A DNA stretch of 64,000 nucleotides from Gemmatimonadaceae bacterium (GTDB lineage: Bacteria; Gemmatimonadota; Gemmatimonadetes; Gemmatimonadales; Gemmatimonadaceae): positions 1 to 64,000 of the forward strand of contig JADZAN010000003.1 of NCBI GenBank assembly GCA_020852815.1, given 5' to 3'. The notes under the pieces are model-generated. The model searched no databases. It saw nothing but the letters and a program-made list of their open reading frames with translations, and had not been told where the DNA came from. A program made the translations under genes and the position numbers. Numbering within the stretch: the first letter of the stretch is position 1; each line of letters begins with the position of its first letter. Below are positions 1-64,000 of this stretch, piece after piece.

Positions 1-430
1 GGCGGGGGTTCGCGTAGGCGGAGGCCCGCACGGTCGCCACCCCGTTGGCCCCGGTGGTGTCGTACACGATCGTGCTGTCGAGCGCGGGGAACGACCAGGC
101 GCTCACGGTCTCGTAGGCGTTGACCGCCGCCGTGCTGCTGTAGGCCCCGCTGGAGAAGTAGTGCACCGAGATCCCGCGATAGCGCCGGGTGCTGGCGGTG
201 TCCTCGGGGGCGTCGTCCTTGAAGGTGTACGCGGTGGCCTGGCGCTGCTGCAGCACCGCCGTGCTCGACATCGTGCTGGTCGACGTCCGCTGCCCGCGCT
301 TGTACTCCCGGCTGGTGCGCTTGAACGACGGCCACTTGGTCAGTGGCGACGGCACCGGGTCGTCATCGGCCTCGGCGACGGTGCGGAAGGTGGTTGCCCA
401 ATCACGAGCTGACCCGCGCGGCGGCGTTAC
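1..430 (-). CDS. 5'-proximal fragment of a large surface-type protein, runs off the left edge
   Basis: The minus strand is open from a TAG at 431-433 down to the window edge. No ATG stands near its beginning; the first internal ATG lies about 50 codons in. The translation is low in charged runs and rich in Thr, Ser, Tyr and Ala, with a stretch reading VHYFSSGAYSSTAAVNAYET followed by VYDTTGANGVATVRASAY. That texture (Tyr-Asp-Thr motifs in Thr/Ser/Gly-rich sequence) resembles RHS/YD-like repeat proteins, but no canonical YD repeat can be shown in so short a piece. The absence of a start codon and ribosome-binding site directly after an in-frame stop suggests a 5'-truncated or frameshifted gene. 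Function is not assignable from the visible part. Confidence 0.35.
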
Positions 431-487
431 CTACAGGAGGTGTGCTGGATACTTGTCGGGTATCCCGCAGATCCGCATGTCACCCGC

Positions 488-1759
488 TCACGCCGCCAAC
501 CCCAAGCGCTCCAGATGCTGCCGCTCCAGCGCTTCCGCTCGTTTGGCATCGTCGAATGCCTTCTCGCTGCGCGAGATGACCAGCGTCGCCACCCCGTTCC
601 CGATGAGATTCGTGATGGCGCGCGCCTCGGACATGAACCGGTCCACCCCCAGCAGCAGCGCCAGCCCTTCCAACGGCACCACCCGCATGGCCGAGAGCGT
701 GGACGCCAGCACGATGAACCCCGAGCCCGTCACGCCGGCCGCTCCCTTCGACGTGAGCATGAGGATGAGGAGAATCCCCACCTGCTGCCCAATCGTGAGA
801 TCGACGCGGAACACCTGGGCGATGAAGATCAGCGCCATCGACAAGTAGATCGACGTCCCGTCGAGGTTGAACGAGTAGCCGGTCGGGATCACCAGGCGCA
901 CCACCGACTTGTCGCAGCCGTAGCGCTCGAGCTTCTCCAGCATGCGGGGGAGTGCGGCCTCGCTCGATGACGTCCCCAGCACCAGGAGAATCTCCTCCTT
1001 GATGTACTTGATGAACTCCCACAGCGAGAAGCCGTACAGGCGGCAGATGACGTTGAGGACGACGAAGACGAAGAGGAACATCGTCAGGTACACGTCGAGC
1101 ATCAGGCGCCCCAGCGGGAGGAGCGTCTTGAGGCCGAACGAGCCGACGGTGAAGGCCATCGCCCCAAAGGCCCCCAGCGGCGCCACGTGCATGATGATGC
1201 CGACGAGCTTGAAGAAGACCTGCGCCAAACGCTCGCAGCCGTCGGTGATGTTGCGACCGATCTCCCCCGACAGCGTGAGCGCCACACCAAACAACACGGC
1301 GAAGAAGACGACCTGCAGGATCTCTCCCTTGGCAAAGGCGTCGACCACGCTCGAGGGGACGATGTGCACGAGGAAGTCGACGAACGTCATCTGCTCCCCC
1401 GCCTGCGCGTACCGCGAGATGTCGCCCTTGGCCATCGACGAGGCGTCGAGTCCGGCCCCCGGCTTCGTCAGGTTCACCACGAGGAGCCCGATGGCCAGCG
1501 CGAAGGTGGTGACGACCTCGAAGTAGAGAAACGCCTTCCCGCCCACGCGCCCCACGTGTCGCAAGTCACCAATCGTCGCGATCCCGGCCACGATGGTGAG
1601 GAAGATGATGGGCGCAATCACCATCCGGACGAGGTTCACGAAGGTGTCGCCCAGCGGCTTGAGCGACTTGCCCACGTCCGGCCAGAGAATCCCGACCACG
1701 ACTCCGAGGGCGACGGCGGTCAGGACGCGAACGGTAAGGTTGTTCCAGAGGCGGGGCAC
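488..1759 (-). CDS. dctA: Dicarboxylate/amino acid:cation symporter (DAACS family, DctA/GltP type)
   Basis: Inner-membrane secondary transporter of 423 residues, the usual length for the sodium/proton:dicarboxylate symporter family. It probably imports C4-dicarboxylates or acidic amino acids. Family landmarks are visible in order: LKPLGDTFVNLVRMVIAPII near residue 35, a serine-rich loop TSSSEAALPRML around 265, YSFNLDGTSIY around 295, KGAAGVTGSGFIVLAS around 340, and the C-terminal DRFMSEARAITNLIGNGVA. The last two are closest to DctA, so a C4-dicarboxylate substrate is favoured over glutamate, but substrate cannot be proved from sequence. It stands alone, divergent from the following GGDEF-EAL gene. 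No paired DctB/DctD sensor system is nearby. Confidence 0.88.
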   Translation of the reverse strand: MPRLWNNLTVRVLTAVALGVVVGILWPDVGKSLKPLGDTFVNLVRMVIAPIIFLTIVAGIATIGDLRHVGRVGGKAFLYFEVVTTFALAIGLLVVNLTKPGAGLDASSMAKGDISRYAQAGEQMTFVDFLVHIVPSSVVDAFAKGEILQVVFFAVLFGVALTLSGEIGRNITDGCERLAQVFFKLVGIIMHVAPLGAFGAMAFTVGSFGLKTLLPLGRLMLDVYLTMFLFVFVVLNVICRLYGFSLWEFIKYIKEEILLVLGTSSSEAALPRMLEKLERYGCDKSVVRLVIPTGYSFNLDGTSIYLSMALIFIAQVFRVDLTIGQQVGILLILMLTSKGAAGVTGSGFIVLASTLSAMRVVPLEGLALLLGVDRFMSEARAITNLIGNGVATLVISRSEKAFDDAKRAEALERQHLERLGLAA

Positions 1760-1869
1760 GGGCGCGGTGCGAGGGGCGGGGGAATGGAGGACGGCAGGGG
1801 TCCCAGCGAGCGCATGAGGCTACCGCACGGGGAGGGGGGGCGCTAGGAGAACACGCTCACGCGCCGCCG

Positions 1870-1926
1870 GTCACGATGCGTGACGCACTCCGGGGCCGGA
1901 CGTCTTCTATGTACGCGCAGATACAT
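1870..1926. promoter_or_regulatory. Two small inverted repeats upstream of the GGDEF-EAL gene
   Basis: Between the divergent symporter and c-di-GMP genes, GTCAC (1870-1874) pairs with GTGAC (1880-1884), and ATGTA (1909-1913) pairs with TACAT (1922-1926). Both are short enough to be chance. Their location 55-110 bases ahead of the start codon at 1982 is where an operator or promoter would lie. No convincing -35/-10 pair was found. Confidence 0.25.
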
Positions 1927-1981
1927 CTCTTGCGCGCAGGCAGGTGCACCGCGGCACCCGCCTCCGTCCGAGCCCGGCCGC

Positions 1982-4426
1982 ATGAGCGATCGCGTCCCCG
2001 CATACCAACAGACGTTCGACGCCGAGACCAGCACCGTCCTCGCCCAGGGATTCGCCGAGGCGGAGCGGCTGGTCAACGGTGTTCGCATCGCCGTGCTCGG
2101 CGTCCTGGCGATCGCCGCGACCTTCTACGCGCCCTACCTCTCCACCGGGCTGACGCTGGTCAACGTCTGCGTCCTTGCGCCAATGCTGGCGTGGGCCATT
2201 GGCCAGCACCTGTTCGCGCACCGCAGCGGCCGGGCGAGCGACGCGCTCTTCCTGGCCAACCTGGTCCTCGACATCACGGCGACGACGCTGCTGTTGCTGG
2301 GCTACGGCGTCTTCGGCGACGCGAACCTGGCCGTCAAGTCGCCGGTCTTCAGCATGTACTTCGTGGTGCTGGCCACGCGCCCCTTCACGGGCTCGCCTAA
2401 CCGTGCCGTGCTCGCGGGGGTGTTGTCGGCGCTGCAATACTCGGCGCTGGTCGCCTTCCTCGTCAGCACGGGGCGATTGGCCATGCTCGGCGATCCGCTG
2501 CAGTCATCGGTGACCGCCGGGACGTCGCTGCTGGATGAGGCGTCGAAGGTGGTGATGCTGACGGTTGCCGGCGTGGTGTCGATGTATGCGACCGGGTGGA
2601 TCCAGCGGACGCTCAAGCAGGGCATAGCAGCGCGGCGCCACGCGGACGCGCGATTCCGCGCCGTCTTCGAGCAATCGGGCGTTGGGGTCGCGATCCTGGG
2701 GACTGGGGGGACGATCGTCGAGGCCAACGAGGCGCTGGCGGAGTTCCTGGGGCGCAACGCGGAGGAACTCAAGGGGGAGCCGCTGCACGGCTTCTGTGCC
2801 TCCGACGATGCGGAGCAGGTGGCGCAGATGGAGGAGGACGTCTCGGAGCGGCGGCGCCTCACGGTGTCGGCCGAGACACGCTACCAACGTGTAGAGGGCG
2901 ACGTGGCGTGGGGGAGCCTGACGCTGACCGGCTCGCACGATGCCAGCGACACGCGCCTCATTGCCGTGGTGCAGGACGTGACGCACCGCAAGTCGCTGGA
3001 GAAGGAGCTGCTGCGGCAGGCGTTCTACGACCAGCTGACGGGGCTGGCCAACCGCGGCCTCTTCCGCGACCGCGTGCACCATGCGCTATCGCGGGCCTCG
3101 CGCGACAACGAGGGCGTGGCGGTGATGTTCCTCGACCTCGACAACTTCAAGGGGATCAACGACACGCTGGGCCATGCGGCGGGGGACGACCTGCTGGCCA
3201 CCGTGGCGGCGCGCCTGCTGAATGCCACGCGCGGCTGCGACACCGTGGCGCGCCTTGGCGGGGACGAGTTCGCGGTGCTGCTGGAGCACGTGCGGAGCGA
3301 CGACGACGCGGTGATCGTCGCCGACCGCATCACCAACGCGCTGAGCCTGTCCGTGCAGCTGTCGGCTGGGGCGACGGTGCGCGTGGGGGCGAGCATCGGG
3401 ATTGCGCGCGCGGCGCCGAAGGACGGCGTGGAGGAGCTGCTGCGCAACGCCGATGTGGCGATGTACGCGGCCAAGAGCGGGAGCCGCGGCGGCTACGTCT
3501 TCTTCGACGCCTCGATGCACGCCGCCCTCGTGGACCGCGTGAGCCTGGAGAGCGACCTGCGCCGTGCCCTGGAGGAAGGGGAGTTCTGGGTCGCGTACCA
3601 GCCGATCGTGGCGCTCGAGTCGCACGAGGTGCTGGGGATCGAGGCGCTGCTGCGCTGGAACCATCCCACCAAGGGGCTGGTCCCGCCTAACGCCTTCATC
3701 GCGGTGGCTGAGGAGACGGGGTTGATCGTCCCCATCGGCAACTGGGTGCTGCGCGAGGCCTGCCGTCGCACCGCGCAGTGGAACGCACGGCGCCCGGAGG
3801 GTCACGCGTTCTCGGTGACGGTGAACCTGTCGGTCCGCCAGTTGCAATCCCCGGGGCTCCTCACGGACGTGCAGGCGGCGCTGGATGCGGCGGGGCTCCC
3901 GCCGTCGCAGCTCGTCCTCGAGATCACCGAGAACGCGCTCATGCACCGCACGGAGGCGACGCTCGAACGGCTGCACGAGCTCAAGGCGATCGGCGTGCGC
4001 CTGGCAATCGACGACTTCGGCACCGGCTACTCGTCGCTCTCGTACCTGCAGCAGTTCCCGGTGGACATCCTCAAGATCGACCGATCGTTCACCGATGGCC
4101 TGATGCGCGGCTCGCACGACGATGCCCTGGCGCGGACGATCATCGCACTCGGCGACCTTCTCACCCTGCGGACCATCGCCGAGGGGGTGGAGCACGCGCG
4201 CCAGCACGCGCGCCTGCGCGACCTGGGGTGCGACTACGGGCAGGGCTACCTGTTCAGCCGGCCGCTGGCGCCAGGCGACGTGGACGACCTGCTGGCGCGC
4301 GGCGTGTTGGAGCTGGCGGGCGAGGAGCCCATCGTGCTCAGCGTGGCCGGGGTGCGCGAGTCGCCGGATGGGGGCGTTGACGAGGGGCGCGGCGCGCCTG
4401 CGGACGATCGCGATGAGGCGCTCTGA
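1982..4426 (+). CDS. Membrane PAS-GGDEF-EAL c-di-GMP synthase/phosphodiesterase
   Basis: Predicted bifunctional cyclic-di-GMP enzyme of 814 residues. The N-terminal 215 residues hold about six hydrophobic helices of an unnamed membrane sensor, followed by a PAS domain (roughly 230-345). The GGDEF domain has an intact GGDEF at 426-430 and an RxxD inhibitory site (RGCD) five residues before it. The EAL domain is also intact: EAL at 554-556, VNLSVRQL, EITENAL, DDFGTGYSSLSYL near 677, ILKID, IAEGVEHAR and the final GQGYLFSRP. With both active sites complete, either activity, or phosphodiesterase activity tuned by GTP binding to GGDEF, is possible. An in-frame ATG at 1880 exists, but the 34 extra residues are not hydrophobic and 1982 fits the domain layout better. 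No operon partner. Confidence 0.9.
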   Translation: MSDRVPAYQQTFDAETSTVLAQGFAEAERLVNGVRIAVLGVLAIAATFYAPYLSTGLTLVNVCVLAPMLAWAIGQHLFAHRSGRASDALFLANLVLDITATTLLLLGYGVFGDANLAVKSPVFSMYFVVLATRPFTGSPNRAVLAGVLSALQYSALVAFLVSTGRLAMLGDPLQSSVTAGTSLLDEASKVVMLTVAGVVSMYATGWIQRTLKQGIAARRHADARFRAVFEQSGVGVAILGTGGTIVEANEALAEFLGRNAEELKGEPLHGFCASDDAEQVAQMEEDVSERRRLTVSAETRYQRVEGDVAWGSLTLTGSHDASDTRLIAVVQDVTHRKSLEKELLRQAFYDQLTGLANRGLFRDRVHHALSRASRDNEGVAVMFLDLDNFKGINDTLGHAAGDDLLATVAARLLNATRGCDTVARLGGDEFAVLLEHVRSDDDAVIVADRITNALSLSVQLSAGATVRVGASIGIARAAPKDGVEELLRNADVAMYAAKSGSRGGYVFFDASMHAALVDRVSLESDLRRALEEGEFWVAYQPIVALESHEVLGIEALLRWNHPTKGLVPPNAFIAVAEETGLIVPIGNWVLREACRRTAQWNARRPEGHAFSVTVNLSVRQLQSPGLLTDVQAALDAAGLPPSQLVLEITENALMHRTEATLERLHELKAIGVRLAIDDFGTGYSSLSYLQQFPVDILKIDRSFTDGLMRGSHDDALARTIIALGDLLTLRTIAEGVEHARQHARLRDLGCDYGQGYLFSRPLAPGDVDDLLARGVLELAGEEPIVLSVAGVRESPDGGVDEGRGAPADDRDEAL

Positions 4427-4467
4427 CGCTCGCACCCCGTGACCACGCAGGATGCATGCACCATGCA

Positions 4468-4499
4468 CGTCGGGCGGCCCTTCGCGGAGCCGCCCGACG
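4468..4499. terminator. Hairpin between convergent genes, probable bidirectional terminator
   Basis: A perfect 10-bp stem, CGTCGGGCGG (4468-4477) with CCGCCCGACG (4490-4499), closes a 12-base loop. It sits about 40 bases after each of two convergent stop codons (4426 and 4543). There is no clear T-tract on either side, so termination could be weak or factor-assisted. Confidence 0.6.
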
Positions 4500-4542
4500 G
4501 TCGTTCGATACCTGACGTCCGCTGCAACGTCGAGGCGTCGCC

Positions 4543-7500
4543 TCACATCACCGTCTTCGGCGGGAGGACGATCGCGCCCAGGCCAAGCTTCCGCAGCAGC
4601 TCGTTGAACGCGGGGACGTCCTTGTCCAGCACGGTGCGCAGCCGAGCGGAGAGCGGCGCCCACTCCTTCGTGAGGTCGTTCACCCGTTCCAGCGCCCCCT
4701 TGGTGGGGCGTCCCTTGGGGCCGCCGTAGATGTACGAGTCGTCGCCGGCCACGTTGGTGTAGAGTTCGATGAGCTGGTTGTCGATCTGCCCGGGGTGGCG
4801 GATCGGGTCCTGCCCACTCTCGCTCTTGACCTGGTTGAGCCGGACCTCGATGCCGCCTAACGAAGCTTCCAGGGCATCGGCGGCGGGCTTCACCTCGCTG
4901 GACCGGTTGATGCGCCCGGCCTGTTCCACGGCGCGTGTCGCCTGCTCGCGCACGGCGCGAATGGTCTCCATGGCCGCGCTCACCGCGTTGATCGAGTCGC
5001 GCACGGCAATGGACACGCGGAACTGCTCGTCATAGTCGGCGGCGGTCACGCGGGGCAGGCGCGGGTCGGCCAGGAGGCGGAAGGTGCGCGACTGCGTTGC
5101 GCCTGCCGACGTGAGGCGCACGCTGTATGTCCCGGGGGGCGCCTTGACCCCGCCCGTGTATCCCCAGATGACCTGCCCCTTGAGGAGGCGCGGCCCCGGC
5201 CAGGTCGCGTCCCAGGTGATGCGCTGCGCCCCCGCGGTGGCCTTGAGCGCGGCCTGCCCTAACGAGCGGGCGCGGGCGGTGTCGGTCGTGAAGCGGCGTA
5301 CCACCTGGCCGCGCGCGTCGACCACCTCCAGCGCGGTGGCGCTGTCCGGCGCGCTGGCAAACCAGGCGTGGAGCATGGCCCCGTCGGGCTTGGGGTCGGG
5401 GGAGTTCTCCACGCCGCCGGCGCCGCCGCCCCCCACCTGCACGCGATAGGCGTCGCGCGGCGTGTACAGGTGCATCGTGGCCCCCGCGGCGATGTCGGCC
5501 TGCTGGTGGAGCGGCGTAAGGTCGTCGAGGAGCCAGAGCGAGCGCCCCTGCGTGGCCACTACCAGGTCGTTCTGGTGCACCTTGAGGTCGGCCACCGGGG
5601 TCACCGGGAGGTTCAGCTGCAACGATTGCCAGCGCTTCCCGCCGTCGAACGAGACGAAGAGCCCGTGCTCGGTCCCGGCGTACACCACGCCGTCCTTCAC
5701 GGGGTCCTCGCGCACGGCACGCACCGGCGAGGTGGCCGGAATGCCGTTGGTGCCGTCGGCCACGCGCGTCCACGTCCGGCCGTAGTCGTCGGTTCTGAAG
5801 ATGTAGGGGGTGAAGTCGTCCATGCGGTAGCGCTGCACGCCGATGTACGCCCGGCCATCGCGGTGCGCCGAGAGGTCGATGTTCTCCACGGTGCCGAACT
5901 TCGGCATCCCCGGCGGCGTCACCTCCTGCCACGAGGCGCCGCCGTCGCGCGTGATGTGCACGCGCCCGTCGTCGCTCCCCGCCCACAGCGTCCTGGCATC
6001 GCGGGCGTCCTCGCTGAGGGAGAAGAGGGTGTTGTAGATCTCGACCCCGGTCACGTCATGGTTGATCGGGCCGCCCGACGCCTCCTGGTGCGCGGGCGTG
6101 TTGGTCGTCAGGTCGGGCGAGATGGTTTCCCACGTCATCCCGCCGTCGCGCGTGCGGTGCACGTACTGCGAGCCGTGGTACACGACGTTCGGGTCGTGCC
6201 GCGAGACGAGGATCGGGGCCACCCACTGGAAGCGGTACCGCAGGTCCTTCGCCGCCTGTCCCAGTTGCAGCTGCGGATAGAGGACCACGTTGCGCCGGTC
6301 GTCGGTGGTCACGTCGAGGCGGTTGATCGCCCCGCCATAGCACCCGCCCCACAGCACGTCGGGACGGTCGGGGTGCAGCGCCACCGGCCCGGTCTCGCAC
6401 CCGGCGGCATACCGCCACTCTGCCGTCGGGTGCAAGACGTTGGGGCCGTACCACGACGTGACCGAGATCGTCGTGTTGTCCTGCTGCGCGGAGTAGACGC
6501 GATAGGGGAAGCCGTTGTCCACCGCGACGTCATACAGCTCGGCCGTGGCCTGGTTGTTCATCGTCGACCAGGAGCGCCCGCGATTGAGCGTCACCTGCGC
6601 GCCGCCGTCGTCGCCGATGATCATCAGGCGGTTGTCGCGCGGGTTGATCCAGAGGTCATGCGTGTCGCCGTGCGGGACGTCGATGGGGGTGAACGTCGTC
6701 CCGCCATCGATCGAGCGGTAGATCGACGTGTTGAGCGCGTACACGGTGTTCTCGTCGCGCGGATCGGCCTCGACGCGCGTGTAGTACCAGGCGCGCTGCC
6801 GCAGGTTGTTGTCCTTGTTCACCCGCGTCCACGACTTCCCCGCATCGTCGGAGCGATAGAGCCCGCCGTTAGGCTCGGCCTCCACCAGCGCCCAGACGCG
6901 GTCGGGGTTGGCCGGCGAGACCGTGACGCCCACCTTGCCCACGAGCCCCGAGGGAAGGCCGCCCGCCAGCTTGGTCCACGTGTCACCACCGTCCACGCTC
7001 TTGTAGACGCCTCCCTCCAGCCCCCCCGAGATCATCGTCCAGGGCTTGCGCTCCCCGCGCCACATCCCGGCGTACAGGACGCGCGGGTTCTTCACGTTCA
7101 TGGCGAGGTCGCTCGCCCCCGTGGAGTCGTTGACAAAGAGCACCTGCTCCCAATGCTTCCCGCCGTCCCTGGAGCGATAGACGCCGCGCTCGCGATTGCG
7201 GCCGAACATGTGGCCGAAGGCGGTGACGTAGACGAGATCGGGGTTGGTCGGATGCACCACGACGCGACGAATCGCCCCCGACTCGGGAAGGCCGATGAAC
7301 TGCCACGTGGCGCCGGCGTCGACCGACTTCCACATCCCGCGCCCTTGTGACGAATTGCCGCGCACGTCGGCCGAGCCAGTGCCGACGTAGATCACGTTCG
7401 GGTCGCTGTCGGCGATGTCGATCGCGCCGATACTCCCGCCAAAGAAGCCGTCGGAGATGTTCTTCCACGAGTTCCCCGCGTCGTCGCTGCGCCACACGCC

Positions 7501-7758
7501 GCCGCCCGTGCTTCCCATGTAGAAGGTGTGCGGTTCCTCGGCGATCCCGGTCACCGCGGTCGATCGCCCGCCGCGAAAGGGGCCAAGCTGTCGAAAGCGC
7601 AGCGAGGCGAAGCGCGCGCTGTCGTACGCGGGCGACGCCGGCGCCGCGAGGGCGGGCGCGGCCGCGCGCGTGCGTTGAGCCAGCGCGCGCGGCGCGGGAA
7701 TGGCGGCCAGCGTCGCGCACGACGCCAGCAGCGCCGCGCGAAAGGTTGGTCTTCGCAT
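4543..7758 (-). CDS. Secreted BNR/Asp-box (sortilin-type) beta-propeller protein
   Basis: Exported protein of about 1071 residues. The start at 7758 is preferred over the longer frame at 7842 because it begins a clear signal peptide (MRRP, hydrophobic core, then PRALAQ) and has a GGAG ribosome-binding sequence upstream. At least nine Asp-box motifs of the form S/T-x-D-x-G-x-x-W are visible across residues 70-680, for example SVDGGDTWTKL, SDDAGKSWTRV, TRDGGASWQEV and TDDYGRTWTRV. They predict one or two seven- to ten-bladed propellers. The remaining C-terminal third contains an Ig-like segment and a helical tail. The family (VPS10/sortilin-like, WD40/YVTN/BNR-like) is abundant in Gemmatimonadota and Bacteroidota. 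Ligand and catalytic activity are unknown; BNR folds include sialidases, but no catalytic set was identified. Confidence 0.85.
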   Translation of the reverse strand: MRRPTFRAALLASCATLAAIPAPRALAQRTRAAAPALAAPASPAYDSARFASLRFRQLGPFRGGRSTAVTGIAEEPHTFYMGSTGGGVWRSDDAGNSWKNISDGFFGGSIGAIDIADSDPNVIYVGTGSADVRGNSSQGRGMWKSVDAGATWQFIGLPESGAIRRVVVHPTNPDLVYVTAFGHMFGRNRERGVYRSRDGGKHWEQVLFVNDSTGASDLAMNVKNPRVLYAGMWRGERKPWTMISGGLEGGVYKSVDGGDTWTKLAGGLPSGLVGKVGVTVSPANPDRVWALVEAEPNGGLYRSDDAGKSWTRVNKDNNLRQRAWYYTRVEADPRDENTVYALNTSIYRSIDGGTTFTPIDVPHGDTHDLWINPRDNRLMIIGDDGGAQVTLNRGRSWSTMNNQATAELYDVAVDNGFPYRVYSAQQDNTTISVTSWYGPNVLHPTAEWRYAAGCETGPVALHPDRPDVLWGGCYGGAINRLDVTTDDRRNVVLYPQLQLGQAAKDLRYRFQWVAPILVSRHDPNVVYHGSQYVHRTRDGGMTWETISPDLTTNTPAHQEASGGPINHDVTGVEIYNTLFSLSEDARDARTLWAGSDDGRVHITRDGGASWQEVTPPGMPKFGTVENIDLSAHRDGRAYIGVQRYRMDDFTPYIFRTDDYGRTWTRVADGTNGIPATSPVRAVREDPVKDGVVYAGTEHGLFVSFDGGKRWQSLQLNLPVTPVADLKVHQNDLVVATQGRSLWLLDDLTPLHQQADIAAGATMHLYTPRDAYRVQVGGGGAGGVENSPDPKPDGAMLHAWFASAPDSATALEVVDARGQVVRRFTTDTARARSLGQAALKATAGAQRITWDATWPGPRLLKGQVIWGYTGGVKAPPGTYSVRLTSAGATQSRTFRLLADPRLPRVTAADYDEQFRVSIAVRDSINAVSAAMETIRAVREQATRAVEQAGRINRSSEVKPAADALEASLGGIEVRLNQVKSESGQDPIRHPGQIDNQLIELYTNVAGDDSYIYGGPKGRPTKGALERVNDLTKEWAPLSARLRTVLDKDVPAFNELLRKLGLGAIVLPPKTVM

Positions 7759-7923
7759 CGTCGTGCTACTCCGGGAGAGGTGAAAGTGGTTGCTCGTGCT
7801 ACGCACGGGGCCAGCGCGCCGCTGTCGCGTGGGCGACGTCATTGGGGCGCTCGCGGCGCTCTCGCGTGGCGCTTGCCCCAGCGGCGCGACCGAGGCTGGG
7901 CGTGCCCTCGCGCCTCGCCAGGC

Positions 7924-9069
7924 TCACAGCGTGACGGGATGCGTCGGGAAACGCGACAGCCGGTGCAGCGCGATGTCGTGCGCGGTGGCGCCGTCGAGTG
8001 CAAGGTCGGCCGCAATCTCGCCGATCACGCTGCTGAACTTGAAGCCGTGCCCGGAGCAGGCATGGGCAACGGTCACCTGCGGCGCGTCGGGGAGGCGGTC
8101 GAGGATGAAATGCTCGTCGGGAGTGTTGGTGAACAGGCACGTCCTCGTGAGGAGCACTTCGGCGCTCACCGCGGGGAAGCATCGCTCCACGAGGGCGCGC
8201 AGGAGTGCCACGTCACGCGACGAGACGGCGCCGCGATCCATGCGATCCGGGTCGGCCACCTCGCGCAGGTGGTGATAGCACCCCAGCTTGAACCCCGGGA
8301 CCCCAAACTCCGGAAAGCCGTACCAGTGCTCGCCCCCGAGGTCGAGGTTGAAGACCGGGAAGCGGGAAGGGGCGAACAGGTCGCGATCGCCCACCTCGAA
8401 CCACCCCAGCACCTGTCGCTCGGGGACCAGGAGGTCGTGCAGCGCAGGGACCAGCGCGCCACTCCAGGCACCGGCAGCGACAACCAGGCGCGCCGCGGCA
8501 TGACGGCCATGCGTGGTGCGCACGACCACACCATCGTCGCGCGCCTCCCACGAGAGGACGCGTTCATCCGTGTGCACCACCGCGCCGCGTGCCCGCGCCC
8601 CTGCCACATGCGCCTCGATGCACGCCTCCGGCACCAGGAAGCCGCCGCGTGGCTGGAAGACCGCCATCACGTCGTTTGGGAGGCGATAGCCGGGAAAGCG
8701 CTGTGCGATGTCGGCCGACGTGAGCACCTCGTGCGGGAGCGCGTGCAGGCGGCAAGACTCCAGCGAACCGCTGAAGGTGCGCGACTCACGCGTGCCGGCG
8801 TCGAGCGAACCGGTGATGTGCAGCAGCGCGCGACCGCTCTCGCGCTCCAGCTCCTCCCACAACTCGTACGCCCTCGCCAGCAGCGGGACATACGACGGAT
8901 GCTCGAAGTAGGCGAGGCGGATGATGCGCGTATAGCCGTGCGACGACCCCTGGTCGTGCCCGATCCCGAACTGCTCCAGCACCAGGACGCGCGCGCCCCG
9001 CCGCGCCAGGTGCAACGCGGTCGCGCTCCCCATCGCCCCCGCGCCCAGCACGATCACGTCGTACGACAT
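7924..9069 (-). CDS. FAD-dependent N-methyl amino acid oxidase (monomeric sarcosine oxidase / SolA type)
   Basis: Flavoenzyme of 381 residues expected to oxidise N-methylated or secondary amino acids, giving hydrogen peroxide and an aldehyde. The N-terminus has the dinucleotide fold VIVLGAGAMGSATALHLARR followed by the typical SSHGYTRIIRLAY. Known family residues are present: Cys311 in TRTCLFTNTPDEHF matches the cysteine that binds FAD covalently in monomeric sarcosine oxidase, and Lys261 in GFKLGCYHH matches the lysine involved in oxygen activation. ACSGHGFK near 340 closes the flavin site. Length and motif order are full. Substrate could be sarcosine, N-methyltryptophan or another N-alkyl amino acid. 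It lies 41 bases downstream of the D-aminopeptidase gene on the same strand, so the two may be co-transcribed. Confidence 0.85.
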   Translation of the reverse strand: MSYDVIVLGAGAMGSATALHLARRGARVLVLEQFGIGHDQGSSHGYTRIIRLAYFEHPSYVPLLARAYELWEELERESGRALLHITGSLDAGTRESRTFSGSLESCRLHALPHEVLTSADIAQRFPGYRLPNDVMAVFQPRGGFLVPEACIEAHVAGARARGAVVHTDERVLSWEARDDGVVVRTTHGRHAAARLVVAAGAWSGALVPALHDLLVPERQVLGWFEVGDRDLFAPSRFPVFNLDLGGEHWYGFPEFGVPGFKLGCYHHLREVADPDRMDRGAVSSRDVALLRALVERCFPAVSAEVLLTRTCLFTNTPDEHFILDRLPDAPQVTVAHACSGHGFKFSSVIGEIAADLALDGATAHDIALHRLSRFPTHPVTL

Positions 9070-9110
9070 TGGCGTCCCGCGCTCCCTGGCGTGATGGATG
9101 CGGCTGGCGA

Positions 9111-10049
9111 TCAGTCGCGCGAAAGCGACATCGCCACGCGCGCCACCTTGTAGATCGTCAGCGGATCGGGCGAGGTGTAGCTGACGGTACGCCCGCTGCG
9201 CCGGATTCCCGGCACCAGCGCCACCTGGTCGGCGTGCGACAGCTCGTCCAGCTCGATCTCCAGCGTGATGGGCGAGGCGAGCCTCACGGGCTGCCGCGCA
9301 ATGCGCTTCATCAACGCGGCGCGCACGCCGTCGCGGATGCGGTCACGCGCGTCGAGCGGGTTCATCGTCCGCGCGGCGAAGTATCCGATCCCTTCCTTCA
9401 CCGCCAGTCCGTCCACGCCCGGGATGAAGTCCTGCGCCATCTCCACCGCCGCCTTGTCGCCGGAGATGAAGACCACCGGAACGCCCCAGTAGCCGGCAAT
9501 CATCGCGTTGAGACCGTACTCGCCAATCTCCTTGCCGTTCAGCCGCACGACCTTGAGCGCCCCGGAGAAGGTGTGCCCATGCACCGCGTTGGCGGTCGAC
9601 CCGGGCGCGTGATAGCCGATGTACACGGCGGCGTCGAAGGTCGAGTCGAGCCCCTGCGTCATGCCTAACGGCTTGGGCTGGCCGGTGATCATCGTCGCGC
9701 GCCGGTCGATCTCATCGGGGCGCAGGTTGGTCTGCGGCCCGTGCGAGTCGTTCACCAGCACCTCGGTCGCCCCCCCCGCAAACGCCCCCTCGATGGCCGC
9801 ATTCGTCTCGGCGATCATCTGCCGGCGCGCCCACTCGTAGTTCTGCCCCGACGGCGACGTCTGCGTGCTGGCCACCACGCCGGTGATCCCCTCCAGGTCG
9901 ACCGAGATGTAGACCTTCTTCTTCGGCGCCTGCTGCCCGTGGAGGGTGGCCGGTGCGGCGATGGCGAGGAGGAGCAGGGCGAGCGCCACGCGTCGAACGG
10001 CGCTCGACCGAGGGTGCGAGGGACGGGCGGGGCGGGGAGGGCGGGGCAT
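9111..10049 (-). CDS. Secreted M55-family D-aminopeptidase (DppA-like)
   Basis: Zinc peptidase of 312 residues. The chosen ATG at 10049 starts a basic n-region and a hydrophobic signal peptide ending near ATLHGQQ; a longer frame to 10340 would place 97 Pro/Gly-rich residues before it and was rejected. Metal and active-site residues known from Bacillus subtilis DppA (D8, E10, H60, H104, E133) have clear counterparts with near-identical spacing: D51 and E53 in SVDLEGITGV, H103 in VNDSHGP, H147 in YIGYHAPGST and E177 in EIGEYGLNAM. DppA-type enzymes release D-amino acids from D-Ala-containing peptides such as peptidoglycan fragments. Here the protein is predicted to act outside the cytoplasm, unlike DppA itself. 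Confidence 0.87.
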   Translation of the reverse strand: MPRPPRPARPSHPRSSAVRRVALALLLLAIAAPATLHGQQAPKKKVYISVDLEGITGVVASTQTSPSGQNYEWARRQMIAETNAAIEGAFAGGATEVLVNDSHGPQTNLRPDEIDRRATMITGQPKPLGMTQGLDSTFDAAVYIGYHAPGSTANAVHGHTFSGALKVVRLNGKEIGEYGLNAMIAGYWGVPVVFISGDKAAVEMAQDFIPGVDGLAVKEGIGYFAARTMNPLDARDRIRDGVRAALMKRIARQPVRLASPITLEIELDELSHADQVALVPGIRRSGRTVSYTSPDPLTIYKVARVAMSLSRD

Positions 10050-10282
10050 TGGCGTCGGGGCGGTGGGGGGAAGGCGGAGCGCTCTCGCGGTGCGTGGCAG
10101 GTCCGCCAGTGATACGCCCCCGGGCGGCGACACGCTAGGGCTCTGGGCGCCCCCCGAATCGCCCCCCGCCCCCCATCCGCGGACGAGAATGAGACGCGAT
10201 CCGCCGAGACTAAGAGACATCTCACCGAATCGCCGTGGCGCGCCAGAGGACGGCCCGGCGTGAGTGACTCCCAACAATCGGC

Positions 10283-12145
10283 ATGCGTCCTCACTTCGTG
10301 GCGGCGTCTCTTCTCCCCACCGATCCCCCGTTCTCGTCACCGGCGAGCACCGCCGAGCGCACGCTGCTCAGCGGGACCTTGGCCGCATCCATGGAACGGG
10401 TGGCGCGGCTGGCGGTGACGGTGCTGGGCGTTCCCGCTGCCACGCTCGCCCTGCTGGGGGCCGACCGCCGGACCTTTCGCGCCGGCGGATTCGCCCGCCC
10501 CTGGGTCTCGCACGACTCGGGGGTCCTGGTGCGCACCGGGCTCGTCACGCGCGCGCTCGACAACGGCGGCGTCCTCTCGCTCGACGATGCCAGCGCCCCG
10601 GGCGCCGACAAGTCGATGCGCCTGGCGGCGAGCGAGATGCAGATCCGGAGCCTCGCGCTGGCAGCGCTCACGCGCCCCGACGGGACGGTGCTGGGCACGC
10701 TGGTGGCGATGAGCGACGAGGCGCGCACCTGGTGCCAGGAGCAGCTACGCCTCCTGTCCGAGCTGGCGGAGACGGCGTCGACGGAGTTGCAGCTGCGGCA
10801 TGCGCTGGCCGAGCGCGACATGCGCGAGCAGCAACTGCGCCACGACTCGCTGCACGACGGGCTCACCGGGCTGCCCAACCGGGCGCTGTTCATGAAGCGC
10901 CTGACGGACGCCTCGCTGCGCGCGCGGCGCACCGGCGATGGGCTTTTCGCCGTCCTCTTCCTCGACCTCGACGACTTCAAGCTGGTGAACGACAGCATGG
11001 GTCACCAGGTGGGCGACGAGGTGCTGGTGACGGTGGCGCGCCGCCTGGAGGAGTGCGTGCGCGGCGGCGACATCGTGGCGCGCCTGGGGGGCGACGAGTT
11101 CGCCATCCTCCTCGAGCGCGTGACCGATGCACGCGACACCGCGCTGGTGGCCGATCGCGTACAGCAGGCGCTCAAGGCGCCGATGAACATCGGCGGCTAC
11201 GAATGGATCACCTCGGCGAGCATCGGCATCGTTCTGTCGAGTTCGGCCAGCGAGCGCCCGGAGTACCTCCTGCGCAGCGCCGACATGGCGATGTACCGGG
11301 CCAAGCACCAGGGGCGCGCCCGCTTCGAGTTGTTTGACCGCGCGATGCACGCCGAGGCGCTGTCGCGGTTGCAGCTGGAGACCGACCTGCGGCGCGCCGT
11401 CGAGCGACAGGAGTTCCTGCTGCACTACCAGCCCATCGTCTCGCTGGCGGACGGGCGGGTGCATGGGGTGGAGGCGCTGGTGCGCTGGAAGCACGCCGAG
11501 CGCGGGCTCATCCCGCCGGCCGAGTTCATCCCCGTGGCGGAAGAGACGGGGGCGATCGTCCCGCTGGGGCGGTGGGCACTGCGCGAAGCCTGCGCCGCCG
11601 TCACGGCGCTGCAGTCGCGCATTCCCACCGCCGAGGGGTTGCGCCTGTCGGTGAACCTCTCGGTGCGCGAGTTCGCGCAGCTCGACCTGGTGCGCGCGGT
11701 CTCGGCGATCCTCGAAGAGACCGGGCTGGCGCCGCGGCAGTTGCAGCTGGAAATCACGGAGAGCGCGATCATTGGCCAGCAACACCCCGCGCTGCAGACC
11801 ATCGCCGAGCTGCGCGGACTGGGGGTGCGCATCCACCTCGACGACTTCGGGACGGGCTACTCGTCGTTGAGCTACCTGCACCGCCTCCCGCTCGACGCCA
11901 TCAAGATCGATCGTGCCTTCACGACCTCGATGGAGCAGGAGGACCGCCCGCGGCACGTGGTGCAGGCGATCCTCTCGCTGGTGGGGGCGATCGGCCTCGA
12001 GGTCATCGCCGAGGGGGTCGCCACGGCCGACCAGTTGGCCATGCTGCGCCGCATGGGGTGCCCCTACGGCCAGGGCTACTTCTTCTCGCGCCCCATGCCC
12101 CTGGCGGAGATGGAAGAACTCCTGCAGCGCGATCCGCGCTGGTAG
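10283..12145 (+). CDS. GAF-GGDEF-EAL c-di-GMP synthase/phosphodiesterase
   Basis: Cytoplasmic c-di-GMP protein of 620 residues without membrane helices. Residues 25-175 look like a GAF domain. The GGDEF at 269-273 is intact, with an RGGD inhibitory site five residues ahead. The EAL domain is also complete: EAL at 397-399, VNLSVREF, EITESAI, DDFGTGYSSLSYL, IKIDRAF, IAEGVATADQ and GQGYFFSRP. It is divergent from the D-aminopeptidase gene across a 233-base gap that must hold both promoters. Three bases separate its stop from the convergent efflux pump gene. It closely parallels the protein at 1982-4426 in its catalytic half but has a soluble sensor, suggesting different input signals. Confidence 0.9.
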   Translation: MRPHFVAASLLPTDPPFSSPASTAERTLLSGTLAASMERVARLAVTVLGVPAATLALLGADRRTFRAGGFARPWVSHDSGVLVRTGLVTRALDNGGVLSLDDASAPGADKSMRLAASEMQIRSLALAALTRPDGTVLGTLVAMSDEARTWCQEQLRLLSELAETASTELQLRHALAERDMREQQLRHDSLHDGLTGLPNRALFMKRLTDASLRARRTGDGLFAVLFLDLDDFKLVNDSMGHQVGDEVLVTVARRLEECVRGGDIVARLGGDEFAILLERVTDARDTALVADRVQQALKAPMNIGGYEWITSASIGIVLSSSASERPEYLLRSADMAMYRAKHQGRARFELFDRAMHAEALSRLQLETDLRRAVERQEFLLHYQPIVSLADGRVHGVEALVRWKHAERGLIPPAEFIPVAEETGAIVPLGRWALREACAAVTALQSRIPTAEGLRLSVNLSVREFAQLDLVRAVSAILEETGLAPRQLQLEITESAIIGQQHPALQTIAELRGLGVRIHLDDFGTGYSSLSYLHRLPLDAIKIDRAFTTSMEQEDRPRHVVQAILSLVGAIGLEVIAEGVATADQLAMLRRMGCPYGQGYFFSRPMPLAEMEELLQRDPRW

Positions 12146-12148
12146 CGC

Positions 12149-15100
12149 CTAGGTCATCGCACCTCCCGCCTCGCCCGTCGACACCCCGGGGGGCAGCACC
12201 GCCGGCACCGCGCGATGCTCGGCCGTGTCGGCGTCCATCGCCGAGCCTAACGCGGGCGGCAGGAGCATGTACATCACCGGCGTCACCAGGCGCGACAGCA
12301 GCGTCGAGCTGATCAACCCGCCAATGATGACCAGCGCCAGCGGCGAGTAGAGCGACGAGCCCTGCGCCGCCAGCGGGAGCAACCCGCCGATGGCCGTCAA
12401 CGTGGTGAGGACGATGGGGAGGAACCGGATCTTTCCCGCGGTCTCGATCGCCTGGTACAACGCCATCCCCTCCTCGCGCAGCTGGTTGGTGAAGTCCACG
12501 AGCAGGATCGAGTTCTTGATCTCGATCCCGATGAGCGCCACGAAGCCGATGACGGCGGTGAAGGAAAGCGTGTAGCCGCTGAGCAGGAGCGCGCCGATGC
12601 CGCCGATGATGCCTAACGGGATGACCGACGCAACGATCACCATCCCCTTGAAGGTGCGGAACTCGAGGATGAGGATGGCGAGGATGCCGAACGTGGCGAG
12701 GATGATCGCCGTGCCCAATCCGCCAAAGCTCTCCTGCCGCGACTCCAGCTCGCCGGCGGGGACCAGGCGATAGCCGCTGGGGAGGTCGAGGTCGGGGATG
12801 CGCGCCAGGACGGCCTTGGTAACGCGGTCGGTGTTGAAGCCGGTCTCGGTGTACGCGGTCACGGTCACGGCGCGCTCGGCGTCCTGGTGCACGATGCGCG
12901 GGGGCGACGATTCGAAGCGGACCGTTGCCACCTGGGAGAGCGGGACCTGCGCCCCTGAGAGCGAGGCGACGTGCACCTGGTCGAGCGCCGAGAGCACCTG
13001 GTGCTCGCCGCGCGGGAGGCGCACGGTGATGTCGTACTCCTCGCCGTCGTGGTCGCGGAACGAGCCGGCGCGCAGCCCGGCAATGCCGAGGCGCACCGTG
13101 CGGTCGATCTCCACGGTGGGAATCGCGAGCAGCCCCGCCTTGGCGCGATCGATGTCGAGCTTGAGGTCGGTGCGGTTCACGCGGAGCGGGTTCACCACGT
13201 CGCGCGTCCCCGCGGTGGTCGCCATCACCTTCTCCAGCCGCTCGGCGAGGGTGCGCAGCGTGTCCAGGTTCTCGCCCGTCAGCCGCAAGGCTATGGGTGC
13301 CTCGATGGGCGGCCCGTTCTCGAACTCCTTGACGAGGATGCGCGCGTTGGGGATCTGGTCGAAGCGGCGGCGCAGCGAGTCGAGCATCACGGGGGTGTGG
13401 CGCCCGTCGTAGGCATCGAGGAGGACGAAGAGCGCGCCCACGTTGGGGCGCTCGCCCCCCGGCAGGACGTTGTAGTACACCTGCGGGTTGCCGCGCCCCA
13501 CGTTGGCAAAGACCGAGCGCACGTCACGCCGCTGCAGGAGCTCCTTCTCGATTTGCTGCACGACACCGTTTGTCGCGCCGAGCGACCAGCCGTCCGGCGT
13601 CTCCACCGTGATCATGAACTGCGGCGTCCCGGCGGCCGGGAAGAGCGAGAAGCCGACCACCGGGATGGCGGCGAGCGACGCGACGAAGAGCAGCGCCGCC
13701 ACGGCCAGCGTGGTGCGCGGCTTGCCAAGCGCCCGGTGCAGCAGGCGCGAGTACGTGGCGTCTATCACGCGGTTGAGCCCGCGCAGGAAGATGTTGCCGT
13801 GCGCGTCGCGCTCCTCCTTGAGCACCACCGACGAGAGGAACGGGATGATGGTGAGCGAGACGAGGAGCGAGGCGAGGATGGTGAAGGTGACGGCGAGCGG
13901 GAGCCCGCGGATGAACTGCCCCACCGCGCCGGGGAGCATGAGGAGCGGGAGGAAGGCGAACATGAGCGTCGCCGTCGTCCCCAGCACCGCCACCGTGATC
14001 TGCTGCGTGGCGAGGATCGCCGCGCGCGTACGCGTGTGCCCCTCGCGCAGGAAGCGGGCGATGTTCTCCACCACCACGATCGAGTCGTCGACCAGGAGCC
14101 CCAGTGCGATCACGAAGCCGACGATGCTCAGCTGGTTGATGGTGTAGCCGGCTGCCTTGAGGAGCGAGATGCCGATGGCGAGCGAGAGCGGGATCGAGAT
14201 CATCGTCACCCCCGCGGCGCGGAGCCCGAGCGGCAGGAGCGTCACGAGGACGAGGAGGATCGCCAGCAGGAAGTCGCCCCCCAGCTTCTGCAGGCGCGCC
14301 TGCACGTTGCGCGACTGGTCAAAGCCGCGCGCCACCGTCATGGTGGGGGGGAGGTCGCGCTCGAACCGGTCCAGCACCTCGTAGATCTCGTCGCGCACCT
14401 GCGAGATGTTGCGAGCGTTCTTCATGTTCGCGGTGATGAACGCGGCGCGCTCACCGTTGTATCGCCCCAGGTGCTTGGCCTCGGCGTAGCGCCACTGCAC
14501 GTCGGCCACGTCCTGCAGCCGCACCGTTGCGCCTGCCGCACCGGCCACCACCGTCTCCCGCACCTCCTCGAGCGTCTGGTAGCTCCCGCTCGTCTTCACG
14601 TTGAACTTGCGCTGCCCGGCATCGACGCTCCCGCCGGGAATGTTCGCGTCCTCGCTCTGGATGGCCTGCAGCACCTGCGACACCGGGATGCGCAGCTGCG
14701 CCATGCGCCCGAGGTCGAGCGAGACCGTGACCTCGCGCGCCGGGATGGCCCAGGTTTGCACCTGTCGGACGCCGTCGATGCGGGACAGGCGGTCCTTGAG
14801 GCGGCGTGCCTCGCGCTCCATCTCGGCAAACGGGGCGGTGGGCGACACCAGCGCCAGCTGCACGATGTTGACGCGCCCGGCGTCGAACTGTCGCGTCTCC
14901 AGGCGCAACAGGTCGTCCGGCAGGTCGGGGCGCAGCGCGTTGAGCTCGCGCAGCACCTCCTCGTACTTCGCGTCGGCATCCACCTCGGCGTCGAACTCCA
15001 CCTCCACCGTCGCCAGCCCGTCCTCGATCGTCGTGCGGATCGCCTTGAGCCGGTCGAGCTCCTTGATGCGCTTCTCGATCGGGTCGGCCACCAGTTGCTC

Positions 15101-15277
15101 GAGGTCGACCGGGCTCGCCCCCGGGTAGACGGCGGCGATCACGTACGTCGGCATCGGGAAGGTCGGGTCCTCGGCGCGCGGGATGGTGCGCAGCGAGAAG
15201 ATGCCTAACGCGATGAGCGCGACCAGGACCACCACCATGAAGGGGCGGTTCCGGACGGAGAAGCGGGCGACGTTCAT
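12149..15277 (-). CDS. RND-family efflux pump permease (AcrB/MexF-like superfamily)
   Basis: Inner-membrane proton-driven pump of 1042 residues, the normal length for the hydrophobe/amphiphile efflux group. It starts MNVARFSVRNRPFMVVVLVA, the usual first helix, and continues with IPRAEDPTFPMPTYVIAAVYPGAS-type periplasmic entry sequence (written here only as landmark). The proton-relay aspartate pair appears in GLLVDDSIVVVENIARFL, and a second membrane half begins near residue 850 with FGILAILILEFRTF. It is the last gene of an operon: its ATG overlaps the adaptor gene's stop by 4 bases (ATGA), implying translational coupling. The divergent TetR gene and shared operator suggest induction by a pump substrate, perhaps an organic toxin or metabolite. 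Substrate not predictable. Confidence 0.93.
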   Translation of the reverse strand: MNVARFSVRNRPFMVVVLVALIALGIFSLRTIPRAEDPTFPMPTYVIAAVYPGASPVDLEQLVADPIEKRIKELDRLKAIRTTIEDGLATVEVEFDAEVDADAKYEEVLRELNALRPDLPDDLLRLETRQFDAGRVNIVQLALVSPTAPFAEMEREARRLKDRLSRIDGVRQVQTWAIPAREVTVSLDLGRMAQLRIPVSQVLQAIQSEDANIPGGSVDAGQRKFNVKTSGSYQTLEEVRETVVAGAAGATVRLQDVADVQWRYAEAKHLGRYNGERAAFITANMKNARNISQVRDEIYEVLDRFERDLPPTMTVARGFDQSRNVQARLQKLGGDFLLAILLVLVTLLPLGLRAAGVTMISIPLSLAIGISLLKAAGYTINQLSIVGFVIALGLLVDDSIVVVENIARFLREGHTRTRAAILATQQITVAVLGTTATLMFAFLPLLMLPGAVGQFIRGLPLAVTFTILASLLVSLTIIPFLSSVVLKEERDAHGNIFLRGLNRVIDATYSRLLHRALGKPRTTLAVAALLFVASLAAIPVVGFSLFPAAGTPQFMITVETPDGWSLGATNGVVQQIEKELLQRRDVRSVFANVGRGNPQVYYNVLPGGERPNVGALFVLLDAYDGRHTPVMLDSLRRRFDQIPNARILVKEFENGPPIEAPIALRLTGENLDTLRTLAERLEKVMATTAGTRDVVNPLRVNRTDLKLDIDRAKAGLLAIPTVEIDRTVRLGIAGLRAGSFRDHDGEEYDITVRLPRGEHQVLSALDQVHVASLSGAQVPLSQVATVRFESSPPRIVHQDAERAVTVTAYTETGFNTDRVTKAVLARIPDLDLPSGYRLVPAGELESRQESFGGLGTAIILATFGILAILILEFRTFKGMVIVASVIPLGIIGGIGALLLSGYTLSFTAVIGFVALIGIEIKNSILLVDFTNQLREEGMALYQAIETAGKIRFLPIVLTTLTAIGGLLPLAAQGSSLYSPLALVIIGGLISSTLLSRLVTPVMYMLLPPALGSAMDADTAEHRAVPAVLPPGVSTGEAGGAMT

Positions 15278-16527
15278 TGCCTGTCACCGCTCCACCCGTT
15301 GCGCACCGCGATGCGCGTCTCGTCGTCCAGATAGGCCGCACCGCGCACTACCACCCACTCCCCGGCCTCCACGCCCGACGAGAGCGCCACGCGATCGCCC
15401 ACGATGCGGGCGATGTGCACCGCGCGTCGCGTCCCGCGGTCGCTCCCGCGCGCGACGACAAAGACCGCCGCCGAGTCGCCGTCGGCCTCGACCAGTGCCT
15501 CGAGCGGGAGCGTTGGAAGCGATCCTTCGCCGCGCGTCCGGATCTCGACGCGCCCGATGAGCCCCGACGCCAGCGGCTCGGCGCGCGACTCCAGTGCCAG
15601 CTCCACCGCGTACGTCCCGGTCAAACTCGACGCAGCGGAGGCGCGCTGCGTGACGCGCCCGCGATACCGCTCGCCGGGGAGTGCGTCGAAGGTCACGACG
15701 GCCGAGTCGCCCAGGTGCACGCGCACGGCATCGCGATCGGGGAGGCCGGCGCGCAGCACCACGCCCCGCTGCGCCGTGCGTACGATGAGCACCGCCGTCC
15801 CGGCCCCCACCACCTGGTTGGGCTCGGCCAGCCGTCGCAGCACCACGCCGTTGGACGGGGCGCGCACCACGCTGTGATCCAGGGCAAAGCGCGCCGCCTT
15901 GAGGTTCTGCTCGGCGACGGCCAGCGCGGTCGTCGCATCTTGCAGCTGCTCGGTCGTGGCGATCGAGTCGCGATGGAGCGCTCGCACCCGCGCCAGGTCG
16001 CGCTCTGCCTTGCCGCGCCCCTGCTCGGCCTTGGCGACCTCCGCCGACACCGGGACAGGCGACAGCTCGGCCAGGAGCTCGCCGGCGCGCACCGCCCTCC
16101 CTTCCTCCACCAGGATGCGGGCGATGATGCCACCGGTGCTGAACGAGAGCGGGACCTCCTCCTTTCCGCCGAGCGTTCCCGTGGCGATGACCGGCGGCGC
16201 CAGCGACTGGCGTTGCACCTGCTCGACGTCGACCGGGATGGCACGCGGCGACGTGTCGGAGGTGGCGGCGTTTCCGCGCCCGCAGGCTGCCGCCAGCAGC
16301 AAGAGCAGCGGCCACGCCGGGGCCCGTGACGCGCGCCGGCGGCTGGGAGTGGCGCGCGCGGGGCGCGCTTGGGCGGGGGCGCTGGACCTTGGGTCGCGAG
16401 GGGCGAGCATGTGAGGGCCGGCGGAAGGGTGCATGGTGTGCCGAGATTGGTTCTGCGTCATGCGCGGTGGTTCCTGCGTGCGCGCCTGCGGGTGTGCGTT
16501 GGCGCGTGTCCACTGCGCCGGCTTCAC
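15274..16527 (-). CDS. RND efflux periplasmic adaptor (membrane fusion protein), lipoprotein
   Basis: Adaptor that links the pump to the TolC-type channel. The lipoyl/HlyD-like halves are visible: VPLSFSTGGIIARILVEEGR, then a coiled-coil hairpin rich in Ala, Glu and Arg, then DHSVVRAPSNGVV. A lipobox LAAAC follows a hydrophobic stretch (PAWPLLLLLAAAC), so the mature protein should be anchored to the membrane by Cys. The start is uncertain. The ATG at 16527 overlaps the preceding gene's stop (ATGA) and is therefore kept, but it leaves about 70 polar residues before the signal sequence. Internal ATGs in that stretch are alternatives. Middle gene of the three-gene efflux operon. Confidence 0.88.
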   Translation of the reverse strand: MKPAQWTRANAHPQARTQEPPRMTQNQSRHTMHPSAGPHMLAPRDPRSSAPAQARPARATPSRRRASRAPAWPLLLLLAAACGRGNAATSDTSPRAIPVDVEQVQRQSLAPPVIATGTLGGKEEVPLSFSTGGIIARILVEEGRAVRAGELLAELSPVPVSAEVAKAEQGRGKAERDLARVRALHRDSIATTEQLQDATTALAVAEQNLKAARFALDHSVVRAPSNGVVLRRLAEPNQVVGAGTAVLIVRTAQRGVVLRAGLPDRDAVRVHLGDSAVVTFDALPGERYRGRVTQRASAASSLTGTYAVELALESRAEPLASGLIGRVEIRTRGEGSLPTLPLEALVEADGDSAAVFVVARGSDRGTRRAVHIARIVGDRVALSSGVEAGEWVVVRGAAYLDDETRIAVRNGWSGDRQ

Positions 16528-17990
16528 GGTCGCCCCGCCGCATTGGTGGCCGCCGCGAGGTCGTAGCTCGCGGCGGCACGTTCCAGCGCCACGCGGCGCA
16601 GGTAGTAGTCGTACCGGGTGATGACGAGGTTGAGCGCCGCGGTGGTGAACGTGGTGCGCGCATCGAGGAACTCGAGTTGCGACGCGGCCCCTTCCTCCTG
16701 CTTGCGCCTGACGAGTTCGAAGGTCCGGCGCGCGCTCTGCAGACGGTCCTCGGCGGTGCGAACGCCGCTGCGCGCCACCGCCGCAGACTGCCAGGCCGTC
16801 GTCACGTCGAGCGCGATGAGCCGTTGCAGCTCCTCGCGCTGCACCGCGAGACGCCGGGCGTCGAGCGCCGCCTGCTCGATGCGCGCCGCGTCCTGCCCGC
16901 CGTTGAACAGGTTCCAGGTCACCACGAAGCTGAGGGCGCTGAAGTCACGCGACCGGTCGAAGCGATACTCCTTTCCCTGCACGCCGTAGTCGAGCGCCAC
17001 CGAGACGCTGGGAAGGAACGACCCCTGGGCCAGCCGCTCCTGCGCCGACACCGCGCGCCGCGCATGATCGACCTGTCGCAGCTCCTCGCGGCCAGTCGCG
17101 GCAGCGCGGCGCAAACCGTCGAGTGCCGGCAGCGAGTCGAAGCCAAGGTCGTGCTCGGCAATGAACGCCACCTCGTCGGACAGCGGGCGGTTGAGGAGGA
17201 GGTTGAGCGCCTCGCGCGACGCATCCGCCAGCTGCACCGACTCGTCGCGCCGCTGCTGCACCTCGCTCCGCTCGGCGCGCGCGCGCAGGATCATGTCGGG
17301 CGTGGCCTTCCCCGCCTGCACCAGGCGCTCGCTCACGCGCACCTGCTCGTCGAGGAGGAGGAGCGTGCTGTCGTACAGCGTCACCACCTGTCGCACCTTG
17401 GCGTACGTGAGGTAGCCCGACTTGATGTCGGCGGCCAGTTGCCGGGCCTGCACGTCGCGTTGCGCCACCTGGGCGTCGGCCAGTGCCGACTGCGCGCGAT
17501 GCGCCGCAAGGATCGCCGGCTGGAAGACCGCCTGCGACACCCGCACCGTCGTCTCCGTCCGCATGGGGAGCGACATATCGATGTTGGTGGGGAAGGCGGG
17601 GCGCTGCAGGAGCTGGTTCAGCGCATCGAACGCCGGGTTGATCAGCGTCCCCATGTTGATGGTGTTGCCGCTGTACCGCGAATAGCGCGAGTTGAACGTC
17701 GCCGAGGGGAGCCAGCGGCCGCGCGCCTCGCGCACGGCGGCCTCGGCGCGTTGCACCGCGATTACCTGCTGCCGTCGCCCCAGGTTCTGTCGCAGCCCGC
17801 TCTCCACCAGGGCGTCGAGCGGCGACTTACCGCTCTCACGATCGCTCGACGCGCCCTCCGCCCTGGACGCGGGCACACCGGGCGGGGGCTGACCGGGCAC
17901 ACTGGAGGCGCTGGCAGCGCTGGCGACGATGAAGGCGACGGCGGCCACGAGGGCGCGCCGGCGAGCGGGGGCGACTGGCGAGCACGACAT
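16524..17990 (-). CDS. TolC-family outer-membrane efflux channel
   Basis: Outer-membrane factor of 488 residues with an N-terminal signal sequence (hydrophobic ALVAAVAFIVASAASASS). Two TolC-type halves of long alternating helices follow, for example AEAAVREARGRWLPS and YLTYAKVRQVVTLYDSTLLL. The ATG at 17990 has the ribosome-binding sequence GAGGAG about ten bases upstream and follows a strong promoter and palindromic operator (18003-18070). As the first gene of the efflux operon it would be the most directly controlled by the divergent TetR protein. The order channel-adaptor-pump is less usual than adaptor-pump-channel but is seen in many operons. Confidence 0.9.
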   Translation of the reverse strand: MSCSPVAPARRRALVAAVAFIVASAASASSVPGQPPPGVPASRAEGASSDRESGKSPLDALVESGLRQNLGRRQQVIAVQRAEAAVREARGRWLPSATFNSRYSRYSGNTINMGTLINPAFDALNQLLQRPAFPTNIDMSLPMRTETTVRVSQAVFQPAILAAHRAQSALADAQVAQRDVQARQLAADIKSGYLTYAKVRQVVTLYDSTLLLLDEQVRVSERLVQAGKATPDMILRARAERSEVQQRRDESVQLADASREALNLLLNRPLSDEVAFIAEHDLGFDSLPALDGLRRAAATGREELRQVDHARRAVSAQERLAQGSFLPSVSVALDYGVQGKEYRFDRSRDFSALSFVVTWNLFNGGQDAARIEQAALDARRLAVQREELQRLIALDVTTAWQSAAVARSGVRTAEDRLQSARRTFELVRRKQEEGAASQLEFLDARTTFTTAALNLVITRYDYYLRRVALERAAASYDLAAATNAAGRP

Positions 17991-18002
17991 TTTGGAGCAA
18001 CT

Positions 18003-18070
18003 CCTCTACTTTGCCATCGAAAGTAGAGGAAGTGCTCTACTTGTCAATACTAGAGTTGAATCTCTAATTT
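18003..18070. promoter_or_regulatory. Divergent promoters and TetR operator cluster
   Basis: An AT-rich island separates the efflux operon from its regulator gene. It holds a perfect inverted repeat, CCTCTACTTT (18003-18012) and AAAGTAGAGG (18020-18029), with a 7-base spacer. A second weaker pair follows, CTCTA (18035-18039) and TAGAG (18051-18055), and there is a further half-site TCTCTA at 18061-18066. On the minus strand TTGACA (18047-18042) and TACTTT (18025-18020) with a 16-base spacer form a near-consensus promoter for the efflux operon, its -10 lying inside the palindrome. On the plus strand TTGTCA (18041-18046) and TAATTT (18065-18070), spacer 18, could serve the regulator. A TetR dimer bound here would block both. 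The sequence is seen; binding is inferred. Confidence 0.75.
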
Positions 18071-18175
18071 CGTCACAGCCCGACGCAGGAGACGGCGTCG
18101 AGCCGATTATGGGGGGTGCGCGCGTCGAGGGAGTGCCGGGCGCCGTGACCAGGATCCAGTTCCAACGGAGGACCG

Positions 18176-18835
18176 ATGTCGAAACCAGCGACCGAACCCA
18201 CCGACGAGGCGGCACCGGTACGGGCGCCGCAGCAGGACCGCGGCCACCGCCGGGTGGAGCAGATCCTCGACGCTGCCGAGTCGGTCTTTGCCGAGGTGGG
18301 GGTCGACGCTGCCACGACCAACGCGATCGCCGAGCGTGCCGGCGCGTCGATGGGGTCGCTCTATCATTTCTTCCGCGACAGGGACGCCATCGTGCTGGCG
18401 GTCGCGCGTCGCTTCGCGGAACGGATTCGCGATCGCAACGCGACCGCCATGTCGCCCGACGCGCTGCACGCCGAGCTCCCCGAGCTCTTTGACCGGATCA
18501 TCTCCACGCACGCCCGCTTCATCGAGGAGACGCCGGCCTTCGGGATCGTGGAGGCGGTGATGCACCGCAAGTTTGGGGAATGCACGGTCAAGTCGCAGCT
18601 GGACGAGGCGATCATCGACCAGGTGAAGCGTTTCCTCGAGTTGCGGCTGCCACGCATGGGGGCCGAGCAGCGGCTGGCGGCCACGCGCCTCTCGGTGATC
18701 GCCGTGGGCGAGGCGTGCGAGCGTGTGCAGGACCTCTCGCCCGCCGAGCGTGACAGCATGCTGCGGGAGTTGCGCGACATGCTGGTGCGCTACTTCGAGC
18801 CGCTCGACCGTGCGTACGGCACGCGCGGGGGGTAG
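18176..18835 (+). CDS. TetR/AcrR-family transcriptional repressor
   Basis: DNA-binding regulator of 219 residues. The N-terminal helix-turn-helix region is typical: ILDAAESVFAEVGVDAATTN followed by AIAERAGASMGSLYHFFRDR. The C-terminal ligand-binding half (from about residue 80) has no recognisable subfamily signature. The start has GGAGG seven bases upstream. Its gene is divergent from the RND efflux operon with operator-like palindromes between them, so it most likely represses the pump and itself and is released by a pump substrate. A 5' untranslated leader of about 100 bases is implied if the plus-strand promoter at 18041-18070 is used. Confidence 0.9.
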   Translation: MSKPATEPTDEAAPVRAPQQDRGHRRVEQILDAAESVFAEVGVDAATTNAIAERAGASMGSLYHFFRDRDAIVLAVARRFAERIRDRNATAMSPDALHAELPELFDRIISTHARFIEETPAFGIVEAVMHRKFGECTVKSQLDEAIIDQVKRFLELRLPRMGAEQRLAATRLSVIAVGEACERVQDLSPAERDSMLRELRDMLVRYFEPLDRAYGTRGG

Positions 18836-18920
18836 CGCGGTCGTCGCCGTGCTGGTGTCGGGCGTCGGCAGGGGCTAGCTTCGCCGTCGTACGACAACCA
18901 CCCCTTACCCACACATCTGC

Positions 18921-19346
18921 ATGGCCAACGACTCGGTGTCCTGGGGCGGCGTCGCGCTACGCGTCGTCGCGGCGGCGGTCCTCGTCTTCGCCACCTACAA
19001 TCCGGAAGGCGTCTCGTTCTATCACTGGGCGATTGCCCCGGCCTTCCGCGACTTTTCCTCGTTCGGGGCGATGCAGTTCCTGGCAGGAGCGCTGCTCGTC
19101 GCCGGGTGGGTGGTCTTCCTGCAGGCCACGCGGCGCTCGATCGGGTGGGCGGGGGCACTCCTCGTGACCGCGATCGCCGGCGGCGTGATCTGGCTCCTCA
19201 TCGAGAAGAATGTCGTGAGCGCCTCGAGCAGCCGCGGCATTGCGCACGTCGTGCTCATCGCGGTGTCGATCGTGCTGGGCGTCGGGATGTCGTGGTCGCA
19301 CTTCTCGCGCCGCCTCACGGGGCAGGCCGACACCGACATCGTGTGA
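18921..19346 (+). CDS. Small four-helix membrane protein (DUF6524-like)
   Basis: Inner-membrane protein of 141 residues with four hydrophobic segments at about 12-28, 48-66, 74-92 and 103-122. A conserved-looking first loop reads ATYNPEGVSFYHW. The pattern agrees with the small DUF6524 family, an assignment made from memory of that motif and therefore tentative. No catalytic or metal-binding residues stand out and the function is unknown. It follows the tetR gene by 85 bases on the same strand and ends at a strong hairpin. Confidence 0.7.
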   Translation: MANDSVSWGGVALRVVAAAVLVFATYNPEGVSFYHWAIAPAFRDFSSFGAMQFLAGALLVAGWVVFLQATRRSIGWAGALLVTAIAGGVIWLLIEKNVVSASSSRGIAHVVLIAVSIVLGVGMSWSHFSRRLTGQADTDIV

Positions 19347-19352
19347 ACGACG

Positions 19353-19383
19353 CGGCGCCCGCGCGGCGTTCGCGCGGGCGCCG
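19353..19383. terminator. 12-bp GC hairpin between convergent genes
   Basis: CGGCGCCCGCGC (19353-19364) pairs perfectly with GCGCGGGCGCCG (19372-19383) around a 7-base loop. It begins six bases after the plus-strand membrane protein stop and abuts the minus-strand glycosyltransferase stop, so it can terminate both transcripts. No T-tract follows. Confidence 0.7.
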
Positions 19384-21219
19384 TCAGCTGCAGTCGGCCG
19401 GGGCGGCCGGCGGGCGCGCCGCCTGGGACAGCTCGGCGTCGAGCGCCTGTCGCAGCGTGACCGTATCGACGCTGTAGTCCCAGTGCGGGTACACGAAGCG
19501 CGACTGCTGCTCCGTGCCCAGCACATAGCGCACGGAATGTTCCAGCGCGTCGGCCAGTGCGTTGTAGCAGGGGACGATGTAGCCGCGCTGCCCGAACTGG
19601 ATGGTGCGTGCACCTGACGGGGCAAAGACGAGGTTGGTGAGCGAGGCGCCCACGGGGGCCACCACCACGGCTGCCTGCGAGAACAGGTCGCGCTGCTCGA
19701 CCACCGTCATGCGCCCGGTCTCGACGCTCTCGAAACCGTACTCGCGGCAGACGCCCTCCACCTCCGCCTCGTTCGCCAGGCGGCGCATCGCGGCCGCCGA
19801 ACTGCGCCGCACGTAGAGCCGGCGCGTCGGCGTCGGCGCGTCGCCCAGCGCCGGGAGCGTGAGGTGCCCCCGCAGCCATTGCCAGGTGGACGCGTCGGTG
19901 CAGCCGCCATCCTTGCGGTGCTGGATGAGCGTGAGTTCGTCGAACTCCGCCACCTCGTCCGGCGCCACCTGCACCACGCGATCGAGCGAGACGCCGAGCC
20001 AGCCGAGCGTCTCGACCTGGAACGGCTGCAACGGGGCAGGGATGACGAAGCGCACGTCGGGATCGGTCAGCAGCTCGGGAGCCGCGGCAAGGCGCCCCAG
20101 GCAGTCGGCAATCCAGTGGTAGTAGTTGGCGGCGAAGTTGGTCGCCAGGAGCACGGCGCGCCCCCCGCGCACTCGCTCGGCTGTCGGCGAGTGCAGGAGG
20201 ATGCGTTGATCGGTGCTGGACCACAGGACGCAGTTGCGCCCGTGCGAGAGGACGGTCGGGATGTCGTGGCAGCGGGGGATCCCGAACTGCACGTCGGGTT
20301 CGTCGACCACCCCGTGGATATATGCCCGGTCGTGGCGATCGATGGCGAAGAACAGGTCGCCCACCACGCGCGCCTGGCGCAGCACGCGCACCTCCGAGCT
20401 CCCCGTGCGCACGGTCACCGAGCGGTCGTACTCGCGCCCCTCGTGGTGCACCCGATAGGGGATTCGCCAGTCGCGTCGCGCGCCGTCGGCCGCAACGGTG
20501 GACGGTGCCAGGGCGCCATCCACCCGGTACACTCCCTGTCGCCCGGCGCCGAGCGCCGGGACGAGCTCCGTCAGTTGCGGCTGGCGGAGCAGCTCGAGGG
20601 CGCGCTCCTCGTGATGGTCGGCAAAGGTGGCCAGTGCTCGCATCAGCAGCGTCCCCGCGGTCCCCTCGCAGGCGACAGCGCGCTCGGCGTTGGTGCGCGC
20701 CGCCGTCTCGAAGCCGGCGCGCAACTCGCACTCGGCGAGCGTTGCCAGCGCGATGGCGTCGTGCGGGGCCAGCGCGGCCGCCGCCTGCGCGAGGGCCTGT
20801 GAGCGCTTGAGGAACTCCGGCGCCAGCACCATCGGCGCGACATCGGGAACGCCGATGGCCCGGAAGTCGAGGCGTACCGGTTCCGCCTGGCGCGCGACGA
20901 GCGTGGCGTGGCGGATGTGCAGGAAGAGAAGGAGCTCCGCCGCCAGGCGCATCGTCTCCGCGTCGGGGCGACCGGCGCGCGAGAGCATCGTGGCGCAGGT
21001 GGCGAAGGCCTCGAGGTCGCGGTAGTCGTTTGCCTGGAGGAGGGCGAGCGCCCGGTACGCCGCGAGGTTGTCGGGGGCGATCGTGATCGCATCGCGCAGC
21101 GCTGCCTCGGCCTCGGGCAGTCGGTTGGCGCCCTTCAGCGCCTCGGCGTGTGCCACGAGGGCGTCGGCGGGGGCAACGGGGGCACTCTGCGGCGTCGGAT
21201 AGCGGGTGGCGGCAGTCAT
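19384..21219 (-). CDS. TPR-containing glycosyltransferase, GT61 (DUF563) type
   Basis: Protein of about 611 residues. The first third carries helical TPR-like repeats (ANRLPEAEAALRDAITIAPD is a clear unit). The C-terminal half has GT61 features: ATNFAANYYHWIADCLGRLA with the conserved H-W pair, LYVRRSS, VVVAPVGASLTNLVFAP and the late PHWDYSVD. GT61 enzymes transfer sugars such as xylose or GlcNAc onto glycans or proteins. The TPR half may hold an acceptor protein. The ATG at 21219 is taken as start; an in-frame TTG at 21276 is the alternative, and neither has a good ribosome-binding site. It ends a minus-strand cluster with a nucleotide-sugar dehydratase and an aminotransferase-like protein, suggesting decoration of a surface glycan with a modified sugar. 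Confidence 0.82.
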   Translation of the reverse strand: MTAATRYPTPQSAPVAPADALVAHAEALKGANRLPEAEAALRDAITIAPDNLAAYRALALLQANDYRDLEAFATCATMLSRAGRPDAETMRLAAELLLFLHIRHATLVARQAEPVRLDFRAIGVPDVAPMVLAPEFLKRSQALAQAAAALAPHDAIALATLAECELRAGFETAARTNAERAVACEGTAGTLLMRALATFADHHEERALELLRQPQLTELVPALGAGRQGVYRVDGALAPSTVAADGARRDWRIPYRVHHEGREYDRSVTVRTGSSEVRVLRQARVVGDLFFAIDRHDRAYIHGVVDEPDVQFGIPRCHDIPTVLSHGRNCVLWSSTDQRILLHSPTAERVRGGRAVLLATNFAANYYHWIADCLGRLAAAPELLTDPDVRFVIPAPLQPFQVETLGWLGVSLDRVVQVAPDEVAEFDELTLIQHRKDGGCTDASTWQWLRGHLTLPALGDAPTPTRRLYVRRSSAAAMRRLANEAEVEGVCREYGFESVETGRMTVVEQRDLFSQAAVVVAPVGASLTNLVFAPSGARTIQFGQRGYIVPCYNALADALEHSVRYVLGTEQQSRFVYPHWDYSVDTVTLRQALDAELSQAARPPAAPADCS

Positions 21220-21318
21220 GCGGAGCGCGCGGCTGGAAGTGTCGTCGAACCTGTCGTGGCGGGGGTTGCCGGGCAAGGCTCGAGGGAGGCGGGGGGCAGG
21301 TCCATGGATGGCGTCTCG

Positions 21319-21540
21319 TCAGGCAGCGAAGGCCGACGTCACATCGGCGCTGTTGGCGGGCGGGTGCACGCAGACGCTGGATTCGGCCACGAGGCGCGCC
21401 GCCTTGAGCCCCTGCATGTACGACCGCACGTCGCCCAGCCGAGGCGTGGGCGTCACGAGGGGAACGGAGTGGCCCGCTGCCACCAGTTGGTCTGCGGCCA
21501 CGAGGGCCGAGAGCGAACCGCCGTAGATGATCGTCGTCAC
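21319..21540 (-). CDS. Short Rossmann-fold ORF, probably a truncated nucleotide-binding enzyme
   Basis: GTG start at 21540 with GAGG nearby, 73 residues. The beginning IIYGGSLSALVAADQLVAAG is a dinucleotide-binding beta-alpha unit like those opening FAD or NAD enzymes, followed by VPLVTPTPRLG. After about 40 residues the resemblance stops and a TGA follows; no continuation was recognised in the other frames. It sits 15 bases after the DegT-like gene and 43 before the 5' end of the GT61 frame, so it is probably co-transcribed. It may be the remnant of a flavoprotein of the glycan cluster or a genuine small nucleotide-binding protein. Confidence 0.5.
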   Translation of the reverse strand: MTTIIYGGSLSALVAADQLVAAGHSVPLVTPTPRLGDVRSYMQGLKAARLVAESSVCVHPPANSADVTSAFAA

Positions 21541-21555
21541 GGGGCGACCTCGTGT

Positions 21556-22695
21556 TCAGGCATGCGCGTAGTGTCCAACGACTGACAGCACCCCGTCGAT
21601 CACGCGGTCGACGTCCGACGCTGTCATGGTGGGGGAGAGGGGGAGGCTGAGCACCGTCTCGCTGAGCCGCTCGGTGACCGGGAGCTCGAGGCGCTCGAGC
21701 GATGTCCCCGCCCAGGCGAGCTGCCGGTGCGGGGGGATGGGGTAGTGGACCAGGCACTCGATCCCGCAGCGGGCGAGGGCATCGCGCACGCCGTCACGCG
21801 CATCGCACCGCACCACGAAGAGGTGCCAGGCGTGCGTGATGTTGTCGGCGGCGACCGGAAGGATCAGCTCCGTCCCGTCGAAGGCAGCGCGATAGCGCTG
21901 CACGATGGAGCGGCGCGCCGCGTTCCAGATGGGGAGGTGCGGGAGCTTGGTGCGCAACACCGCCGCCTGCAGCGCGTCCAGGCGCGAGTGCACCCCCAGT
22001 TCGTCGTGGACGTACTTCATGGCGCTCCCGTAGTTGCGAAGCGAGCGCACACGCGCGGCGAGTTGCGCATCGTTCGTCGTGATCGCGCCGCCATCGCCTA
22101 ACGCACCGAGGTTCCTGCCCGGGTAGAACGACCACGCGGCGGCGTCGCCGAACGAGCCGACGGGGCGGCCCCCGATCGCTGCACCGTGTGCATGGGCCGC
22201 GTCCTCGACGAGGGCGAGGCGAAAGCGGGTGGCCAGCGCCCGCAGCGCCGCCATCGGCGCCGGGTGCCCGTACAGGTGCACGGGGAGGATGGCCCGCGTG
22301 CGCCCAGTGATGGCGGCGCGCACGGCACCCGGGTCGATCGTGTACGCCGTGGCGTCGACGTCGACCGGCACCACCCTGGCACCTACCGCCGTCCCGGCGA
22401 GCCAGGTGGCAATGAAGGCCCAGCCGGGGACGATCACCTCGTCGCCGGGCCCGATCCCCAGCGCGCGCAGGGCGAGCGTGATGGCGTCGAGCCCGTTGCC
22501 GACGGTCACGCAGTGACGTGTCCCGGTCACACGGGCAAACTCCGCCTCGAACCGCTCCACCTCCTCGCCCAGGACAAACGTCCCGCGGTCGAGGACGCGC
22601 GCGAGTGCCTGGTCCAGCTCCCCGCGGATCGACGCGTGCAGGCGCCCCAGGTCGTAGAAGGGGACGTTAGGCGATGCCGGACGCGCGTCCGTCAT
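21556..22695 (-). CDS. DegT/DnrJ/EryC1-family sugar aminotransferase homologue with Lys-to-Arg at the PLP site
   Basis: Fold-type I PLP protein of 379 residues with the family landmarks VGNGLDAITLALRALGIGPG, DVDATAYTIDP, VEDAAHAHGA and PGRNLGALGDGGAITTND. In active aminotransferases the last motif reads PxKNLG and its lysine forms the Schiff base with PLP. Here residue 194 is Arg (codon AGG at 22116-22114, where AAG would be Lys). All the surrounding sequence is normal, so transamination by the standard mechanism should be impaired. A sugar-binding, regulatory or non-transaminating role, or a base-call error, are the options. The ATG overlaps the dehydratase stop by 4 bases, so it is translationally coupled. 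A longer frame to 22815 was rejected. Confidence 0.85.
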   Translation of the reverse strand: MTDARPASPNVPFYDLGRLHASIRGELDQALARVLDRGTFVLGEEVERFEAEFARVTGTRHCVTVGNGLDAITLALRALGIGPGDEVIVPGWAFIATWLAGTAVGARVVPVDVDATAYTIDPGAVRAAITGRTRAILPVHLYGHPAPMAALRALATRFRLALVEDAAHAHGAAIGGRPVGSFGDAAAWSFYPGRNLGALGDGGAITTNDAQLAARVRSLRNYGSAMKYVHDELGVHSRLDALQAAVLRTKLPHLPIWNAARRSIVQRYRAAFDGTELILPVAADNITHAWHLFVVRCDARDGVRDALARCGIECLVHYPIPPHRQLAWAGTSLERLELPVTERLSETVLSLPLSPTMTASDVDRVIDGVLSVVGHYAHA

Positions 22696-23792
22696 GCGGC
22701 CGCCCCCACGCCAACCCCGACTCCAACGCCCGGATGCATTCCGGGACCCAGGCGCCGGCTGTCGCACCCCTCGCCCAGCACCTGCGTGGCCCAGCGCTCG
22801 TTGGCTACGTACCACGCCACCGTCTCGCGCAATCCCTCCTCGAAACTGCGCCGCGCCGACCAGCCAAGTTCCGCCGACGTGTGCGACGGATCGATGGCGT
22901 AGCGGGAGTCGTGTCCCGGTCGATCGGTGACGTGCGTGATGAGCGAGCGGCGGGGCGCGCCGGCAGGTGCAAGCGCGTCCACCGCGTCGCAGATGGCGCT
23001 CACGACCTCCTGGTTGGTCCGCTCCGCCCCCCCGCCAAAGACGTACGTGCGCCCCACGCGTCCGCGCTCGAGCGCCGCCACCAGGCCGCGGGCGTGATCG
23101 TCGACGTGCAGCCAGTCCCGCCCCTGGCGCCCGCTTTCATAGACGGGAATCGCTTCGAGCGCCAACGCCTTGCGCACCGCCACCGGAACCAGCTTCCCCT
23201 GAGATTGGTAGGGGCCATACTGGTTGGAACAGTTGGTGACGATGACCGGGAGGTCGTAAGTGTGATGCCAGGCGCGCGCGAAGTGAACGCTCGCCGACTT
23301 GGATGCGGCATAGGGCGAACTGGGACGGCAGGGCGACTCGAGCGAGAAGCTCCCCGTGTCGTCCAGCGCGCCGAACACCTCATCGGTCGAGACGTGCAGG
23401 AAGCGGAAGGCGCTGCGTCGCTCCGGCGGCGACGCATTCCAGTAGCGCGTGGCCTGTTCCAGCAGCGTGAAGGTTCCCACCACGTTGTTGTGCACGAGGG
23501 CCGCCGGGCCATTGATCGAGCAATCGACGTGCGACTCCGCCGCCAGGTGCATGATCGCGCGCGGCCGGTGCCGGCGCAGCACCGCCTCGACCTGCGCGGC
23601 ATTCGCGACGTCGGCACGCTCGAACGCGTGCAACGGTGAGGTCGCGGCCTCACCCAACGAAGGAATGTGCCCCGCGTGGGTCAGCGCATCGACCGTGACC
23701 ACCGGGAGCCCACGCTCCAGCACCAGATGGCGCACGAGCGCCGATCCGATGAAGCCTGCCCCGCCGGTGACGAGAATGGGTGCGTCGCGCAC
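22692..23792 (-). CDS. dTDP-glucose 4,6-dehydratase-like (extended SDR)
   Basis: Nucleotide-sugar dehydratase of about 366 residues that would make the 4-keto-6-deoxy intermediate for an aminated or deoxy sugar. Visible: NAD site ILVTGGAGFIGSALVRHLV, LHVSTDEVFGAL (catalytic Thr-Asp-Glu) and SPYAASKSASVHF (Tyr-x-x-x-Lys). The family motif HVDRSI is HVDCSI here (Cys codon at 23522-23520). The protein ends in an odd Gly-Val alternating tail before AAA. The GTG at 23792 with AGGGG upstream fits the family start; the longer frame to 23843 adds 17 polar residues. It heads the glycan cluster and overlaps the aminotransferase-like gene by 4 bases. The gene symbol rmlB is withheld because of the altered signature. 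Confidence 0.83.
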   Translation of the reverse strand: MRDAPILVTGGAGFIGSALVRHLVLERGLPVVTVDALTHAGHIPSLGEAATSPLHAFERADVANAAQVEAVLRRHRPRAIMHLAAESHVDCSINGPAALVHNNVVGTFTLLEQATRYWNASPPERRSAFRFLHVSTDEVFGALDDTGSFSLESPCRPSSPYAASKSASVHFARAWHHTYDLPVIVTNCSNQYGPYQSQGKLVPVAVRKALALEAIPVYESGRQGRDWLHVDDHARGLVAALERGRVGRTYVFGGGAERTNQEVVSAICDAVDALAPAGAPRRSLITHVTDRPGHDSRYAIDPSHTSAELGWSARRSFEEGLRETVAWYVANERWATQVLGEGCDSRRLGPGMHPGVGVGVGVGAAA

Positions 23793-24131
23793 GAAGTGCC
23801 CCTGATGATTGTCAGTCGCCGACCGCCTGTGCGGAGGTCGCAACGACGCGGAAAAGGCAATCCGGGGGCCAAGGGGCGGGATGCCGGGCCCTGCAGCAGC
23901 TCCGTGTGCGCTAAGTGCTTGGGTCGTTGGTTGTTAGGCGTGGACCGAGTGTCCTGCCGTGGCCGTGTAGTGTGCCTCTTCACGACCGTCGCGGAGGAGG
24001 TGCCCGGGAATTTCCTGCCGGGATACAGAGCACTCCAGGCCCCTGGCGGTCAATTGTGCCGACGCGCACCGGCGCCGCCCGCCCAGCCGTGACTCGATTC
24101 GTCACCGGACCGTCTATTGAGCAGCGTCCCC
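23793..24131. other. Intergenic spacer between divergent dehydratase and GGDEF genes
   Basis: About 340 bases with no convincing gene. It contains one copy of the TTAGGC word (23933-23939), the only copy lying wholly outside genes, and a mirrored CCCGGGAATTTCCTGCCGGG-like stretch near 24003-24022 that can form a short imperfect hairpin. Promoters for both flanking genes must be here but no -35/-10 pair could be picked with confidence. No riboswitch-like consensus was recognised upstream of the cyclase. Confidence 0.4.
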
Positions 24132-26018
24132 ATGACCATCCCGTACCGCTCCACCAACCCCGAGGCGTCAGCCGCCATCGGTGACCACTTGGCGTACCCG
24201 CCCGGGAGGCGGCACGCCTGGGGGGCGCGCCTCGCGTCGGTCATCGCCGCGGGAATCGGCATGGTCGTGCTGGCGGGGTGGACGCTGGATGTCGCGGCAC
24301 TTCGCGCCGTTGCGCCGGCGGGCGCCGCGTCCGTGAATCCCGCCGCGGCATTCTGCTTTGTCGCGTTAGGCCTGGCGCTGTGGTGGTTCGTCACCCGTGA
24401 GTCGTCGTCTACCGAGTGGCAGGCCGCCCGCCTCCTCGCCGCCGTGGTCGGCGTCGTCGGCGCGCTGCGCATCGTTGGTGCCCTCGCCGGGCACTCGGTG
24501 GGGATCGACACGCTCCTCTTTCACGATGCCATGAGCGCCACGCTCGACGGCCGCGGGAACCGGATGGCACTCGCTCCCGCCGTCAACTTCCTCTTCCTGG
24601 GCGTGGCGCTCCTGCTCGTGGCGCGGCGTGAGTCGGGGAGCGAGGCGCTGGCGCAGGTCCTGGCCACGCTGGTGCTGGCCTGCTCGCAGGTGGCCTTGCT
24701 GGCGCACGCCTACCGCAGCGGATGGTTTGAGACGATCGGTCACTTCAACCGCATGGCGGCGCCAACGGCGATCGCCTTCTCGGCGGCCGCCGTCGGCGTC
24801 CTCGCACTGCGCCCCCAGTCGGGGATTCTCGCCGTCACCCTGAGCGACGGCCCCGGCGGTGCCATGGCGCGCGGGCTCCTCCCCGCCGGCTTCATCGCCC
24901 CCGCGCTCTTTGGCTGGGTCGCCATCTGGGGGCTGCGCGCGTCGGATCGGCAGGACCAACCGGCGCTCATGGTGATGCTCTTCGTGGTGGCGATGATCCT
25001 CGTCTTCGTTGGACTCATCGCCTGGAACGCCACGCAGCTGCATCGCACGCACGTGGAGCGCGTGCACGCCGAGGCGGCGCTGCGCGACAGCGAACTCCGC
25101 TTCCGGCTGTTGGCGGAGAACGGGAGTGACGTGGTCTCGCTGCACGATCCTTCGGGGCGCGTGGTGTACATCTCGCCCTCGTGCGAGCGCGTGCTGGGTT
25201 TTGCGCCGGAAGAGGTCATGCGCATGAGCCCCTTCGCGCTGGCCCACCCCGACGATCGTGAACGCCTGCGCCGCCACTTCGATGACCTGCTGCGTGGCGC
25301 GCGCGTGGCCGCCCTCTCGTGCCGCATGCTGCACAAGACGGGGCAGCACCTGTGGCTCGAGATGATGTGGCGCGCCATCGTGGACGAGGACGGACGCGTG
25401 TCGCGCCTGCAAGCCTCCTCGCGCGACGTCACCGAGCGCAAGGACTACGAGCGACAGCTGGAGGAGACACGGCGCAAGTTGCAGGTGCACCAGGAATCGC
25501 TCCTCGAGGCCAACGCGCGCCTGGCGGCACTGGCCTCGCATGACGCGCTCACCGGGCTCAAGAACCGCCGCGCCTTCGAGGAACGGATGGTGGAGGAACT
25601 GGCGCGCATCCGGCGCACGGGACAGCCGGTCACGCTCCTCCTCCTCGACATCGATCACTTCAAGTCGTTCAACGACTCGTTCGGGCATCCGCGCGGCGAT
25701 GTCGTGCTGCGCGACGTGGCGCGCCTGCTCAGCCGCGCCATCCGCGACACCGATGTGGCGGCGCGCTATGGCGGCGAGGAGTTCGCCATCGTGCTCCCCA
25801 ACACCGGGATCGACGGCGCGTACGAGATGGGTGAGCGGTTGCGCCTCGCGATCGAGGGGGCGCCGTGGGCGGAGCGGTCGATCACGATCAGCGTGGGGGC
25901 GGCGACGGCCGAGCATCAGGGGGCGAACCTGGCCGAGCTGCTGGAACAGGCCGACCGCGCCCTGTACCGCTCCAAGCAGGGCGGGCGGAACTGCGTGACG
26001 CTGGCCGACGCGGCGTAG
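24132..26018 (+). CDS. Membrane-anchored PAS-GGDEF diguanylate cyclase
   Basis: Predicted c-di-GMP synthase of 628 residues. About eight hydrophobic helices fill residues 30-300 as an unnamed membrane sensor. A PAS domain follows (about 320-440, with LLAENGSDVVSLHDPSGRVV), then a short coiled coil and a GGDEF domain. The active-site loop is GGEEF at 547-551, the accepted active variant, and RDTD five residues before it is a complete inhibitory site. There is no EAL domain, so this is a dedicated synthase, unlike the other two c-di-GMP proteins in the window. The ATG at 24132 was chosen over an in-frame TTG at 24117; neither has a strong ribosome-binding site. Confidence 0.88.
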   Translation: MTIPYRSTNPEASAAIGDHLAYPPGRRHAWGARLASVIAAGIGMVVLAGWTLDVAALRAVAPAGAASVNPAAAFCFVALGLALWWFVTRESSSTEWQAARLLAAVVGVVGALRIVGALAGHSVGIDTLLFHDAMSATLDGRGNRMALAPAVNFLFLGVALLLVARRESGSEALAQVLATLVLACSQVALLAHAYRSGWFETIGHFNRMAAPTAIAFSAAAVGVLALRPQSGILAVTLSDGPGGAMARGLLPAGFIAPALFGWVAIWGLRASDRQDQPALMVMLFVVAMILVFVGLIAWNATQLHRTHVERVHAEAALRDSELRFRLLAENGSDVVSLHDPSGRVVYISPSCERVLGFAPEEVMRMSPFALAHPDDRERLRRHFDDLLRGARVAALSCRMLHKTGQHLWLEMMWRAIVDEDGRVSRLQASSRDVTERKDYERQLEETRRKLQVHQESLLEANARLAALASHDALTGLKNRRAFEERMVEELARIRRTGQPVTLLLLDIDHFKSFNDSFGHPRGDVVLRDVARLLSRAIRDTDVAARYGGEEFAIVLPNTGIDGAYEMGERLRLAIEGAPWAERSITISVGAATAEHQGANLAELLEQADRALYRSKQGGRNCVTLADAA

Positions 26019-26141
26019 GACGCGCCGGCGTGCCCTTGCCGCACCGGTAGCAGGCGATAATCTCCGCGCACCCCCGTGCGTGGCGCGCCGAATCCGGTGT
26101 GTGCGCGGCGCTCGGCGCTCTCCACTTCATCGGCTCCCCGC

Positions 26142-28202
26142 ATGTCTCCTCGCTCCGGCCCGCGCCATGGCCTCGTCGCGCCCGCGCTCCTCGTCGCGCT
26201 CGCGCTCCTCGACGCGCTCGCGCTCCTCGTCGCCCTCCCCGTGGCCGCGCAGCCCAGGCGGCCGTTGCAGCCGACGGATTTCTACCGCATCAAGGACGTC
26301 GGTGCCCCGCGCATCTCCCCCGATGGCGCCTGGGTCGCGTACACCGTCACCACCACCGACTCGGCCAAGGACAAGAGCGACAGCGACGTCTGGATGGTGA
26401 GCTGGGACGGGACGCGTACCCTGCGCATGACGTCGTCGCCCGAGGGAGAAGGGAACCCGCGCTGGTCGCCCGACAATCGTTACCTGTCGTTTGTCTCCGG
26501 GCGATTCGAGAGCAAGGGCGGGCAGATCTGGCTCCTCGACCGGGCCGGTGGCGAGGCGGTGCGGCTGACCGACCTCAAGGGGGGCGTCGCCGACTACCAG
26601 TGGTCGCCCGACGGGGCGCGCATCGCCGTCGTCTCGCACGACCCGGACCCCGAGGAGGGAAAGCCCGACTCGGCCAGGAGCAAGAGCCCCAAGCCGATCG
26701 TCATCGATCGCTACGCCTTCAAGCGCGACTATGCGGGCTACCTCGATCGCCTGCGCGACCACATCTGGATCGTCGACGTGGCGACGAAGAAGGCGGTGCA
26801 GCTGACGACCGGCGACTTCGACGATCGCACCCCGCGCTGGTCGCCGGACGGCAAGCGGATCGCCTTTGTCTCGTCGAGGGAAGGGAAGGACCCGGACCGG
26901 GAGAACAACTCCGACCTCTACGTCATCGACGCCAACCCGGGGGTCACGCCACCCCCGGCGCCATTGCGCCTGACGAGCTGGAATGGCGATGACTCGGGTC
27001 CCGCCTGGAGCCCCGACGGGCAGTCGATCGCGTACCTGCAGTCGAGCGAGCCGCGCCTCTCGGCCTACTCGCAGGACCAGGTCGCCGTCATCCCGGCAGC
27101 GGGCGGCGCGCCGCGCTACCTGGCGCCCACCCTCGATCGCGACGTCAGCGACCTGGCCTGGTCGGCCGACGGTGCAACGATTCGCTTCCTCCTCGGCGAC
27201 GATCGCGCTGTGCACCTGGCGGCGATCCCGGCAGCCGGCGGCGCCGTCACGCGGGAGCTTGCCGGGCGCCGGGTGATCGGCACCTTCGACATTGCACCCG
27301 GCGGGAGAACCGTCGCCCGCGCCGGGACGGCCACCACCGCCAGCGAACTCTTCGCCGTGGAGAACGGCACGCTGCGCGCCCTCACGCACGTCAACGATTC
27401 CCTCTTCGCGCAGCTCGCCCTGGGCAGCACCGAGGACATCGACTTCAAGAACAAGGATGGACTCACCGTCGGTGCGCTCCTCGTGAAGCCGGCCGGCTTC
27501 CAGGCGGGGAAGAAGTACCCGATGATCCTCTGGATCCACGGCGGCCCCAACGGGCAGGACCAGCACTCCTTTGCCTTCCAGCGCGAGCTGTACGCCGCCA
27601 ACGGCTATCTCGTGCTGGCGGTGAACTACCGCGGGAGCAGCGGGCGCGGGCAGGAGTGGAAGAAGGCGATCTTTGCCGACTGGGGGAACAAGGAGGTGCA
27701 GGACCTGCTGGCGGGCGTCGACCACGTCGTCGCGTTAGGCGTTGCCGATCCCGAGCGCCTTGCACTCGGCGGGTGGAGCTATGGCGGGATCCTCACCGAC
27801 TACACCATTGCCACCACCCCGCGCTTCAAGGCCGCCACCAGCGGCGCGGGGAGCGCACTCCAGACCACGATGTACGGCACCGATCAGTACATCTACCAGT
27901 ACGAGAACGAGCTGGGGACGCCGTGGAAGAACCCGCGGCTCTGGGAGAAGCTCTCGTATGCCTTCTACAAGGCCGACCGCATCAAGACGCCGACGCTCTT
28001 CATGGGGGGCGAGAAGGACTTCAACGTGCCCATCACCGGCGGCGAGCAGATGTACATGGCGCTCAAGTCGCAGGGGATCGACACGCAGCTCGTCGTCTAC
28101 CCGGGGCAGTTCCACGGCATTGCGCGCCCCTCGTTCGTCCTCGATCGCTACCAGCGCTACCTCGCCTGGTACGACAAGTACCTGCGACCGGTGACGCCGT
28201 GA
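26142..28202 (+). CDS. Secreted S9-family prolyl oligopeptidase / acylaminoacyl-peptidase-like
   Basis: Serine peptidase of 686 residues. The ATG at 26142 starts a signal sequence made of repeated Ala-Leu runs ending VAAQP; a GTG at 26076 would extend it with no support. The N-terminal half has WD40-like blades, with repeated RWSPDG-type motifs (RISPDGAWVAY, RWSPDNRYLSF, QWSPDGARIAV, RWSPDGKRIAF). The C-terminal alpha/beta hydrolase domain carries the triad: Ser546 in GGWSYGG, Asp in GGEKDFNVP and His in PGQFHGIARPSF. Such enzymes trim short peptides; a periplasmic role in peptide scavenging is inferred. A single-gene unit converging with the malonate carrier gene. Confidence 0.9.
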   Translation: MSPRSGPRHGLVAPALLVALALLDALALLVALPVAAQPRRPLQPTDFYRIKDVGAPRISPDGAWVAYTVTTTDSAKDKSDSDVWMVSWDGTRTLRMTSSPEGEGNPRWSPDNRYLSFVSGRFESKGGQIWLLDRAGGEAVRLTDLKGGVADYQWSPDGARIAVVSHDPDPEEGKPDSARSKSPKPIVIDRYAFKRDYAGYLDRLRDHIWIVDVATKKAVQLTTGDFDDRTPRWSPDGKRIAFVSSREGKDPDRENNSDLYVIDANPGVTPPPAPLRLTSWNGDDSGPAWSPDGQSIAYLQSSEPRLSAYSQDQVAVIPAAGGAPRYLAPTLDRDVSDLAWSADGATIRFLLGDDRAVHLAAIPAAGGAVTRELAGRRVIGTFDIAPGGRTVARAGTATTASELFAVENGTLRALTHVNDSLFAQLALGSTEDIDFKNKDGLTVGALLVKPAGFQAGKKYPMILWIHGGPNGQDQHSFAFQRELYAANGYLVLAVNYRGSSGRGQEWKKAIFADWGNKEVQDLLAGVDHVVALGVADPERLALGGWSYGGILTDYTIATTPRFKAATSGAGSALQTTMYGTDQYIYQYENELGTPWKNPRLWEKLSYAFYKADRIKTPTLFMGGEKDFNVPITGGEQMYMALKSQGIDTQLVVYPGQFHGIARPSFVLDRYQRYLAWYDKYLRPVTP

Positions 28203-28238
28203 CGCGGGGACGCCCTGACGCGGTGAACGCGATGCTCG

Positions 28239-29495
28239 TTATGCGCGCGCCAGCAGGCCGGCAAAGAGCTGGCAGAGGATGGCGCCGACCACCGTCATTG
28301 CCACCCCCCACGCGAGGAGCTGGTTGAAGAGCTGCTTCGACTCCGCCGCCCCCGAGACCGCCGCGATGCACAGCGCACCTAGCGTCGACAGCGGCGACAC
28401 ATCGACCAGCGCCGAGCCGACGTTGATCGAGAGCGCCACCGCCAGCGGGTCGCCACCCCCCACCTTCTCCACCAGCGTCGCCGCGGTGGGGAGGAAGGCG
28501 GGGAGCACCACCCCCGACGTGCTGCTGTACGTCGAGATGGCGCCGGTCACGAAGGCAATCATCCCGTTGAGCGTCTGCGGCGTGGCCATGCGGGCCAGGA
28601 GCGTCGTGAAGAGGTCCATCCCACCGGTCTTCTCGAGGAGGGCGATGAGGAGCGAAACGCCGCTCACCATCAGGATCACCCCCCACGGGACCTTCCGGAT
28701 CGCCGCCGACTCGTCCGCGCACCGCGCGAAGAGGAGGATCGCCGTCGCCCCAAAGGCCGAGAGCCCCAGGTTGAGCTTGAAGCCGACCACGCCAACGATC
28801 CAGGCGACGATGACGAATGCGGTCAGGCGCTGCCCGGACGTCAGCGCGTCATCGGCCGCGGGGATCGCATCGCCGCCGGCAATTGCAGCTGGCGTGCGCG
28901 CCCTCCCGGCAAGCGCGAGGTAGGCCGCGGCCGCCACGAGCGCGTGCGCGGCGAAGTTGGCGAGCCACACGCGCCACTCGTGCCCGCCCAGCCCCCCCTT
29001 CGCCATGGCGTTGTTGGCAATGACGCCCACCGACGAAATGGGCGACAGGTTCCCGGCGTTTGCCCCGTTGGCCACCATGAGCGCGGTGAGGAAGCGCGAG
29101 ATTCCCGTGCGCTCGCTGATCGCCATGGCGAGCGGGATGACCAGCGCCACGCTGGAAATCGCCCCCGGACCCACCGTCGAGATGAGGCAGGCGATGGCGA
29201 AGAAGAGGAGCGGGAGCACGCGCGCGTTGCCGCGCGCCAGGCGCACGGCGTGATGCGCCAGCCGCGCCAGCGTCTCGTTGGTGTCGGCAATCGAGAACAG
29301 GAGCGTGACGCCGGCCAGCGTGAGGAACAGCGTGACGGGGAAGCCGGCCATCACCGCATCGGGCTTGAGGCCGGCCACGTAGGTGCCGATGAGCCACGCC
29401 AGCGCGATGGCCAGCAGCCCGACATTGATGCGCGACGTCATCGAAAGGACGATCGCCACCACCAGCGCGAGGAGCGAGACGAGGGCCGGACTCAT
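28239..29495 (-). CDS. MatC-like malonate/dicarboxylate carrier
   Basis: Inner-membrane transporter of 418 residues with about 11-12 hydrophobic helices. The N-terminus (SPALVSLLALVVAIVLSMTS followed by RINVGLLAIALAWLIG) matches the MatC_N-type opening of the malonate carrier MatC. Two ion-transporter-like loops are visible: GPGAISSVALVIPLAMAIS and GANAGNLSPISSVGVI. Its ATG overlaps the stop of the MatB-like synthetase by 4 bases, so import and activation of malonate are probably produced together. The longer frame to 29606 runs back into the synthetase gene and was rejected. Another dicarboxylate cannot be excluded from sequence alone, but the neighbour makes malonate the best guess. Confidence 0.8.
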   Translation of the reverse strand: MSPALVSLLALVVAIVLSMTSRINVGLLAIALAWLIGTYVAGLKPDAVMAGFPVTLFLTLAGVTLLFSIADTNETLARLAHHAVRLARGNARVLPLLFFAIACLISTVGPGAISSVALVIPLAMAISERTGISRFLTALMVANGANAGNLSPISSVGVIANNAMAKGGLGGHEWRVWLANFAAHALVAAAAYLALAGRARTPAAIAGGDAIPAADDALTSGQRLTAFVIVAWIVGVVGFKLNLGLSAFGATAILLFARCADESAAIRKVPWGVILMVSGVSLLIALLEKTGGMDLFTTLLARMATPQTLNGMIAFVTGAISTYSSTSGVVLPAFLPTAATLVEKVGGGDPLAVALSINVGSALVDVSPLSTLGALCIAAVSGAAESKQLFNQLLAWGVAMTVVGAILCQLFAGLLARA

Positions 29496-30967
29496 GTCCA
29501 CGGCGGAAGGAGGTGCCGCTGCACCTTGCCTAACGCCGTGCGCGGGAGCGCGGCAACACGCACGTAGCCTCGCGGCACCTTGAAGCTTGCCAGGAGCCGC
29601 CGGCACGTCGCGTCCAGCGCCGCCACCGCGGCGTCGTCGTCGGCCACGACATAGGCCACCGGGAGTTCGCCGCGCCGCTCGTCAGGCACCCCCACCACCA
29701 CCGCCTCCCTTATTCCCGCGCTCTCCAGCAACACCTCCTCGATCTCCCGCGGGTAGATGTTGAATCCCCCCGAGATGATGAGGTCCGATCGGCGCCCGCA
29801 CAGCGTGTAGTAGCCGTCGGCCGAGCGCATCGCCAGGTCGCCCGTGCGGAACCAGCCGTCCGTGAACGCCTCGGCGTCGGCGTCGAGGCGGCGCCAGTAA
29901 TGGCGAATCACGTTGGGGCCGCGCACCAGCAACTCCCCCACCTCGTCCACACCGACCGAGGCGCCGTCGGGGCGCACGATGCGCGTCGAGACGCCGGGAA
30001 AGGGGAGCCCCACCGAACCGGGGCGTCGCTCCATCGCGTACGGGTTGCCAATGTTCATCAGCGTCTCGCTCATCCCGTAGCGCTCGAGGATCGTGTGACC
30101 GAAGCGCGCGCGGAATGCATCCAGCGTCGCCGCCGGGAGCGGCGCCGAGCCGCAGACGAAGAGGCGCATCGCCCCCCCGATGCGCGCCGCCACGTCGGGG
30201 GAGAGCTCGAGGAGACGCACGTACACCGTCGGGACACCAAAGAAGAGCGTCGGCCGGAACGCGTCGAAAAGCTCGGCGGCGCGCGACACGTCGAAGCGCT
30301 CCGCCAGCCGCATCCGGCACCCGGTGATGAGCCAGGTGATGACGCCATTCCCCAGCCCGTGCACGTGGAAGAGCGGGAGGACGGCGAGGTAGCGGTCCTC
30401 ACTCGTTATGCGCCAGCACGCCGCGAGGTTCACCCCGTTGGCGAGGAAGTTGTTGTGCGAGAGGACCGCGCCCTTGGAACGTCCCGTCGTTCCCGATGTG
30501 TAGACGATCGCTGCCGCGTCGTCACCGTCGATCACGCGGCGCACGGCGGCGCCCGACGACTCCCCCGCGTGCCGCGCCAGCACGTCCACGTCCCATACCG
30601 CGGTCGGCGCGGGGAACAGCGCGGCGCTCTCGCTCCCCGCGACCACCACGGCTGCGGGCTCCGCATCGGCGACGATGTGCGCGATCTCGCGCTCGCGGTA
30701 CAGGATGTTGATCGGGACGACGATCACCCCAAGCTTCGCGCACGCCACGAAGAGATCGATGAACTCGACGCGATTGGCGAGATACAGCGCCAGCCGGTCG
30801 CCCTGCCGGAGGCCGCGACGCTCCAGTTCGCGCGCCATCCGGTTGCTTCGCGCGTCGAGTTCGCCGAAAGTCAGCGTCTCGACGGAACCATCCGGGCGCT
30901 CGTGCTCCAGCGCCGGCACGTCGCGGCGCCCCTGGAAGGAGAGGTCGAACAAGTCGAGGAGTTGCAT
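29492..30967 (-). CDS. Malonyl-CoA synthetase-like acyl-CoA ligase (MatB type)
   Basis: ANL-superfamily adenylating enzyme of 491 residues. It is predicted to make malonyl-CoA from malonate, ATP and CoA. Core motifs are intact: YTSGTTGRSKGAVLSHNN (P-loop), ERYGMSETLMNIGNPYAMER, the hinge GRRSDLIISGGFNIYPREIE and the C-terminal Lys in ALGKVQRHLL. The stretch ERYGMSETxMNxxNPYxxxR with PGSVGLPFPGVS is close to characterised MatB proteins, where it helps read the malonate carboxylate. This, with the coupled MatC-like carrier, is why malonate is preferred to a fatty acid. The final Lys lies in a TTA-GGC copy of the CGTTAGGC word. First gene of the two-gene operon. Confidence 0.85.
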   Translation of the reverse strand: MQLLDLFDLSFQGRRDVPALEHERPDGSVETLTFGELDARSNRMARELERRGLRQGDRLALYLANRVEFIDLFVACAKLGVIVVPINILYREREIAHIVADAEPAAVVVAGSESAALFPAPTAVWDVDVLARHAGESSGAAVRRVIDGDDAAAIVYTSGTTGRSKGAVLSHNNFLANGVNLAACWRITSEDRYLAVLPLFHVHGLGNGVITWLITGCRMRLAERFDVSRAAELFDAFRPTLFFGVPTVYVRLLELSPDVAARIGGAMRLFVCGSAPLPAATLDAFRARFGHTILERYGMSETLMNIGNPYAMERRPGSVGLPFPGVSTRIVRPDGASVGVDEVGELLVRGPNVIRHYWRRLDADAEAFTDGWFRTGDLAMRSADGYYTLCGRRSDLIISGGFNIYPREIEEVLLESAGIREAVVVGVPDERRGELPVAYVVADDDAAVAALDATCRRLLASFKVPRGYVRVAALPRTALGKVQRHLLPPWT

Positions 30968-31034
30968 CGCGGCGCTAACCTACCGCCCGAGCGACGCGAC
31001 GCTAGGCGAACGTTCACCCTCCCGAACGACTCGA

Positions 31035-31062
31035 TGCCCCGGAGGATCGCTCCCCCGGGGCA
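31035..31062. terminator. GC hairpin downstream of the PPK2 gene
   Basis: TGCCCCGG (31035-31042) pairs with CCGGGGCA (31055-31062) around a 12-base loop, 46 bases beyond the PPK2 stop on the minus strand and upstream of the malonate operon. No T-tract is present, so this is a plausible but unproved transcript end. Confidence 0.5.
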
Positions 31063-31107
31063 GCCTTGCAGCAAACGCGCGAGCAGGCCCCGCGATCAGG
31101 GCGCCGG

Positions 31108-32436
31108 TCAGAGCACCGGGACGGTCACGTTGTGCTCGCCGCGTTCGTACACCACGCTCGCCCGTCCCACCAGGAGCGGGTCCAGCGGACCGATCGCGTC
31201 CAGGTCCTTCTTGGCGTATGGCAGCTTGAGGAGGACGTAGCGCATGGCGTTGAGGCGCGCGCGCTTCTTACAGTCCGACTTGAGGACGGTCCACGGCGAG
31301 TCGGTGGTGTCCGTGTAGAAGAACATCGCTTCCTTCGCCTTGGTGTACTCGCTCCACTTGTCGATCGAGGCCATGTCGACCGGCGACAGCTTCCACTGCT
31401 TGAGCGGATGCGACTTGCGCTCGCGGAAACGGCGCTTTTGCTCCTCGCGGCTCACCGAGAACCAGAACTTGATGAGGTGCACCCCGCTGCGCACCAGGTT
31501 GCGCTCGAACTCGGGACACTGCCGCATGAACTCCGTGTACTCGTCAGGCGTGCAGAAGCCCATCACGCGTTCCACCCCCGCCCGGTTGTACCACGACCGG
31601 TCGAACATCACGATCTCGCCAGCGGTGGGAAGGTGCTGCACATATCGCTGGAAGTACCACTGCCCTCGCTCCACCTCGCTCGGCTTCTCCAGCGCCACCA
31701 CGCGCGCGCCGCGGGGATTGAGGTGCTCGGTGAAGCGCTTGATCGATCCCCCCTTGCCGGCGGCGTCGCGCCCCTCGAACAGGATCATCACCTTCTGCCC
31801 GGTCGACTTGACCCACGACTGCAGCTTGAGCAGCTCGACCTGCAGCCCGTACTTCTGCTTCTCGTAGTTCTTGCGCGACATCAGGTTCTTGTACGGATAG
31901 CCGCCGGATCGCCAATCCTCCGACAGCTCCGCGTCCGCGCGCGCCGAGCGGGTCTTCTCCGCCTGGCGCCCGTAGCTCATGATCGATTCGCGCAGCGCCT
32001 CGACGTCGTCGATCGATGCCCCCTTCATGATCGCGTCGAGCCCGTCGATCAGCTCCGTGATGTTCCCGGGCGCGGTGTGCGAGATGATGTCGGTCACCGC
32101 CGTCGCCTTCGAACTCCGCGCGGCCTCCACCGCCTCCCCTACGGCATACTCCGCAATGCGGGAGCGGGAGAGCGATGGCGCGATGTCGCCGGTTTCAACC
32201 TTGCGCGTGCTGCCTGGGCGAATGGGGCGTCGCGCACCCTTGCCGCCGGCGCCATGCTTCGCGCCGTTGCGTCGCTTCGCACTCGCCTTGGATTCGACCT
32301 TGCCCGGCTCTTGCTGGCCAACCGTCATCTTCGCCTTCACGGCGGCGCCTGCGCGGTCGGTCGCGTCGGTCCTGGCGCCCTTCGCGCTGGCGGCTGGCAC
32401 AGCCTTCGAGGCGGGCCGCTTGCCGTTGGTGCTCAT
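31108..32436 (-). CDS. ppk2: Polyphosphate kinase 2, class I
   Basis: Soluble kinase of 442 residues that moves phosphate between polyphosphate and nucleoside diphosphates (typically ADP or GDP to the triphosphate). Motifs: Walker A FEGRDAAGKGGSIKRF, Walker B-like VMFDRSWYNRAGVERVMGFC containing the lid arginines, and a C-terminal FYTDTTDSPWTVLKSDCKKR. A single catalytic domain makes it class I. The first 100 or so residues are an unusual Lys/Ala/Gly-rich, disordered-looking extension (KASAKRRNGAKHGAGGKGAR) that might bind polyphosphate or nucleic acid. The start is the ATG at 32436; a GTG at 32472 is possible. Stand-alone gene, with no exopolyphosphatase or Ppk1 nearby. Confidence 0.93.
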   Translation of the reverse strand: MSTNGKRPASKAVPAASAKGARTDATDRAGAAVKAKMTVGQQEPGKVESKASAKRRNGAKHGAGGKGARRPIRPGSTRKVETGDIAPSLSRSRIAEYAVGEAVEAARSSKATAVTDIISHTAPGNITELIDGLDAIMKGASIDDVEALRESIMSYGRQAEKTRSARADAELSEDWRSGGYPYKNLMSRKNYEKQKYGLQVELLKLQSWVKSTGQKVMILFEGRDAAGKGGSIKRFTEHLNPRGARVVALEKPSEVERGQWYFQRYVQHLPTAGEIVMFDRSWYNRAGVERVMGFCTPDEYTEFMRQCPEFERNLVRSGVHLIKFWFSVSREEQKRRFRERKSHPLKQWKLSPVDMASIDKWSEYTKAKEAMFFYTDTTDSPWTVLKSDCKKRARLNAMRYVLLKLPYAKKDLDAIGPLDPLLVGRASVVYERGEHNVTVPVL

Positions 32437-32718
32437 GAGTTCACGTAAGGAATGGGAGACAGGAACAGACACGACCCCGGCGTCCTTGTGCTCGGCGCGG
32501 GTGGCATCCCGATGGGGGACGAAACGCCTCCATCATCCGCAACCTTCACCCTCCGCGCGGGGACAGGTAGCCGTTATCCCCCTGACACTCGGGAGAGGTG
32601 AAGCCTGACACGGGGAGGGGCGAGCGCTGCTACGCTCCAGGCCGCCGGGAACGCGCCAGAGGATGGACACCCCAACCGTCCGAAGCACCGGAAAACCTTC
32701 CACCGCTCCCCTCGCCCT

Positions 32719-33573
32719 TCAGGCGCGCTGGCCCGCATCGCCCTCCGCCAGCTGCTCGCCCACCACGTTCACGCACAGCACCGTCACGAAGATCGCCATC
32801 CCCGGGAAGATGGCGAGCCACGGCTCCGACGTGAGCGTGGTCTGCGCCTGGTACAGCATGTTCCCCCAGCTTGCGGCTGGCGGCTGCACCCCCACCCCAA
32901 AGAACGACAGCGCCGACTCCATCAGGATCCCGCGCCCCACGGCCAGCGTCGCCGAGACGGCGATCGTCCCCAGCACGTTGGGGAGGATGTGCCCGGCCAG
33001 GACGCGCCACGCCCCCACGCCGGTCGCCTGCGCGGCCTCCACGAAGCCGCGAGCGGCAAGGGAGAGCACCTCCGCGCGCACCACGCGCGCCGTCTCCATC
33101 CACCCCGCCGCTCCCACCAGGACGATCAGCAGCGGGATCGACGGCTGCAGGATGGCCGCCACGATCATCAGGAAGGGGAGGCGCGGGATGGCGAGCATGG
33201 CGTCGGTCAGGCGCATCAACGCCGCATCCACCCACCCTCCCACGAAGCCACCAATGGTGCCGACCGCCGAGCCTAACGCGACGGCGAGGAGCGCCGAGAG
33301 GAAGCCGATGGCGAGCGAGACGCGCGCCCCCGACAGGACGCGCGCCAGGACGTCGCGCCCCAACTCGTCGGTGCCGAACCAGTGCGCCAGCGACGGCGCC
33401 GCCCGACGCGCCGTGAGGTCCATCGCCTCGCTCGCGGACCCCGCCACCAGCGGCACCACGATCGCCGCCATCGTGAGGAGCGCCAGTGTCGCCAGCGCCC
33501 ATTGCACGCCACGCGGCAGCGCTCCCCAGCGCGAAGGCGGCGCAGCTGCAACACCGAGCGCCGGTGCGGTCAC
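32719..33573 (-). CDS. dppC: Peptide ABC transporter permease, DppC/OppC type
   Basis: Second permease of a peptide-class importer, 284 residues, about six helices. HWFGTDELGRDVLARVLSGA is the standard OppC N-terminal domain signature, and the EAA loop region reads EAAQATGVGAWRVLAGHILP. The start is a GTG at 33573 overlapping the preceding dppB stop (GTGA), so the two are translationally coupled. The longer frame running to 34314 only overlaps dppB out of frame. No DppD/DppF ATPase follows; 280 bases of spacer and then PPK2 come next, so ATPases must be supplied from elsewhere. Confidence 0.9.
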   Translation of the reverse strand: MTAPALGVAAAPPSRWGALPRGVQWALATLALLTMAAIVVPLVAGSASEAMDLTARRAAPSLAHWFGTDELGRDVLARVLSGARVSLAIGFLSALLAVALGSAVGTIGGFVGGWVDAALMRLTDAMLAIPRLPFLMIVAAILQPSIPLLIVLVGAAGWMETARVVRAEVLSLAARGFVEAAQATGVGAWRVLAGHILPNVLGTIAVSATLAVGRGILMESALSFFGVGVQPPAASWGNMLYQAQTTLTSEPWLAIFPGMAIFVTVLCVNVVGEQLAEGDAGQRA

Positions 33574-34517
33574 GCGCGCACCCGTGGGTCGAGCAGGCGG
33601 TAGCTCAGGTCGGCCACGAGATTCAGCACGATCACCGCGGTCGACGCGACCATCAGGAACGCCATCAGCACGGTGTAGTCGCGCCGCGCCAGCGCCTCGG
33701 TGAACAACCCGCCCAGCCCGGGCCAGGCAAAGACGCTCTCCGTCACCACCGCGCCCGAGACCATGATCGCCGCGTCGAGGAGCATGATCGTCACGAACGG
33801 CAGCAGCGCGTTGCGCAGGGCATGCACGAAGGTGACGCGACGATCGGGAACGCCGCGCCCGTGCGCCGAGAGGATGAAGCGCTGCGCCAGGACCGAGAGC
33901 ATCGACGAACGCAGGTAGCGCGTCCAGACGGCGGCGTGCACGGTGGCCAGCACGGTGGCGGGGAGGATGAGGTGTTGCAGCCGGTCGGCCACACCGCCCC
34001 CCAGGATCGACGTCCGCCCGGACGAGGGGAGCCACCCTGACGAGACGGCGAACAGGAGCTGCAACAGGAGCCCGAACCAGAACGTCGGGAGCGAGATCCC
34101 CGCCAGCGACAACGCGCTCACGCCACGATCGAAGCGCGATCTCCGGCGCGCGGCCGCGAGGACGCCAGCGGGAACCGCGGCCACCAGGGCCAGTACCAGC
34201 GAGGCCACGATCAGCTCCAGCGTGGCCGGGATGCGTTCCGCCATACGCACCGTCACCGGACGCCCGTCGGAGAAGGAGAAGCCCCAGTCGCCCACCACGA
34301 ATCCCTTGAGCCACGCGACGTACTGCACCGGAAGCGGGCGGTCGAGCCCTAACGAGCGCCGGAGCCGCTCGATGTCCTCGGGGCGGACGTTCGGGTTCTC
34401 CAGGTAGATCGCCAGCGGTCCACCAGGCGCCGCGTGCAGCAGCGCGAAGACGAGGACCGAGATGACGAGGAGGAGCGGGAGCGCCTGGGCCAGGCGTCGG
34501 GCAGCGACGGTGAGCAC
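33570..34517 (-). CDS. dppB: Peptide ABC transporter permease, DppB/OppB type
   Basis: Integral membrane permease of 315 residues. The N-terminus shows the classical LAQALPLLLVISVLVFALLH helix, followed by the periplasmic PGGPLAIYLENPNVRPEDIE segment. The EAA loop region is SAHGRGVPDRRVTFVHALRN, and the terminal helix ends in YRLLDPRVRA. Together with the DppC-type gene it forms the translocation channel for di- or oligopeptides, or related compounds such as nickel chelates. It lies 90 bases downstream of the small lipoprotein gene on the same strand, which links it to the radical SAM and substrate-binding-protein genes upstream. Confidence 0.9.
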   Translation of the reverse strand: MLTVAARRLAQALPLLLVISVLVFALLHAAPGGPLAIYLENPNVRPEDIERLRRSLGLDRPLPVQYVAWLKGFVVGDWGFSFSDGRPVTVRMAERIPATLELIVASLVLALVAAVPAGVLAAARRRSRFDRGVSALSLAGISLPTFWFGLLLQLLFAVSSGWLPSSGRTSILGGGVADRLQHLILPATVLATVHAAVWTRYLRSSMLSVLAQRFILSAHGRGVPDRRVTFVHALRNALLPFVTIMLLDAAIMVSGAVVTESVFAWPGLGGLFTEALARRDYTVLMAFLMVASTAVIVLNLVADLSYRLLDPRVRA

Positions 34518-34607
34518 GCGGGGATTGTACCGCCGCGGCTCGGCAGGGCGCGAGTGGCGTTCAGTGAATCACCGTGATGCCGCGTCGATGCACGGGCGCC
34601 GCCGCGG

Positions 34608-35366
34608 TCACGCCGGCTCGTCGGGGAGCACCTCGAGCATGAGCGCGTCGAACGCCATTCCGTCGTCTCCGTAATCGAGCGCCAGTTCCGCCGCGTAGAT
34701 CCCCGGTGCGTCGGGGAGCATCCACGTGACCGCGTCGCTCGTCGTGTCGGAGAGCGTCCCGGCGCTTACGTCCCAGGTGCGCAGGTGCGCGCCGCGATAC
34801 GGCGTCTGCGCACGCAGCACGACGCGTCGCCCCACCTGCTCGGCGAGGATGATCTCCGCGCGCTGGCGCGCGGGGAGCGGCAGTGCATCGAGCGTGACCT
34901 GGGCCACCGTCGCCGAGTTGCGCGTGGCGGTCACGATGAAGTTGCGCCTGAAGGTGCACGACTCGCCACCGCCACTCGTGAGCGCCCCCTCGAAGGTGAA
35001 GGTGATGCTCAGCGTGGAAGCGCCGCCGAACGGGAAGGCGACAACGAATGGGGCGGCCGAGCCATCGGGAGGCGTGGTGATGCGCCCGATGGCGCCGCCG
35101 CTCACCGCGGTGATGCGCGGCGTGAGCCACACCCCGTTTGGTGTCACGTTGCGGATCTCGACGATCACGGAGTCTGGCGTGAGCGAGGCTGTGGCTTGCA
35201 TCGTCTGCCCGCCGCTGACCGAGTTGCACTGCAGCGGTGGCGGGGCGGGGTCCACCGCGCCCAGCCCGCCGCCGTTGCCGTTCTTGCAGCTGCTGAGCCC
35301 CGCTGTCGCCATGGCCACGCCAGCGGCGCCGGCCGCCGCCTTGCGCAGCCCGTCGCCCACGTTCAT
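34608..35366 (-). CDS. Small lipoprotein with Ig-like C-terminus, coupled to the radical SAM gene
   Basis: Protein of 252 residues beginning MNVGDGLRKAAAGAAGVAMA and reaching a lipobox-like LSSC at about residues 24-27, then a Gly/Asn/Pro linker with a second Cys (PPPLQC). The rest is beta-rich: one segment around 55-155 with FRRNFIVTATRNSATVAQVT, and an Ig-like end with GTLSDTTSDAVTWMLPDAPG and IYAAELALDYGD. No enzymatic motif is seen and no named family is recognised. Its ATG overlaps the radical SAM stop by 4 bases (ATGA), so the two are co-translated. That strongly suggests they work together, with this protein as substrate, carrier or partner. The much longer frame to 37043 is a shadow of the radical SAM gene. 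Confidence 0.75.
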   Translation of the reverse strand: MNVGDGLRKAAAGAAGVAMATAGLSSCKNGNGGGLGAVDPAPPPLQCNSVSGGQTMQATASLTPDSVIVEIRNVTPNGVWLTPRITAVSGGAIGRITTPPDGSAAPFVVAFPFGGASTLSITFTFEGALTSGGGESCTFRRNFIVTATRNSATVAQVTLDALPLPARQRAEIILAEQVGRRVVLRAQTPYRGAHLRTWDVSAGTLSDTTSDAVTWMLPDAPGIYAAELALDYGDDGMAFDALMLEVLPDEPA

Positions 35367-37174
35367 GTCACACCTCGCTCGGCGCGAGCGGCGTCGGTGG
35401 TGATGCCCAGCGGCATCGGGAGCCGCTCGGTCGCAATGTCCAGCCCTGCCGAGGACCGCAAGGCACCCAGGCGCAACGTCTCGGCGGCCCATGGGAGCCT
35501 GCCGCCCTCGAGGGCGTTGGCCACGTCGCCAGATGCAACGCGATGCGTGGCGCCGCGCGCCGCGGCGACGCGTCGCTCCATCTCGCGGCGAAGCGCCTTG
35601 CACTCCGTGAGAAAGGCAAGGTCGGCGCGCGCCACGCGCCGGCTCAGTGCCAGGGTGAACGCCTTCACCTGTGCATGGTCGTCGAGTGCGACCGTCCGGG
35701 CAAAGTCGTACGCCGTTCGCATCGCCGCCACCGAGTCTTCCCCCACGCGGCGCGAGAAGTCGCGCACGCGTTCGTGCCACGCGGTGTCCCACGCGTCGGG
35801 ATGGAAGTGACGCACCATCTCGTTGTCCACGCGGATCCCCATGTTGAGGTTGGCCACGCCGTCTGCCTTGAAGTTGCGCGAGGCGAACGCCGTCACCGAG
35901 ATGCGAAAGAGCAGTTCCACGCGCGCGTCGCGCATCTGGTAACCCCAGGCGAAGTAGTCGCCCACCAGCCGAGCGTCGTGCTCGAGGATCTGCTTGAGCG
36001 GCGTCCCCGCGTAGACTTCGGCGCGGCAGAAGTTGAACGGGACGTCGGCGAACTCCGCCATGAAGTCGAGGTTCCGCGCGATCCCGCCCATCGTGGCCTC
36101 GGGATCGAAGATCAGGACATTGAACGAGTGATAGATGTCGAGTTCGCGGAACAGCTGCAACGCGCGCCGGTTGTCGGCCGACGTGATGCGCCGGTTGAGC
36201 GAGACGATCCCCTCGTCGGAGTTGGTCTCGATCCCGACATAGGTGCGGATGAGCCCCATCGACTTGAGGAGTTCGAACAGGTCGCGGTGCACGTCGTTGG
36301 GGCGACACTTGATGACGAGGGCGATCCCCGTCATCCCCGCCTCGCCGATCAGCGCCTTGAGCCGGCGGTAGCGCGCCAGGTTCTGCTCGCGCGAGGGGAC
36401 GAAGAAGTTGTCGTCGTGGAAGACGAACAGGCGCACGCCGCGCCGGTCGTACTCTTCCTTCATCTCGGCAACGATGTTCTCCGGCGAGCGGCGGCGATAG
36501 CGCGCGCCGTCGGCATTCTCCGCGTAGGCATAGATGCAGCAGAAGGCGCAGTCCGCATAGCAGCCGCGGCTCCCCAGGATCGGGGCGACGTTGATCCCCA
36601 TCACCTGCAGTGCCGGGCCGCGCCGATCGGGGAAGGGGAGGGTGTCGAGCGCCGGGATGCGCCGCTTGCCGCCGTCCACGATGCCGTCCGACGTGTCGCC
36701 CGTCGAGTCGCCCGTCGAGCGGATCACTGCGCCTTCGAGCGGGGCGAGCGGGGCGCCGGTTTGCAGCCGACGGCACAATTCGCGCAGCGTCTCCTCTCCC
36801 TCGTGTCGTACGACCGAGTCGATCGCCGGGTAGTCGCGCATGATGTGGCCGTACTCGAACGTGGCGAAGTGCCCGCCGACGGTGATGTGCGCCGTGCAGC
36901 CTGCTTCGCGCAGTCGCGTGGCGAGTGCCAGGGCGTGCGGGGCGTTCATCTGGAAGGGGACCGAGATCCCGACCAGCAACGGACGGAGCGCGACGACCTC
37001 GCGGACCACCCGCTCCACGTCGCCCGGTTCGTTCACCGGGCATATCTCGGAGCGAAGGCCGTCAGCCGCAACAGCGGCGGCCAGGTAGCGGAGCGACAGG
37101 TTCTCCTCGTGCTCGCTCCCGATGAGGGCGATCGTTGGGGGCACGGTGCCTCGCGTCGACGGGTCGTGAGTCAA
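35363..37174 (-). CDS. B12-binding-type radical SAM protein
   Basis: Protein of 603 residues. The first 130 residues resemble the cobalamin-binding (B12) Rossmann domain of the radical SAM class B proteins (TIALIGSEHEENLSLRYLAA and ITVGGHFATFEYGHIM). The DxHxxG lower-ligand motif is not present, as in many members. The radical SAM cluster motif CxxxCxxC is clear in GSRGCYADCAFCCIYAY at about 196-212. A TIM-barrel with VIKCRPND, YVGIETNSDEG and FNVLIFDPEATM follows, then a long C-terminal helical domain of about 180 residues without a known name. Reactions of this class include methylation of unactivated carbons and ring rearrangements; this member is uncharacterised. It lies in one gene run with a peptide-binding protein upstream and a coupled lipoprotein and two peptide permeases downstream. 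Confidence 0.85.
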   Translation of the reverse strand: MTHDPSTRGTVPPTIALIGSEHEENLSLRYLAAAVAADGLRSEICPVNEPGDVERVVREVVALRPLLVGISVPFQMNAPHALALATRLREAGCTAHITVGGHFATFEYGHIMRDYPAIDSVVRHEGEETLRELCRRLQTGAPLAPLEGAVIRSTGDSTGDTSDGIVDGGKRRIPALDTLPFPDRRGPALQVMGINVAPILGSRGCYADCAFCCIYAYAENADGARYRRRSPENIVAEMKEEYDRRGVRLFVFHDDNFFVPSREQNLARYRRLKALIGEAGMTGIALVIKCRPNDVHRDLFELLKSMGLIRTYVGIETNSDEGIVSLNRRITSADNRRALQLFRELDIYHSFNVLIFDPEATMGGIARNLDFMAEFADVPFNFCRAEVYAGTPLKQILEHDARLVGDYFAWGYQMRDARVELLFRISVTAFASRNFKADGVANLNMGIRVDNEMVRHFHPDAWDTAWHERVRDFSRRVGEDSVAAMRTAYDFARTVALDDHAQVKAFTLALSRRVARADLAFLTECKALRREMERRVAAARGATHRVASGDVANALEGGRLPWAAETLRLGALRSSAGLDIATERLPMPLGITTDAARAERGVT

Positions 37175-37304
37175 GCGCGTCCGGATCGTGCGCGCGCCGC
37201 AGGTGGCGCGCGCGACGACGTACCATCCAGGCGCATCGGCTCCTGGCTATGACGCACCAGCCGAGCACAGCTAGCAGGTGCGGGATCCACCGGCGACGTG
37301 GCGA

Positions 37305-38957
37305 TTACCGTCTGGCGTCGCTCGCCATCTCCCACTCCCACACGTTCCAGAAGATCCCGGTGTTGGTGGGGTTCCCCTTGAAGTTCCGCAACCCCGCGGG
37401 GACGGCATCCAGTCGCGTCACGTTGTACAACGGGATCTCGGGCGCCAACTCGGCCAGGCGTTGCTGCGCCGCGACCAGCAGCGCGCGTCGCGGACCCTGC
37501 GCCACGGTGCGGTCCGAGGCGTAGAGCAGCGTGTCCAGCGAGTCGTCGGCGATGTAGTTGATGTTGCGCCCGGCGGGAGGCGTGCGGTCCGAGGCGAAGA
37601 AGAGCGTGATCTCAGGATCGCTTGGCATGTGCCACCAGTGGAGCATCGCGTCGAACTTTCCCTCGAACCAGAGCGAGGAGATCGACGTTCCGTCCACCAG
37701 CTGGATCTTCACGTCCACGCCGACGTCCTTGAGCTGACGCTGCACCGCCTGGGCGATGTTCTCGCGGATCGCGAACCCTGCCTGTGTCATCAGCGTGAAG
37801 GCGAGCGGCTTTCCTCCGTTGTCCCTGATGCCGTCGCCATTCGAGTCCTTCCAGCCGGCGTCGTCCAGGAGCGCCTTGGCCGTCGTCACGTCGAACGGGT
37901 ACTTCCGTACGCTGTCGGTGTAGGCCCACGACAGCGGCTGGATCGCGCCGTCGATCACCGGCGCCAGCCCGTCGAGCACCGTCTGCGTGAGGAGTTCGCG
38001 GTCGATGGCATGGATCAGGGCGCGTCGCACGCGCACGTCACGGAACGCCTCCACCGAGCGCTCGTTGAGCGTGATGTGCTCGTAGGAGTTGCCCATCATT
38101 TGGTGAATGGTGAGACCGGGGACGTCCTTGAGTTCGCGGTACTTGTCCCACGGCACCAGGGCGGCCACGTGTGCCTCGCCGCTCTTGAGCTGGTTGATGC
38201 GCGTGGTGGTGTTGGGGATGAACTTGAAGAGGATGCGCTTGATCTTCGGGTACTCCGCGCCGCGCCAGTAGTGTTCGACCTTGTCGAGGAGGATGTACTC
38301 GCCCGTCTTCCACTCCGTGACCCGGTACGGACCCGTGCCTAACGGGTTGCGGTTGTACTCGGTGGCGTTGTCGATGTCCTTCCCTTCCAGCACGTGCCTG
38401 GGGAGTGCGCCACGCACGAACTGGATCTCGTAGGGGGCGTAGGGCTCCTTGTAGTGCACGATGGCCGTGAGCGAGTCGGGCGTGTCCACCGACGTGATCC
38501 GGTCGAAGCCATCGGTGCTTTCCGGGTTGTAGTCGGGCGAGTTGATGGCATCGACGGTGAACTTCACGTCGGAAGAGGTGAACGGGACGCCATCGTGCCA
38601 GGTCACGCCGGGGCGAAGCTTCCAAGTCACGTCCATGCCACCGTCCGGACGCATCACCACCCCGCCGTTCTCCGGCGTTGGCACCTCGGTGGCCAGCAAC
38701 GGGACGACGTTCATCTTCTCATCGGTCGTCACCAGCCCTTCCACCACGCAGGTCTGCACGTCCTCGAGGATGTGCGTGCTGAAGCGGTTGAGCGTATCGG
38801 GCTCGCGGTCGTAGGCGATGATGAGGACGTCGTTCGACGCCACCACGTCCCCCCGAGCGCCCTCACGGGCGCACGCGGCGAGGGCGAAGGCGAGCGTGGC
38901 GAGCGCCAGGGCGGCCGAGCGCCGGCGCCAGGGGCGGTTAGGGGAGGAGAGCTTCAC
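37305..38957 (-). CDS. Peptide ABC transporter substrate-binding lipoprotein (SBP family 5, DppA/OppA type)
   Basis: Extracytoplasmic receptor of 550 residues with a lipoprotein signal ending in FALAACAREG. Family 5 features: LIIAYDREPDTLNRFSTHIL, WKLRPGVTWHDGVPFTSSDV, GTGPYRVTEWKTGEYILLD, RRALIHAIDRELL, and a calcium-loop-like DSNGDGIRDNGG at the position where such proteins often read NGDG. The protein delivers peptides or similar ligands to the DppB/DppC permeases 2.8 kb further along the same strand. A 130-base gap separates it from the radical SAM gene. It carries the PN form of the CGTTAGGC-type word (CCT-AAC) right after its start. Ligand unknown. Confidence 0.9.
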   Translation of the reverse strand: MKLSSPNRPWRRRSAALALATLAFALAACAREGARGDVVASNDVLIIAYDREPDTLNRFSTHILEDVQTCVVEGLVTTDEKMNVVPLLATEVPTPENGGVVMRPDGGMDVTWKLRPGVTWHDGVPFTSSDVKFTVDAINSPDYNPESTDGFDRITSVDTPDSLTAIVHYKEPYAPYEIQFVRGALPRHVLEGKDIDNATEYNRNPLGTGPYRVTEWKTGEYILLDKVEHYWRGAEYPKIKRILFKFIPNTTTRINQLKSGEAHVAALVPWDKYRELKDVPGLTIHQMMGNSYEHITLNERSVEAFRDVRVRRALIHAIDRELLTQTVLDGLAPVIDGAIQPLSWAYTDSVRKYPFDVTTAKALLDDAGWKDSNGDGIRDNGGKPLAFTLMTQAGFAIRENIAQAVQRQLKDVGVDVKIQLVDGTSISSLWFEGKFDAMLHWWHMPSDPEITLFFASDRTPPAGRNINYIADDSLDTLLYASDRTVAQGPRRALLVAAQQRLAELAPEIPLYNVTRLDAVPAGLRNFKGNPTNTGIFWNVWEWEMASDARR

Positions 38958-39000
38958 GGTCTCGCGTGATTTCGGTACGAACGCTGCGATTATGATTCAA

Positions 39001-39043
39001 GGGGTCAGAGTCACCGAACCAAATTCTCGCTGACTCTGACCCC
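39001..39043. repeat. REP/RAYT-like hairpin, solitary copy
   Basis: GGGGTCAGAGTCA (39001-39013) is the exact reverse complement of TGACTCTGACCCC (39031-39043), with a 17-base AT-rich loop. This arm sequence matches, from memory, the hairpins that flank REP-associated tyrosine transposases (IS200-like Y1 family) in many bacteria. No transposase is near, so this is a dispersed or orphaned copy. It lies between two same-strand genes and could also affect transcription of the substrate-binding-protein gene that starts at 38957. Confidence 0.65.
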
Positions 39044-39068
39044 GTGTAAGTGGCAGGAGGGCAACAGC

Positions 39069-40748
39069 TTACTCCCCGCCCATCAGCCGCCCGGCGAGCG
39101 CGACCGGTATCGAGCCGAACGACAATAACCGATCGTGGAACGCCTGCAGCGAGCCTCCCCCTCCCCCCCGCTCCCGCGCGCGCAGCGCATGGATCTGCGA
39201 CGTCCCCAACCAGTACATGAGCGCCGTCCCCGGGAACATCGAGTTCTTCACCGCTTCGGCGTGCGCCGCCGCAGCGCTCATCCCCACCTCGCGCGCGTAC
39301 AACCCCACCGCATCGTCGAACGAGCGGCGCCCGGTGTGGAACTCCAGGTCGACCAGCGCGCGCGCCAGCATGCGCACGCGCGTCTGCTGCTCCGTCACGC
39401 GCTCCTCGCTCGTCAGGAAGCTGCACTCCTCCATCAGGTCGGTCGCGTAGCATGCCCACCCCTCCGCCATCGTCCCGCCCAGGAACATCCCGATGCGCGA
39501 CGCGCAGTCGACGGCGGCAATGCGACCCAGCTGCAACGGCGCGCGCGACGCATGCCAGTTCTGCACGTGGTGCCCCAGTGCGCCATGATGGACCACGTGG
39601 TTGAGCTTGATGACGCTGTCGTTCCACGCCCGGAGGTGGCGCTCCAGCGCCTCGGCGGCGAGCCCCTCGATGGGCGGCACGACATAGTCGTGCAACGCCG
39701 GCCACTCCAGCGGCGCCGGCGACCGATAGTAGAGGTAGTACAGCTGCGGCGCCGCCTCGCGCGTGGCCTCGGGAAACGGGACGTAGCGAATGGGCGCCTC
39801 GGGCCACGTGACCAGCGCGTGCGCTGCCGCCATGTCGTGGCACGACGCCCACACGCGCTGGAACGACGCGTAGTACTCGTCAGGCGCCGGGTGCGCAGCC
39901 GCGAGTCGTTCCTGCACGCCGGCGACGCCGCGCGCATCCACGCCCCGCGCCATTTCGTCCAGGCGCGCACGCTCGGCACCGAACGCCTCGCGCACCTCGG
40001 CCAGCAGGTCGTCCACGCTTCGCTCGCACCAGTGCCCGCGCCGCACGAGCAACGCCAGCATCTCCTCACCGCACCGCCGCGCCCCCTCCTCGTCGCGCGC
40101 CAGGCGCGCCACCTCGGCGGCGAAGCCCTCCAGCGCGCCTAACGCCGCGTCGCCCTCGCGCCGCAGCGCGTCGTCCAGCTCGGCGGGAATCCCCGGCGAC
40201 GCGCGCCAGCGATCGAGCCCGGCACCCAACAACGCCCGCCCCCCATCGCACTCCCGCAGCGCCTTCTCCGCCCACGGCGCCGGCACCGGCGCCCCGGCGA
40301 CCGCGGCCAGCGCCGAGGCGAGAAAGCGCGGCAGTTGCGCCAGGCGGGCGCGCATCATTCGCGCGCGCTGGTCGACAGGTGCAAAGTCGCGGATCATCAG
40401 CGAGATGATCGCGAATAGCGCCTCCCCGATAACCAACGACGGATTGCCGCGCTGGAAGTGCCGCCCCTCGAGCTCCGCGAGCTGGATCTCGAGAAACGAA
40501 TCGGCCAGCGCGAGGTCGATCGCGACCCAGTCGCGTTTGGCGATGGCGTCACCGAGCGGCGCCGTCAGCTGCTGCGCCACCTGCGCGCGCAGCCCCCGCA
40601 TCTCCCCCGTGATTCGTTCCACCCCCGCCGCCGACCAGTCCGGGAGCCGATGATCGTGCGCGTGCATCCCCGTGAACGTCGCATTCACCGGCCGCGCCGC
40701 GTAGTAGTGCTCGAGAAACGCATTCAGCGTCGGCTCTCGCTCGTCCAT
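39069..40748 (-). CDS. DUF885 family protein, putative metallopeptidase-like
   Basis: Protein of 559 residues from the ATG at 40748 (the longer frame to 40889 adds a Gly/Arg-rich shadow). No signal peptide is visible. It matches DUF885 by overall length, mostly helical make-up and the late motifs VVHHGALGHHVQNWHA and EGWACYATDLMEE. In typical family members the first motif reads HExxPGHHxQ, a zinc-peptidase-like HE with a downstream EGW. Here the Glu of HE is His, so hydrolytic activity by the usual route is doubtful, or this is a divergent subgroup. No operon partner: a REP-like hairpin lies downstream and a GC-rich repeat-containing spacer upstream. Confidence 0.8.
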   Translation of the reverse strand: MDEREPTLNAFLEHYYAARPVNATFTGMHAHDHRLPDWSAAGVERITGEMRGLRAQVAQQLTAPLGDAIAKRDWVAIDLALADSFLEIQLAELEGRHFQRGNPSLVIGEALFAIISLMIRDFAPVDQRARMMRARLAQLPRFLASALAAVAGAPVPAPWAEKALRECDGGRALLGAGLDRWRASPGIPAELDDALRREGDAALGALEGFAAEVARLARDEEGARRCGEEMLALLVRRGHWCERSVDDLLAEVREAFGAERARLDEMARGVDARGVAGVQERLAAAHPAPDEYYASFQRVWASCHDMAAAHALVTWPEAPIRYVPFPEATREAAPQLYYLYYRSPAPLEWPALHDYVVPPIEGLAAEALERHLRAWNDSVIKLNHVVHHGALGHHVQNWHASRAPLQLGRIAAVDCASRIGMFLGGTMAEGWACYATDLMEECSFLTSEERVTEQQTRVRMLARALVDLEFHTGRRSFDDAVGLYAREVGMSAAAAHAEAVKNSMFPGTALMYWLGTSQIHALRARERGGGGGSLQAFHDRLLSFGSIPVALAGRLMGGE

Positions 40749-40825
40749 TCGCTGCTGCTCCCCCCCCACCTCCGCCCCCCCAATCACCCCGTGCACGACG
40801 CCGCGCGCGCCCCCGGGGCGCGCAC

Positions 40826-40856
40826 TCCCGTCCCCCGTCCCCCGTCTCCCGTCCCG
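40826..40856. repeat. Short CCCGT-type tandem repeat in a spacer
   Basis: The spacer between the DUF885 and oxidoreductase genes contains five imperfect tandem copies of a CCCGT/CCCCCGT unit. On the complementary strand this reads as G/A-rich ACGGGAG-type units, resembling the arrays at 63561-63594 and 59743-59860. No coding or known regulatory role is evident. Confidence 0.45.
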
Positions 40857-40861
40857 CACCC

Positions 40862-42001
40862 CTACCTCGGCAACGGCAACGCCACCCACCGCCGCTCGCG
40901 AAACGAGTGCTCCACCGCGTTGATCACCTCCTGCACCCGCGCCCCCTCGATGAAGCTCCCCTCGTTCTCGTCCCCGTCAGACAGGATCTCGCCAATGAAC
41001 GACGAGACCAGGTTCGCATAGAACAGCGTCCGCCACGACTCCTCCCGGCTCCCTCCCGGGGGATAGAACTCCGCCGGCACCGGAATCTCCTTGAACTCCA
41101 CGTCGTCTGGCCGCGCTGCCTTGAGCGTTTCGCACACGCCGAACTCCTCCACCAGTCGGCAGATCAGTGCCCCATGGCTCCCGTAGATGCGCGCCTCGAT
41201 TCCCGGGTAGTTGCCGACGGTGACGAACGACGTCTGGATGCTGCCTAACGCGCCGTTGGCAAACTCGCCGATGAAGATGTCACCGTCGTCGATGTTCATG
41301 CGCATCACGCGCCCCGTCGCGCGCACCATCCGCTCGGGGATGAAGTTGCGCATCGTCCCCACGACGTGCGCGTAGTCCGCCCCCACCGCCCACGCCCCGA
41401 TGTCGATGATGGGCGCCCCGTACCCCTCGAGCGACGACACCTGCAGCACCGACTGGTCGGCGTTCACGTCCACCTGGCGCAACGGGTTCATCGGGTCGAG
41501 CCACTGCGAGTTCTGCTCGTAGCCGTTGAAGATGAAGGGCGTCCCGATGAAGCCGGTGTCGATGAGGTGCTTCATGTACCGCATCGACGGCGCGTACCGG
41601 AAGGTGAAGCCAAGCTTCGTCTTCAATCCCCTGGCCCTCGCCAGCTCGGCGGCGCGGATCGTGTCGCGGAAGTCGAACGCCACCGGCTTCTCGCACAACA
41701 CGTGCTTCCCCGCCTCCAGCGCCGCCCATGACAGCTCGAAGTGCGTGGCCGACGGCGTGCACACGTCGACCAGGTCGATGTCCTCGCGTGCCAGCACCTC
41801 GCGATGGTCGCTGTACACGTCCGGAATCCCGAACTCGGCGGCCAGTGACTCGGCCATTCCTCGCTGCGGGTCGCAGATCGCCACGACCTCGCAACGCGTG
41901 TCGCGCTTGAAGCCTGGAACATGCGCCAGGCGCGCCCAGGCGCCGGCGCCAAGGACCGCCACGCGCACCCTGCGCGCGCGATCGGAGGTTGGTGCAACCA
42001 T
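40862..42001 (-). CDS. Gfo/Idh/MocA-family NAD(P)-dependent oxidoreductase
   Basis: Sugar- or cyclitol-type dehydrogenase of 379 residues. The N-terminal Rossmann domain has VRVAVLGAGAWARLAHVPGF, and the diagnostic EKP motif is present in HVLCEKPVAFDF with the catalytic Lys. The C-terminal alpha/beta domain contains GYGAPIIDIGAWAVGADYAH, where Asp and His positions near 200-215 match the usual D-x-x-x-H-like site loosely. Substrate cannot be inferred: members act on myo-inositol, glucose, UDP-sugars and others. The gene stands alone 122 bases downstream of the VanZ-like gene, separated from it by a hairpin. Confidence 0.88.
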   Translation of the reverse strand: MVAPTSDRARRVRVAVLGAGAWARLAHVPGFKRDTRCEVVAICDPQRGMAESLAAEFGIPDVYSDHREVLAREDIDLVDVCTPSATHFELSWAALEAGKHVLCEKPVAFDFRDTIRAAELARARGLKTKLGFTFRYAPSMRYMKHLIDTGFIGTPFIFNGYEQNSQWLDPMNPLRQVDVNADQSVLQVSSLEGYGAPIIDIGAWAVGADYAHVVGTMRNFIPERMVRATGRVMRMNIDDGDIFIGEFANGALGSIQTSFVTVGNYPGIEARIYGSHGALICRLVEEFGVCETLKAARPDDVEFKEIPVPAEFYPPGGSREESWRTLFYANLVSSFIGEILSDGDENEGSFIEGARVQEVINAVEHSFRERRWVALPLPR

Positions 42002-42088
42002 CGATGTGGAGTGGACCGTTCGGAAGGGAGGAGCTGCAGGCGAACGGCGGCGAATGTACCTGGCGTCACGGGGGCGAGCCAGCGGTGC

Positions 42089-42114
42089 GATGCGCCCGAC
42101 ACGTCGGGCGCATC
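42089..42114. terminator. Perfect 12-bp hairpin downstream of the VanZ-like gene
   Basis: GATGCGCCCGAC (42089-42100) and GTCGGGCGCATC (42103-42114) are exact reverse complements separated by two bases. The hairpin starts ten bases after the VanZ-like stop on the minus strand. No T-run follows, as with the other hairpins in this window. Confidence 0.65.
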
Positions 42115-42123
42115 ACGCGATCG

Positions 42124-43497
42124 CTACGCGGCGTCCACCCGACGCTCGCGCGGCGCGAGCGCAGCCGCGTCATGCTCGCCCGTCACCGTGCCCGGTGACG
42201 CCGGCACCTGCCCAAGCAATCGCACCACATGTGCGCGCTGCAGGTAGTACAGCCACCCGCCGTACAGCGCTGCCGTCAGCAACACGATCCCGCGCGCGAC
42301 CGACGCGCCGTGGCCGGCATGAAAGCCGCGCACCCCCTCGCCCAGCAGCGCCGCTGTCGCTCCCCAGCGCGCCAGACGTGGCAACGCCGAGCCGTACGCG
42401 GTCACCGCGCGCCCGCGAAACTCGGCCACCATGTAACCCAGCAGCGTGAACGCCGCGACCTGTTCCAGGAAGCGCAGGATCTCGACCTTGGTCCACTCGA
42501 TGGCGACACCGGGAAAGCCGAGTCCGACCTGCCACGCGTCCACGCCCCCGAGCAGCGGGGCAACGGTCAGCGCCGCCAGATAGGTGGCGTATGCGGGGGC
42601 CGCCGACTCGAGGAGCGGAACCTCGAACCGGCGATTGGCCGGCGTCGGCGTGTACTCACGCAGCCCGTTCGAGAGCGCGAAGAGCGCGACCAGGACCACG
42701 CCCAGCGCCAGCATCCACGGTCGCATGGGGATGGACGGGAAGGCCCCTGCCACGAACCAGACGACGGCAGCCAACCCGGTCATCCACGGGCTCAGCGCGC
42801 GGTTCGGGCCGAAGTGAAAGCGCTGGATTCCGCCCAGCAGCACGGCACCGAATACGCCGAGCAGGATGACCATCCACCCCCGGAACGGATCGCTCCCCGA
42901 CGCCAGCGAGTTGAGCCAGAGCAGCGGGACGAGGAGGTAGATGAGCCCCATGAGCGGGAGTTCGAGCGAAAGTCGCCCGATCAGCGCGCCGTCCACACGG
43001 GCGCGCGGCGCCAGCCGTTCGAAGGCGATGGCGCCCAGCCAGGCGCCCCCCGCGTTCGTCGCCACATCGAGAACCGAGGTGTAGCGCTCGGCCTCGAACA
43101 GCTGCGCCGACTCGATCGCCATGCTCAGGAGTGCCGCCACCCAGAGCACGGTGAACGTCGAGTGCCGGAAGCCCTCCCGTCGCGCGAGCTGGAAGAGGAA
43201 GCCGAGGGGGAGGAAGAGCAGGACGTTGGCGACCACGTCGATCACCCCGCCGGTGAACATCACGCGCCAGCGGGTGGGCCAGTCGAAATGAAAGGGGAGG
43301 AGGGTGATGATCAGCGTCACCCCCATCATGTATGCGAGAAGGGCGAGCCCGAGCCTCGCACCGGTGTCGCGACCGGGTCCGGGCCCCTCTGCGGCGGGTG
43401 ACGTGGCTTCGACCGCACACGGCGCGTCCATGCAGGGACTCGCCGAGGTGGACGCGGGGGCGTTCGGGGGAGACGCGGCGGAACGGGGTATGCTCAC
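42124..43497 (-). CDS. VanZ-like family membrane protein
   Basis: Polytopic membrane protein of 457 residues. Its N-terminal half is VanZ-like (TLIITLLPFHFDW, DVVANVLLFLPLGFLFQL, ESAQLFEAERYTSVLDVATN), followed by a second hydrophobic block of five or six helices not typical of minimal VanZ. VanZ itself gives low teicoplanin resistance in a van cluster, but there are no other van genes here and this domain is widespread. It often accompanies exosortase or polysaccharide loci, and indeed it is divergent from an exosortase gene. The start is a GTG at 43497 in this call; an ATG at 43431 is equally possible, and both lack a clear ribosome-binding site. Confidence 0.8.
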   Translation of the reverse strand: MSIPRSAASPPNAPASTSASPCMDAPCAVEATSPAAEGPGPGRDTGARLGLALLAYMMGVTLIITLLPFHFDWPTRWRVMFTGGVIDVVANVLLFLPLGFLFQLARREGFRHSTFTVLWVAALLSMAIESAQLFEAERYTSVLDVATNAGGAWLGAIAFERLAPRARVDGALIGRLSLELPLMGLIYLLVPLLWLNSLASGSDPFRGWMVILLGVFGAVLLGGIQRFHFGPNRALSPWMTGLAAVVWFVAGAFPSIPMRPWMLALGVVLVALFALSNGLREYTPTPANRRFEVPLLESAAPAYATYLAALTVAPLLGGVDAWQVGLGFPGVAIEWTKVEILRFLEQVAAFTLLGYMVAEFRGRAVTAYGSALPRLARWGATAALLGEGVRGFHAGHGASVARGIVLLTAALYGGWLYYLQRAHVVRLLGQVPASPGTVTGEHDAAALAPRERRVDAA

Positions 43498-43701
43498 AAC
43501 GGACAGGCGAGAGGACGGCTGCGAGTATCGGCAGGAATCTCCTCGAAACTGTTGCGTGAGCGCGCCGGCCTGAGCCGCGAGCGGTCACCAGGTGCAACGA
43601 TTCTAAGCGGGCTCGAGCGACTAAGTCGTTAAATGGTGGGAGTTTTCAGGTGGTTTTCGGGCAGATTTTTCCGTTTGTGGGCCATTACGTTTGGCACTAA
43701 G

Positions 43702-44598
43702 ATGAGCGTGGACATGAACGGATCGACGTCGGTAGGCGGCACGGTTTCGGAGCTGCCGGGAAGGGAGAGACTCTCGATCGCGCTGGCGACGGGGGCGACG
43801 TTCCTGGTGCTTTTCGCCGAGCCGCTGGTGAACACGGCGCGGACGTGGTGGAGCGATCCGGAGTCTGGACACGGGCTGCTGCTGGCGCCAATCGCGATCT
43901 GGCTCGCCTGGCAGCGCGGCCAGGCGAAGGACACGAGGGCGCAACCGGTGCTCGGCTTGGCGATGGTCGCCATGGCGGTGCTGTTCCGATACGTGGCGGT
44001 GCTGGCGGCGGAGGCGTTTGTGGGTCGGGCGTCGATGTTCCTGGCGCTGGCCGGCCTGGTGGTGTGGGGGTGGGGGATGAGGCAGCTCCTCCATTGGTGG
44101 CTCCCGGTGGCGCTGCTGGCGCTGTCGGTGCCGCTACCGGAGATGGTGATGGGGGCGCTCGCGCTCCCGCTGCAGTTCAAGGCGTCCCAGTTGGGGGCGG
44201 CGATGCTGGCCACGCGCGGCATCCCGGTCCACCTGGACGGCAACGTGATTCGGCTTCCCGGGCACGACCTGTTCGTGACGGAGGCATGCAGTGGTTTGCG
44301 TTCGCTCACGGCGCTCCTGAGCCTGGGAGTGTTGTTAGGCGGCGTGATGTTGAAGCGACCGGCGTTGCGCCTCGCGATTCTGGCGTTGTCGATACCGGTG
44401 GCGGTGCTGGTGAACGGCGTTCGCGTCTTCATGACGGGGTTCCTGGTCGCCTTCGTGGATCCGAAGCTGGCCGAGGGGTTCTCGCACATGACGGAGGGGT
44501 GGCTGCTCTTCCTGGTCGCTTTCGCGATTCTGGGGGGGCTGACGTGGGGGGCGATGGCCATCGAGGGGCGCCGGGCGGGGACGGTGCAGCATGCCTAA
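43702..44598 (+). CDS. Exosortase (transpeptidase for PEP-CTERM proteins)
   Basis: Polytopic membrane protein of 298 residues from the ATG at 43702. An ATG at 43633 would add 23 residues encoded by unusually AT-rich DNA that looks more like promoter and leader. Exosortases cut PEP-CTERM tails and probably attach the protein to a surface carrier. The catalytic set is visible, numbered from 43633: Cys219 in TEACSGLRSL, Arg264 in VNGVRVF and His285 in GFSHMTEGW. It begins a plus-strand operon with EpsI and a PEP-CTERM protein. Its stop codon TAA lies inside the EpsI start region, with an 8-base overlap. Confidence 0.9.
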   Translation: MSVDMNGSTSVGGTVSELPGRERLSIALATGATFLVLFAEPLVNTARTWWSDPESGHGLLLAPIAIWLAWQRGQAKDTRAQPVLGLAMVAMAVLFRYVAVLAAEAFVGRASMFLALAGLVVWGWGMRQLLHWWLPVALLALSVPLPEMVMGALALPLQFKASQLGAAMLATRGIPVHLDGNVIRLPGHDLFVTEACSGLRSLTALLSLGVLLGGVMLKRPALRLAILALSIPVAVLVNGVRVFMTGFLVAFVDPKLAEGFSHMTEGWLLFLVAFAILGGLTWGAMAIEGRRAGTVQHA

Positions 44599-45289
44599 CG
44601 CGTTTCGCGGCTGGGCGGCGTACCTCCCGGCGATGATTCTCGCGGTTGGCTCGGTGCTGCTGGCGGGCGCCCGGCGTCAGGAAATCGTGAAGTTGCCGCA
44701 TTCGCTGCGCGATGCGCGCTTCGAGTTCACGGGATTTGCAGTAGAGAGCAGGACCATCAGCGAGAACGAGCAACGGGTTGCCGGCATGTCGGACTATGCG
44801 TTTCGCATTTTCCGCTCGCCGACGGACTCCACGCAGATGTTCTCGACGTACGTCGGCTACTACGAATCGCAGGCCACCGGGCGCACGATCCACTCGCCCA
44901 GGAACTGCCTTCCGGGAGCCGGGTGGCAGACGGTGGAATCTGGAACGCGGACGTTGCAGGTGGCCGGGCAACCGGTGACGGTCAACCGGTATATCCTGGC
45001 AAACGGTCCGTTGCAGGCGATGGTGTACTACTGGTACCAGGGGCGCGGGCGCGTGGCCTGGAACGAGTATGCGGTCAAGTGGGATCTGTTGCGCGACGCG
45101 GCCACGCGCGGGCGCACGGAGGAAGCGCTGGTGCGGATCATGGTCCCGATCCCACCGTCGCGGCAGTTCAATGCAACGGAATGGCAGGAACGGCTGGCTC
45201 GTGCGGACGACCTCGCGTCCCGCGCGGCGATCGGACTGGTCTCCTCGGTGGAGCAGCTGCTCCCCCGGTGGACGCCGCCGGTCACATGA
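44591..45289 (+). CDS. EpsI-family exosortase-associated protein
   Basis: Protein of 232 residues with one N-terminal membrane helix (YLPAMILAVGSVLLAGA) and a periplasmic domain. The EpsI signature is clear: a YYESQATGRTIHSPRNCLPG-type segment, then GWQTVESGT and a tail of aromatic and basic residues (MVYYWYQGRGR). EpsI domains accompany exosortases, sometimes fused to them, and are thought to assist sorting or glycan export; the molecular role is not settled. Translation is coupled to the exosortase by an 8-base overlap. The overlap contains a GCCTAACG copy of the dispersed word, so the upstream stop codon is part of it. Confidence 0.88.
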   Translation: MPNAFRGWAAYLPAMILAVGSVLLAGARRQEIVKLPHSLRDARFEFTGFAVESRTISENEQRVAGMSDYAFRIFRSPTDSTQMFSTYVGYYESQATGRTIHSPRNCLPGAGWQTVESGTRTLQVAGQPVTVNRYILANGPLQAMVYYWYQGRGRVAWNEYAVKWDLLRDAATRGRTEEALVRIMVPIPPSRQFNATEWQERLARADDLASRAAIGLVSSVEQLLPRWTPPVT

Positions 45290-45326
45290 AACGAGGCACC
45301 ACTTCCCGAATGGGAGATTGAAGCAG

Positions 45327-46004
45327 ATGTCGATGCACCGAATCGCGTACGTCCCGCTCGTGCTGGCATCCGTGGTTGCCGCTCTCGCCGCGCATCCGGC
45401 AGATGCCGCCGCTCAGGCGAAGCCGGGGCCGCAGAAGAGCACGACGGTCACGGTGGGCGGGACGGGGCGGCAAGTCATCACCGTCTCGGTGCTCGGCGCC
45501 CTGCGCGCCGTGAACGGGACGCAGCTGTACTACTTCCCCGATCCGTTCGATCCACTCACCGGGCAGTTCTCCCCCAACCGCAAGGTCGCCATCGGCCCCG
45601 CGGCGTCGCTCCCCACGCGTTCGCAGTGGGTCGCGCCGCAGAACAGCACGGTGATCGGCACCTTCCTGCCGGGACAGACGCTGGTCTTCGGGCTCGAACT
45701 CCCCGGAAATGTCTGGTACTACTCCGGCGCGGTGAACGTGGCAAACGCCACTGGGCTCTCGGCGGTGAACGGTTCCATCGCGTCGATCTTCAGCGGCAGC
45801 TGGGTGAACGGCGCCGTCACCGGCGCGGGGACCACGGTCTACAACTGGAACACGATCCAGGGGACGCGCAGCCCGGTCGAAGGGCTCCAGTTCGTCACCA
45901 CGCAGGCGGTCGCGACCCCGGAACCCGCGACGCTGTCGCTCATCGGCCTCGGGCTGGCTGGGCTGGGCGGTGTCGGCCTTCGCCGGCGTCGCAAGTCCTC
46001 GTAG
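45327..46004 (+). CDS. PEP-CTERM surface protein, likely exosortase substrate
   Basis: Secreted protein of 225 residues. It has an N-terminal signal peptide (RIAYVPLVLASVVAALAAHP followed by ADAAAQA), a Gly/Val/Thr-rich beta domain of about 160 residues, and a textbook PEP-CTERM tail: TPEPATLSLIGLGLAGLGG followed by an Arg cluster and two Ser. The tail directs export, cleavage and surface anchoring by the exosortase encoded just upstream. The ATG at 45327 has GGGAGA about ten bases ahead; a second ATG two codons later is an alternative. This is the only PEP-CTERM protein in the window, so it is a candidate dedicated substrate. The central domain has no recognised family. Confidence 0.88.
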   Translation: MSMHRIAYVPLVLASVVAALAAHPADAAAQAKPGPQKSTTVTVGGTGRQVITVSVLGALRAVNGTQLYYFPDPFDPLTGQFSPNRKVAIGPAASLPTRSQWVAPQNSTVIGTFLPGQTLVFGLELPGNVWYYSGAVNVANATGLSAVNGSIASIFSGSWVNGAVTGAGTTVYNWNTIQGTRSPVEGLQFVTTQAVATPEPATLSLIGLGLAGLGGVGLRRRRKSS

Positions 46005-46025
46005 CAGCACACCCTCGGATGTATG

Positions 46026-46055
46026 GACGGGCGCGGCCTCAGGGTCGCGCCCGTC
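46026..46055 (+). terminator. Hairpin terminator after the PEP-CTERM gene
   Basis: GACGGGCGCG (46026-46035) pairs perfectly with CGCGCCCGTC (46046-46055) around a 10-base loop, followed by GTCTTGTTC, which is modestly T-rich. It lies 22 bases past the PEP-CTERM stop and probably ends the exosortase transcript. Confidence 0.7.
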
Positions 46056-46203
46056 GTCTTGTTCCGGGGCACCGCCACTCCAGCGGGAGCCGGGACTCAG
46101 GGTCCAGTTCGTCGCGCCGATACTCCTTCATGGAGAACCCGTCCTGGGGGGGCGCATCGTGTGCCTGCCGGGACGCGGGCGCATACCTCTCACTGGACCT
46201 GCG

Positions 46204-46926
46204 ATGCGTTCACGAGACACCCGGCGAAGTGGCAGTGCAAGCGTTCGCGCTTCGCGCCTTGCCCTGATTCTGCTGACGGCGCTCGCCCCGCTGGCGCTTG
46301 GCGCGTGCGGGAAGAAGGCCGCGACCGATCCCCCTTTGCCAGGATCGCTCGTCCTCGTCCAGGGGAACAACCAGCAGGTGCAAGGGGGATACGAACTCCC
46401 CAACCCGATCATCCTTCGCGTCCTTGCAGCCGACGGAACACCACTGGAGAAGATTCCGATCGGCTTCGCCGTGGTGCAGGGGGGTGGATCGGTCTCGCCG
46501 GGGAGCGCACCCAGCGACGAGAACGGCGAGGTGAAGGTCAAGTGGACCATGGGGCCCAACGATGCTGCCCAGATGTTGCGGGCCTCGGTTCCCGGCGTCG
46601 AGGCGGTCAACGTCACCGCCATTGCCCTCCTCCCGTCCGACATCATCATTGCCCAGGGCAACAACCAGGTCGCCAAGGCCGGGGCTGCTCTCCCCAACCC
46701 GATCGTCATTCGCATCGTCGGGCCGGGCAACGTTCCCATGAAGAACGTCGCGGTCGCCTTTCAGGTGATCGGCGGCGGCGGGCTCATCTCCCCGCAGTCC
46801 GGGCTCACCAACGCGTTAGGCGAGGTGACGGCACGCTGGACGCTGGGCGGGACTGCAGGGGTCAACACGCTGGCCGTGTCCAGCGGTTCGCTGCAGCCCC
46901 TGTCGCTCATGGCCGTCGGGCAGTAA
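46204..46926 (+). CDS. Lipoprotein with tandem bacterial Ig-like domains
   Basis: Exported lipoprotein of 240 residues. The signal ends in a lipobox LGAC with CGKK after it. Two similar Big-1-like repeats follow: LVLVQGNNQQVQGGYELPNP with GFAVVQGGGSVSPGS, and then IIIAQGNNQVAKAGAALPNP with AFQVIGGGGLISPQS. Each ends with NALGEVTARWTLG-type sequence. Such domains serve adhesion or display at the cell surface. The longer frame to 45970 runs back over the terminator and was rejected. It lies 149 bases beyond the exosortase-locus terminator on the same strand, so functional linkage is possible but unproved. Its 3' end overlaps the convergent GDPD gene by 20 bases. Confidence 0.82.
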   Translation: MRSRDTRRSGSASVRASRLALILLTALAPLALGACGKKAATDPPLPGSLVLVQGNNQQVQGGYELPNPIILRVLAADGTPLEKIPIGFAVVQGGGSVSPGSAPSDENGEVKVKWTMGPNDAAQMLRASVPGVEAVNVTAIALLPSDIIIAQGNNQVAKAGAALPNPIVIRIVGPGNVPMKNVAVAFQVIGGGGLISPQSGLTNALGEVTARWTLGGTAGVNTLAVSSGSLQPLSLMAVGQ

Positions 46927-47710
46927 GCCAGCGGTCGCGCGCCTCGAGAATTGCCCCGGGGTCGTCGGAGAGAATGCCGCACACCCCCTTGTCCCACAGC
47001 CGGCACGCCCGGTCGGCATCGTTCACCGTCCAGACGTGCAGCGGGACTCCCGCCGGGCGCACCGCGCGGGCCAGCGCGCCTAACGGGACGGGGATCCCCC
47101 GATACACCTCGGGGAGCGACATCACCTGGAACGGGAGCGACGTGTAGCGCCGCCCGGCGAGGGCGGGGAGGCAGCGCCACGCGATATCACGCGTCCCGGC
47201 CCCGGTCGCGATGCGGCTCCCGCGGAATGTAAGCATGGGCTCCGCCGCGAACGAGGCGACGATGCACCGCTCCTCTCCCCCCACGCGCTCGATGACGTCG
47301 CGCGTCCCGGCCGCGGCCTCGGCCACCTTGATCTCGATCAGCACCGGCATGTCGGGCAGCGCGAGCAGCACCTCCTCCAGCGTGGCGATCCCGATGCCGC
47401 GATCGCGGTAGGGAAAGCGATTCCCGCCGTCCTGCGTGAACATCGCCCCTGCATCGAGCAATCGCAGGTCGGCCAACGTCATCTCCGCCACCGCGCCGCT
47501 GGCGCCCGTGGTGCGCATGACGGTCGCGTCGTGGAAGACGACGATCTCCCCGTCGCGCGTGCGGCGCACGTCGAACTCGAGCGCATCTACGCCGAGCGAA
47601 CGCGCCTGCTGGAACGACTCCAGCGTGTTCTCCGGTGCGTGCGCGCAGTTGCCGCGGTGCCCGATCACGGGGTTCGCCGCGAGGTCGAGTAAGGGATGCA
47701 GGGGCGGCAC
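46907..47710 (-). CDS. Glycerophosphodiester phosphodiesterase (GDPD/UgpQ type)
   Basis: TIM-barrel phosphodiesterase of 267 residues, predicted to split glycerophosphodiesters into glycerol-3-phosphate and an alcohol. Catalytic and metal residues are visible: VIGHRGNCAHAPENTLESF (His, Arg, Glu), ALEFDVRRTRDGEIVVFHDA (Glu-Asp and second His), and VLIEIKVA for the third metal Glu/Lys. VPLHVWTVND near the end is the family's late Trp. No signal peptide, so it should act in the cytoplasm. Single gene. Confidence 0.92.
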   Translation of the reverse strand: MPPLHPLLDLAANPVIGHRGNCAHAPENTLESFQQARSLGVDALEFDVRRTRDGEIVVFHDATVMRTTGASGAVAEMTLADLRLLDAGAMFTQDGGNRFPYRDRGIGIATLEEVLLALPDMPVLIEIKVAEAAAGTRDVIERVGGEERCIVASFAAEPMLTFRGSRIATGAGTRDIAWRCLPALAGRRYTSLPFQVMSLPEVYRGIPVPLGALARAVRPAGVPLHVWTVNDADRACRLWDKGVCGILSDDPGAILEARDRWLTARRP

Positions 47711-47798
47711 TGGGGCGCGGGAGGAGTGTTGGCTAGGAAACTACTGGATGCCCAACGGCGCGGGAGTGCCTGCCGAGCGACGCCACCTCGTCATCGCG

Positions 47799-47841
47799 AG
47801 CAATAAGAAATCGCCGCCCGGGGAAGACCCCCGAGCGGCGA
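47799..47841 (-). terminator. Rho-independent terminator of the TonB receptor gene
   Basis: On the minus strand a stem of TCGCCGC (47811-47817) with GCGGCGA (47835-47841), extended inward by G/C pairs, closes a short loop and is followed by the T-rich ATTTCTTATTG (47812-47802). It begins 20 bases after the stop at 47861. This is the only hairpin in the window with a proper T-tract. Confidence 0.8.
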
Positions 47842-47860
47842 CTCGTGATGCAGTGGCCCG

Positions 47861-50752
47861 CTAGAAGTTGTACTGCAGGCGCGTGACGACCTGGCGCCCG
47901 ATCTGTGGCGAGCCGGGGAACGAGCGGACCTTCTTGTCGAGCACGTTGGTCCCGTTGAGCGACCACATCACTTCCTGTGCGCCAAACGGGAGGCGGTAGT
48001 TGAAGCCGAGGTCGATCAGGGAGCTGGTCGGGACGCCGTCGTAGATGTAGTACTGCGTCGACCCGGGGCGCTGGAAGCGCATCGGCTTGCCGTTGACGTC
48101 CGGCCCCGCGGCATACACGCCCGAGTTGACCGGATACTCCGACATGTAGCGCCAGCGGAACTCGGCGCCGTAGCGGCGCGGCTCGTTGCGGTACTTCACC
48201 GTGAACGACGCCTTCCCATCGGGCGCGTTGAGCATCAGCGGCGACGAGTTGGACGAGACGATGTCCGAGAAGATCAGGTCGCTCACCCAGCTATAGGTGC
48301 CGGCGAAGGTGAAGTACTCGTTGGCCACGAAGTCCACGGCCATGTCGACCCCCTTCACCGTGATCTCCTTGTTGCTCGACGACGTGTACGTGGCGTAGAC
48401 GTCGGTGCCGTTGGCGAACGTATCGTTGTTGAACTGCACGATGCCGAGCGGCAACTGCGCGGCGGCGGTGGCGATGGCCGGGGCAATCTGCGCCGCCGCC
48501 TGTACGGCCTGCGCCTGCGGCATGCCGGCGCCCATCAGGATCTGGACAATGTTGGGGCCGAGGTACGCGCCCAGCGTCTGTCCGTTGAAGAAGACGTTCG
48601 GCGTGGCAAGGCCGGCGGGGTTGCCGACGTCGCCGCGCTTCTGCACCCAGCCGTCGATCGCCAGGCGCAACTTGTTGCCGATGATCCCCTTGTAGCCGAG
48701 CTCGTACGTCTTGTTGTACGACGCATCGAGCGGCCCGATGTCGGCCAGCGCGCCGTTCTGGATGTCGCGTGCCGGGTTGGTGGCCTGGTTGAGGTAGGCG
48801 ACGCGCGTCCCGACCTGCGCATCCGTCGGCTGCAGGTTTCCGAGCGCGCCGACCAGCGCGGTCGCGTTGGCGGCGCCGAGCGACGGCGTGAGAAGGGCAA
48901 TGAGGTTGGCACGCAGCCCGGTGATCACGCCGCGGTACACGCCGGCGGCCGACGACGCCACCCAGTTGTTGCCGCCGGAGAAGCGCGACTTCATGCACAG
49001 CCCGCCGTTGAGCGTGCCGCAGGTGCGGTTGAACGACCATCCCGCCTTGGGCGGGTTGCCCAGCGCGCGGATGTTGTAGCCCGAGTTGCCGATGTTGCGC
49101 GCCTGGATCAGGTCCAGGAAGTACGAGAAGTTGGCCGGCGTCGAGAAGGCGCGGTTGTACGTGACGCGGAAGTTGTGCGTCTCGGTGGGCTTGAAGACGA
49201 GCGCCAGGCGCGGCGACGTCTGGTACCCGTCAATGAGCGAGTTGTGGTCGACGCGCAGCGCGGCGATGAAGTCGAGCTTCGAGGTGAGGTTGGTCGTCGA
49301 CTGGAGGTAGCCGCCGACTTCCGTCACGTCGTCGATGGACTCGTTGCGGCCGTTGATCGTCCCGCCGGTGCGCGGGTTGGTCTTGATGAGGTCGAGGCCA
49401 TAGACGAAGTCCTGCTTGCTGCCCAGTCCCAGCCCGTGTTGCAGCTGCGCGGCAAAGACGCGCGACTGGTCCACGATCGGCTGCCCCGAGCGCAGGAGGT
49501 ATGTCCCCGACGTCGACAGCGAGTCGTCGTTGCCGGCATCGCTCAGGTTGAGGAAGACCTGCCCGAAGAGGCGCCCAATGCGGGCGCGCTGCTGCAGGCT
49601 CTTGTATGTCCAGTTCTTGATCTGCGCGGTGCCGTTGGCACCGGTCAGTTCGAGCCCGCTCCCCACGTCGGTGTAGCCGAGCGTGGTGACAAACTCGGAG
49701 TTGTCGCTGGGGCGGATGTCGAGGCGCGCCTCGGAGGTGAAGCGGCGCAGGCCGAAGTCGCGGATGTTCGCCTTGCCGCGGCGCGATGCCGGTGCCTCGG
49801 CGGGGAAGACGTCCGGTTCACCCGGGTCGGAGTTCGGGAGAACGTTGCCCAGCGTGTCGTGCGCCGAGGGGCTGCTCCAGTCGGTCGCGCTGAAGTACTC
49901 GCCCGACAGCTTGTAGCCGACCTTCGGGGTGATGAGCCCCGCGTGGCGCAGCGAACCGCGAATCAGGCTGCGGTTGCCACCGTCGACGGTGAGCGTGGTC
50001 CCCTGCGACGAGAACGGTGACTTGGTGATGACATGCAACACGCCGTTTGCCGAGTTGGGGCCGTAGAGCGCCGAGGCGGGGCCGAGGAGCACCTCGATGC
50101 GCTCCACATCCTCGTTGGTCCCCGTCATCAGGAAGGGGACGTTCACACGCAACGACGGGACGCCCGCGAAGCGGTAGTCCTGCAGCATCAGGATCGAGCC
50201 CGAGAACGCGTTGTTGAAGCCGCGCGCCACGACGTTGGACTGGGCAATGCCGCCCTGGTTCACGTCGACGCCGGCGATGCCGCGCACATGATCGGTCACC
50301 GTGACCGAGGGGCGCTCCTGGATGTCGCGCACGTCGACCACCGAGACCGAGGCCGGCGCGGCGAGCGCCTTCTCCGGGCGGCGCGACGCCGTGGTCACCA
50401 CCGGGTTCAGCTCCGTGGCGATCTCCTTCATCGTGAAGTTGACCGTCGCGGCGCCGCCAGCCGTGACACTCACCCCTTCGGTCCGCATCTGCGTGTAACC
50501 GATGCGCGAGGCGACGACGGTGTACGTCCCCGCCGCGACGTTGGCCACGCGATACGTACCGTCATCCCGCGAAAGGACCGACGCTGCCATCTGCCCGGAC
50601 GCGTTGATGGCCTGCACGCGGACGCCATTCAATGGCGTGCCGCCCTCCGTGGTGACCTTGCCGCCAATGGAGCCCCCCTGCGCAAGCGCGGGACGCGCCG
50701 CAAGCGCGAGGACACACAGGACGGCAAATCGACGAACTCGTGAAGCGAACAT
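47861..50752 (-). CDS. TonB-dependent outer-membrane receptor with carboxypeptidase-like N-domain
   Basis: Outer-membrane transporter of 963 residues. It begins with a signal peptide (RRFAVLCVLALAARPALAQ), then a carboxypeptidase-regulatory-like domain (GSIGGKVTTEGGTPLNGVRV, residues about 27-110). The plug domain (VDVRDIQERPSVTVTDHVRG, IEVLLGPASALYGPNSANGV) and a 22-strand barrel follow, ending in the typical aromatic RLQYNF. These receptors import iron complexes, cobalamin, glycans or peptides. No substrate-specific partner (SusD, FecR) is adjacent. The ATG at 50752 has GAGG upstream; a GTG at 50758 is the alternative. A TTGACA lies at 50789-50784 on this strand but with no matching -10. 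Confidence 0.9.
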   Translation of the reverse strand: MFASRVRRFAVLCVLALAARPALAQGGSIGGKVTTEGGTPLNGVRVQAINASGQMAASVLSRDDGTYRVANVAAGTYTVVASRIGYTQMRTEGVSVTAGGAATVNFTMKEIATELNPVVTTASRRPEKALAAPASVSVVDVRDIQERPSVTVTDHVRGIAGVDVNQGGIAQSNVVARGFNNAFSGSILMLQDYRFAGVPSLRVNVPFLMTGTNEDVERIEVLLGPASALYGPNSANGVLHVITKSPFSSQGTTLTVDGGNRSLIRGSLRHAGLITPKVGYKLSGEYFSATDWSSPSAHDTLGNVLPNSDPGEPDVFPAEAPASRRGKANIRDFGLRRFTSEARLDIRPSDNSEFVTTLGYTDVGSGLELTGANGTAQIKNWTYKSLQQRARIGRLFGQVFLNLSDAGNDDSLSTSGTYLLRSGQPIVDQSRVFAAQLQHGLGLGSKQDFVYGLDLIKTNPRTGGTINGRNESIDDVTEVGGYLQSTTNLTSKLDFIAALRVDHNSLIDGYQTSPRLALVFKPTETHNFRVTYNRAFSTPANFSYFLDLIQARNIGNSGYNIRALGNPPKAGWSFNRTCGTLNGGLCMKSRFSGGNNWVASSAAGVYRGVITGLRANLIALLTPSLGAANATALVGALGNLQPTDAQVGTRVAYLNQATNPARDIQNGALADIGPLDASYNKTYELGYKGIIGNKLRLAIDGWVQKRGDVGNPAGLATPNVFFNGQTLGAYLGPNIVQILMGAGMPQAQAVQAAAQIAPAIATAAAQLPLGIVQFNNDTFANGTDVYATYTSSSNKEITVKGVDMAVDFVANEYFTFAGTYSWVSDLIFSDIVSSNSSPLMLNAPDGKASFTVKYRNEPRRYGAEFRWRYMSEYPVNSGVYAAGPDVNGKPMRFQRPGSTQYYIYDGVPTSSLIDLGFNYRLPFGAQEVMWSLNGTNVLDKKVRSFPGSPQIGRQVVTRLQYNF

Positions 50753-50996
50753 CAACACCTCGTGGGAAGTGGTGTAAATGGGGTGTCAAGGCAGAGCGAA
50801 GATACGGCGCCGCCTCGGCTGTACGCCATACTGGAGCGGCGGGGCGCGACCGTTCGTGCAGGAGGTGCAGGGCGCCGCCTTGCGCGCCGTCGCCACCGGG
50901 GCGAGACATGAATGAGATCCAACTCCGGGGTGCCTCTACTCGCCCCTGCCGGACACCGTCGTCCGGCGGACCCGTTCTCCCTGCGATTCCCGAGCC

Positions 50997-51617
50997 ATGC
51001 GATACCCGGTCCAGATTGCTGCAATTCTGCTCGCGCTTTCTCGCGTTGCGTTGGGGCAGGAGGTGCCGTCAGGTGCGACCGGGGGTACACCGATCCGGAC
51101 GCTGGTGGGCGACGTTGCCCTCGTGGTGCGCGATCAGGGCGACGGGACGCTGGCCATTGGGGCGGCCGGTGCGGCGCGCAGCGTTCTCTTGCGGGTGCGA
51201 ACCAGCGACGCGCGTCGTTGGGCCGACTCGGCGCTACGCCTGCTGGCGGCGCCGATCCCCCGTGCGGGGCGGCGCGCGTTGGCGCGCGCGGGGAAGCGAG
51301 CGGCGCCAACGCCGGAGCCTAACGACACTACGGCGTCGGTGCGGGCACGTGCCGTGCTGGAGGAGCCGGGCGTGGGAGCGGGGACGCTCGACCTCACGCG
51401 CCTGGACAGCGCCGGGAGCCGGCGCTGGATCCTCTTCATCGACGACGCCGAACTTTCACCGTTGCGCTCCGCGCTGGAGCGCGACGAGGCGCGGGCGCTG
51501 GCGCGTCTGGTGCGGCGCGCCTCGTCGCCGCCGGCGCGTGGTCCAGCTGCAAAGCAGCGCCGGCCGTCCGCGGCGGCCAATGGTGCTAGCGCCCCCCGGG
51601 TCCCCCGCGCCCCGTAA
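50997..51617 (+). CDS. Hypothetical exported protein
   Basis: ORF of 206 residues with a short signal peptide (VQIAAILLALSRVALGQ). The body is Arg/Ala-rich: residues 35-75 and 130-170 have beta-strand texture (LDLTRLDSAGSRRWILFIDD), and the last 35 residues are low-complexity basic Pro/Ala. No family is recognised. An ATG start, an exported N-terminus and codon periodicity argue that it is real. Its 3' end overlaps the convergent cytochrome gene by 32 bases. Divergent from the TonB receptor across 244 bases, so shared regulation is possible. Confidence 0.6.
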   Translation: MRYPVQIAAILLALSRVALGQEVPSGATGGTPIRTLVGDVALVVRDQGDGTLAIGAAGAARSVLLRVRTSDARRWADSALRLLAAPIPRAGRRALARAGKRAAPTPEPNDTTASVRARAVLEEPGVGAGTLDLTRLDSAGSRRWILFIDDAELSPLRSALERDEARALARLVRRASSPPARGPAAKQRRPSAAANGASAPRVPRAP

Positions 51618-54060
51618 GCCCACGCTCGGCCATGGCGCGCCGCAGCGTCTCGCGCGCGGCGAGGGCGTCGGCGTTGCCGGGGGCAAACTCGAGCCCCGCG
51701 TTGGTTTCCTCGAGCGCGCGCGCCAGCTCGCCGCGCGACGCGAGGATGCGCGCCAGGTAGAAGTGCGCCACCGGGAGCGACGGGTCGTTTGCCACGGCCT
51801 GTTCGTACCCGCGCAGTGCCTCGTCCATGCGCTGCTGCTCGTAGTGGATGTTGGCGAGGTTGAACCAGGCCAGCGGCTCGTGCGCGTTGAGCGCGAGGGC
51901 TTTCCGATATGCCGACTCGGCGCCCCCCTTGTCCCCCGCAGATGAGAGCGCGATGCCGAGGTTCACGAGCGCCAGCGGTTGCTGCGGGTCGAGCGTGAGG
52001 CTTTGGCGGATGCTCGCCGCGGCCTCGGCAAAGGCGCCGGCTTGCGACTGCGCTACCCCCATGTTGTGGTGGATGCGCGGGTCGTCTGGTGCGATCTCGA
52101 GGGCCTTGCGATAGACGCGGACGGCTTCGTCGTTGCGCCCGTCGTTGCGGGACCGGTCGGCGAAGTAGCCCAGCACGAGCGCCCATCGCGCGCGCACGCG
52201 CGGTTCGTCTTCGCCAAGGGAGCGCAGGTGTGCGGCGAGCCTGGCGCGCACCGGGCCGCGGTTCCCCGCCGCCAGATGCAAGGCCCCCAGGGCGAGCGCG
52301 CGCACGTCGGGATCCGGGTGCGCCCCGAGCTGGTCGAGACGATTGGTGACGTCCCGCTCGATGTCGGGCATGTCGGCCGACAGGAAGGTCTCGGCAAACT
52401 GCGCCATGCCGGCAAAGAGCGCGGCGGTGTGCGGTTCGCGCGCGTTGAGCACCAGGCGCGCCGCCGCGACGCGATCGGTCAGGGCGGCGGCGCGCTGTAC
52501 CGCGGCGATGCCCGGCGCCACCGGCTTGAGTTCACCGTACCAGGCGCGCACCTGCTGGTCCAGCGCTCGCTCGCCCTTGTCGGCATGGCACGTCTTGCAC
52601 GCGCTCATCACGCCCGACGCCGAGTCGGTCACGGGGCGCGGGACGGGGATCGCGTGGTCGGAGCGCGCGTAGCGGAGCCGCGTCCCCACCTCGGGTTCCT
52701 GCAGGTAGGGCATGTGGCAGCCCACGCAGCGGCTCCCCTCCGAGTTGGCGGCGTGGTGTGTGTGCAGCGTCGGCGCCGCGGCCTTGGCCTGGTGGCACGA
52801 CGTGCACTGGCGGTCGTCGAAGCGCCCGGGGATGGCGGTGCCATCCACGGTGCGGTAGCCCTGCGAGTGCGGGTCGTGGCACGAGGTGCACGTCATCCCG
52901 CCGTTGACGTAGCAGTCCGACCAGAGGTGCCCCTGCTGGTAGGCGAAGGTGCGTACGCGACCGTCGGCCAGGTGCGCGCGATCGCCCAACTGCGGCGTGC
53001 GCAACGCATAGAAGTCCTCCAGCCGCTCGCCGGCGATGTAGCCGCCGCGCAGGCGATCCTTGAGGGCGTGGCAGCTCCAGCACGTCCCCAGCGACCCGTC
53101 CTTGGAGAGCGTGGCCAGCGCCGCCATCCCCACGTCGCCAGCCGCAACGGCGCGGGGGTCCTTCACCAGCGCCAGGTGACGGCGCCCCGGTCCGTGGCAC
53201 GACTCGCAGTTGACCTGCAGCGTGGTGAGGCGCGTGCGCTGCCGGGCCTGCGCCGTGTCGAGCGAAACGACGATCTGGCTCCCGTGACACGACTGGCAGT
53301 TCGTGTAGCGCACCTCGTCGCCCAGCACGCGAATCGGCGGCCAGTCGCCGCAATCGGCGAGCAGCATCTCGGGGGAGACCGGTTGCCACCCCTTGTCGGC
53401 ACGCGCCTCCGTATTGCAGAACCAGCGCCCCTCGATGCGATGGAAGTCGAAGGGGAGGAAGCGCCAGGTGCCATCCGGGAACTTCGACACGAAGCCCTGC
53501 GTCCCGCCCCCCACCATGTGCCCCCGCCCAATCACGCCGTCCACCGCGAAGACGCGCTCGGCACGACCCTGCTGGCGCACGATGAATCGATAGTTGCCGC
53601 CAGCCGCAGTGGGGATCACCACGGCATCCCTGAATCGCATCGGCGTCCCGTCGAACGGCGCGATGATCGTTGCGGCTGACGGCACGCCGCCCGCCGTCCC
53701 GTGCGTCGAGCGGCGCCACGTGGCGAACTCGGTGGCATGGCACGACGCGCACGCGTCCGAGCCCACGAAGTCGTCGTTGGTGATGGAGGGCGCCGCCAGC
53801 CGCACCATGGGTGCCGGCAATGGCTCCAGCGACGCCGCGTCCGACGCGCCCTCGTTGCCCCACGGGCGCAATACGGTGAGCACCGCGGCGACGGCGAGAA
53901 GCACGATCATGCCGAGGAGGAGCCAGAGGCGCGAGGCACGAAAGCGCGGCGGGAGCGGGGTGACAGGTGTGCCCCCATGCCGAGCAGCCGCCCTGCGCGA
54001 CGACTCGCCCTTTCCCTCGCCGCCAGCCGGCGGCGCGCCTCCCTTCATCTTGCGCGCCAT
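51586..54060 (-). CDS. Octahaem c-type cytochrome fused to TPR domain
   Basis: Membrane-anchored, exported protein of 824 residues. An N-terminal basic segment is followed by one helix (LWLLLGMIVLLAVAAVLTVL, about 45-64). Eight CxxCH haem sites follow, starting at Cys104, 255, 285, 327, 391, 419, 445 and 488 (for example CASCH, CQSCH, CESCH, CTSCH, CVGCH, CKTCH). From about 600 to 810 there are five or six TPR units (RVYRKALEIAPDDPRIHHNM and SAYRKALALNAHEPLAWFNL). The protein should carry electrons in the periplasm and dock partners through the TPRs. Similar architecture occurs in Acidobacteriota and Gemmatimonadota without a known function. It is next to, and 3 bases from, a dihaem cytochrome gene, so they form an operon. 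Confidence 0.88.
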   Translation of the reverse strand: MARKMKGGAPPAGGEGKGESSRRAAARHGGTPVTPLPPRFRASRLWLLLGMIVLLAVAAVLTVLRPWGNEGASDAASLEPLPAPMVRLAAPSITNDDFVGSDACASCHATEFATWRRSTHGTAGGVPSAATIIAPFDGTPMRFRDAVVIPTAAGGNYRFIVRQQGRAERVFAVDGVIGRGHMVGGGTQGFVSKFPDGTWRFLPFDFHRIEGRWFCNTEARADKGWQPVSPEMLLADCGDWPPIRVLGDEVRYTNCQSCHGSQIVVSLDTAQARQRTRLTTLQVNCESCHGPGRRHLALVKDPRAVAAGDVGMAALATLSKDGSLGTCWSCHALKDRLRGGYIAGERLEDFYALRTPQLGDRAHLADGRVRTFAYQQGHLWSDCYVNGGMTCTSCHDPHSQGYRTVDGTAIPGRFDDRQCTSCHQAKAAAPTLHTHHAANSEGSRCVGCHMPYLQEPEVGTRLRYARSDHAIPVPRPVTDSASGVMSACKTCHADKGERALDQQVRAWYGELKPVAPGIAAVQRAAALTDRVAAARLVLNAREPHTAALFAGMAQFAETFLSADMPDIERDVTNRLDQLGAHPDPDVRALALGALHLAAGNRGPVRARLAAHLRSLGEDEPRVRARWALVLGYFADRSRNDGRNDEAVRVYRKALEIAPDDPRIHHNMGVAQSQAGAFAEAAASIRQSLTLDPQQPLALVNLGIALSSAGDKGGAESAYRKALALNAHEPLAWFNLANIHYEQQRMDEALRGYEQAVANDPSLPVAHFYLARILASRGELARALEETNAGLEFAPGNADALAARETLRRAMAERGLTGRGGPGGR

Positions 54061-54063
54061 GGC

Positions 54064-54912
54064 CTACGGCGTCCTCGCGTCGTCGCGCGACCAGGCGGGC
54101 CCCTGGCAGCCGCATAGCGAGCGAATGTGCGCCACGAGGGCGCGGATCTCCGTCGTCGAGAGCGAGCCGCCAAAGGCAGGCATGCGCGGGCTCCGGTTCA
54201 TGATCTCTCCGCCGCCGGCGATCGTGTCATACAGCGAGTCGTCCGGGCGGCGCGCCATCGCCTCCCGGTCGCTGTGCGCCGTTGGCTTGACCGGGAGCGA
54301 CGATGCATTGGGGCCGTCACCCTTGCCGCTGGCGCCATGGCAGGCAGCGCACCACTTGGCGTACAGCGCCTTCCCATCGACCGTGGCGGTGGGTGGCGCC
54401 GGCGCCGGCACGGGGAGCGCCCCCGTCGCGTTACCCGGGCGTGTCGCGAGGTAGCGCACCAGCAGGTCGCGCGTGCCTGCAGGAATCAACGGGCGCGGCA
54501 TTGCGGCTGACGGCACCACGCGCTGCGGGTCGGCGAGCATCGCCGCGATGTACTCGCTCGATCGCCGCGTGCGCACGCTCGACAGGTCGGGGCCAATCTT
54601 CCCCCCGCTCCCGTTCACGGTGTGGCAGCCGAGGCAGGGGAGGTGGTCGCGCAGCAGCGCCTCGACCTTGCGCGTGGCGGCCGGCGTGAGCGGTTCCGGG
54701 TCCATCACGGCAGCCACCGCCGCCACGGCCGCCGGCCCCGGGCGTATCGCGCCCGGTGATCGGGGAGTCGCGGCGCCGCGCGCCTCCGGGTGGGCGCGCC
54801 ACCGGGAGTTGGTGTGCGCCGTCACCGCGGCGCGAGGGAGCGGAGCGGGGGTGGGGGAGACGCTCGGCGCTGCCGGGGGGACCAGCAGGAGAAGCGAAAG
54901 GAACCGCTTCAC
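54064..54912 (-). CDS. Dihaem c-type cytochrome
   Basis: Exported protein of 282 residues with a signal sequence at the very start (FLSLLLLVPPAAPS). Two class-I-like cytochrome domains follow, each with a haem site: CLGCH at about 93-97 and CAACH at about 188-192. Distal Met ligands are plausible in SAAMPRPLIPAG and RSPRMPAFGG. The GTG start has GGAG about 12 bases ahead. The gene ends 3 bases before the octahaem-TPR gene, so the two probably form an electron-transfer pair; the redox partner and terminal acceptor are unknown. The linker between signal and first domain is long and Ala/Pro-rich. Confidence 0.85.
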   Translation of the reverse strand: MKRFLSLLLLVPPAAPSVSPTPAPLPRAAVTAHTNSRWRAHPEARGAATPRSPGAIRPGPAAVAAVAAVMDPEPLTPAATRKVEALLRDHLPCLGCHTVNGSGGKIGPDLSSVRTRRSSEYIAAMLADPQRVVPSAAMPRPLIPAGTRDLLVRYLATRPGNATGALPVPAPAPPTATVDGKALYAKWCAACHGASGKGDGPNASSLPVKPTAHSDREAMARRPDDSLYDTIAGGGEIMNRSPRMPAFGGSLSTTEIRALVAHIRSLCGCQGPAWSRDDARTP

Positions 54913-54931
54913 CCGGCCGATACTCCAAGCG

Positions 54932-56728
54932 ATGGTCCTGCCTTCATCGACGCGTCCTATCGTGCAGAATCACGCCAAAGAATACCCGGGCAAGCGAGAG
55001 CCGCACAATACGGACGACCGGTCGCCGCTCGAGATCAAGATGCGGATGATCCTGTCCGAGGCCGACTTCCCGGCGATTTCGAAGGACGCCCTCGATGCAT
55101 TGAAGCACATGCCCGAGGACGACGCGTCGATACAGCGCCTGGCCAACATCGTCCTGCGCGAGTATGCGCTCACGCTCAAGGTGCTGCGCACCGCGAACAG
55201 CGCCTACTACAAGCGGTCGGACAAGACCATCCAGAGCGCGACGCACGCCATGCTCCTCCTCGGGGCGCGCACCGTGCGCCACCTGGCGGCCTCGCTCCTC
55301 GTCTTCGAGCACTATCGCAAGCGCTCGCCCGGGCTCAAGGAGCTGATGCTCCTCTCGCTCCTGACGGCAAACCACGCGCGCGAGATCGCGATGCGGCGCA
55401 ACCTCCCCGATCCCGAGGAAGCGCACCTGTGCGGGATGTTCCGCAACCTGGGCGAAGTCCTCATCGCCGGCTACTTCCCCAAGGAGTACGCGAGGATCCT
55501 GCAACACCTCGAGACCAGGGCCCGCGGTGAGGCGATTGCCGCCTTCGAGGTGCTCGGCTTCCGCTTCGAGGAGCTGGGCGAGGCGATGGCCAAGCACTGG
55601 GGGATGCCGGAGACCGTGTTGATGGGGATTCGCGCCGATGGTCCGCTTGCCACGTCGGAGGTGGGGGTGATCACGGCGTTCGCGCATGAGCTGACCGCCG
55701 CGGTGTACCGTCGCGAGTCCGATCCCAAGCGCGACAACGTCGCCGAGGTCATCTCGCGCTATGCGCGCCGCCTGAGCCTGTCGCGCGAAGAGGTGGCGGG
55801 GGTTCTCGAGTCGGCGCTCTCCGAGACCAAGGAGGTCTTCGCCAGCGCCAAGGTGTCGCTCGACGACCTCAAGCTGCGGCGACTGCAGAAGGTGGCGATG
55901 GCGCAGCTGGGAACTCCCGGCACACCGGCCAACGCGCTCGTATCACCGCCCCGAGCGGCGACCGTTGCACCGGTCAACCAGGCGGCCGAGCTGGAAGCGG
56001 CGATTGCGTTGGCGCGCGTGCGCGAGGAGCTCATCACCGAGGTGGCGCGCATCGCGCACCCGTCGTCGGGGGAGGATCTCAATCGGGTGATCCTGATGGT
56101 GCTGGAGGGTGTCCTGCGCGGCGGGCCGTTCGATCGCGTCGTCTTTTGCATGATCACCGCGGATCGGAGCGGGGTGAAGGCGCGATATGGACTGGGGACC
56201 GGGGTGGAGCAGTTGCTCGAGAAGTTCACCTTCGAGCTGAGCCCGCGCGAGGGGCCGGTAGCGGTGGCCATGCTGCGGCGCCAGAGCGTCTTCGTCCCGG
56301 TGGAGCGCGATTTCACGGCGCAGGAGCTGCGCTTCGCGCAGTCGTTAGGCGCGTCGAGCTTCGGCGTCTTCCCCGTGGTGGTGGGCGCGCGCCTGGTGGG
56401 GTGCGTGTACTGCGACCGTCCGTGGAACGCGCGCCACCCCGATCGTGCCACGCTGGCGTACGTGCGCAAGCTGTGCGACGGCGCGGTGCGGGGGATCGAG
56501 GCGCGCCAGGCGGCGTCGACCCCGGGGCGGCAGGGGACCGGCGTGCAGGCGGTGCTGCGCTCCACGCCGTCCTACTCCGCCACCTTCAAAAGCGACACCG
56601 TCCTGCGCCTGTTGCGTGGCGAGGACCTCGCGACCGTCTCGTCGGAGCTCGGGATCGCGTCGCCGGTGCTGGAGAAGTGGAAGGGCGAGTTCCTCGCCGG
56701 CGCCCTGGCGGGAATGAAGGCCGGCTAA
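54932..56728 (+). CDS. HDOD domain protein with GAF-like region and transposase-like HTH tail
   Basis: Cytoplasmic protein of 598 residues. The first domain (about 20-300) is HDOD: LRTANSAYYKRSDKTIQSAT, HAMLLLGARTVRHLAASLLV and LCGMFRNLGEVLIAGYFPKE are the usual motifs of the catalytically silent HD fold. A GAF-like domain (about 360-530) follows, with DRVVFCMITADRSGVKARYG and FGVFPVVVGARLVGCVYCDR. The last 50 residues read TFKSDTVLRLLRGEDLATVS then SELGIASPVLEKWKGEFLAG, close to the helix-turn-helix of IS3-type transposase OrfA. Such a fusion is unusual. It diverges from the cytochrome pair across only 19 bases. Likely a signalling protein with a DNA-binding output. Confidence 0.85.
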   Translation: MVLPSSTRPIVQNHAKEYPGKREPHNTDDRSPLEIKMRMILSEADFPAISKDALDALKHMPEDDASIQRLANIVLREYALTLKVLRTANSAYYKRSDKTIQSATHAMLLLGARTVRHLAASLLVFEHYRKRSPGLKELMLLSLLTANHAREIAMRRNLPDPEEAHLCGMFRNLGEVLIAGYFPKEYARILQHLETRARGEAIAAFEVLGFRFEELGEAMAKHWGMPETVLMGIRADGPLATSEVGVITAFAHELTAAVYRRESDPKRDNVAEVISRYARRLSLSREEVAGVLESALSETKEVFASAKVSLDDLKLRRLQKVAMAQLGTPGTPANALVSPPRAATVAPVNQAAELEAAIALARVREELITEVARIAHPSSGEDLNRVILMVLEGVLRGGPFDRVVFCMITADRSGVKARYGLGTGVEQLLEKFTFELSPREGPVAVAMLRRQSVFVPVERDFTAQELRFAQSLGASSFGVFPVVVGARLVGCVYCDRPWNARHPDRATLAYVRKLCDGAVRGIEARQAASTPGRQGTGVQAVLRSTPSYSATFKSDTVLRLLRGEDLATVSSELGIASPVLEKWKGEFLAGALAGMKAG

Positions 56729-57447
56729 CCGGCCGCTGCGCCCTGGCGGGCGTCGAGCAGCGTGATCTTCTGCCAGATCTTGCGCGACAGTCCGTTGGTC
56801 AGGTCCTCCACCTCGTTCACCGCCTGCAGCACGACCGCGTCGTCGAGGCGCTGCACGAACAGCGCACCGATCTTGGCCGTCAGCGACAACAGCTCGCTGC
56901 AGTAGTCCAGGTAGCGACCCAGCTCGGCGCGTGTCATCGTGCGCACCGGCGAGCTGGCGGTGTCCTCGCGCGGGATCAGGAGGCGCTCGGGGTCCTTGGT
57001 GAGCTGGTGCATGTCCACGATGTGGGCAATGCTGCGCAGCTGGTGGATGCGGCGCAGCACGGCGCGGCGCTTGAGCCGCGTCTCGATCGACAGCAGGAAG
57101 TAGATCGCGATGCCGAGGAAGACCACGTCGTTGACCGCCGCCTCGACTCCCTGCGCAAACTCGGCGAAGCCGGACACGTGCGTGGGGGCATGCAGGCGCT
57201 GGACGACTCCCGCCACGGCGGCAACGACGGCGACCACCATCAGCGCGATGGCCGTTCCCACGCCGGCGCGAATGGGCCAGTGCGGCTTCCCTAACGAGTC
57301 GGCCTCGCGCGCACAGTCACGCGCGAGGCCCAGCAGGTCGCGCCCGACGCCGGAGAGCCCGGCGCCGGGAAAGCGTTCCTCGATGCGTTGTCCCAGTCGT
57401 TCGATCGTCGCGATGATGTGCGTCGCGTCGAGCGTGCGAAAGCTCAT
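56725..57447 (-). CDS. Conserved-looking membrane protein of unknown function
   Basis: Protein of 240 residues with two membrane helices (AGVGTAIALMVVAVVAAVAG around 63-83 and VNDVVFLGIAIYFLLSI around 105-122) and a helical cytoplasmic C-terminal part. The C-terminal part contains YLDYCSELLSLTAKIGALFV and QAVNEVEDLTNGLSRKIWQK. No domain is recognised, though DUF-type proteins of this shape are common in the phylum. Stop overlaps the HDOD gene's stop by 4 bases (convergent). It starts 10 bases before the S9 peptidase stop, so it could be co-transcribed with that gene. Confidence 0.7.
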   Translation of the reverse strand: MSFRTLDATHIIATIERLGQRIEERFPGAGLSGVGRDLLGLARDCAREADSLGKPHWPIRAGVGTAIALMVVAVVAAVAGVVQRLHAPTHVSGFAEFAQGVEAAVNDVVFLGIAIYFLLSIETRLKRRAVLRRIHQLRSIAHIVDMHQLTKDPERLLIPREDTASSPVRTMTRAELGRYLDYCSELLSLTAKIGALFVQRLDDAVVLQAVNEVEDLTNGLSRKIWQKITLLDARQGAAAG

Positions 57448-57457
57448 CGCCCCCGGC

Positions 57458-59533
57458 TCACTGCGCCGCCAACTTCTGCGGCCAGCGCTCGAACCAGCTG
57501 CGCAGGTACAGCTGCGTGCGCAGGAAGTTCGACGGCGTCGACGACGTCCCGTGCCACTCGTTGTTGAAGCGGATCATCGCCGTGGGCACCTTCCGGTACT
57601 TGAGCGCCATGTAGTACTCCTCCGTCTGCGGCATCGGCGTGCGCAGGTCGAGGACCCCCGTCATCAGGATCGTCGGCGTCTTCACGTTGCCGACGTACAT
57701 GATCGGTGAACGCTTGAGGTACTCGCTCGGGTCCTCCCAGAACGGCTTCTCGAAGTTGCGGTACCACCCCGGACCGTCGGTCGTCCCCACGAACGACATC
57801 CAGTTGGTGACCGGGCACATCGAGGCGGCCGCGGAGAAGCGGTTGGTGTGCCCCACCGTCCACGCCGTGAGGACGCCGCCGCCCGAACAGCCAAAGACAT
57901 ACAGCCGGTTGGTGTCCACGTAGCCGCGGTTGATCACCGTGTCGACGCCGGCCATCAGGTCGTCGAAGTCCTTGCCCGGGTAGGCGTTCTTGATCGCGTT
58001 GCCGAAGGCGCTCCCGTAGCCGGTGGAGCCGCGCGGGTTGGTGTAGAGCATCACGTACCCTTCGGCGACGTGGTTCTGCCGCGCGAAGTTGAAGCCGACG
58101 TTGTACATCGAGTGCGGCCCGCCGTGGATCTCCAGCATCAGCGGGTACTTCTTCCTCGGATCGAAGTCGGGGGGCTTCACGATCCATCCCTGGATGCGGA
58201 AGCCGTCCACCGACGTGTACCAGACCTCCTCCTGCTCGCCGATCTTCTTCCCGGCCAGCACGTCGTCGTTGACCGCCGTCAGCGGCTTGAGGTCGGGCTT
58301 GGCCAGCGCGAAGCTCACCACGTCGTTAGGCCTGGCCGACGTCGACACCACACCGACCGCCACCCCTGCCTTGCCGATGTCGGTGGTCGTGAGCACCTGC
58401 GCCCCCTTGGTCACCTGGCGCGGCGCACCGGCCAGGGGGGCGAAGTACAGGTTGCGCGCCCCCTCGTTCTCCGCCGTGAAGTACACGCCGCTCCCGTCAG
58501 CGGCCCAGATCAGCCCCGACGGCGATCGATCGAGCTGTGGCGTGAGCGAGCGCGGGTTCGACCCGTCGGCGTTCATCACGTACAGCTGCTGGTCGCGCCA
58601 CGTGTCGGTCGTGTAGTCATAGCCCGTGTAGGCAATGAGCTTCCCGTCCGGCGACGGGGCCGGCTGGCCGTCGGGGCCGTTGCGCGTCGTCAGCTGCCGG
58701 ATGGTGCCGCTCGTAACGTCCACCGCGTACACGTCGCTCTGCCGCCACGAGTACTCGGCCTCCGGCACGCGGTTGGCGCTGAAGACGATCGACTTCCCGT
58801 CCGGCATCCACTGCGGCGCGCCGTGGTCCCAGTTGCCGCTCGTGACCTGGCGCGGCGTCCCTCCCTCGGCCGAGACGACGAAGATGTGCTGGTAGGCATC
58901 GTCGTTGAAGCCCTGCCGGTCCTGCCGGTAGTCGAGCTTCGTCACGACGCGCGGCGGCTCAATCCACTTTGCACCTTTAGGGGCCGCCGGCACCGGGATG
59001 TTCCACGACTCGCGGTACGGAACGCCCATGCGGAAGGCGATCGACTTGCCGTCGGGCGACCACGTGAGGTCGCTCGGCGACTCCGTCAGCCGCGTCAGCT
59101 GCGAGATCGCCCCTTCGGCGTCCATCCAGCGCACGAAGAGCTGCGTCCCCGCCGGTTCGCCGCGCGCCGTGTAGGCGATGCGCTGCCCGTCCGGCGCCCA
59201 CTCGACGTTGCTCCCGGTGACCAGGAAGCGGTTCCTGGTCCCGTCGGCTCCCATGATCCACAGCGACGACTCCCAGCGGTCGTTGATCTTGTCGATCCAC
59301 CGGCGCGTGTAGATCACCTGCTTCCCGTCAGGTGAAAGTCGCGGCGCCTGCACGTCTTCCCAGTCGAGATACTGCTCCAGGGCGATGCGGTCGCGCACTT
59401 GCTGTCCCGCCACGGGGGCCGCGGCCTGCGCGGCCAGCGGTGGCGACGCGAGTGGAGCGAGCGGTGACGCGAGCGCGGCGGCCAGCGTCGCCGAGCCGAG
59501 GAGCGCACGAGGAATCGCGCGTGGTGCAGCCAT
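57458..59533 (-). CDS. Secreted S9-family dipeptidyl aminopeptidase / prolyl oligopeptidase-like
   Basis: Exported serine peptidase of 691 residues. The ATG at 59533 has a strong GGAGG five bases upstream and opens a long Ala/Leu-rich signal sequence; the frame to 59626 was rejected. WD40/TolB-like blades (RLSPDGKQVIY, EWAPDGQRIAY, TWSPDGKSIAF, QWMPDGKSIVF) precede a catalytic domain. Its triad is Ser in FGCSGGG (near residue 550), Asp in TGVLDLRTPMPQTEEYY and His in NNEWHGTSS. The Cys before Ser is atypical but tolerated. It cleaves short peptides in the periplasm or outside the cell. Together with the enzyme at 26142 it suggests a peptide-scavenging lifestyle. A 10-bp tandem array lies upstream. 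Confidence 0.9.
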   Translation of the reverse strand: MAAPRAIPRALLGSATLAAALASPLAPLASPPLAAQAAAPVAGQQVRDRIALEQYLDWEDVQAPRLSPDGKQVIYTRRWIDKINDRWESSLWIMGADGTRNRFLVTGSNVEWAPDGQRIAYTARGEPAGTQLFVRWMDAEGAISQLTRLTESPSDLTWSPDGKSIAFRMGVPYRESWNIPVPAAPKGAKWIEPPRVVTKLDYRQDRQGFNDDAYQHIFVVSAEGGTPRQVTSGNWDHGAPQWMPDGKSIVFSANRVPEAEYSWRQSDVYAVDVTSGTIRQLTTRNGPDGQPAPSPDGKLIAYTGYDYTTDTWRDQQLYVMNADGSNPRSLTPQLDRSPSGLIWAADGSGVYFTAENEGARNLYFAPLAGAPRQVTKGAQVLTTTDIGKAGVAVGVVSTSARPNDVVSFALAKPDLKPLTAVNDDVLAGKKIGEQEEVWYTSVDGFRIQGWIVKPPDFDPRKKYPLMLEIHGGPHSMYNVGFNFARQNHVAEGYVMLYTNPRGSTGYGSAFGNAIKNAYPGKDFDDLMAGVDTVINRGYVDTNRLYVFGCSGGGVLTAWTVGHTNRFSAAASMCPVTNWMSFVGTTDGPGWYRNFEKPFWEDPSEYLKRSPIMYVGNVKTPTILMTGVLDLRTPMPQTEEYYMALKYRKVPTAMIRFNNEWHGTSSTPSNFLRTQLYLRSWFERWPQKLAAQ

Positions 59534-59742
59534 GGGAACCTCCGGAGTGCGAGAGGGCGGGTGTGGCGGCTTGGGGGGAGCGGGGGCGTCGCCCCGCGAG
59601 AGGGCGGCGCGCATACGGTGCGTCATTGCGCGTCACGGCGCGAGGGGGGTGCGGTGGACGAGGGGGGGGGCGGGTGCGGGGGAGGCGGGTATGGCTGGTG
59701 AGGCGAGTGACTCGCCGTCGGGTGCAGGCGCGGGCAAAGCGC

Positions 59743-59860
59743 CGCTCGCGACCTCCCCGATCTCCCGCGACCTCCCGCGACCTCCCGCGACCTCCCGCGA
59801 CCGTCCGCGACCGTCCGCGACCGTCCGCGACCTCTCGCGACCTCCCGCGACCGCCCGCGC
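59743..59860. repeat. Tandem array of 10-bp units between the peptidase and kinase genes
   Basis: The 341-base spacer 59534-59874 has no supported gene. It carries about twelve consecutive 10-bp units, ten of them exact in length at 59761-59860. The units are CCTCCCGCGA, CCGTCCGCGA and near variants, in blocks of identical copies. The period matches one helical turn of DNA. Open frames across it translate to a Ser-Arg-Asp-Leu-Pro-Arg-Pro type repeat but have no start, context or codon support. The rest of the spacer is GC-rich and holds the promoter of the peptidase gene, not identified. Confidence 0.8.
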
Positions 59861-59874
59861 GAGTCGTCGGCGCG

Positions 59875-61239
59875 TCAGCGAGCCGCGAGCGGGAGTGCGA
59901 GGACAGCGACGCACCCCGGACGGTCGCGACGGTTCTCCAGCGACAGAATGCCGCCGTGTGCCTCGGCGATCTGGCGCGAGAGGACCAGCCCGATCCCCGT
60001 CCCCTGCGGCTTGGTGGTGAAGAAGGGGACAAAGAGGTTGGCCGACGGCGGGAGCCCTGGCCCTTCGTCGTGCACCACCAGTTCCAGTCGCACCCCATCG
60101 GTGCGCCACCCCACGTCCACCGCACCACCGGTCGCCATCGATGCGTCCACGGCGTTGCGCACGAGGTTGATGAGCGCCTGCTCCAGCTGGTCGCGATCGG
60201 CGAGGATTGCCAGTTCGGGGCCGGGGACCACGCGCACCGGCATGCGTTGCTCGATCGCCGCCACGCGCCGCACGAGTTCGTCCACGCGCAGCTGGCGGCG
60301 TTGCGGGGCGGGGAGGCGTGCCAGCCGCGCGTAGGCGCTCATGAAGCGCGACAGCGCGTCGGCCCGGCTGGCGATGATCCCCAGCCCGCGCTGCATGTCC
60401 TCGTGCGATTCGCGGTCATTCGCCGCGCGCTCGACGAGCCCCGAGAGCGACCCGGCGAGCGACTTGATGGGGGCGAGCGAGTTGTTGATCTCGTGGCTCA
60501 GGACGCGCACGATGCGTTGCCAGGCCAGGAGTTCCTCCTCGCGCAGGCTCTTGGTCACGTCGGCGATGACGAGGAGTGTGTGCGGGCGCCCTTCCTGCCT
60601 AAAGATCGTGCGGCGCACCTCCCATCGCCCCGCGCGCTCGGGGAAGGCGAGGTCGTACACCTGCGGCGAGGCCCCGCGGAGCAGTTGGCCCAGGCCTAAC
60701 GAGGCGGCCCCCTTGCCCACCAGCCGCTCGGCGCCCTCGTCCAGGAGGCGCTCGCCGGCGCGGTTCACCAGGCGCAACGCGTCGCGGTCGTCGAAGGTGA
60801 AGATGGCGACGTCGATCTCGGCCATCACGGCGCGCAGGAGCGACGAGGCCTCCATGGCCCCCTGCCGCTGCGTGCGCAGCGTGTCGCCCAGCATGTTGAT
60901 CTCGAGCAGGGCGAGCCCCAGCGCGTCGTCGGAGCGCCCCAGGCGCGCCCGCAGCGAGAAGTCGCCTTCGCGCAGCGCCGCCAGCATGTTGGACAGCGTT
61001 TGCAGCGGCCGCACCACGCGTTCGCGCAGCGCCACGGCCACCACCAGCCAGACGCCGGCCACGAAGCCGCCGAGCGTCCAGGTGGTGCGCGAGGGGTAGT
61101 CGCCGGTTAACAGGAGCGCGATCGTCGCCACCACCCCCGGGAGTCCGGCGCCGATCGCGAGCAGGAAGACGCGGCGCTCGTGCGTGAGCGAGAAGCGGCG
61201 GCGCCGGCTTCCCTCGAGGCGCCACCCGGGGTCGTTCAC
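59875..61239 (-). CDS. Sensor histidine kinase, NtrY-like
   Basis: Membrane kinase of 454 residues. Two helices (residues about 24-45 and 54-72) are followed by a HAMP-like region (VVRPLQTLSNMLAALREGDF), a PAS domain (about 130-225), the phosphoacceptor segment VLSHEINNSLAPIKSLAGSL and the ATPase domain (LEQALINLVRNAVDAS, HDEGPGLPP, FFTTKPQGTGIGLVLSRQI). All N, D/G and G boxes are intact. The periplasmic loop is only a few residues, so sensing is probably within the membrane or by the PAS domain. Partner of the NtrC-like regulator upstream in the same operon. An array of 10-bp repeats lies immediately downstream of the stop. Confidence 0.92.
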   Translation of the reverse strand: MNDPGWRLEGSRRRRFSLTHERRVFLLAIGAGLPGVVATIALLLTGDYPSRTTWTLGGFVAGVWLVVAVALRERVVRPLQTLSNMLAALREGDFSLRARLGRSDDALGLALLEINMLGDTLRTQRQGAMEASSLLRAVMAEIDVAIFTFDDRDALRLVNRAGERLLDEGAERLVGKGAASLGLGQLLRGASPQVYDLAFPERAGRWEVRRTIFRQEGRPHTLLVIADVTKSLREEELLAWQRIVRVLSHEINNSLAPIKSLAGSLSGLVERAANDRESHEDMQRGLGIIASRADALSRFMSAYARLARLPAPQRRQLRVDELVRRVAAIEQRMPVRVVPGPELAILADRDQLEQALINLVRNAVDASMATGGAVDVGWRTDGVRLELVVHDEGPGLPPSANLFVPFFTTKPQGTGIGLVLSRQIAEAHGGILSLENRRDRPGCVAVLALPLAAR

Positions 61240-61303
61240 CGCCCCCTCGAGGCGCGATGGCGGGTCGCGCCCGGCGCCGGCGTTCCGCTGCCAATCGTTG
61301 GGC

Positions 61304-62689
61304 TCACGGCGCCGTGCTCCCCGTGTCGATGCGGAAATGCTCCAGCCGGCGGTACAGCGCGCTGCGGCTCAGCCCCAGCGCCTTGGCGGCATGCGAGATG
61401 TTGCCGCCGTGCCGCGCCAGCGCCTTCCGGATCAGGACCTGTTCCACGTCCTCCAGCGACATGTCCTCGAAGCGCGGCGCGGCCTGCCCCGTCAGGCGCA
61501 AGCCGAGGTCGGCGGCGCGGATCGCGTTCCCCTGGGCAAGGAGCACCGCCCGCTCCACCGCATGCCCCAACTCGCGAATGTTTCCCGGCCACGCGTGCTC
61601 CAGCATGGCCTGCATGGCCCCGGTCTCGAACCCCTCGATCGCCTTGCGATAGCGCGGCGCATGGCGCTGCAGGAAGGCACGCGCGAGCGGCGCGATGTCG
61701 TCGCGCCGCTCGCGCAGCGGCGGGAGGTGAATCTCGATCGTGTTCAGCCGGAAGAGGAGGTCCTCGCGGAAGCGGCCGGCGCGCACCTCCGCCGGCACGT
61801 CGGCGTTGGTCGCCGACAGCACGCGCACGTCGACGCGCCGCATCCTCGACGATCCCACGCGCTCCACCTCGCCCCCCTGCAGCACGCGCAGCAGCTTGCT
61901 CTGTTGCGACAGCGAAATGTTGGCGATCTCGTCGAGGAAGATCGTCCCGCCGTCGGCCAGCTCGAAGCGCCCGATGCGATCCGTGCGCGCATCGGTGAAG
62001 GCCCCTTTCACGTGCCCGAACAGCTCGCTCTCGAAGACGCCATCGGCGAGCCCCCCCATGTTCACCGCCACGAAGCCGCGCGGCGCGCGCGGCGACGAGG
62101 CGTGCAGCCAGGTGGCGACGAGTTCCTTCCCCGTGCCGTGCTCGCCGGTGATGAGGACGTTGGCATCGCTGGGCCCCACGCGCTCCATCAGCTGCAACAC
62201 CGGGCGCATCACCGACGACTCGGCGATCAGCGTGGGGAGCGTCGCGGTCGCCGAGCGAAGGGCGCGGTTCTCTCCCTCCAGCGACTGCGCCCGCCGCAGC
62301 GCTCGTCCCAGCTCCACCGCGTTGCGCACGATGGCGACCAGGCGCGCGTTGTCCCAGGGCTTCTCCACGTAGTCGTGCGCCCCGCGGCGCATCGCCTCGA
62401 CCGCGGTATCGATGCTCGCCCACGCCGTCATCACGACGATGGGGAGCGTCGCGTCGTGCGCCACCAGCTGCTGCAGGAGGTCCAGCCCCTCGCGCCCGGA
62501 GGTCGTGTCGCGCGTGTAGTTGAGATCGGCCAGCACCGCGTCGTATTCGCGCGATCGCACCGACGCCAGCACCTCCATCGGCGACCGCGCCGCCTCCACG
62601 TGGTAGCCCTCACCCTTGAGCAGCAGCCGCAACGCCTCGAGGACGTCGGGTTGGTCGTCGGCGATGAGGAGGCGGGGGGAGCGAGGCAT
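61304..62689 (-). CDS. NtrC-family sigma-54-dependent response regulator with altered GAFTGA loop
   Basis: Regulator of 461 residues: receiver (phospho-site Asp55 in YDAVLADLNYT, acidic pair 11-12), AAA+ domain (Walker A GEHGTGKE at 182-189, Walker B GGTIFLDEI near 247-255) and a Fis-type helix-turn-helix (NISHAAKALGLSRSALYRRL). The sigma-54-contacting loop reads GAFTDA (229-234) where GAFTGA is normal. It may still work, since loop variants exist, but with changed coupling, or it may act in another way. Genes expected under its control are the ABC ones upstream, as in similar loci. The leader just ahead of its start is a CT-rich repeat with no clear ribosome-binding site. Confidence 0.92.
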   Translation of the reverse strand: MPRSPRLLIADDQPDVLEALRLLLKGEGYHVEAARSPMEVLASVRSREYDAVLADLNYTRDTTSGREGLDLLQQLVAHDATLPIVVMTAWASIDTAVEAMRRGAHDYVEKPWDNARLVAIVRNAVELGRALRRAQSLEGENRALRSATATLPTLIAESSVMRPVLQLMERVGPSDANVLITGEHGTGKELVATWLHASSPRAPRGFVAVNMGGLADGVFESELFGHVKGAFTDARTDRIGRFELADGGTIFLDEIANISLSQQSKLLRVLQGGEVERVGSSRMRRVDVRVLSATNADVPAEVRAGRFREDLLFRLNTIEIHLPPLRERRDDIAPLARAFLQRHAPRYRKAIEGFETGAMQAMLEHAWPGNIRELGHAVERAVLLAQGNAIRAADLGLRLTGQAAPRFEDMSLEDVEQVLIRKALARHGGNISHAAKALGLSRSALYRRLEHFRIDTGSTAP

Positions 62690-62696
62690 CTTCTGC

Positions 62697-62836
62697 GAGA
62701 GGACGAGAAGACGAGAATGACGAGAAGACGAGATCCTGAATGGCGGAAGATGCCCAAAGTAGCGCGGCGCGCCTACCCCACCCGGGCGCTAACGCCCACT
62801 CGTCTTCTCGTCTTCTCGTCCTCCCGTCCTCTCGTC
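62697..62836. repeat. Long imperfect inverted repeat around the junction of the ABC and regulator genes
   Basis: The purine-rich arm 62697-62732 (units like GACGAGAA) is nearly the reverse complement of the pyrimidine-rich arm 62799-62836 (units like CTCGTCTT), including a perfect 14-base block CTCGTCTTCTCGTC. The 66-base loop includes the end of the ABC ATPase gene's stop region. The distal arm encodes the last residues of the ATPase. It could fold as an RNA stem that limits read-through or exposes the regulator's start. Confidence 0.65.
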
Positions 62837-63559
62837 AGACACCACCCACCCGTCGCGCACCGTCACGATCCGGCTCCCGTACTGTGCGTTCTCCTCCGAG
62901 TGCGTCACCTGCACGATCGTCGTCCCCGCCTGGTTGAGCCCCACGAACAGCTCCATGATGTCGCGCGCCTGCGACGAGTGCAGGTTCCCCGTGGGCTCGT
63001 CGGCCAGGAGGAGCGCCGGCTTGGCGATCACGGCGCGCGCCACTCCCACGAGTTGCTGCTGCCCCCCCGAGAGCTGGCGCGGGTAGAGATCCTTCTTCCC
63101 CACGATCTGGAAGCGGTCGAGCGTGTCGGCCACGATGGCGGCGCGCCGGTCGCGCGGGACGTCGCGGTAGGACAGCGGGACGTCGAGGTTCTCGGCCACC
63201 GTGAGGTCGTCGAGCAGGTGGTACTGCTGGAAGACGAAACCGATGTGGCGCCGGTTCAGCGTTAGGCGCTCCTTGTTCCCCAGCGCGTGCACCGGCGTCC
63301 CCCGCAGGAAGTACTCGCCCGTCCAGGCGCCGTCGAACATTCCCAGGATCGAGAGGAGCGTCGACTTGCCGGCCCCGGATGGCCCCATGATCGTCACGAA
63401 CTCGCCAGGGTTGATGTCGAGCGTGACGCGGCGAAGCACGTACGATTTCCCCATCGGGAGGTCGTACGCCTTCTCGACACCGCGCATCGAGACGAGCGGA
63501 CCGGTGAACACGTCGTCGGCGACGGTCGCGTCGGGCTTGCTGCTGCGGAAGAGCGCCAT
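62789..63559 (-). CDS. ABC transporter ATPase, MacB/LolD type
   Basis: ATP-binding subunit of 256 residues. Walker [17 protein letters not shown]-loop FVFQQYHLL, signature [15 protein letters not shown] and Walker [15 protein letters not shown] are all intact. This is the MacB/LolD (type VII, mechanotransmission) class. The C-terminal residues after [11 protein letters not shown] come from CT-repeat DNA (the inverted-repeat arm) and are unusually charged. The start codon at 63559 follows a pyrimidine-rich repeat with no recognisable ribosome-binding sequence. It partners the FtsX-type permease at the right edge. Confidence 0.9.
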
Positions 63560-63560
63560 G

Positions 63561-63594
63561 GAGACGGGAGAGGGGAGACGGGAGACGGGAGAAT
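63561..63594. repeat. GGGAGAC-type tandem repeat directly before the ABC ATPase start
   Basis: Four imperfect GGGAGAC/GGGAGAG units on the plus strand. On the coding strand this is a CTCCCGT-type pyrimidine run that ends one base before the ATG, replacing the normal ribosome-binding site. Similar CT-rich leaders precede the regulator gene at 62689. Confidence 0.6.
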
Positions 63595-63608
63595 GGAACC
63601 CGTGGAGT

Positions 63609-64000
63609 CTACTGACTGCGCAGCGCTTGCACGGGATCGAGGCGCGAGGCGCGTCGCGCCGGAAGGTAGGCGGCCAGCGCGCACACGAGGAGGATGAGGA
63701 GCGTCTGCGTGGCGAAGGTGAGGGGATCGGTGGCGCTGATGCCGAACACCAGCCCGCGCAGGAGGCGGGCGCCGCCCCATGCCAGCGCCAGCCCCACCGC
63801 CGCCCCCACGCTCGCCAGCAGCATCGCCCGCCCCATGATGAGCGTCACGACCTCGCGACGCACCGCGCCCAGCGCCATGCGGATCCCCAACTCGCGCGTG
63901 CGCAGCGAGACGGTGTAGGCCAGCGCCGCGTAGATCCCGATGATGGCCAGCACGAGCCCCAGGAGCGCGAAGGCGCCCAGGAGATACGCACCGAACCGGA
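63609..64000 (-). CDS. FtsX/MacB-type ABC permease, C-terminal part, runs off the right edge
   Basis: Only the last 129 residues are in the window. They include two or three helices and the typical FtsX end: AYTVSLRTRELGIRMALGAV, LLRGLVFGISATDPLTF and YLPARRASRLDPVQALRSQ. This tail matches the large duplicated MacB-like permeases frequent in Acidobacteriota and Gemmatimonadota. It is the upstream gene of the operon with the ATPase and the two-component pair. These systems export or act on envelope substrates without a porter-type channel. The start and periplasmic domain lie beyond the window. Confidence 0.85.
   Translation of the reverse strand, partial: RFGAYLLGAFALLGLVLAIIGIYAALAYTVSLRTRELGIRMALGAVRREVVTLIMGRAMLLASVGAAVGLALAWGGARLLRGLVFGISATDPLTFATQTLLILLVCALAAYLPARRASRLDPVQALRSQ

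Follow-up and report, generated by a model that had tools for sequence, protein, structure and literature searches.

Fold-type I aminotransferases are a textbook case of an indispensable lysine, and to our knowledge the His-bearing 3-dehydratases are the natural exception in the DegT family. The described systems closest to the protein analyzed here are the sugar 3-aminotransferases DesV of S. venezuelae (PDB 2oga/2oge), QdtB (3frk) and WlaRG (5u20/5u23). DesV, QdtB and the 7b0d protein carry the aldimine Lys, a Gln at the column numbered 168 below and an Asn at column 236; the Lys and the Asn are presumably Lys200 and Asn242 in DesV numbering. The nucleotide-sugar 3-dehydratases ColD, E1 and SpnQ are natural relatives that have another residue for the Lys and work with PMP, as the accessible parts of PMC8987622 describe; a preliminary description of the present DNA had noted that some relatives with His for Lys are dehydratases. 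Other Lys-less relatives are laboratory-made: Lys-to-Ala mutants of WbpE, WlaRF, ArnB and perosamine synthase (3nys, 5u21, 4oca, 3dr4) fold and hold PLP or sugar ligands, according to the titles of the entries.

A gene of this family lies in the window, the whole 64,000-nucleotide stretch of Gemmatimonadaceae DNA that was analyzed. The gene and the codons of concern are:

21556..22695, (-) strand: homologue of DegT/DnrJ/EryC1/StrS-type (DesV/QdtB-like) aminotransferases, 379 aa, with the catalytic Lys replaced, here termed P0001 (PF01041 match, alignments, AlphaFold model).
22114..22116, (-) strand: Arg194, codon AGG, at the Schiff-base lysine position (coding sequence and alignments).
21988..21990, (-) strand: His236, codon CAC; Asn in 44/45 relatives (Val in one), DesV, QdtB and 7b0d (alignments).
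22192..22194, (-) strand: His168, codon CAT; Gln in 45/45 relatives (alignment).
22417..22419, (-) strand: Ala93, codon GCC; Thr in 43 and Ser in 2 of 45 relatives (alignment).

The plus-strand triplet CCT at 22114-22116 reads AGG on the coding strand and specifies Arg194, within SFYPGRNLGALGDGG. In HMMER alignments to DesV (2oga), 7b0d and QdtB (3frk), this residue stands opposite the Lys of the xKNLG motif. Codon and alignments thus bear out the initial observation of an Arg where the family has its catalytic Lys, and also that AAG would restore Lys, AAG to AGG being a single transition. The reading frame, which the preliminary description took to be beyond doubt, is indeed sound, since the Pfam DegT_DnrJ_EryC1 profile (PF01041) spans residues 23-369 at 372.6 bits (cut-off 19.8). 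The ORF is of full length, with neither stop nor frameshift, its start ATG overlaps the stop of the preceding gene (ATGA), and its GC3 of 0.897 compares with 0.836 and 0.902 in the neighbours. A plain Pfam match cannot tell Lys-less DegT proteins from aminotransferases. The AlphaFold monomer, a predicted model and not an experimental structure, has a mean pLDDT of 95.3, and its top PDB match is DesV (2oga; TM 0.95); P0001 is therefore predicted to have the fold type I structure of the DegT family.

P0001 resembles DesV in fold, in sequence (51% identity in the fold alignment), in length and in most motifs, and differs from it at the cofactor site. Where the DesV/QdtB/FdtB aminotransferases have the Schiff-base lysine P0001 has Arg194, and the Gln that reaches a PLP oxygen and the ligand-contacting Asn are His168 and His236. 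The ColD, E1 and SpnQ dehydratases have a His as acid/base, whereas P0001 has Arg194 in place of this catalytic His and keeps the NLG motif. P0001 scored 82-83 bits with ColD chains against 375.8 bits with DesV; assignment as a ColD-type dehydratase was rejected on the lack of a His at 194 and the far lower similarity. Unlike the engineered Lys-to-Ala mutants, P0001 has further changed columns.

Conservation was judged on 45 relatives: the paralogue encoded in the P0001 genome, the top 29 among the remaining loci of 60 related genomes (a set that gave many weaker matches beyond these), and 15 further loci drawn from a set of 179 genomes within the family; the 15, with loci already included, account for every one of the 20 matches with an E of 1e-85 or less in the family genomes. 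The preliminary description had singled out column 194 for inspection in relatives, and there Lys was found in 45/45, against Arg in P0001. The closest relative is an orthologue 61% identical (genome G034); a close orthologue was not found, matches in the congeners G001 and G002 reaching only 41-43% identity. P0001 contains 2 Lys and 35 Arg (2 and 37 in the sister protein), so that Arg is the expected replacement once Lys194 has ceased to be needed.

Three further conserved columns are changed with respect to the 45 relatives, namely T93A, Q168H and N236H. The claim that the rest of the protein keeps the family motifs consequently holds for D165, S189 (the Ser of SFYP) and NLG, and fails for the cofactor contacts Q168H and N236H and for T93A. 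The roles of the two retained residues, an Asp to the pyridine N1 and a Ser, follow the accessible parts of the papers cited here. In Pcryo_0638, the available text of PMC8040287 places the pyridoxal ring nitrogen and oxygen next to Asp156 and Gln159, and gives Thr60, Asp156, Ser180, Lys185 and Asn239 as ligand contacts strictly conserved with PglE and DesI. Five contact columns of P0001 (165, 168, 189, 194 and 236, for Asp165, Gln168, Ser189, Lys194 and Asn236) were equated with Pcryo_0638 residues from motifs, Thr60 being left out as its placement is unsure; by its motif, column 236 would correspond to Asn239. Spr1654 has a His in place of the Gln at column 168 (PMC5936713, available parts), and Q168H alone is therefore tolerated. 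A His at position 144 was dropped as a further change, since DesV also has His there.

Among 31 rows from the phylum, P0001 departs at 9/72 nearly invariant columns, the most of all (next, 8/74). Within its 15-member subfamily it departs at 7/84 columns that are invariant in the other members. General decay is not shown, because the subfamily member L063 departs equally (7/84) and yet keeps its Lys, none of its departures falling in the five contact columns. Three of these five columns are among the seven departures of P0001 (hypergeometric p of 0.0034, or 0.025 with 194 given, both post hoc). Changes clustered at the cofactor site in this way would also be consistent with an altered function. 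With five columns masked, the tip branch of P0001 measured 0.51 against 0.37 for its sister (unmasked, 0.70 against 0.38).

The gene is flanked by two genes that bear on its pathway:

22692..23843, (-) strand: dTDP-glucose 4,6-dehydratase, RfbB/RmlB (TIGR01181, 384.9 bits, cut-off 365.1).
19384..21276, (-) strand: glycosyltransferase family 61 (GT61) protein, downstream of the DegT gene (profile match).

RfbB keeps GGAGFIG, TDE and YxxxK, and its stop overlaps the DegT start. Its C-terminus is a Gly-Val repeat (GVGVGVGVGAAA), encoded at 22692-22740 (-), just before the overlapping DegT start. In G034, the cluster of the closest orthologue reads rfbB - rmlA - fdtA - degT - formyltransferase, with an RmlA of 431.8 bits and, nearby on the other strand, a GT61 homologue 35% identical to that of the window. 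The gene for the 3,4-ketoisomerase FdtA is close by in 10/14 other subfamily members. In nine it is within 1.5 kb, in the flanks (L003, L005, L055, L059-L063, L066), and the member from G017 has two FdtA ~3 kb away; the short flanks of L054, L056, L057 and L058 showed none, two of these being stretches that end early.

The genome that carries P0001 (G000) differs in this respect from a producer of 3-amino sugars, for which a 3,4-ketoisomerase partner is expected. The FdtA profile PF05523 gave no match anywhere in it, and the same search finds FdtA in G034, G017 and G028; a profile built from the FdtA proteins of the relatives, a search with no positive control of its own, also gave no match in this genome. 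The best match there to the RmlA model TIGR01207 reached 97.5 bits, under the cut-off of 360.65, and the best match to the formyltransferase of the G034 cluster was partial and 28% identical. A nucleotidyltransferase of divergent sequence, L046, which scores 153.8 bits with rmlA_long (cut-off 320.25), might still supply this genome with dTDP-glucose. Lys-bearing DegT proteins do not always go with an FdtA: the genomes G024, G053 and G046 encode Lys-bearing relatives from outside the subfamily, at 46-48% identity, and contain no FdtA.

We consider it fairly probable, judging from sequence comparison, that P0001 is what remains of a TDP-3-keto-6-deoxyhexose aminotransferase of the FdtB/QdtB/DesV type, probably inactive, in a truncated dTDP-amino-sugar cluster. 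In the ancestral pathway RmlA and RmlB would have made dTDP-4-keto-6-deoxyglucose, FdtA would have moved the keto group to C3, and the ancestor of P0001 would have carried out the amination by way of a PLP aldimine at Lys194. Since FdtA and an RmlA over the cut-off were not found in this genome, the substrate is probably not made. Selection on the cofactor chemistry may then have lapsed; K194, Q168, N236 and T93 are changed, the reading frame has stayed intact, and the model suggests that the family fold was kept. The change to Arg in particular would fit a GC-rich group in which nearly every unconstrained Lys appears to have become Arg. Without the Lys no internal aldimine is possible, and P0001 should therefore not transaminate. 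We infer the loss of catalysis, the lapse of selection and the order of these events from the comparisons above. Against this reading stand the full-length ORF, its GC3, the confident model and the Lys-bearing relatives in which no FdtA was seen. By analogy with the Lys-to-Ala mutants, P0001 may weakly bind PLP, or a nucleotide sugar. Of the three options first put forward (new chemistry, a non-catalytic protein or a base error), the non-catalytic protein is thus the best supported, new chemistry has found no direct support, and a base error is unlikely.

As the main rival to a decayed remnant, P0001 could be a Lys-less pseudo-aminotransferase or an altered enzyme that still functions, serving in nucleotide-sugar binding or subunit pairing, or using PMP without a Schiff base, with Arg194 and His168 as a new pair. 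We regard it as possible, on present evidence doubtful. The intact ORF, its overlap with an rfbB of intact motifs, the confident predicted fold, the concentration of changes in cofactor-contact columns and the ligand binding of the laboratory mutants all agree with it. No partner or substrate was identified, and the failure to find two enzymes of the substrate pathway in this genome weighs against it. Lys-less DegT clades in other organisms make it more credible.

The genome_contigs set, described as covering 84,980 species genomes, was scanned for Arg or Ser at this place with the pattern F[YF]Px[R/S]NLGxxG[DE][GA]G. At least three stretches matched, L039 and L041 with Arg and L040 (Flavobacterium defluvii) with Ser, a lower bound from a narrow motif with no Lys-pattern denominator; the pattern misses a five-member Arg clade, which reads PTR[STP]LG. 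In viral_contigs it gave 0 matches, and the corresponding Lys pattern 115; the 80 viral loci read out of these 115 were selected by their Lys, so that the presence of Lys in them says nothing. The outside proteins L039, L041 and L040 depart at 15/68, 10/68 and 9/68 nearly invariant columns, and L041 has, as P0001, also lost Thr93 and Asn236. In genomes related to that of L041, Lys stands in all of the 29 best-matching other loci. The equivalent 29 loci from genomes related to that of L039 comprise 17 with Lys and 12 without it, namely Arg in L221, L224, L226, L229 and L231, Ala in L230, L235 and L242, Ser in L217, L222 and L223, and Met in L220; because these loci were picked by similarity to L039, 12/29 cannot be read as a frequency.

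When five columns are masked, a tree built from 45 proteins requires at least six changes between Lys and non-Lys. Eight Lys-less proteins form one clade (support 100/99), which splits into the five Arg proteins (100/98) and three with Ala (100/99). The five Arg members, 65-91% identical, all have His168, Thr93 and Asn236, and conservation of the Lys-less clade looks like function. They share with P0001 the replacement of the same Lys and the pair of Arg and His168, and they keep Asn236 and Thr93, both of which P0001 has lost; the loss of Asn236 counts against the functional alternative. The natural Lys-less proteins lie on separate branches, as independent losses, with gene neighbours other than those of P0001. 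A common origin of P0001 with L039 and L041 was rejected, P0001 being sister to L003 (96/90), and a weak L039-L041 pairing in an earlier tree is missing from the masked 45-protein tree.

Over the rows of this tree, His168 occurs in 8 and Asn236 is missing in 6 of the 16 that lack Lys, against 0 and 0 of the 29 that have it. Arg and His168 occur together in 7/8 Arg rows versus 1/37 other rows, which favours the functional alternative; over independent pairs, however, the co-change holds in 3/4 and is not significant. Moreover, His168 also occurs where Lys is present, in Spr1654 (PMC5936713, available parts) and in 3/80 viral loci. A few Lys-bearing proteins outside the tree have likewise lost Asn236: L008 (Val), L214 (Gly) and 2/80 viral loci. 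The loss of Thr93 was discarded as a specific mark, as 7/29 Lys-bearing rows of the tree also lack Thr or Ser. The idea that a Lys-bearing partner is encoded next to the Lys-less genes was also discarded, since each of the 15 stretches searched had a single DegT place. The preliminary description knew of no Arg at this place. Titles and opening parts of abstracts indeed yielded no paper on a natural Arg at the DegT lysine, in a coverage outside which most subscription papers lie, and the available passages of PMC6522883 hold nothing on the point; the sequences themselves, however, have Arg in L039, L041 and the five-member clade as well.

Several neighbourhoods were recorded alongside. The DegT gene of L040 (2774-3910 (-), F. 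defluvii DSM 17963) has Ser encoded by AGC, two changes from a Lys codon, with the equivalents of Thr93, Gln168 and Asn236 intact; its genome has an FdtA, which is not within the 8 kb stretch around the DegT gene. At five loci (L245, L246, L248, L249, L257) a DegT gene with Ser, Met or Lys is followed by a gene of one family, of which the two members scanned are RibD-like deaminase/reductases, and at three of the five then by uridine-kinase-like and PfkB/nucleotidyltransferase families (one member of each scanned). Shortly downstream of three of the five Arg-type DegT genes (L251, L252, L254) stand members of a single gene family, and the one that was scanned is a sigma-54 response regulator. 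In L041 (1693-5826, a KSB1 MAG) the Arg-type DegT gene stands beside YdjC-like, NDP-sugar epimerase/dehydratase-like and glycosyltransferase genes.

A wider form of the functional alternative, which we think rather unlikely, would make the natural Lys-less DegT proteins a functional class that has arisen recurrently. Several lineages would have exchanged Lys for Arg, Ala, Ser or Met while selection maintained the fold, and the Arg194/His168 pair would have appeared repeatedly. P0001 would then be a recent, independent addition to the class, binding PLP/PMP or a nucleotide sugar with no Schiff base and serving in different chemistry, in regulation or as a partner.

A base or assembly error, with a true codon AAG in an ordinary aminotransferase, has little probability in our view: the single transition and the Lys of all 45 relatives would agree with it, but three more columns, nearly invariant in these Lys-bearing relatives, are changed too and the two pathway partners FdtA and RmlA were not found, which makes such an error unlikely, and the site lies ~22 kb inside a contig of 162.6 kb.

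The preliminary description had noted that a different lysine might do the job, and a transfer of the Schiff-base role to Lys227 or Lys250, the sole lysines left in P0001, can be dismissed as highly improbable: the alignments reveal no substitute, these two being ordinary family lysines (227, K 17 and R 4 among 21 close relatives; 250, K 21/21; apart from these two and 194, no column reaches 70% Lys in the 21) that relatives carry alongside K194, and in Pcryo_0638 Lys215, in the same region and by inference equivalent to 227, contacts the sugar diphosphate (PMC8040287, available text).

For this bacterium, with P0001 probably an inactive remnant, the amino sugar that its gene content would predict should not be assumed. 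For the family, the naturally occurring proteins with Arg, Ala, Ser or Met, some of them conserved across several genomes, would serve to test what the aminotransferase fold does without a Schiff base.
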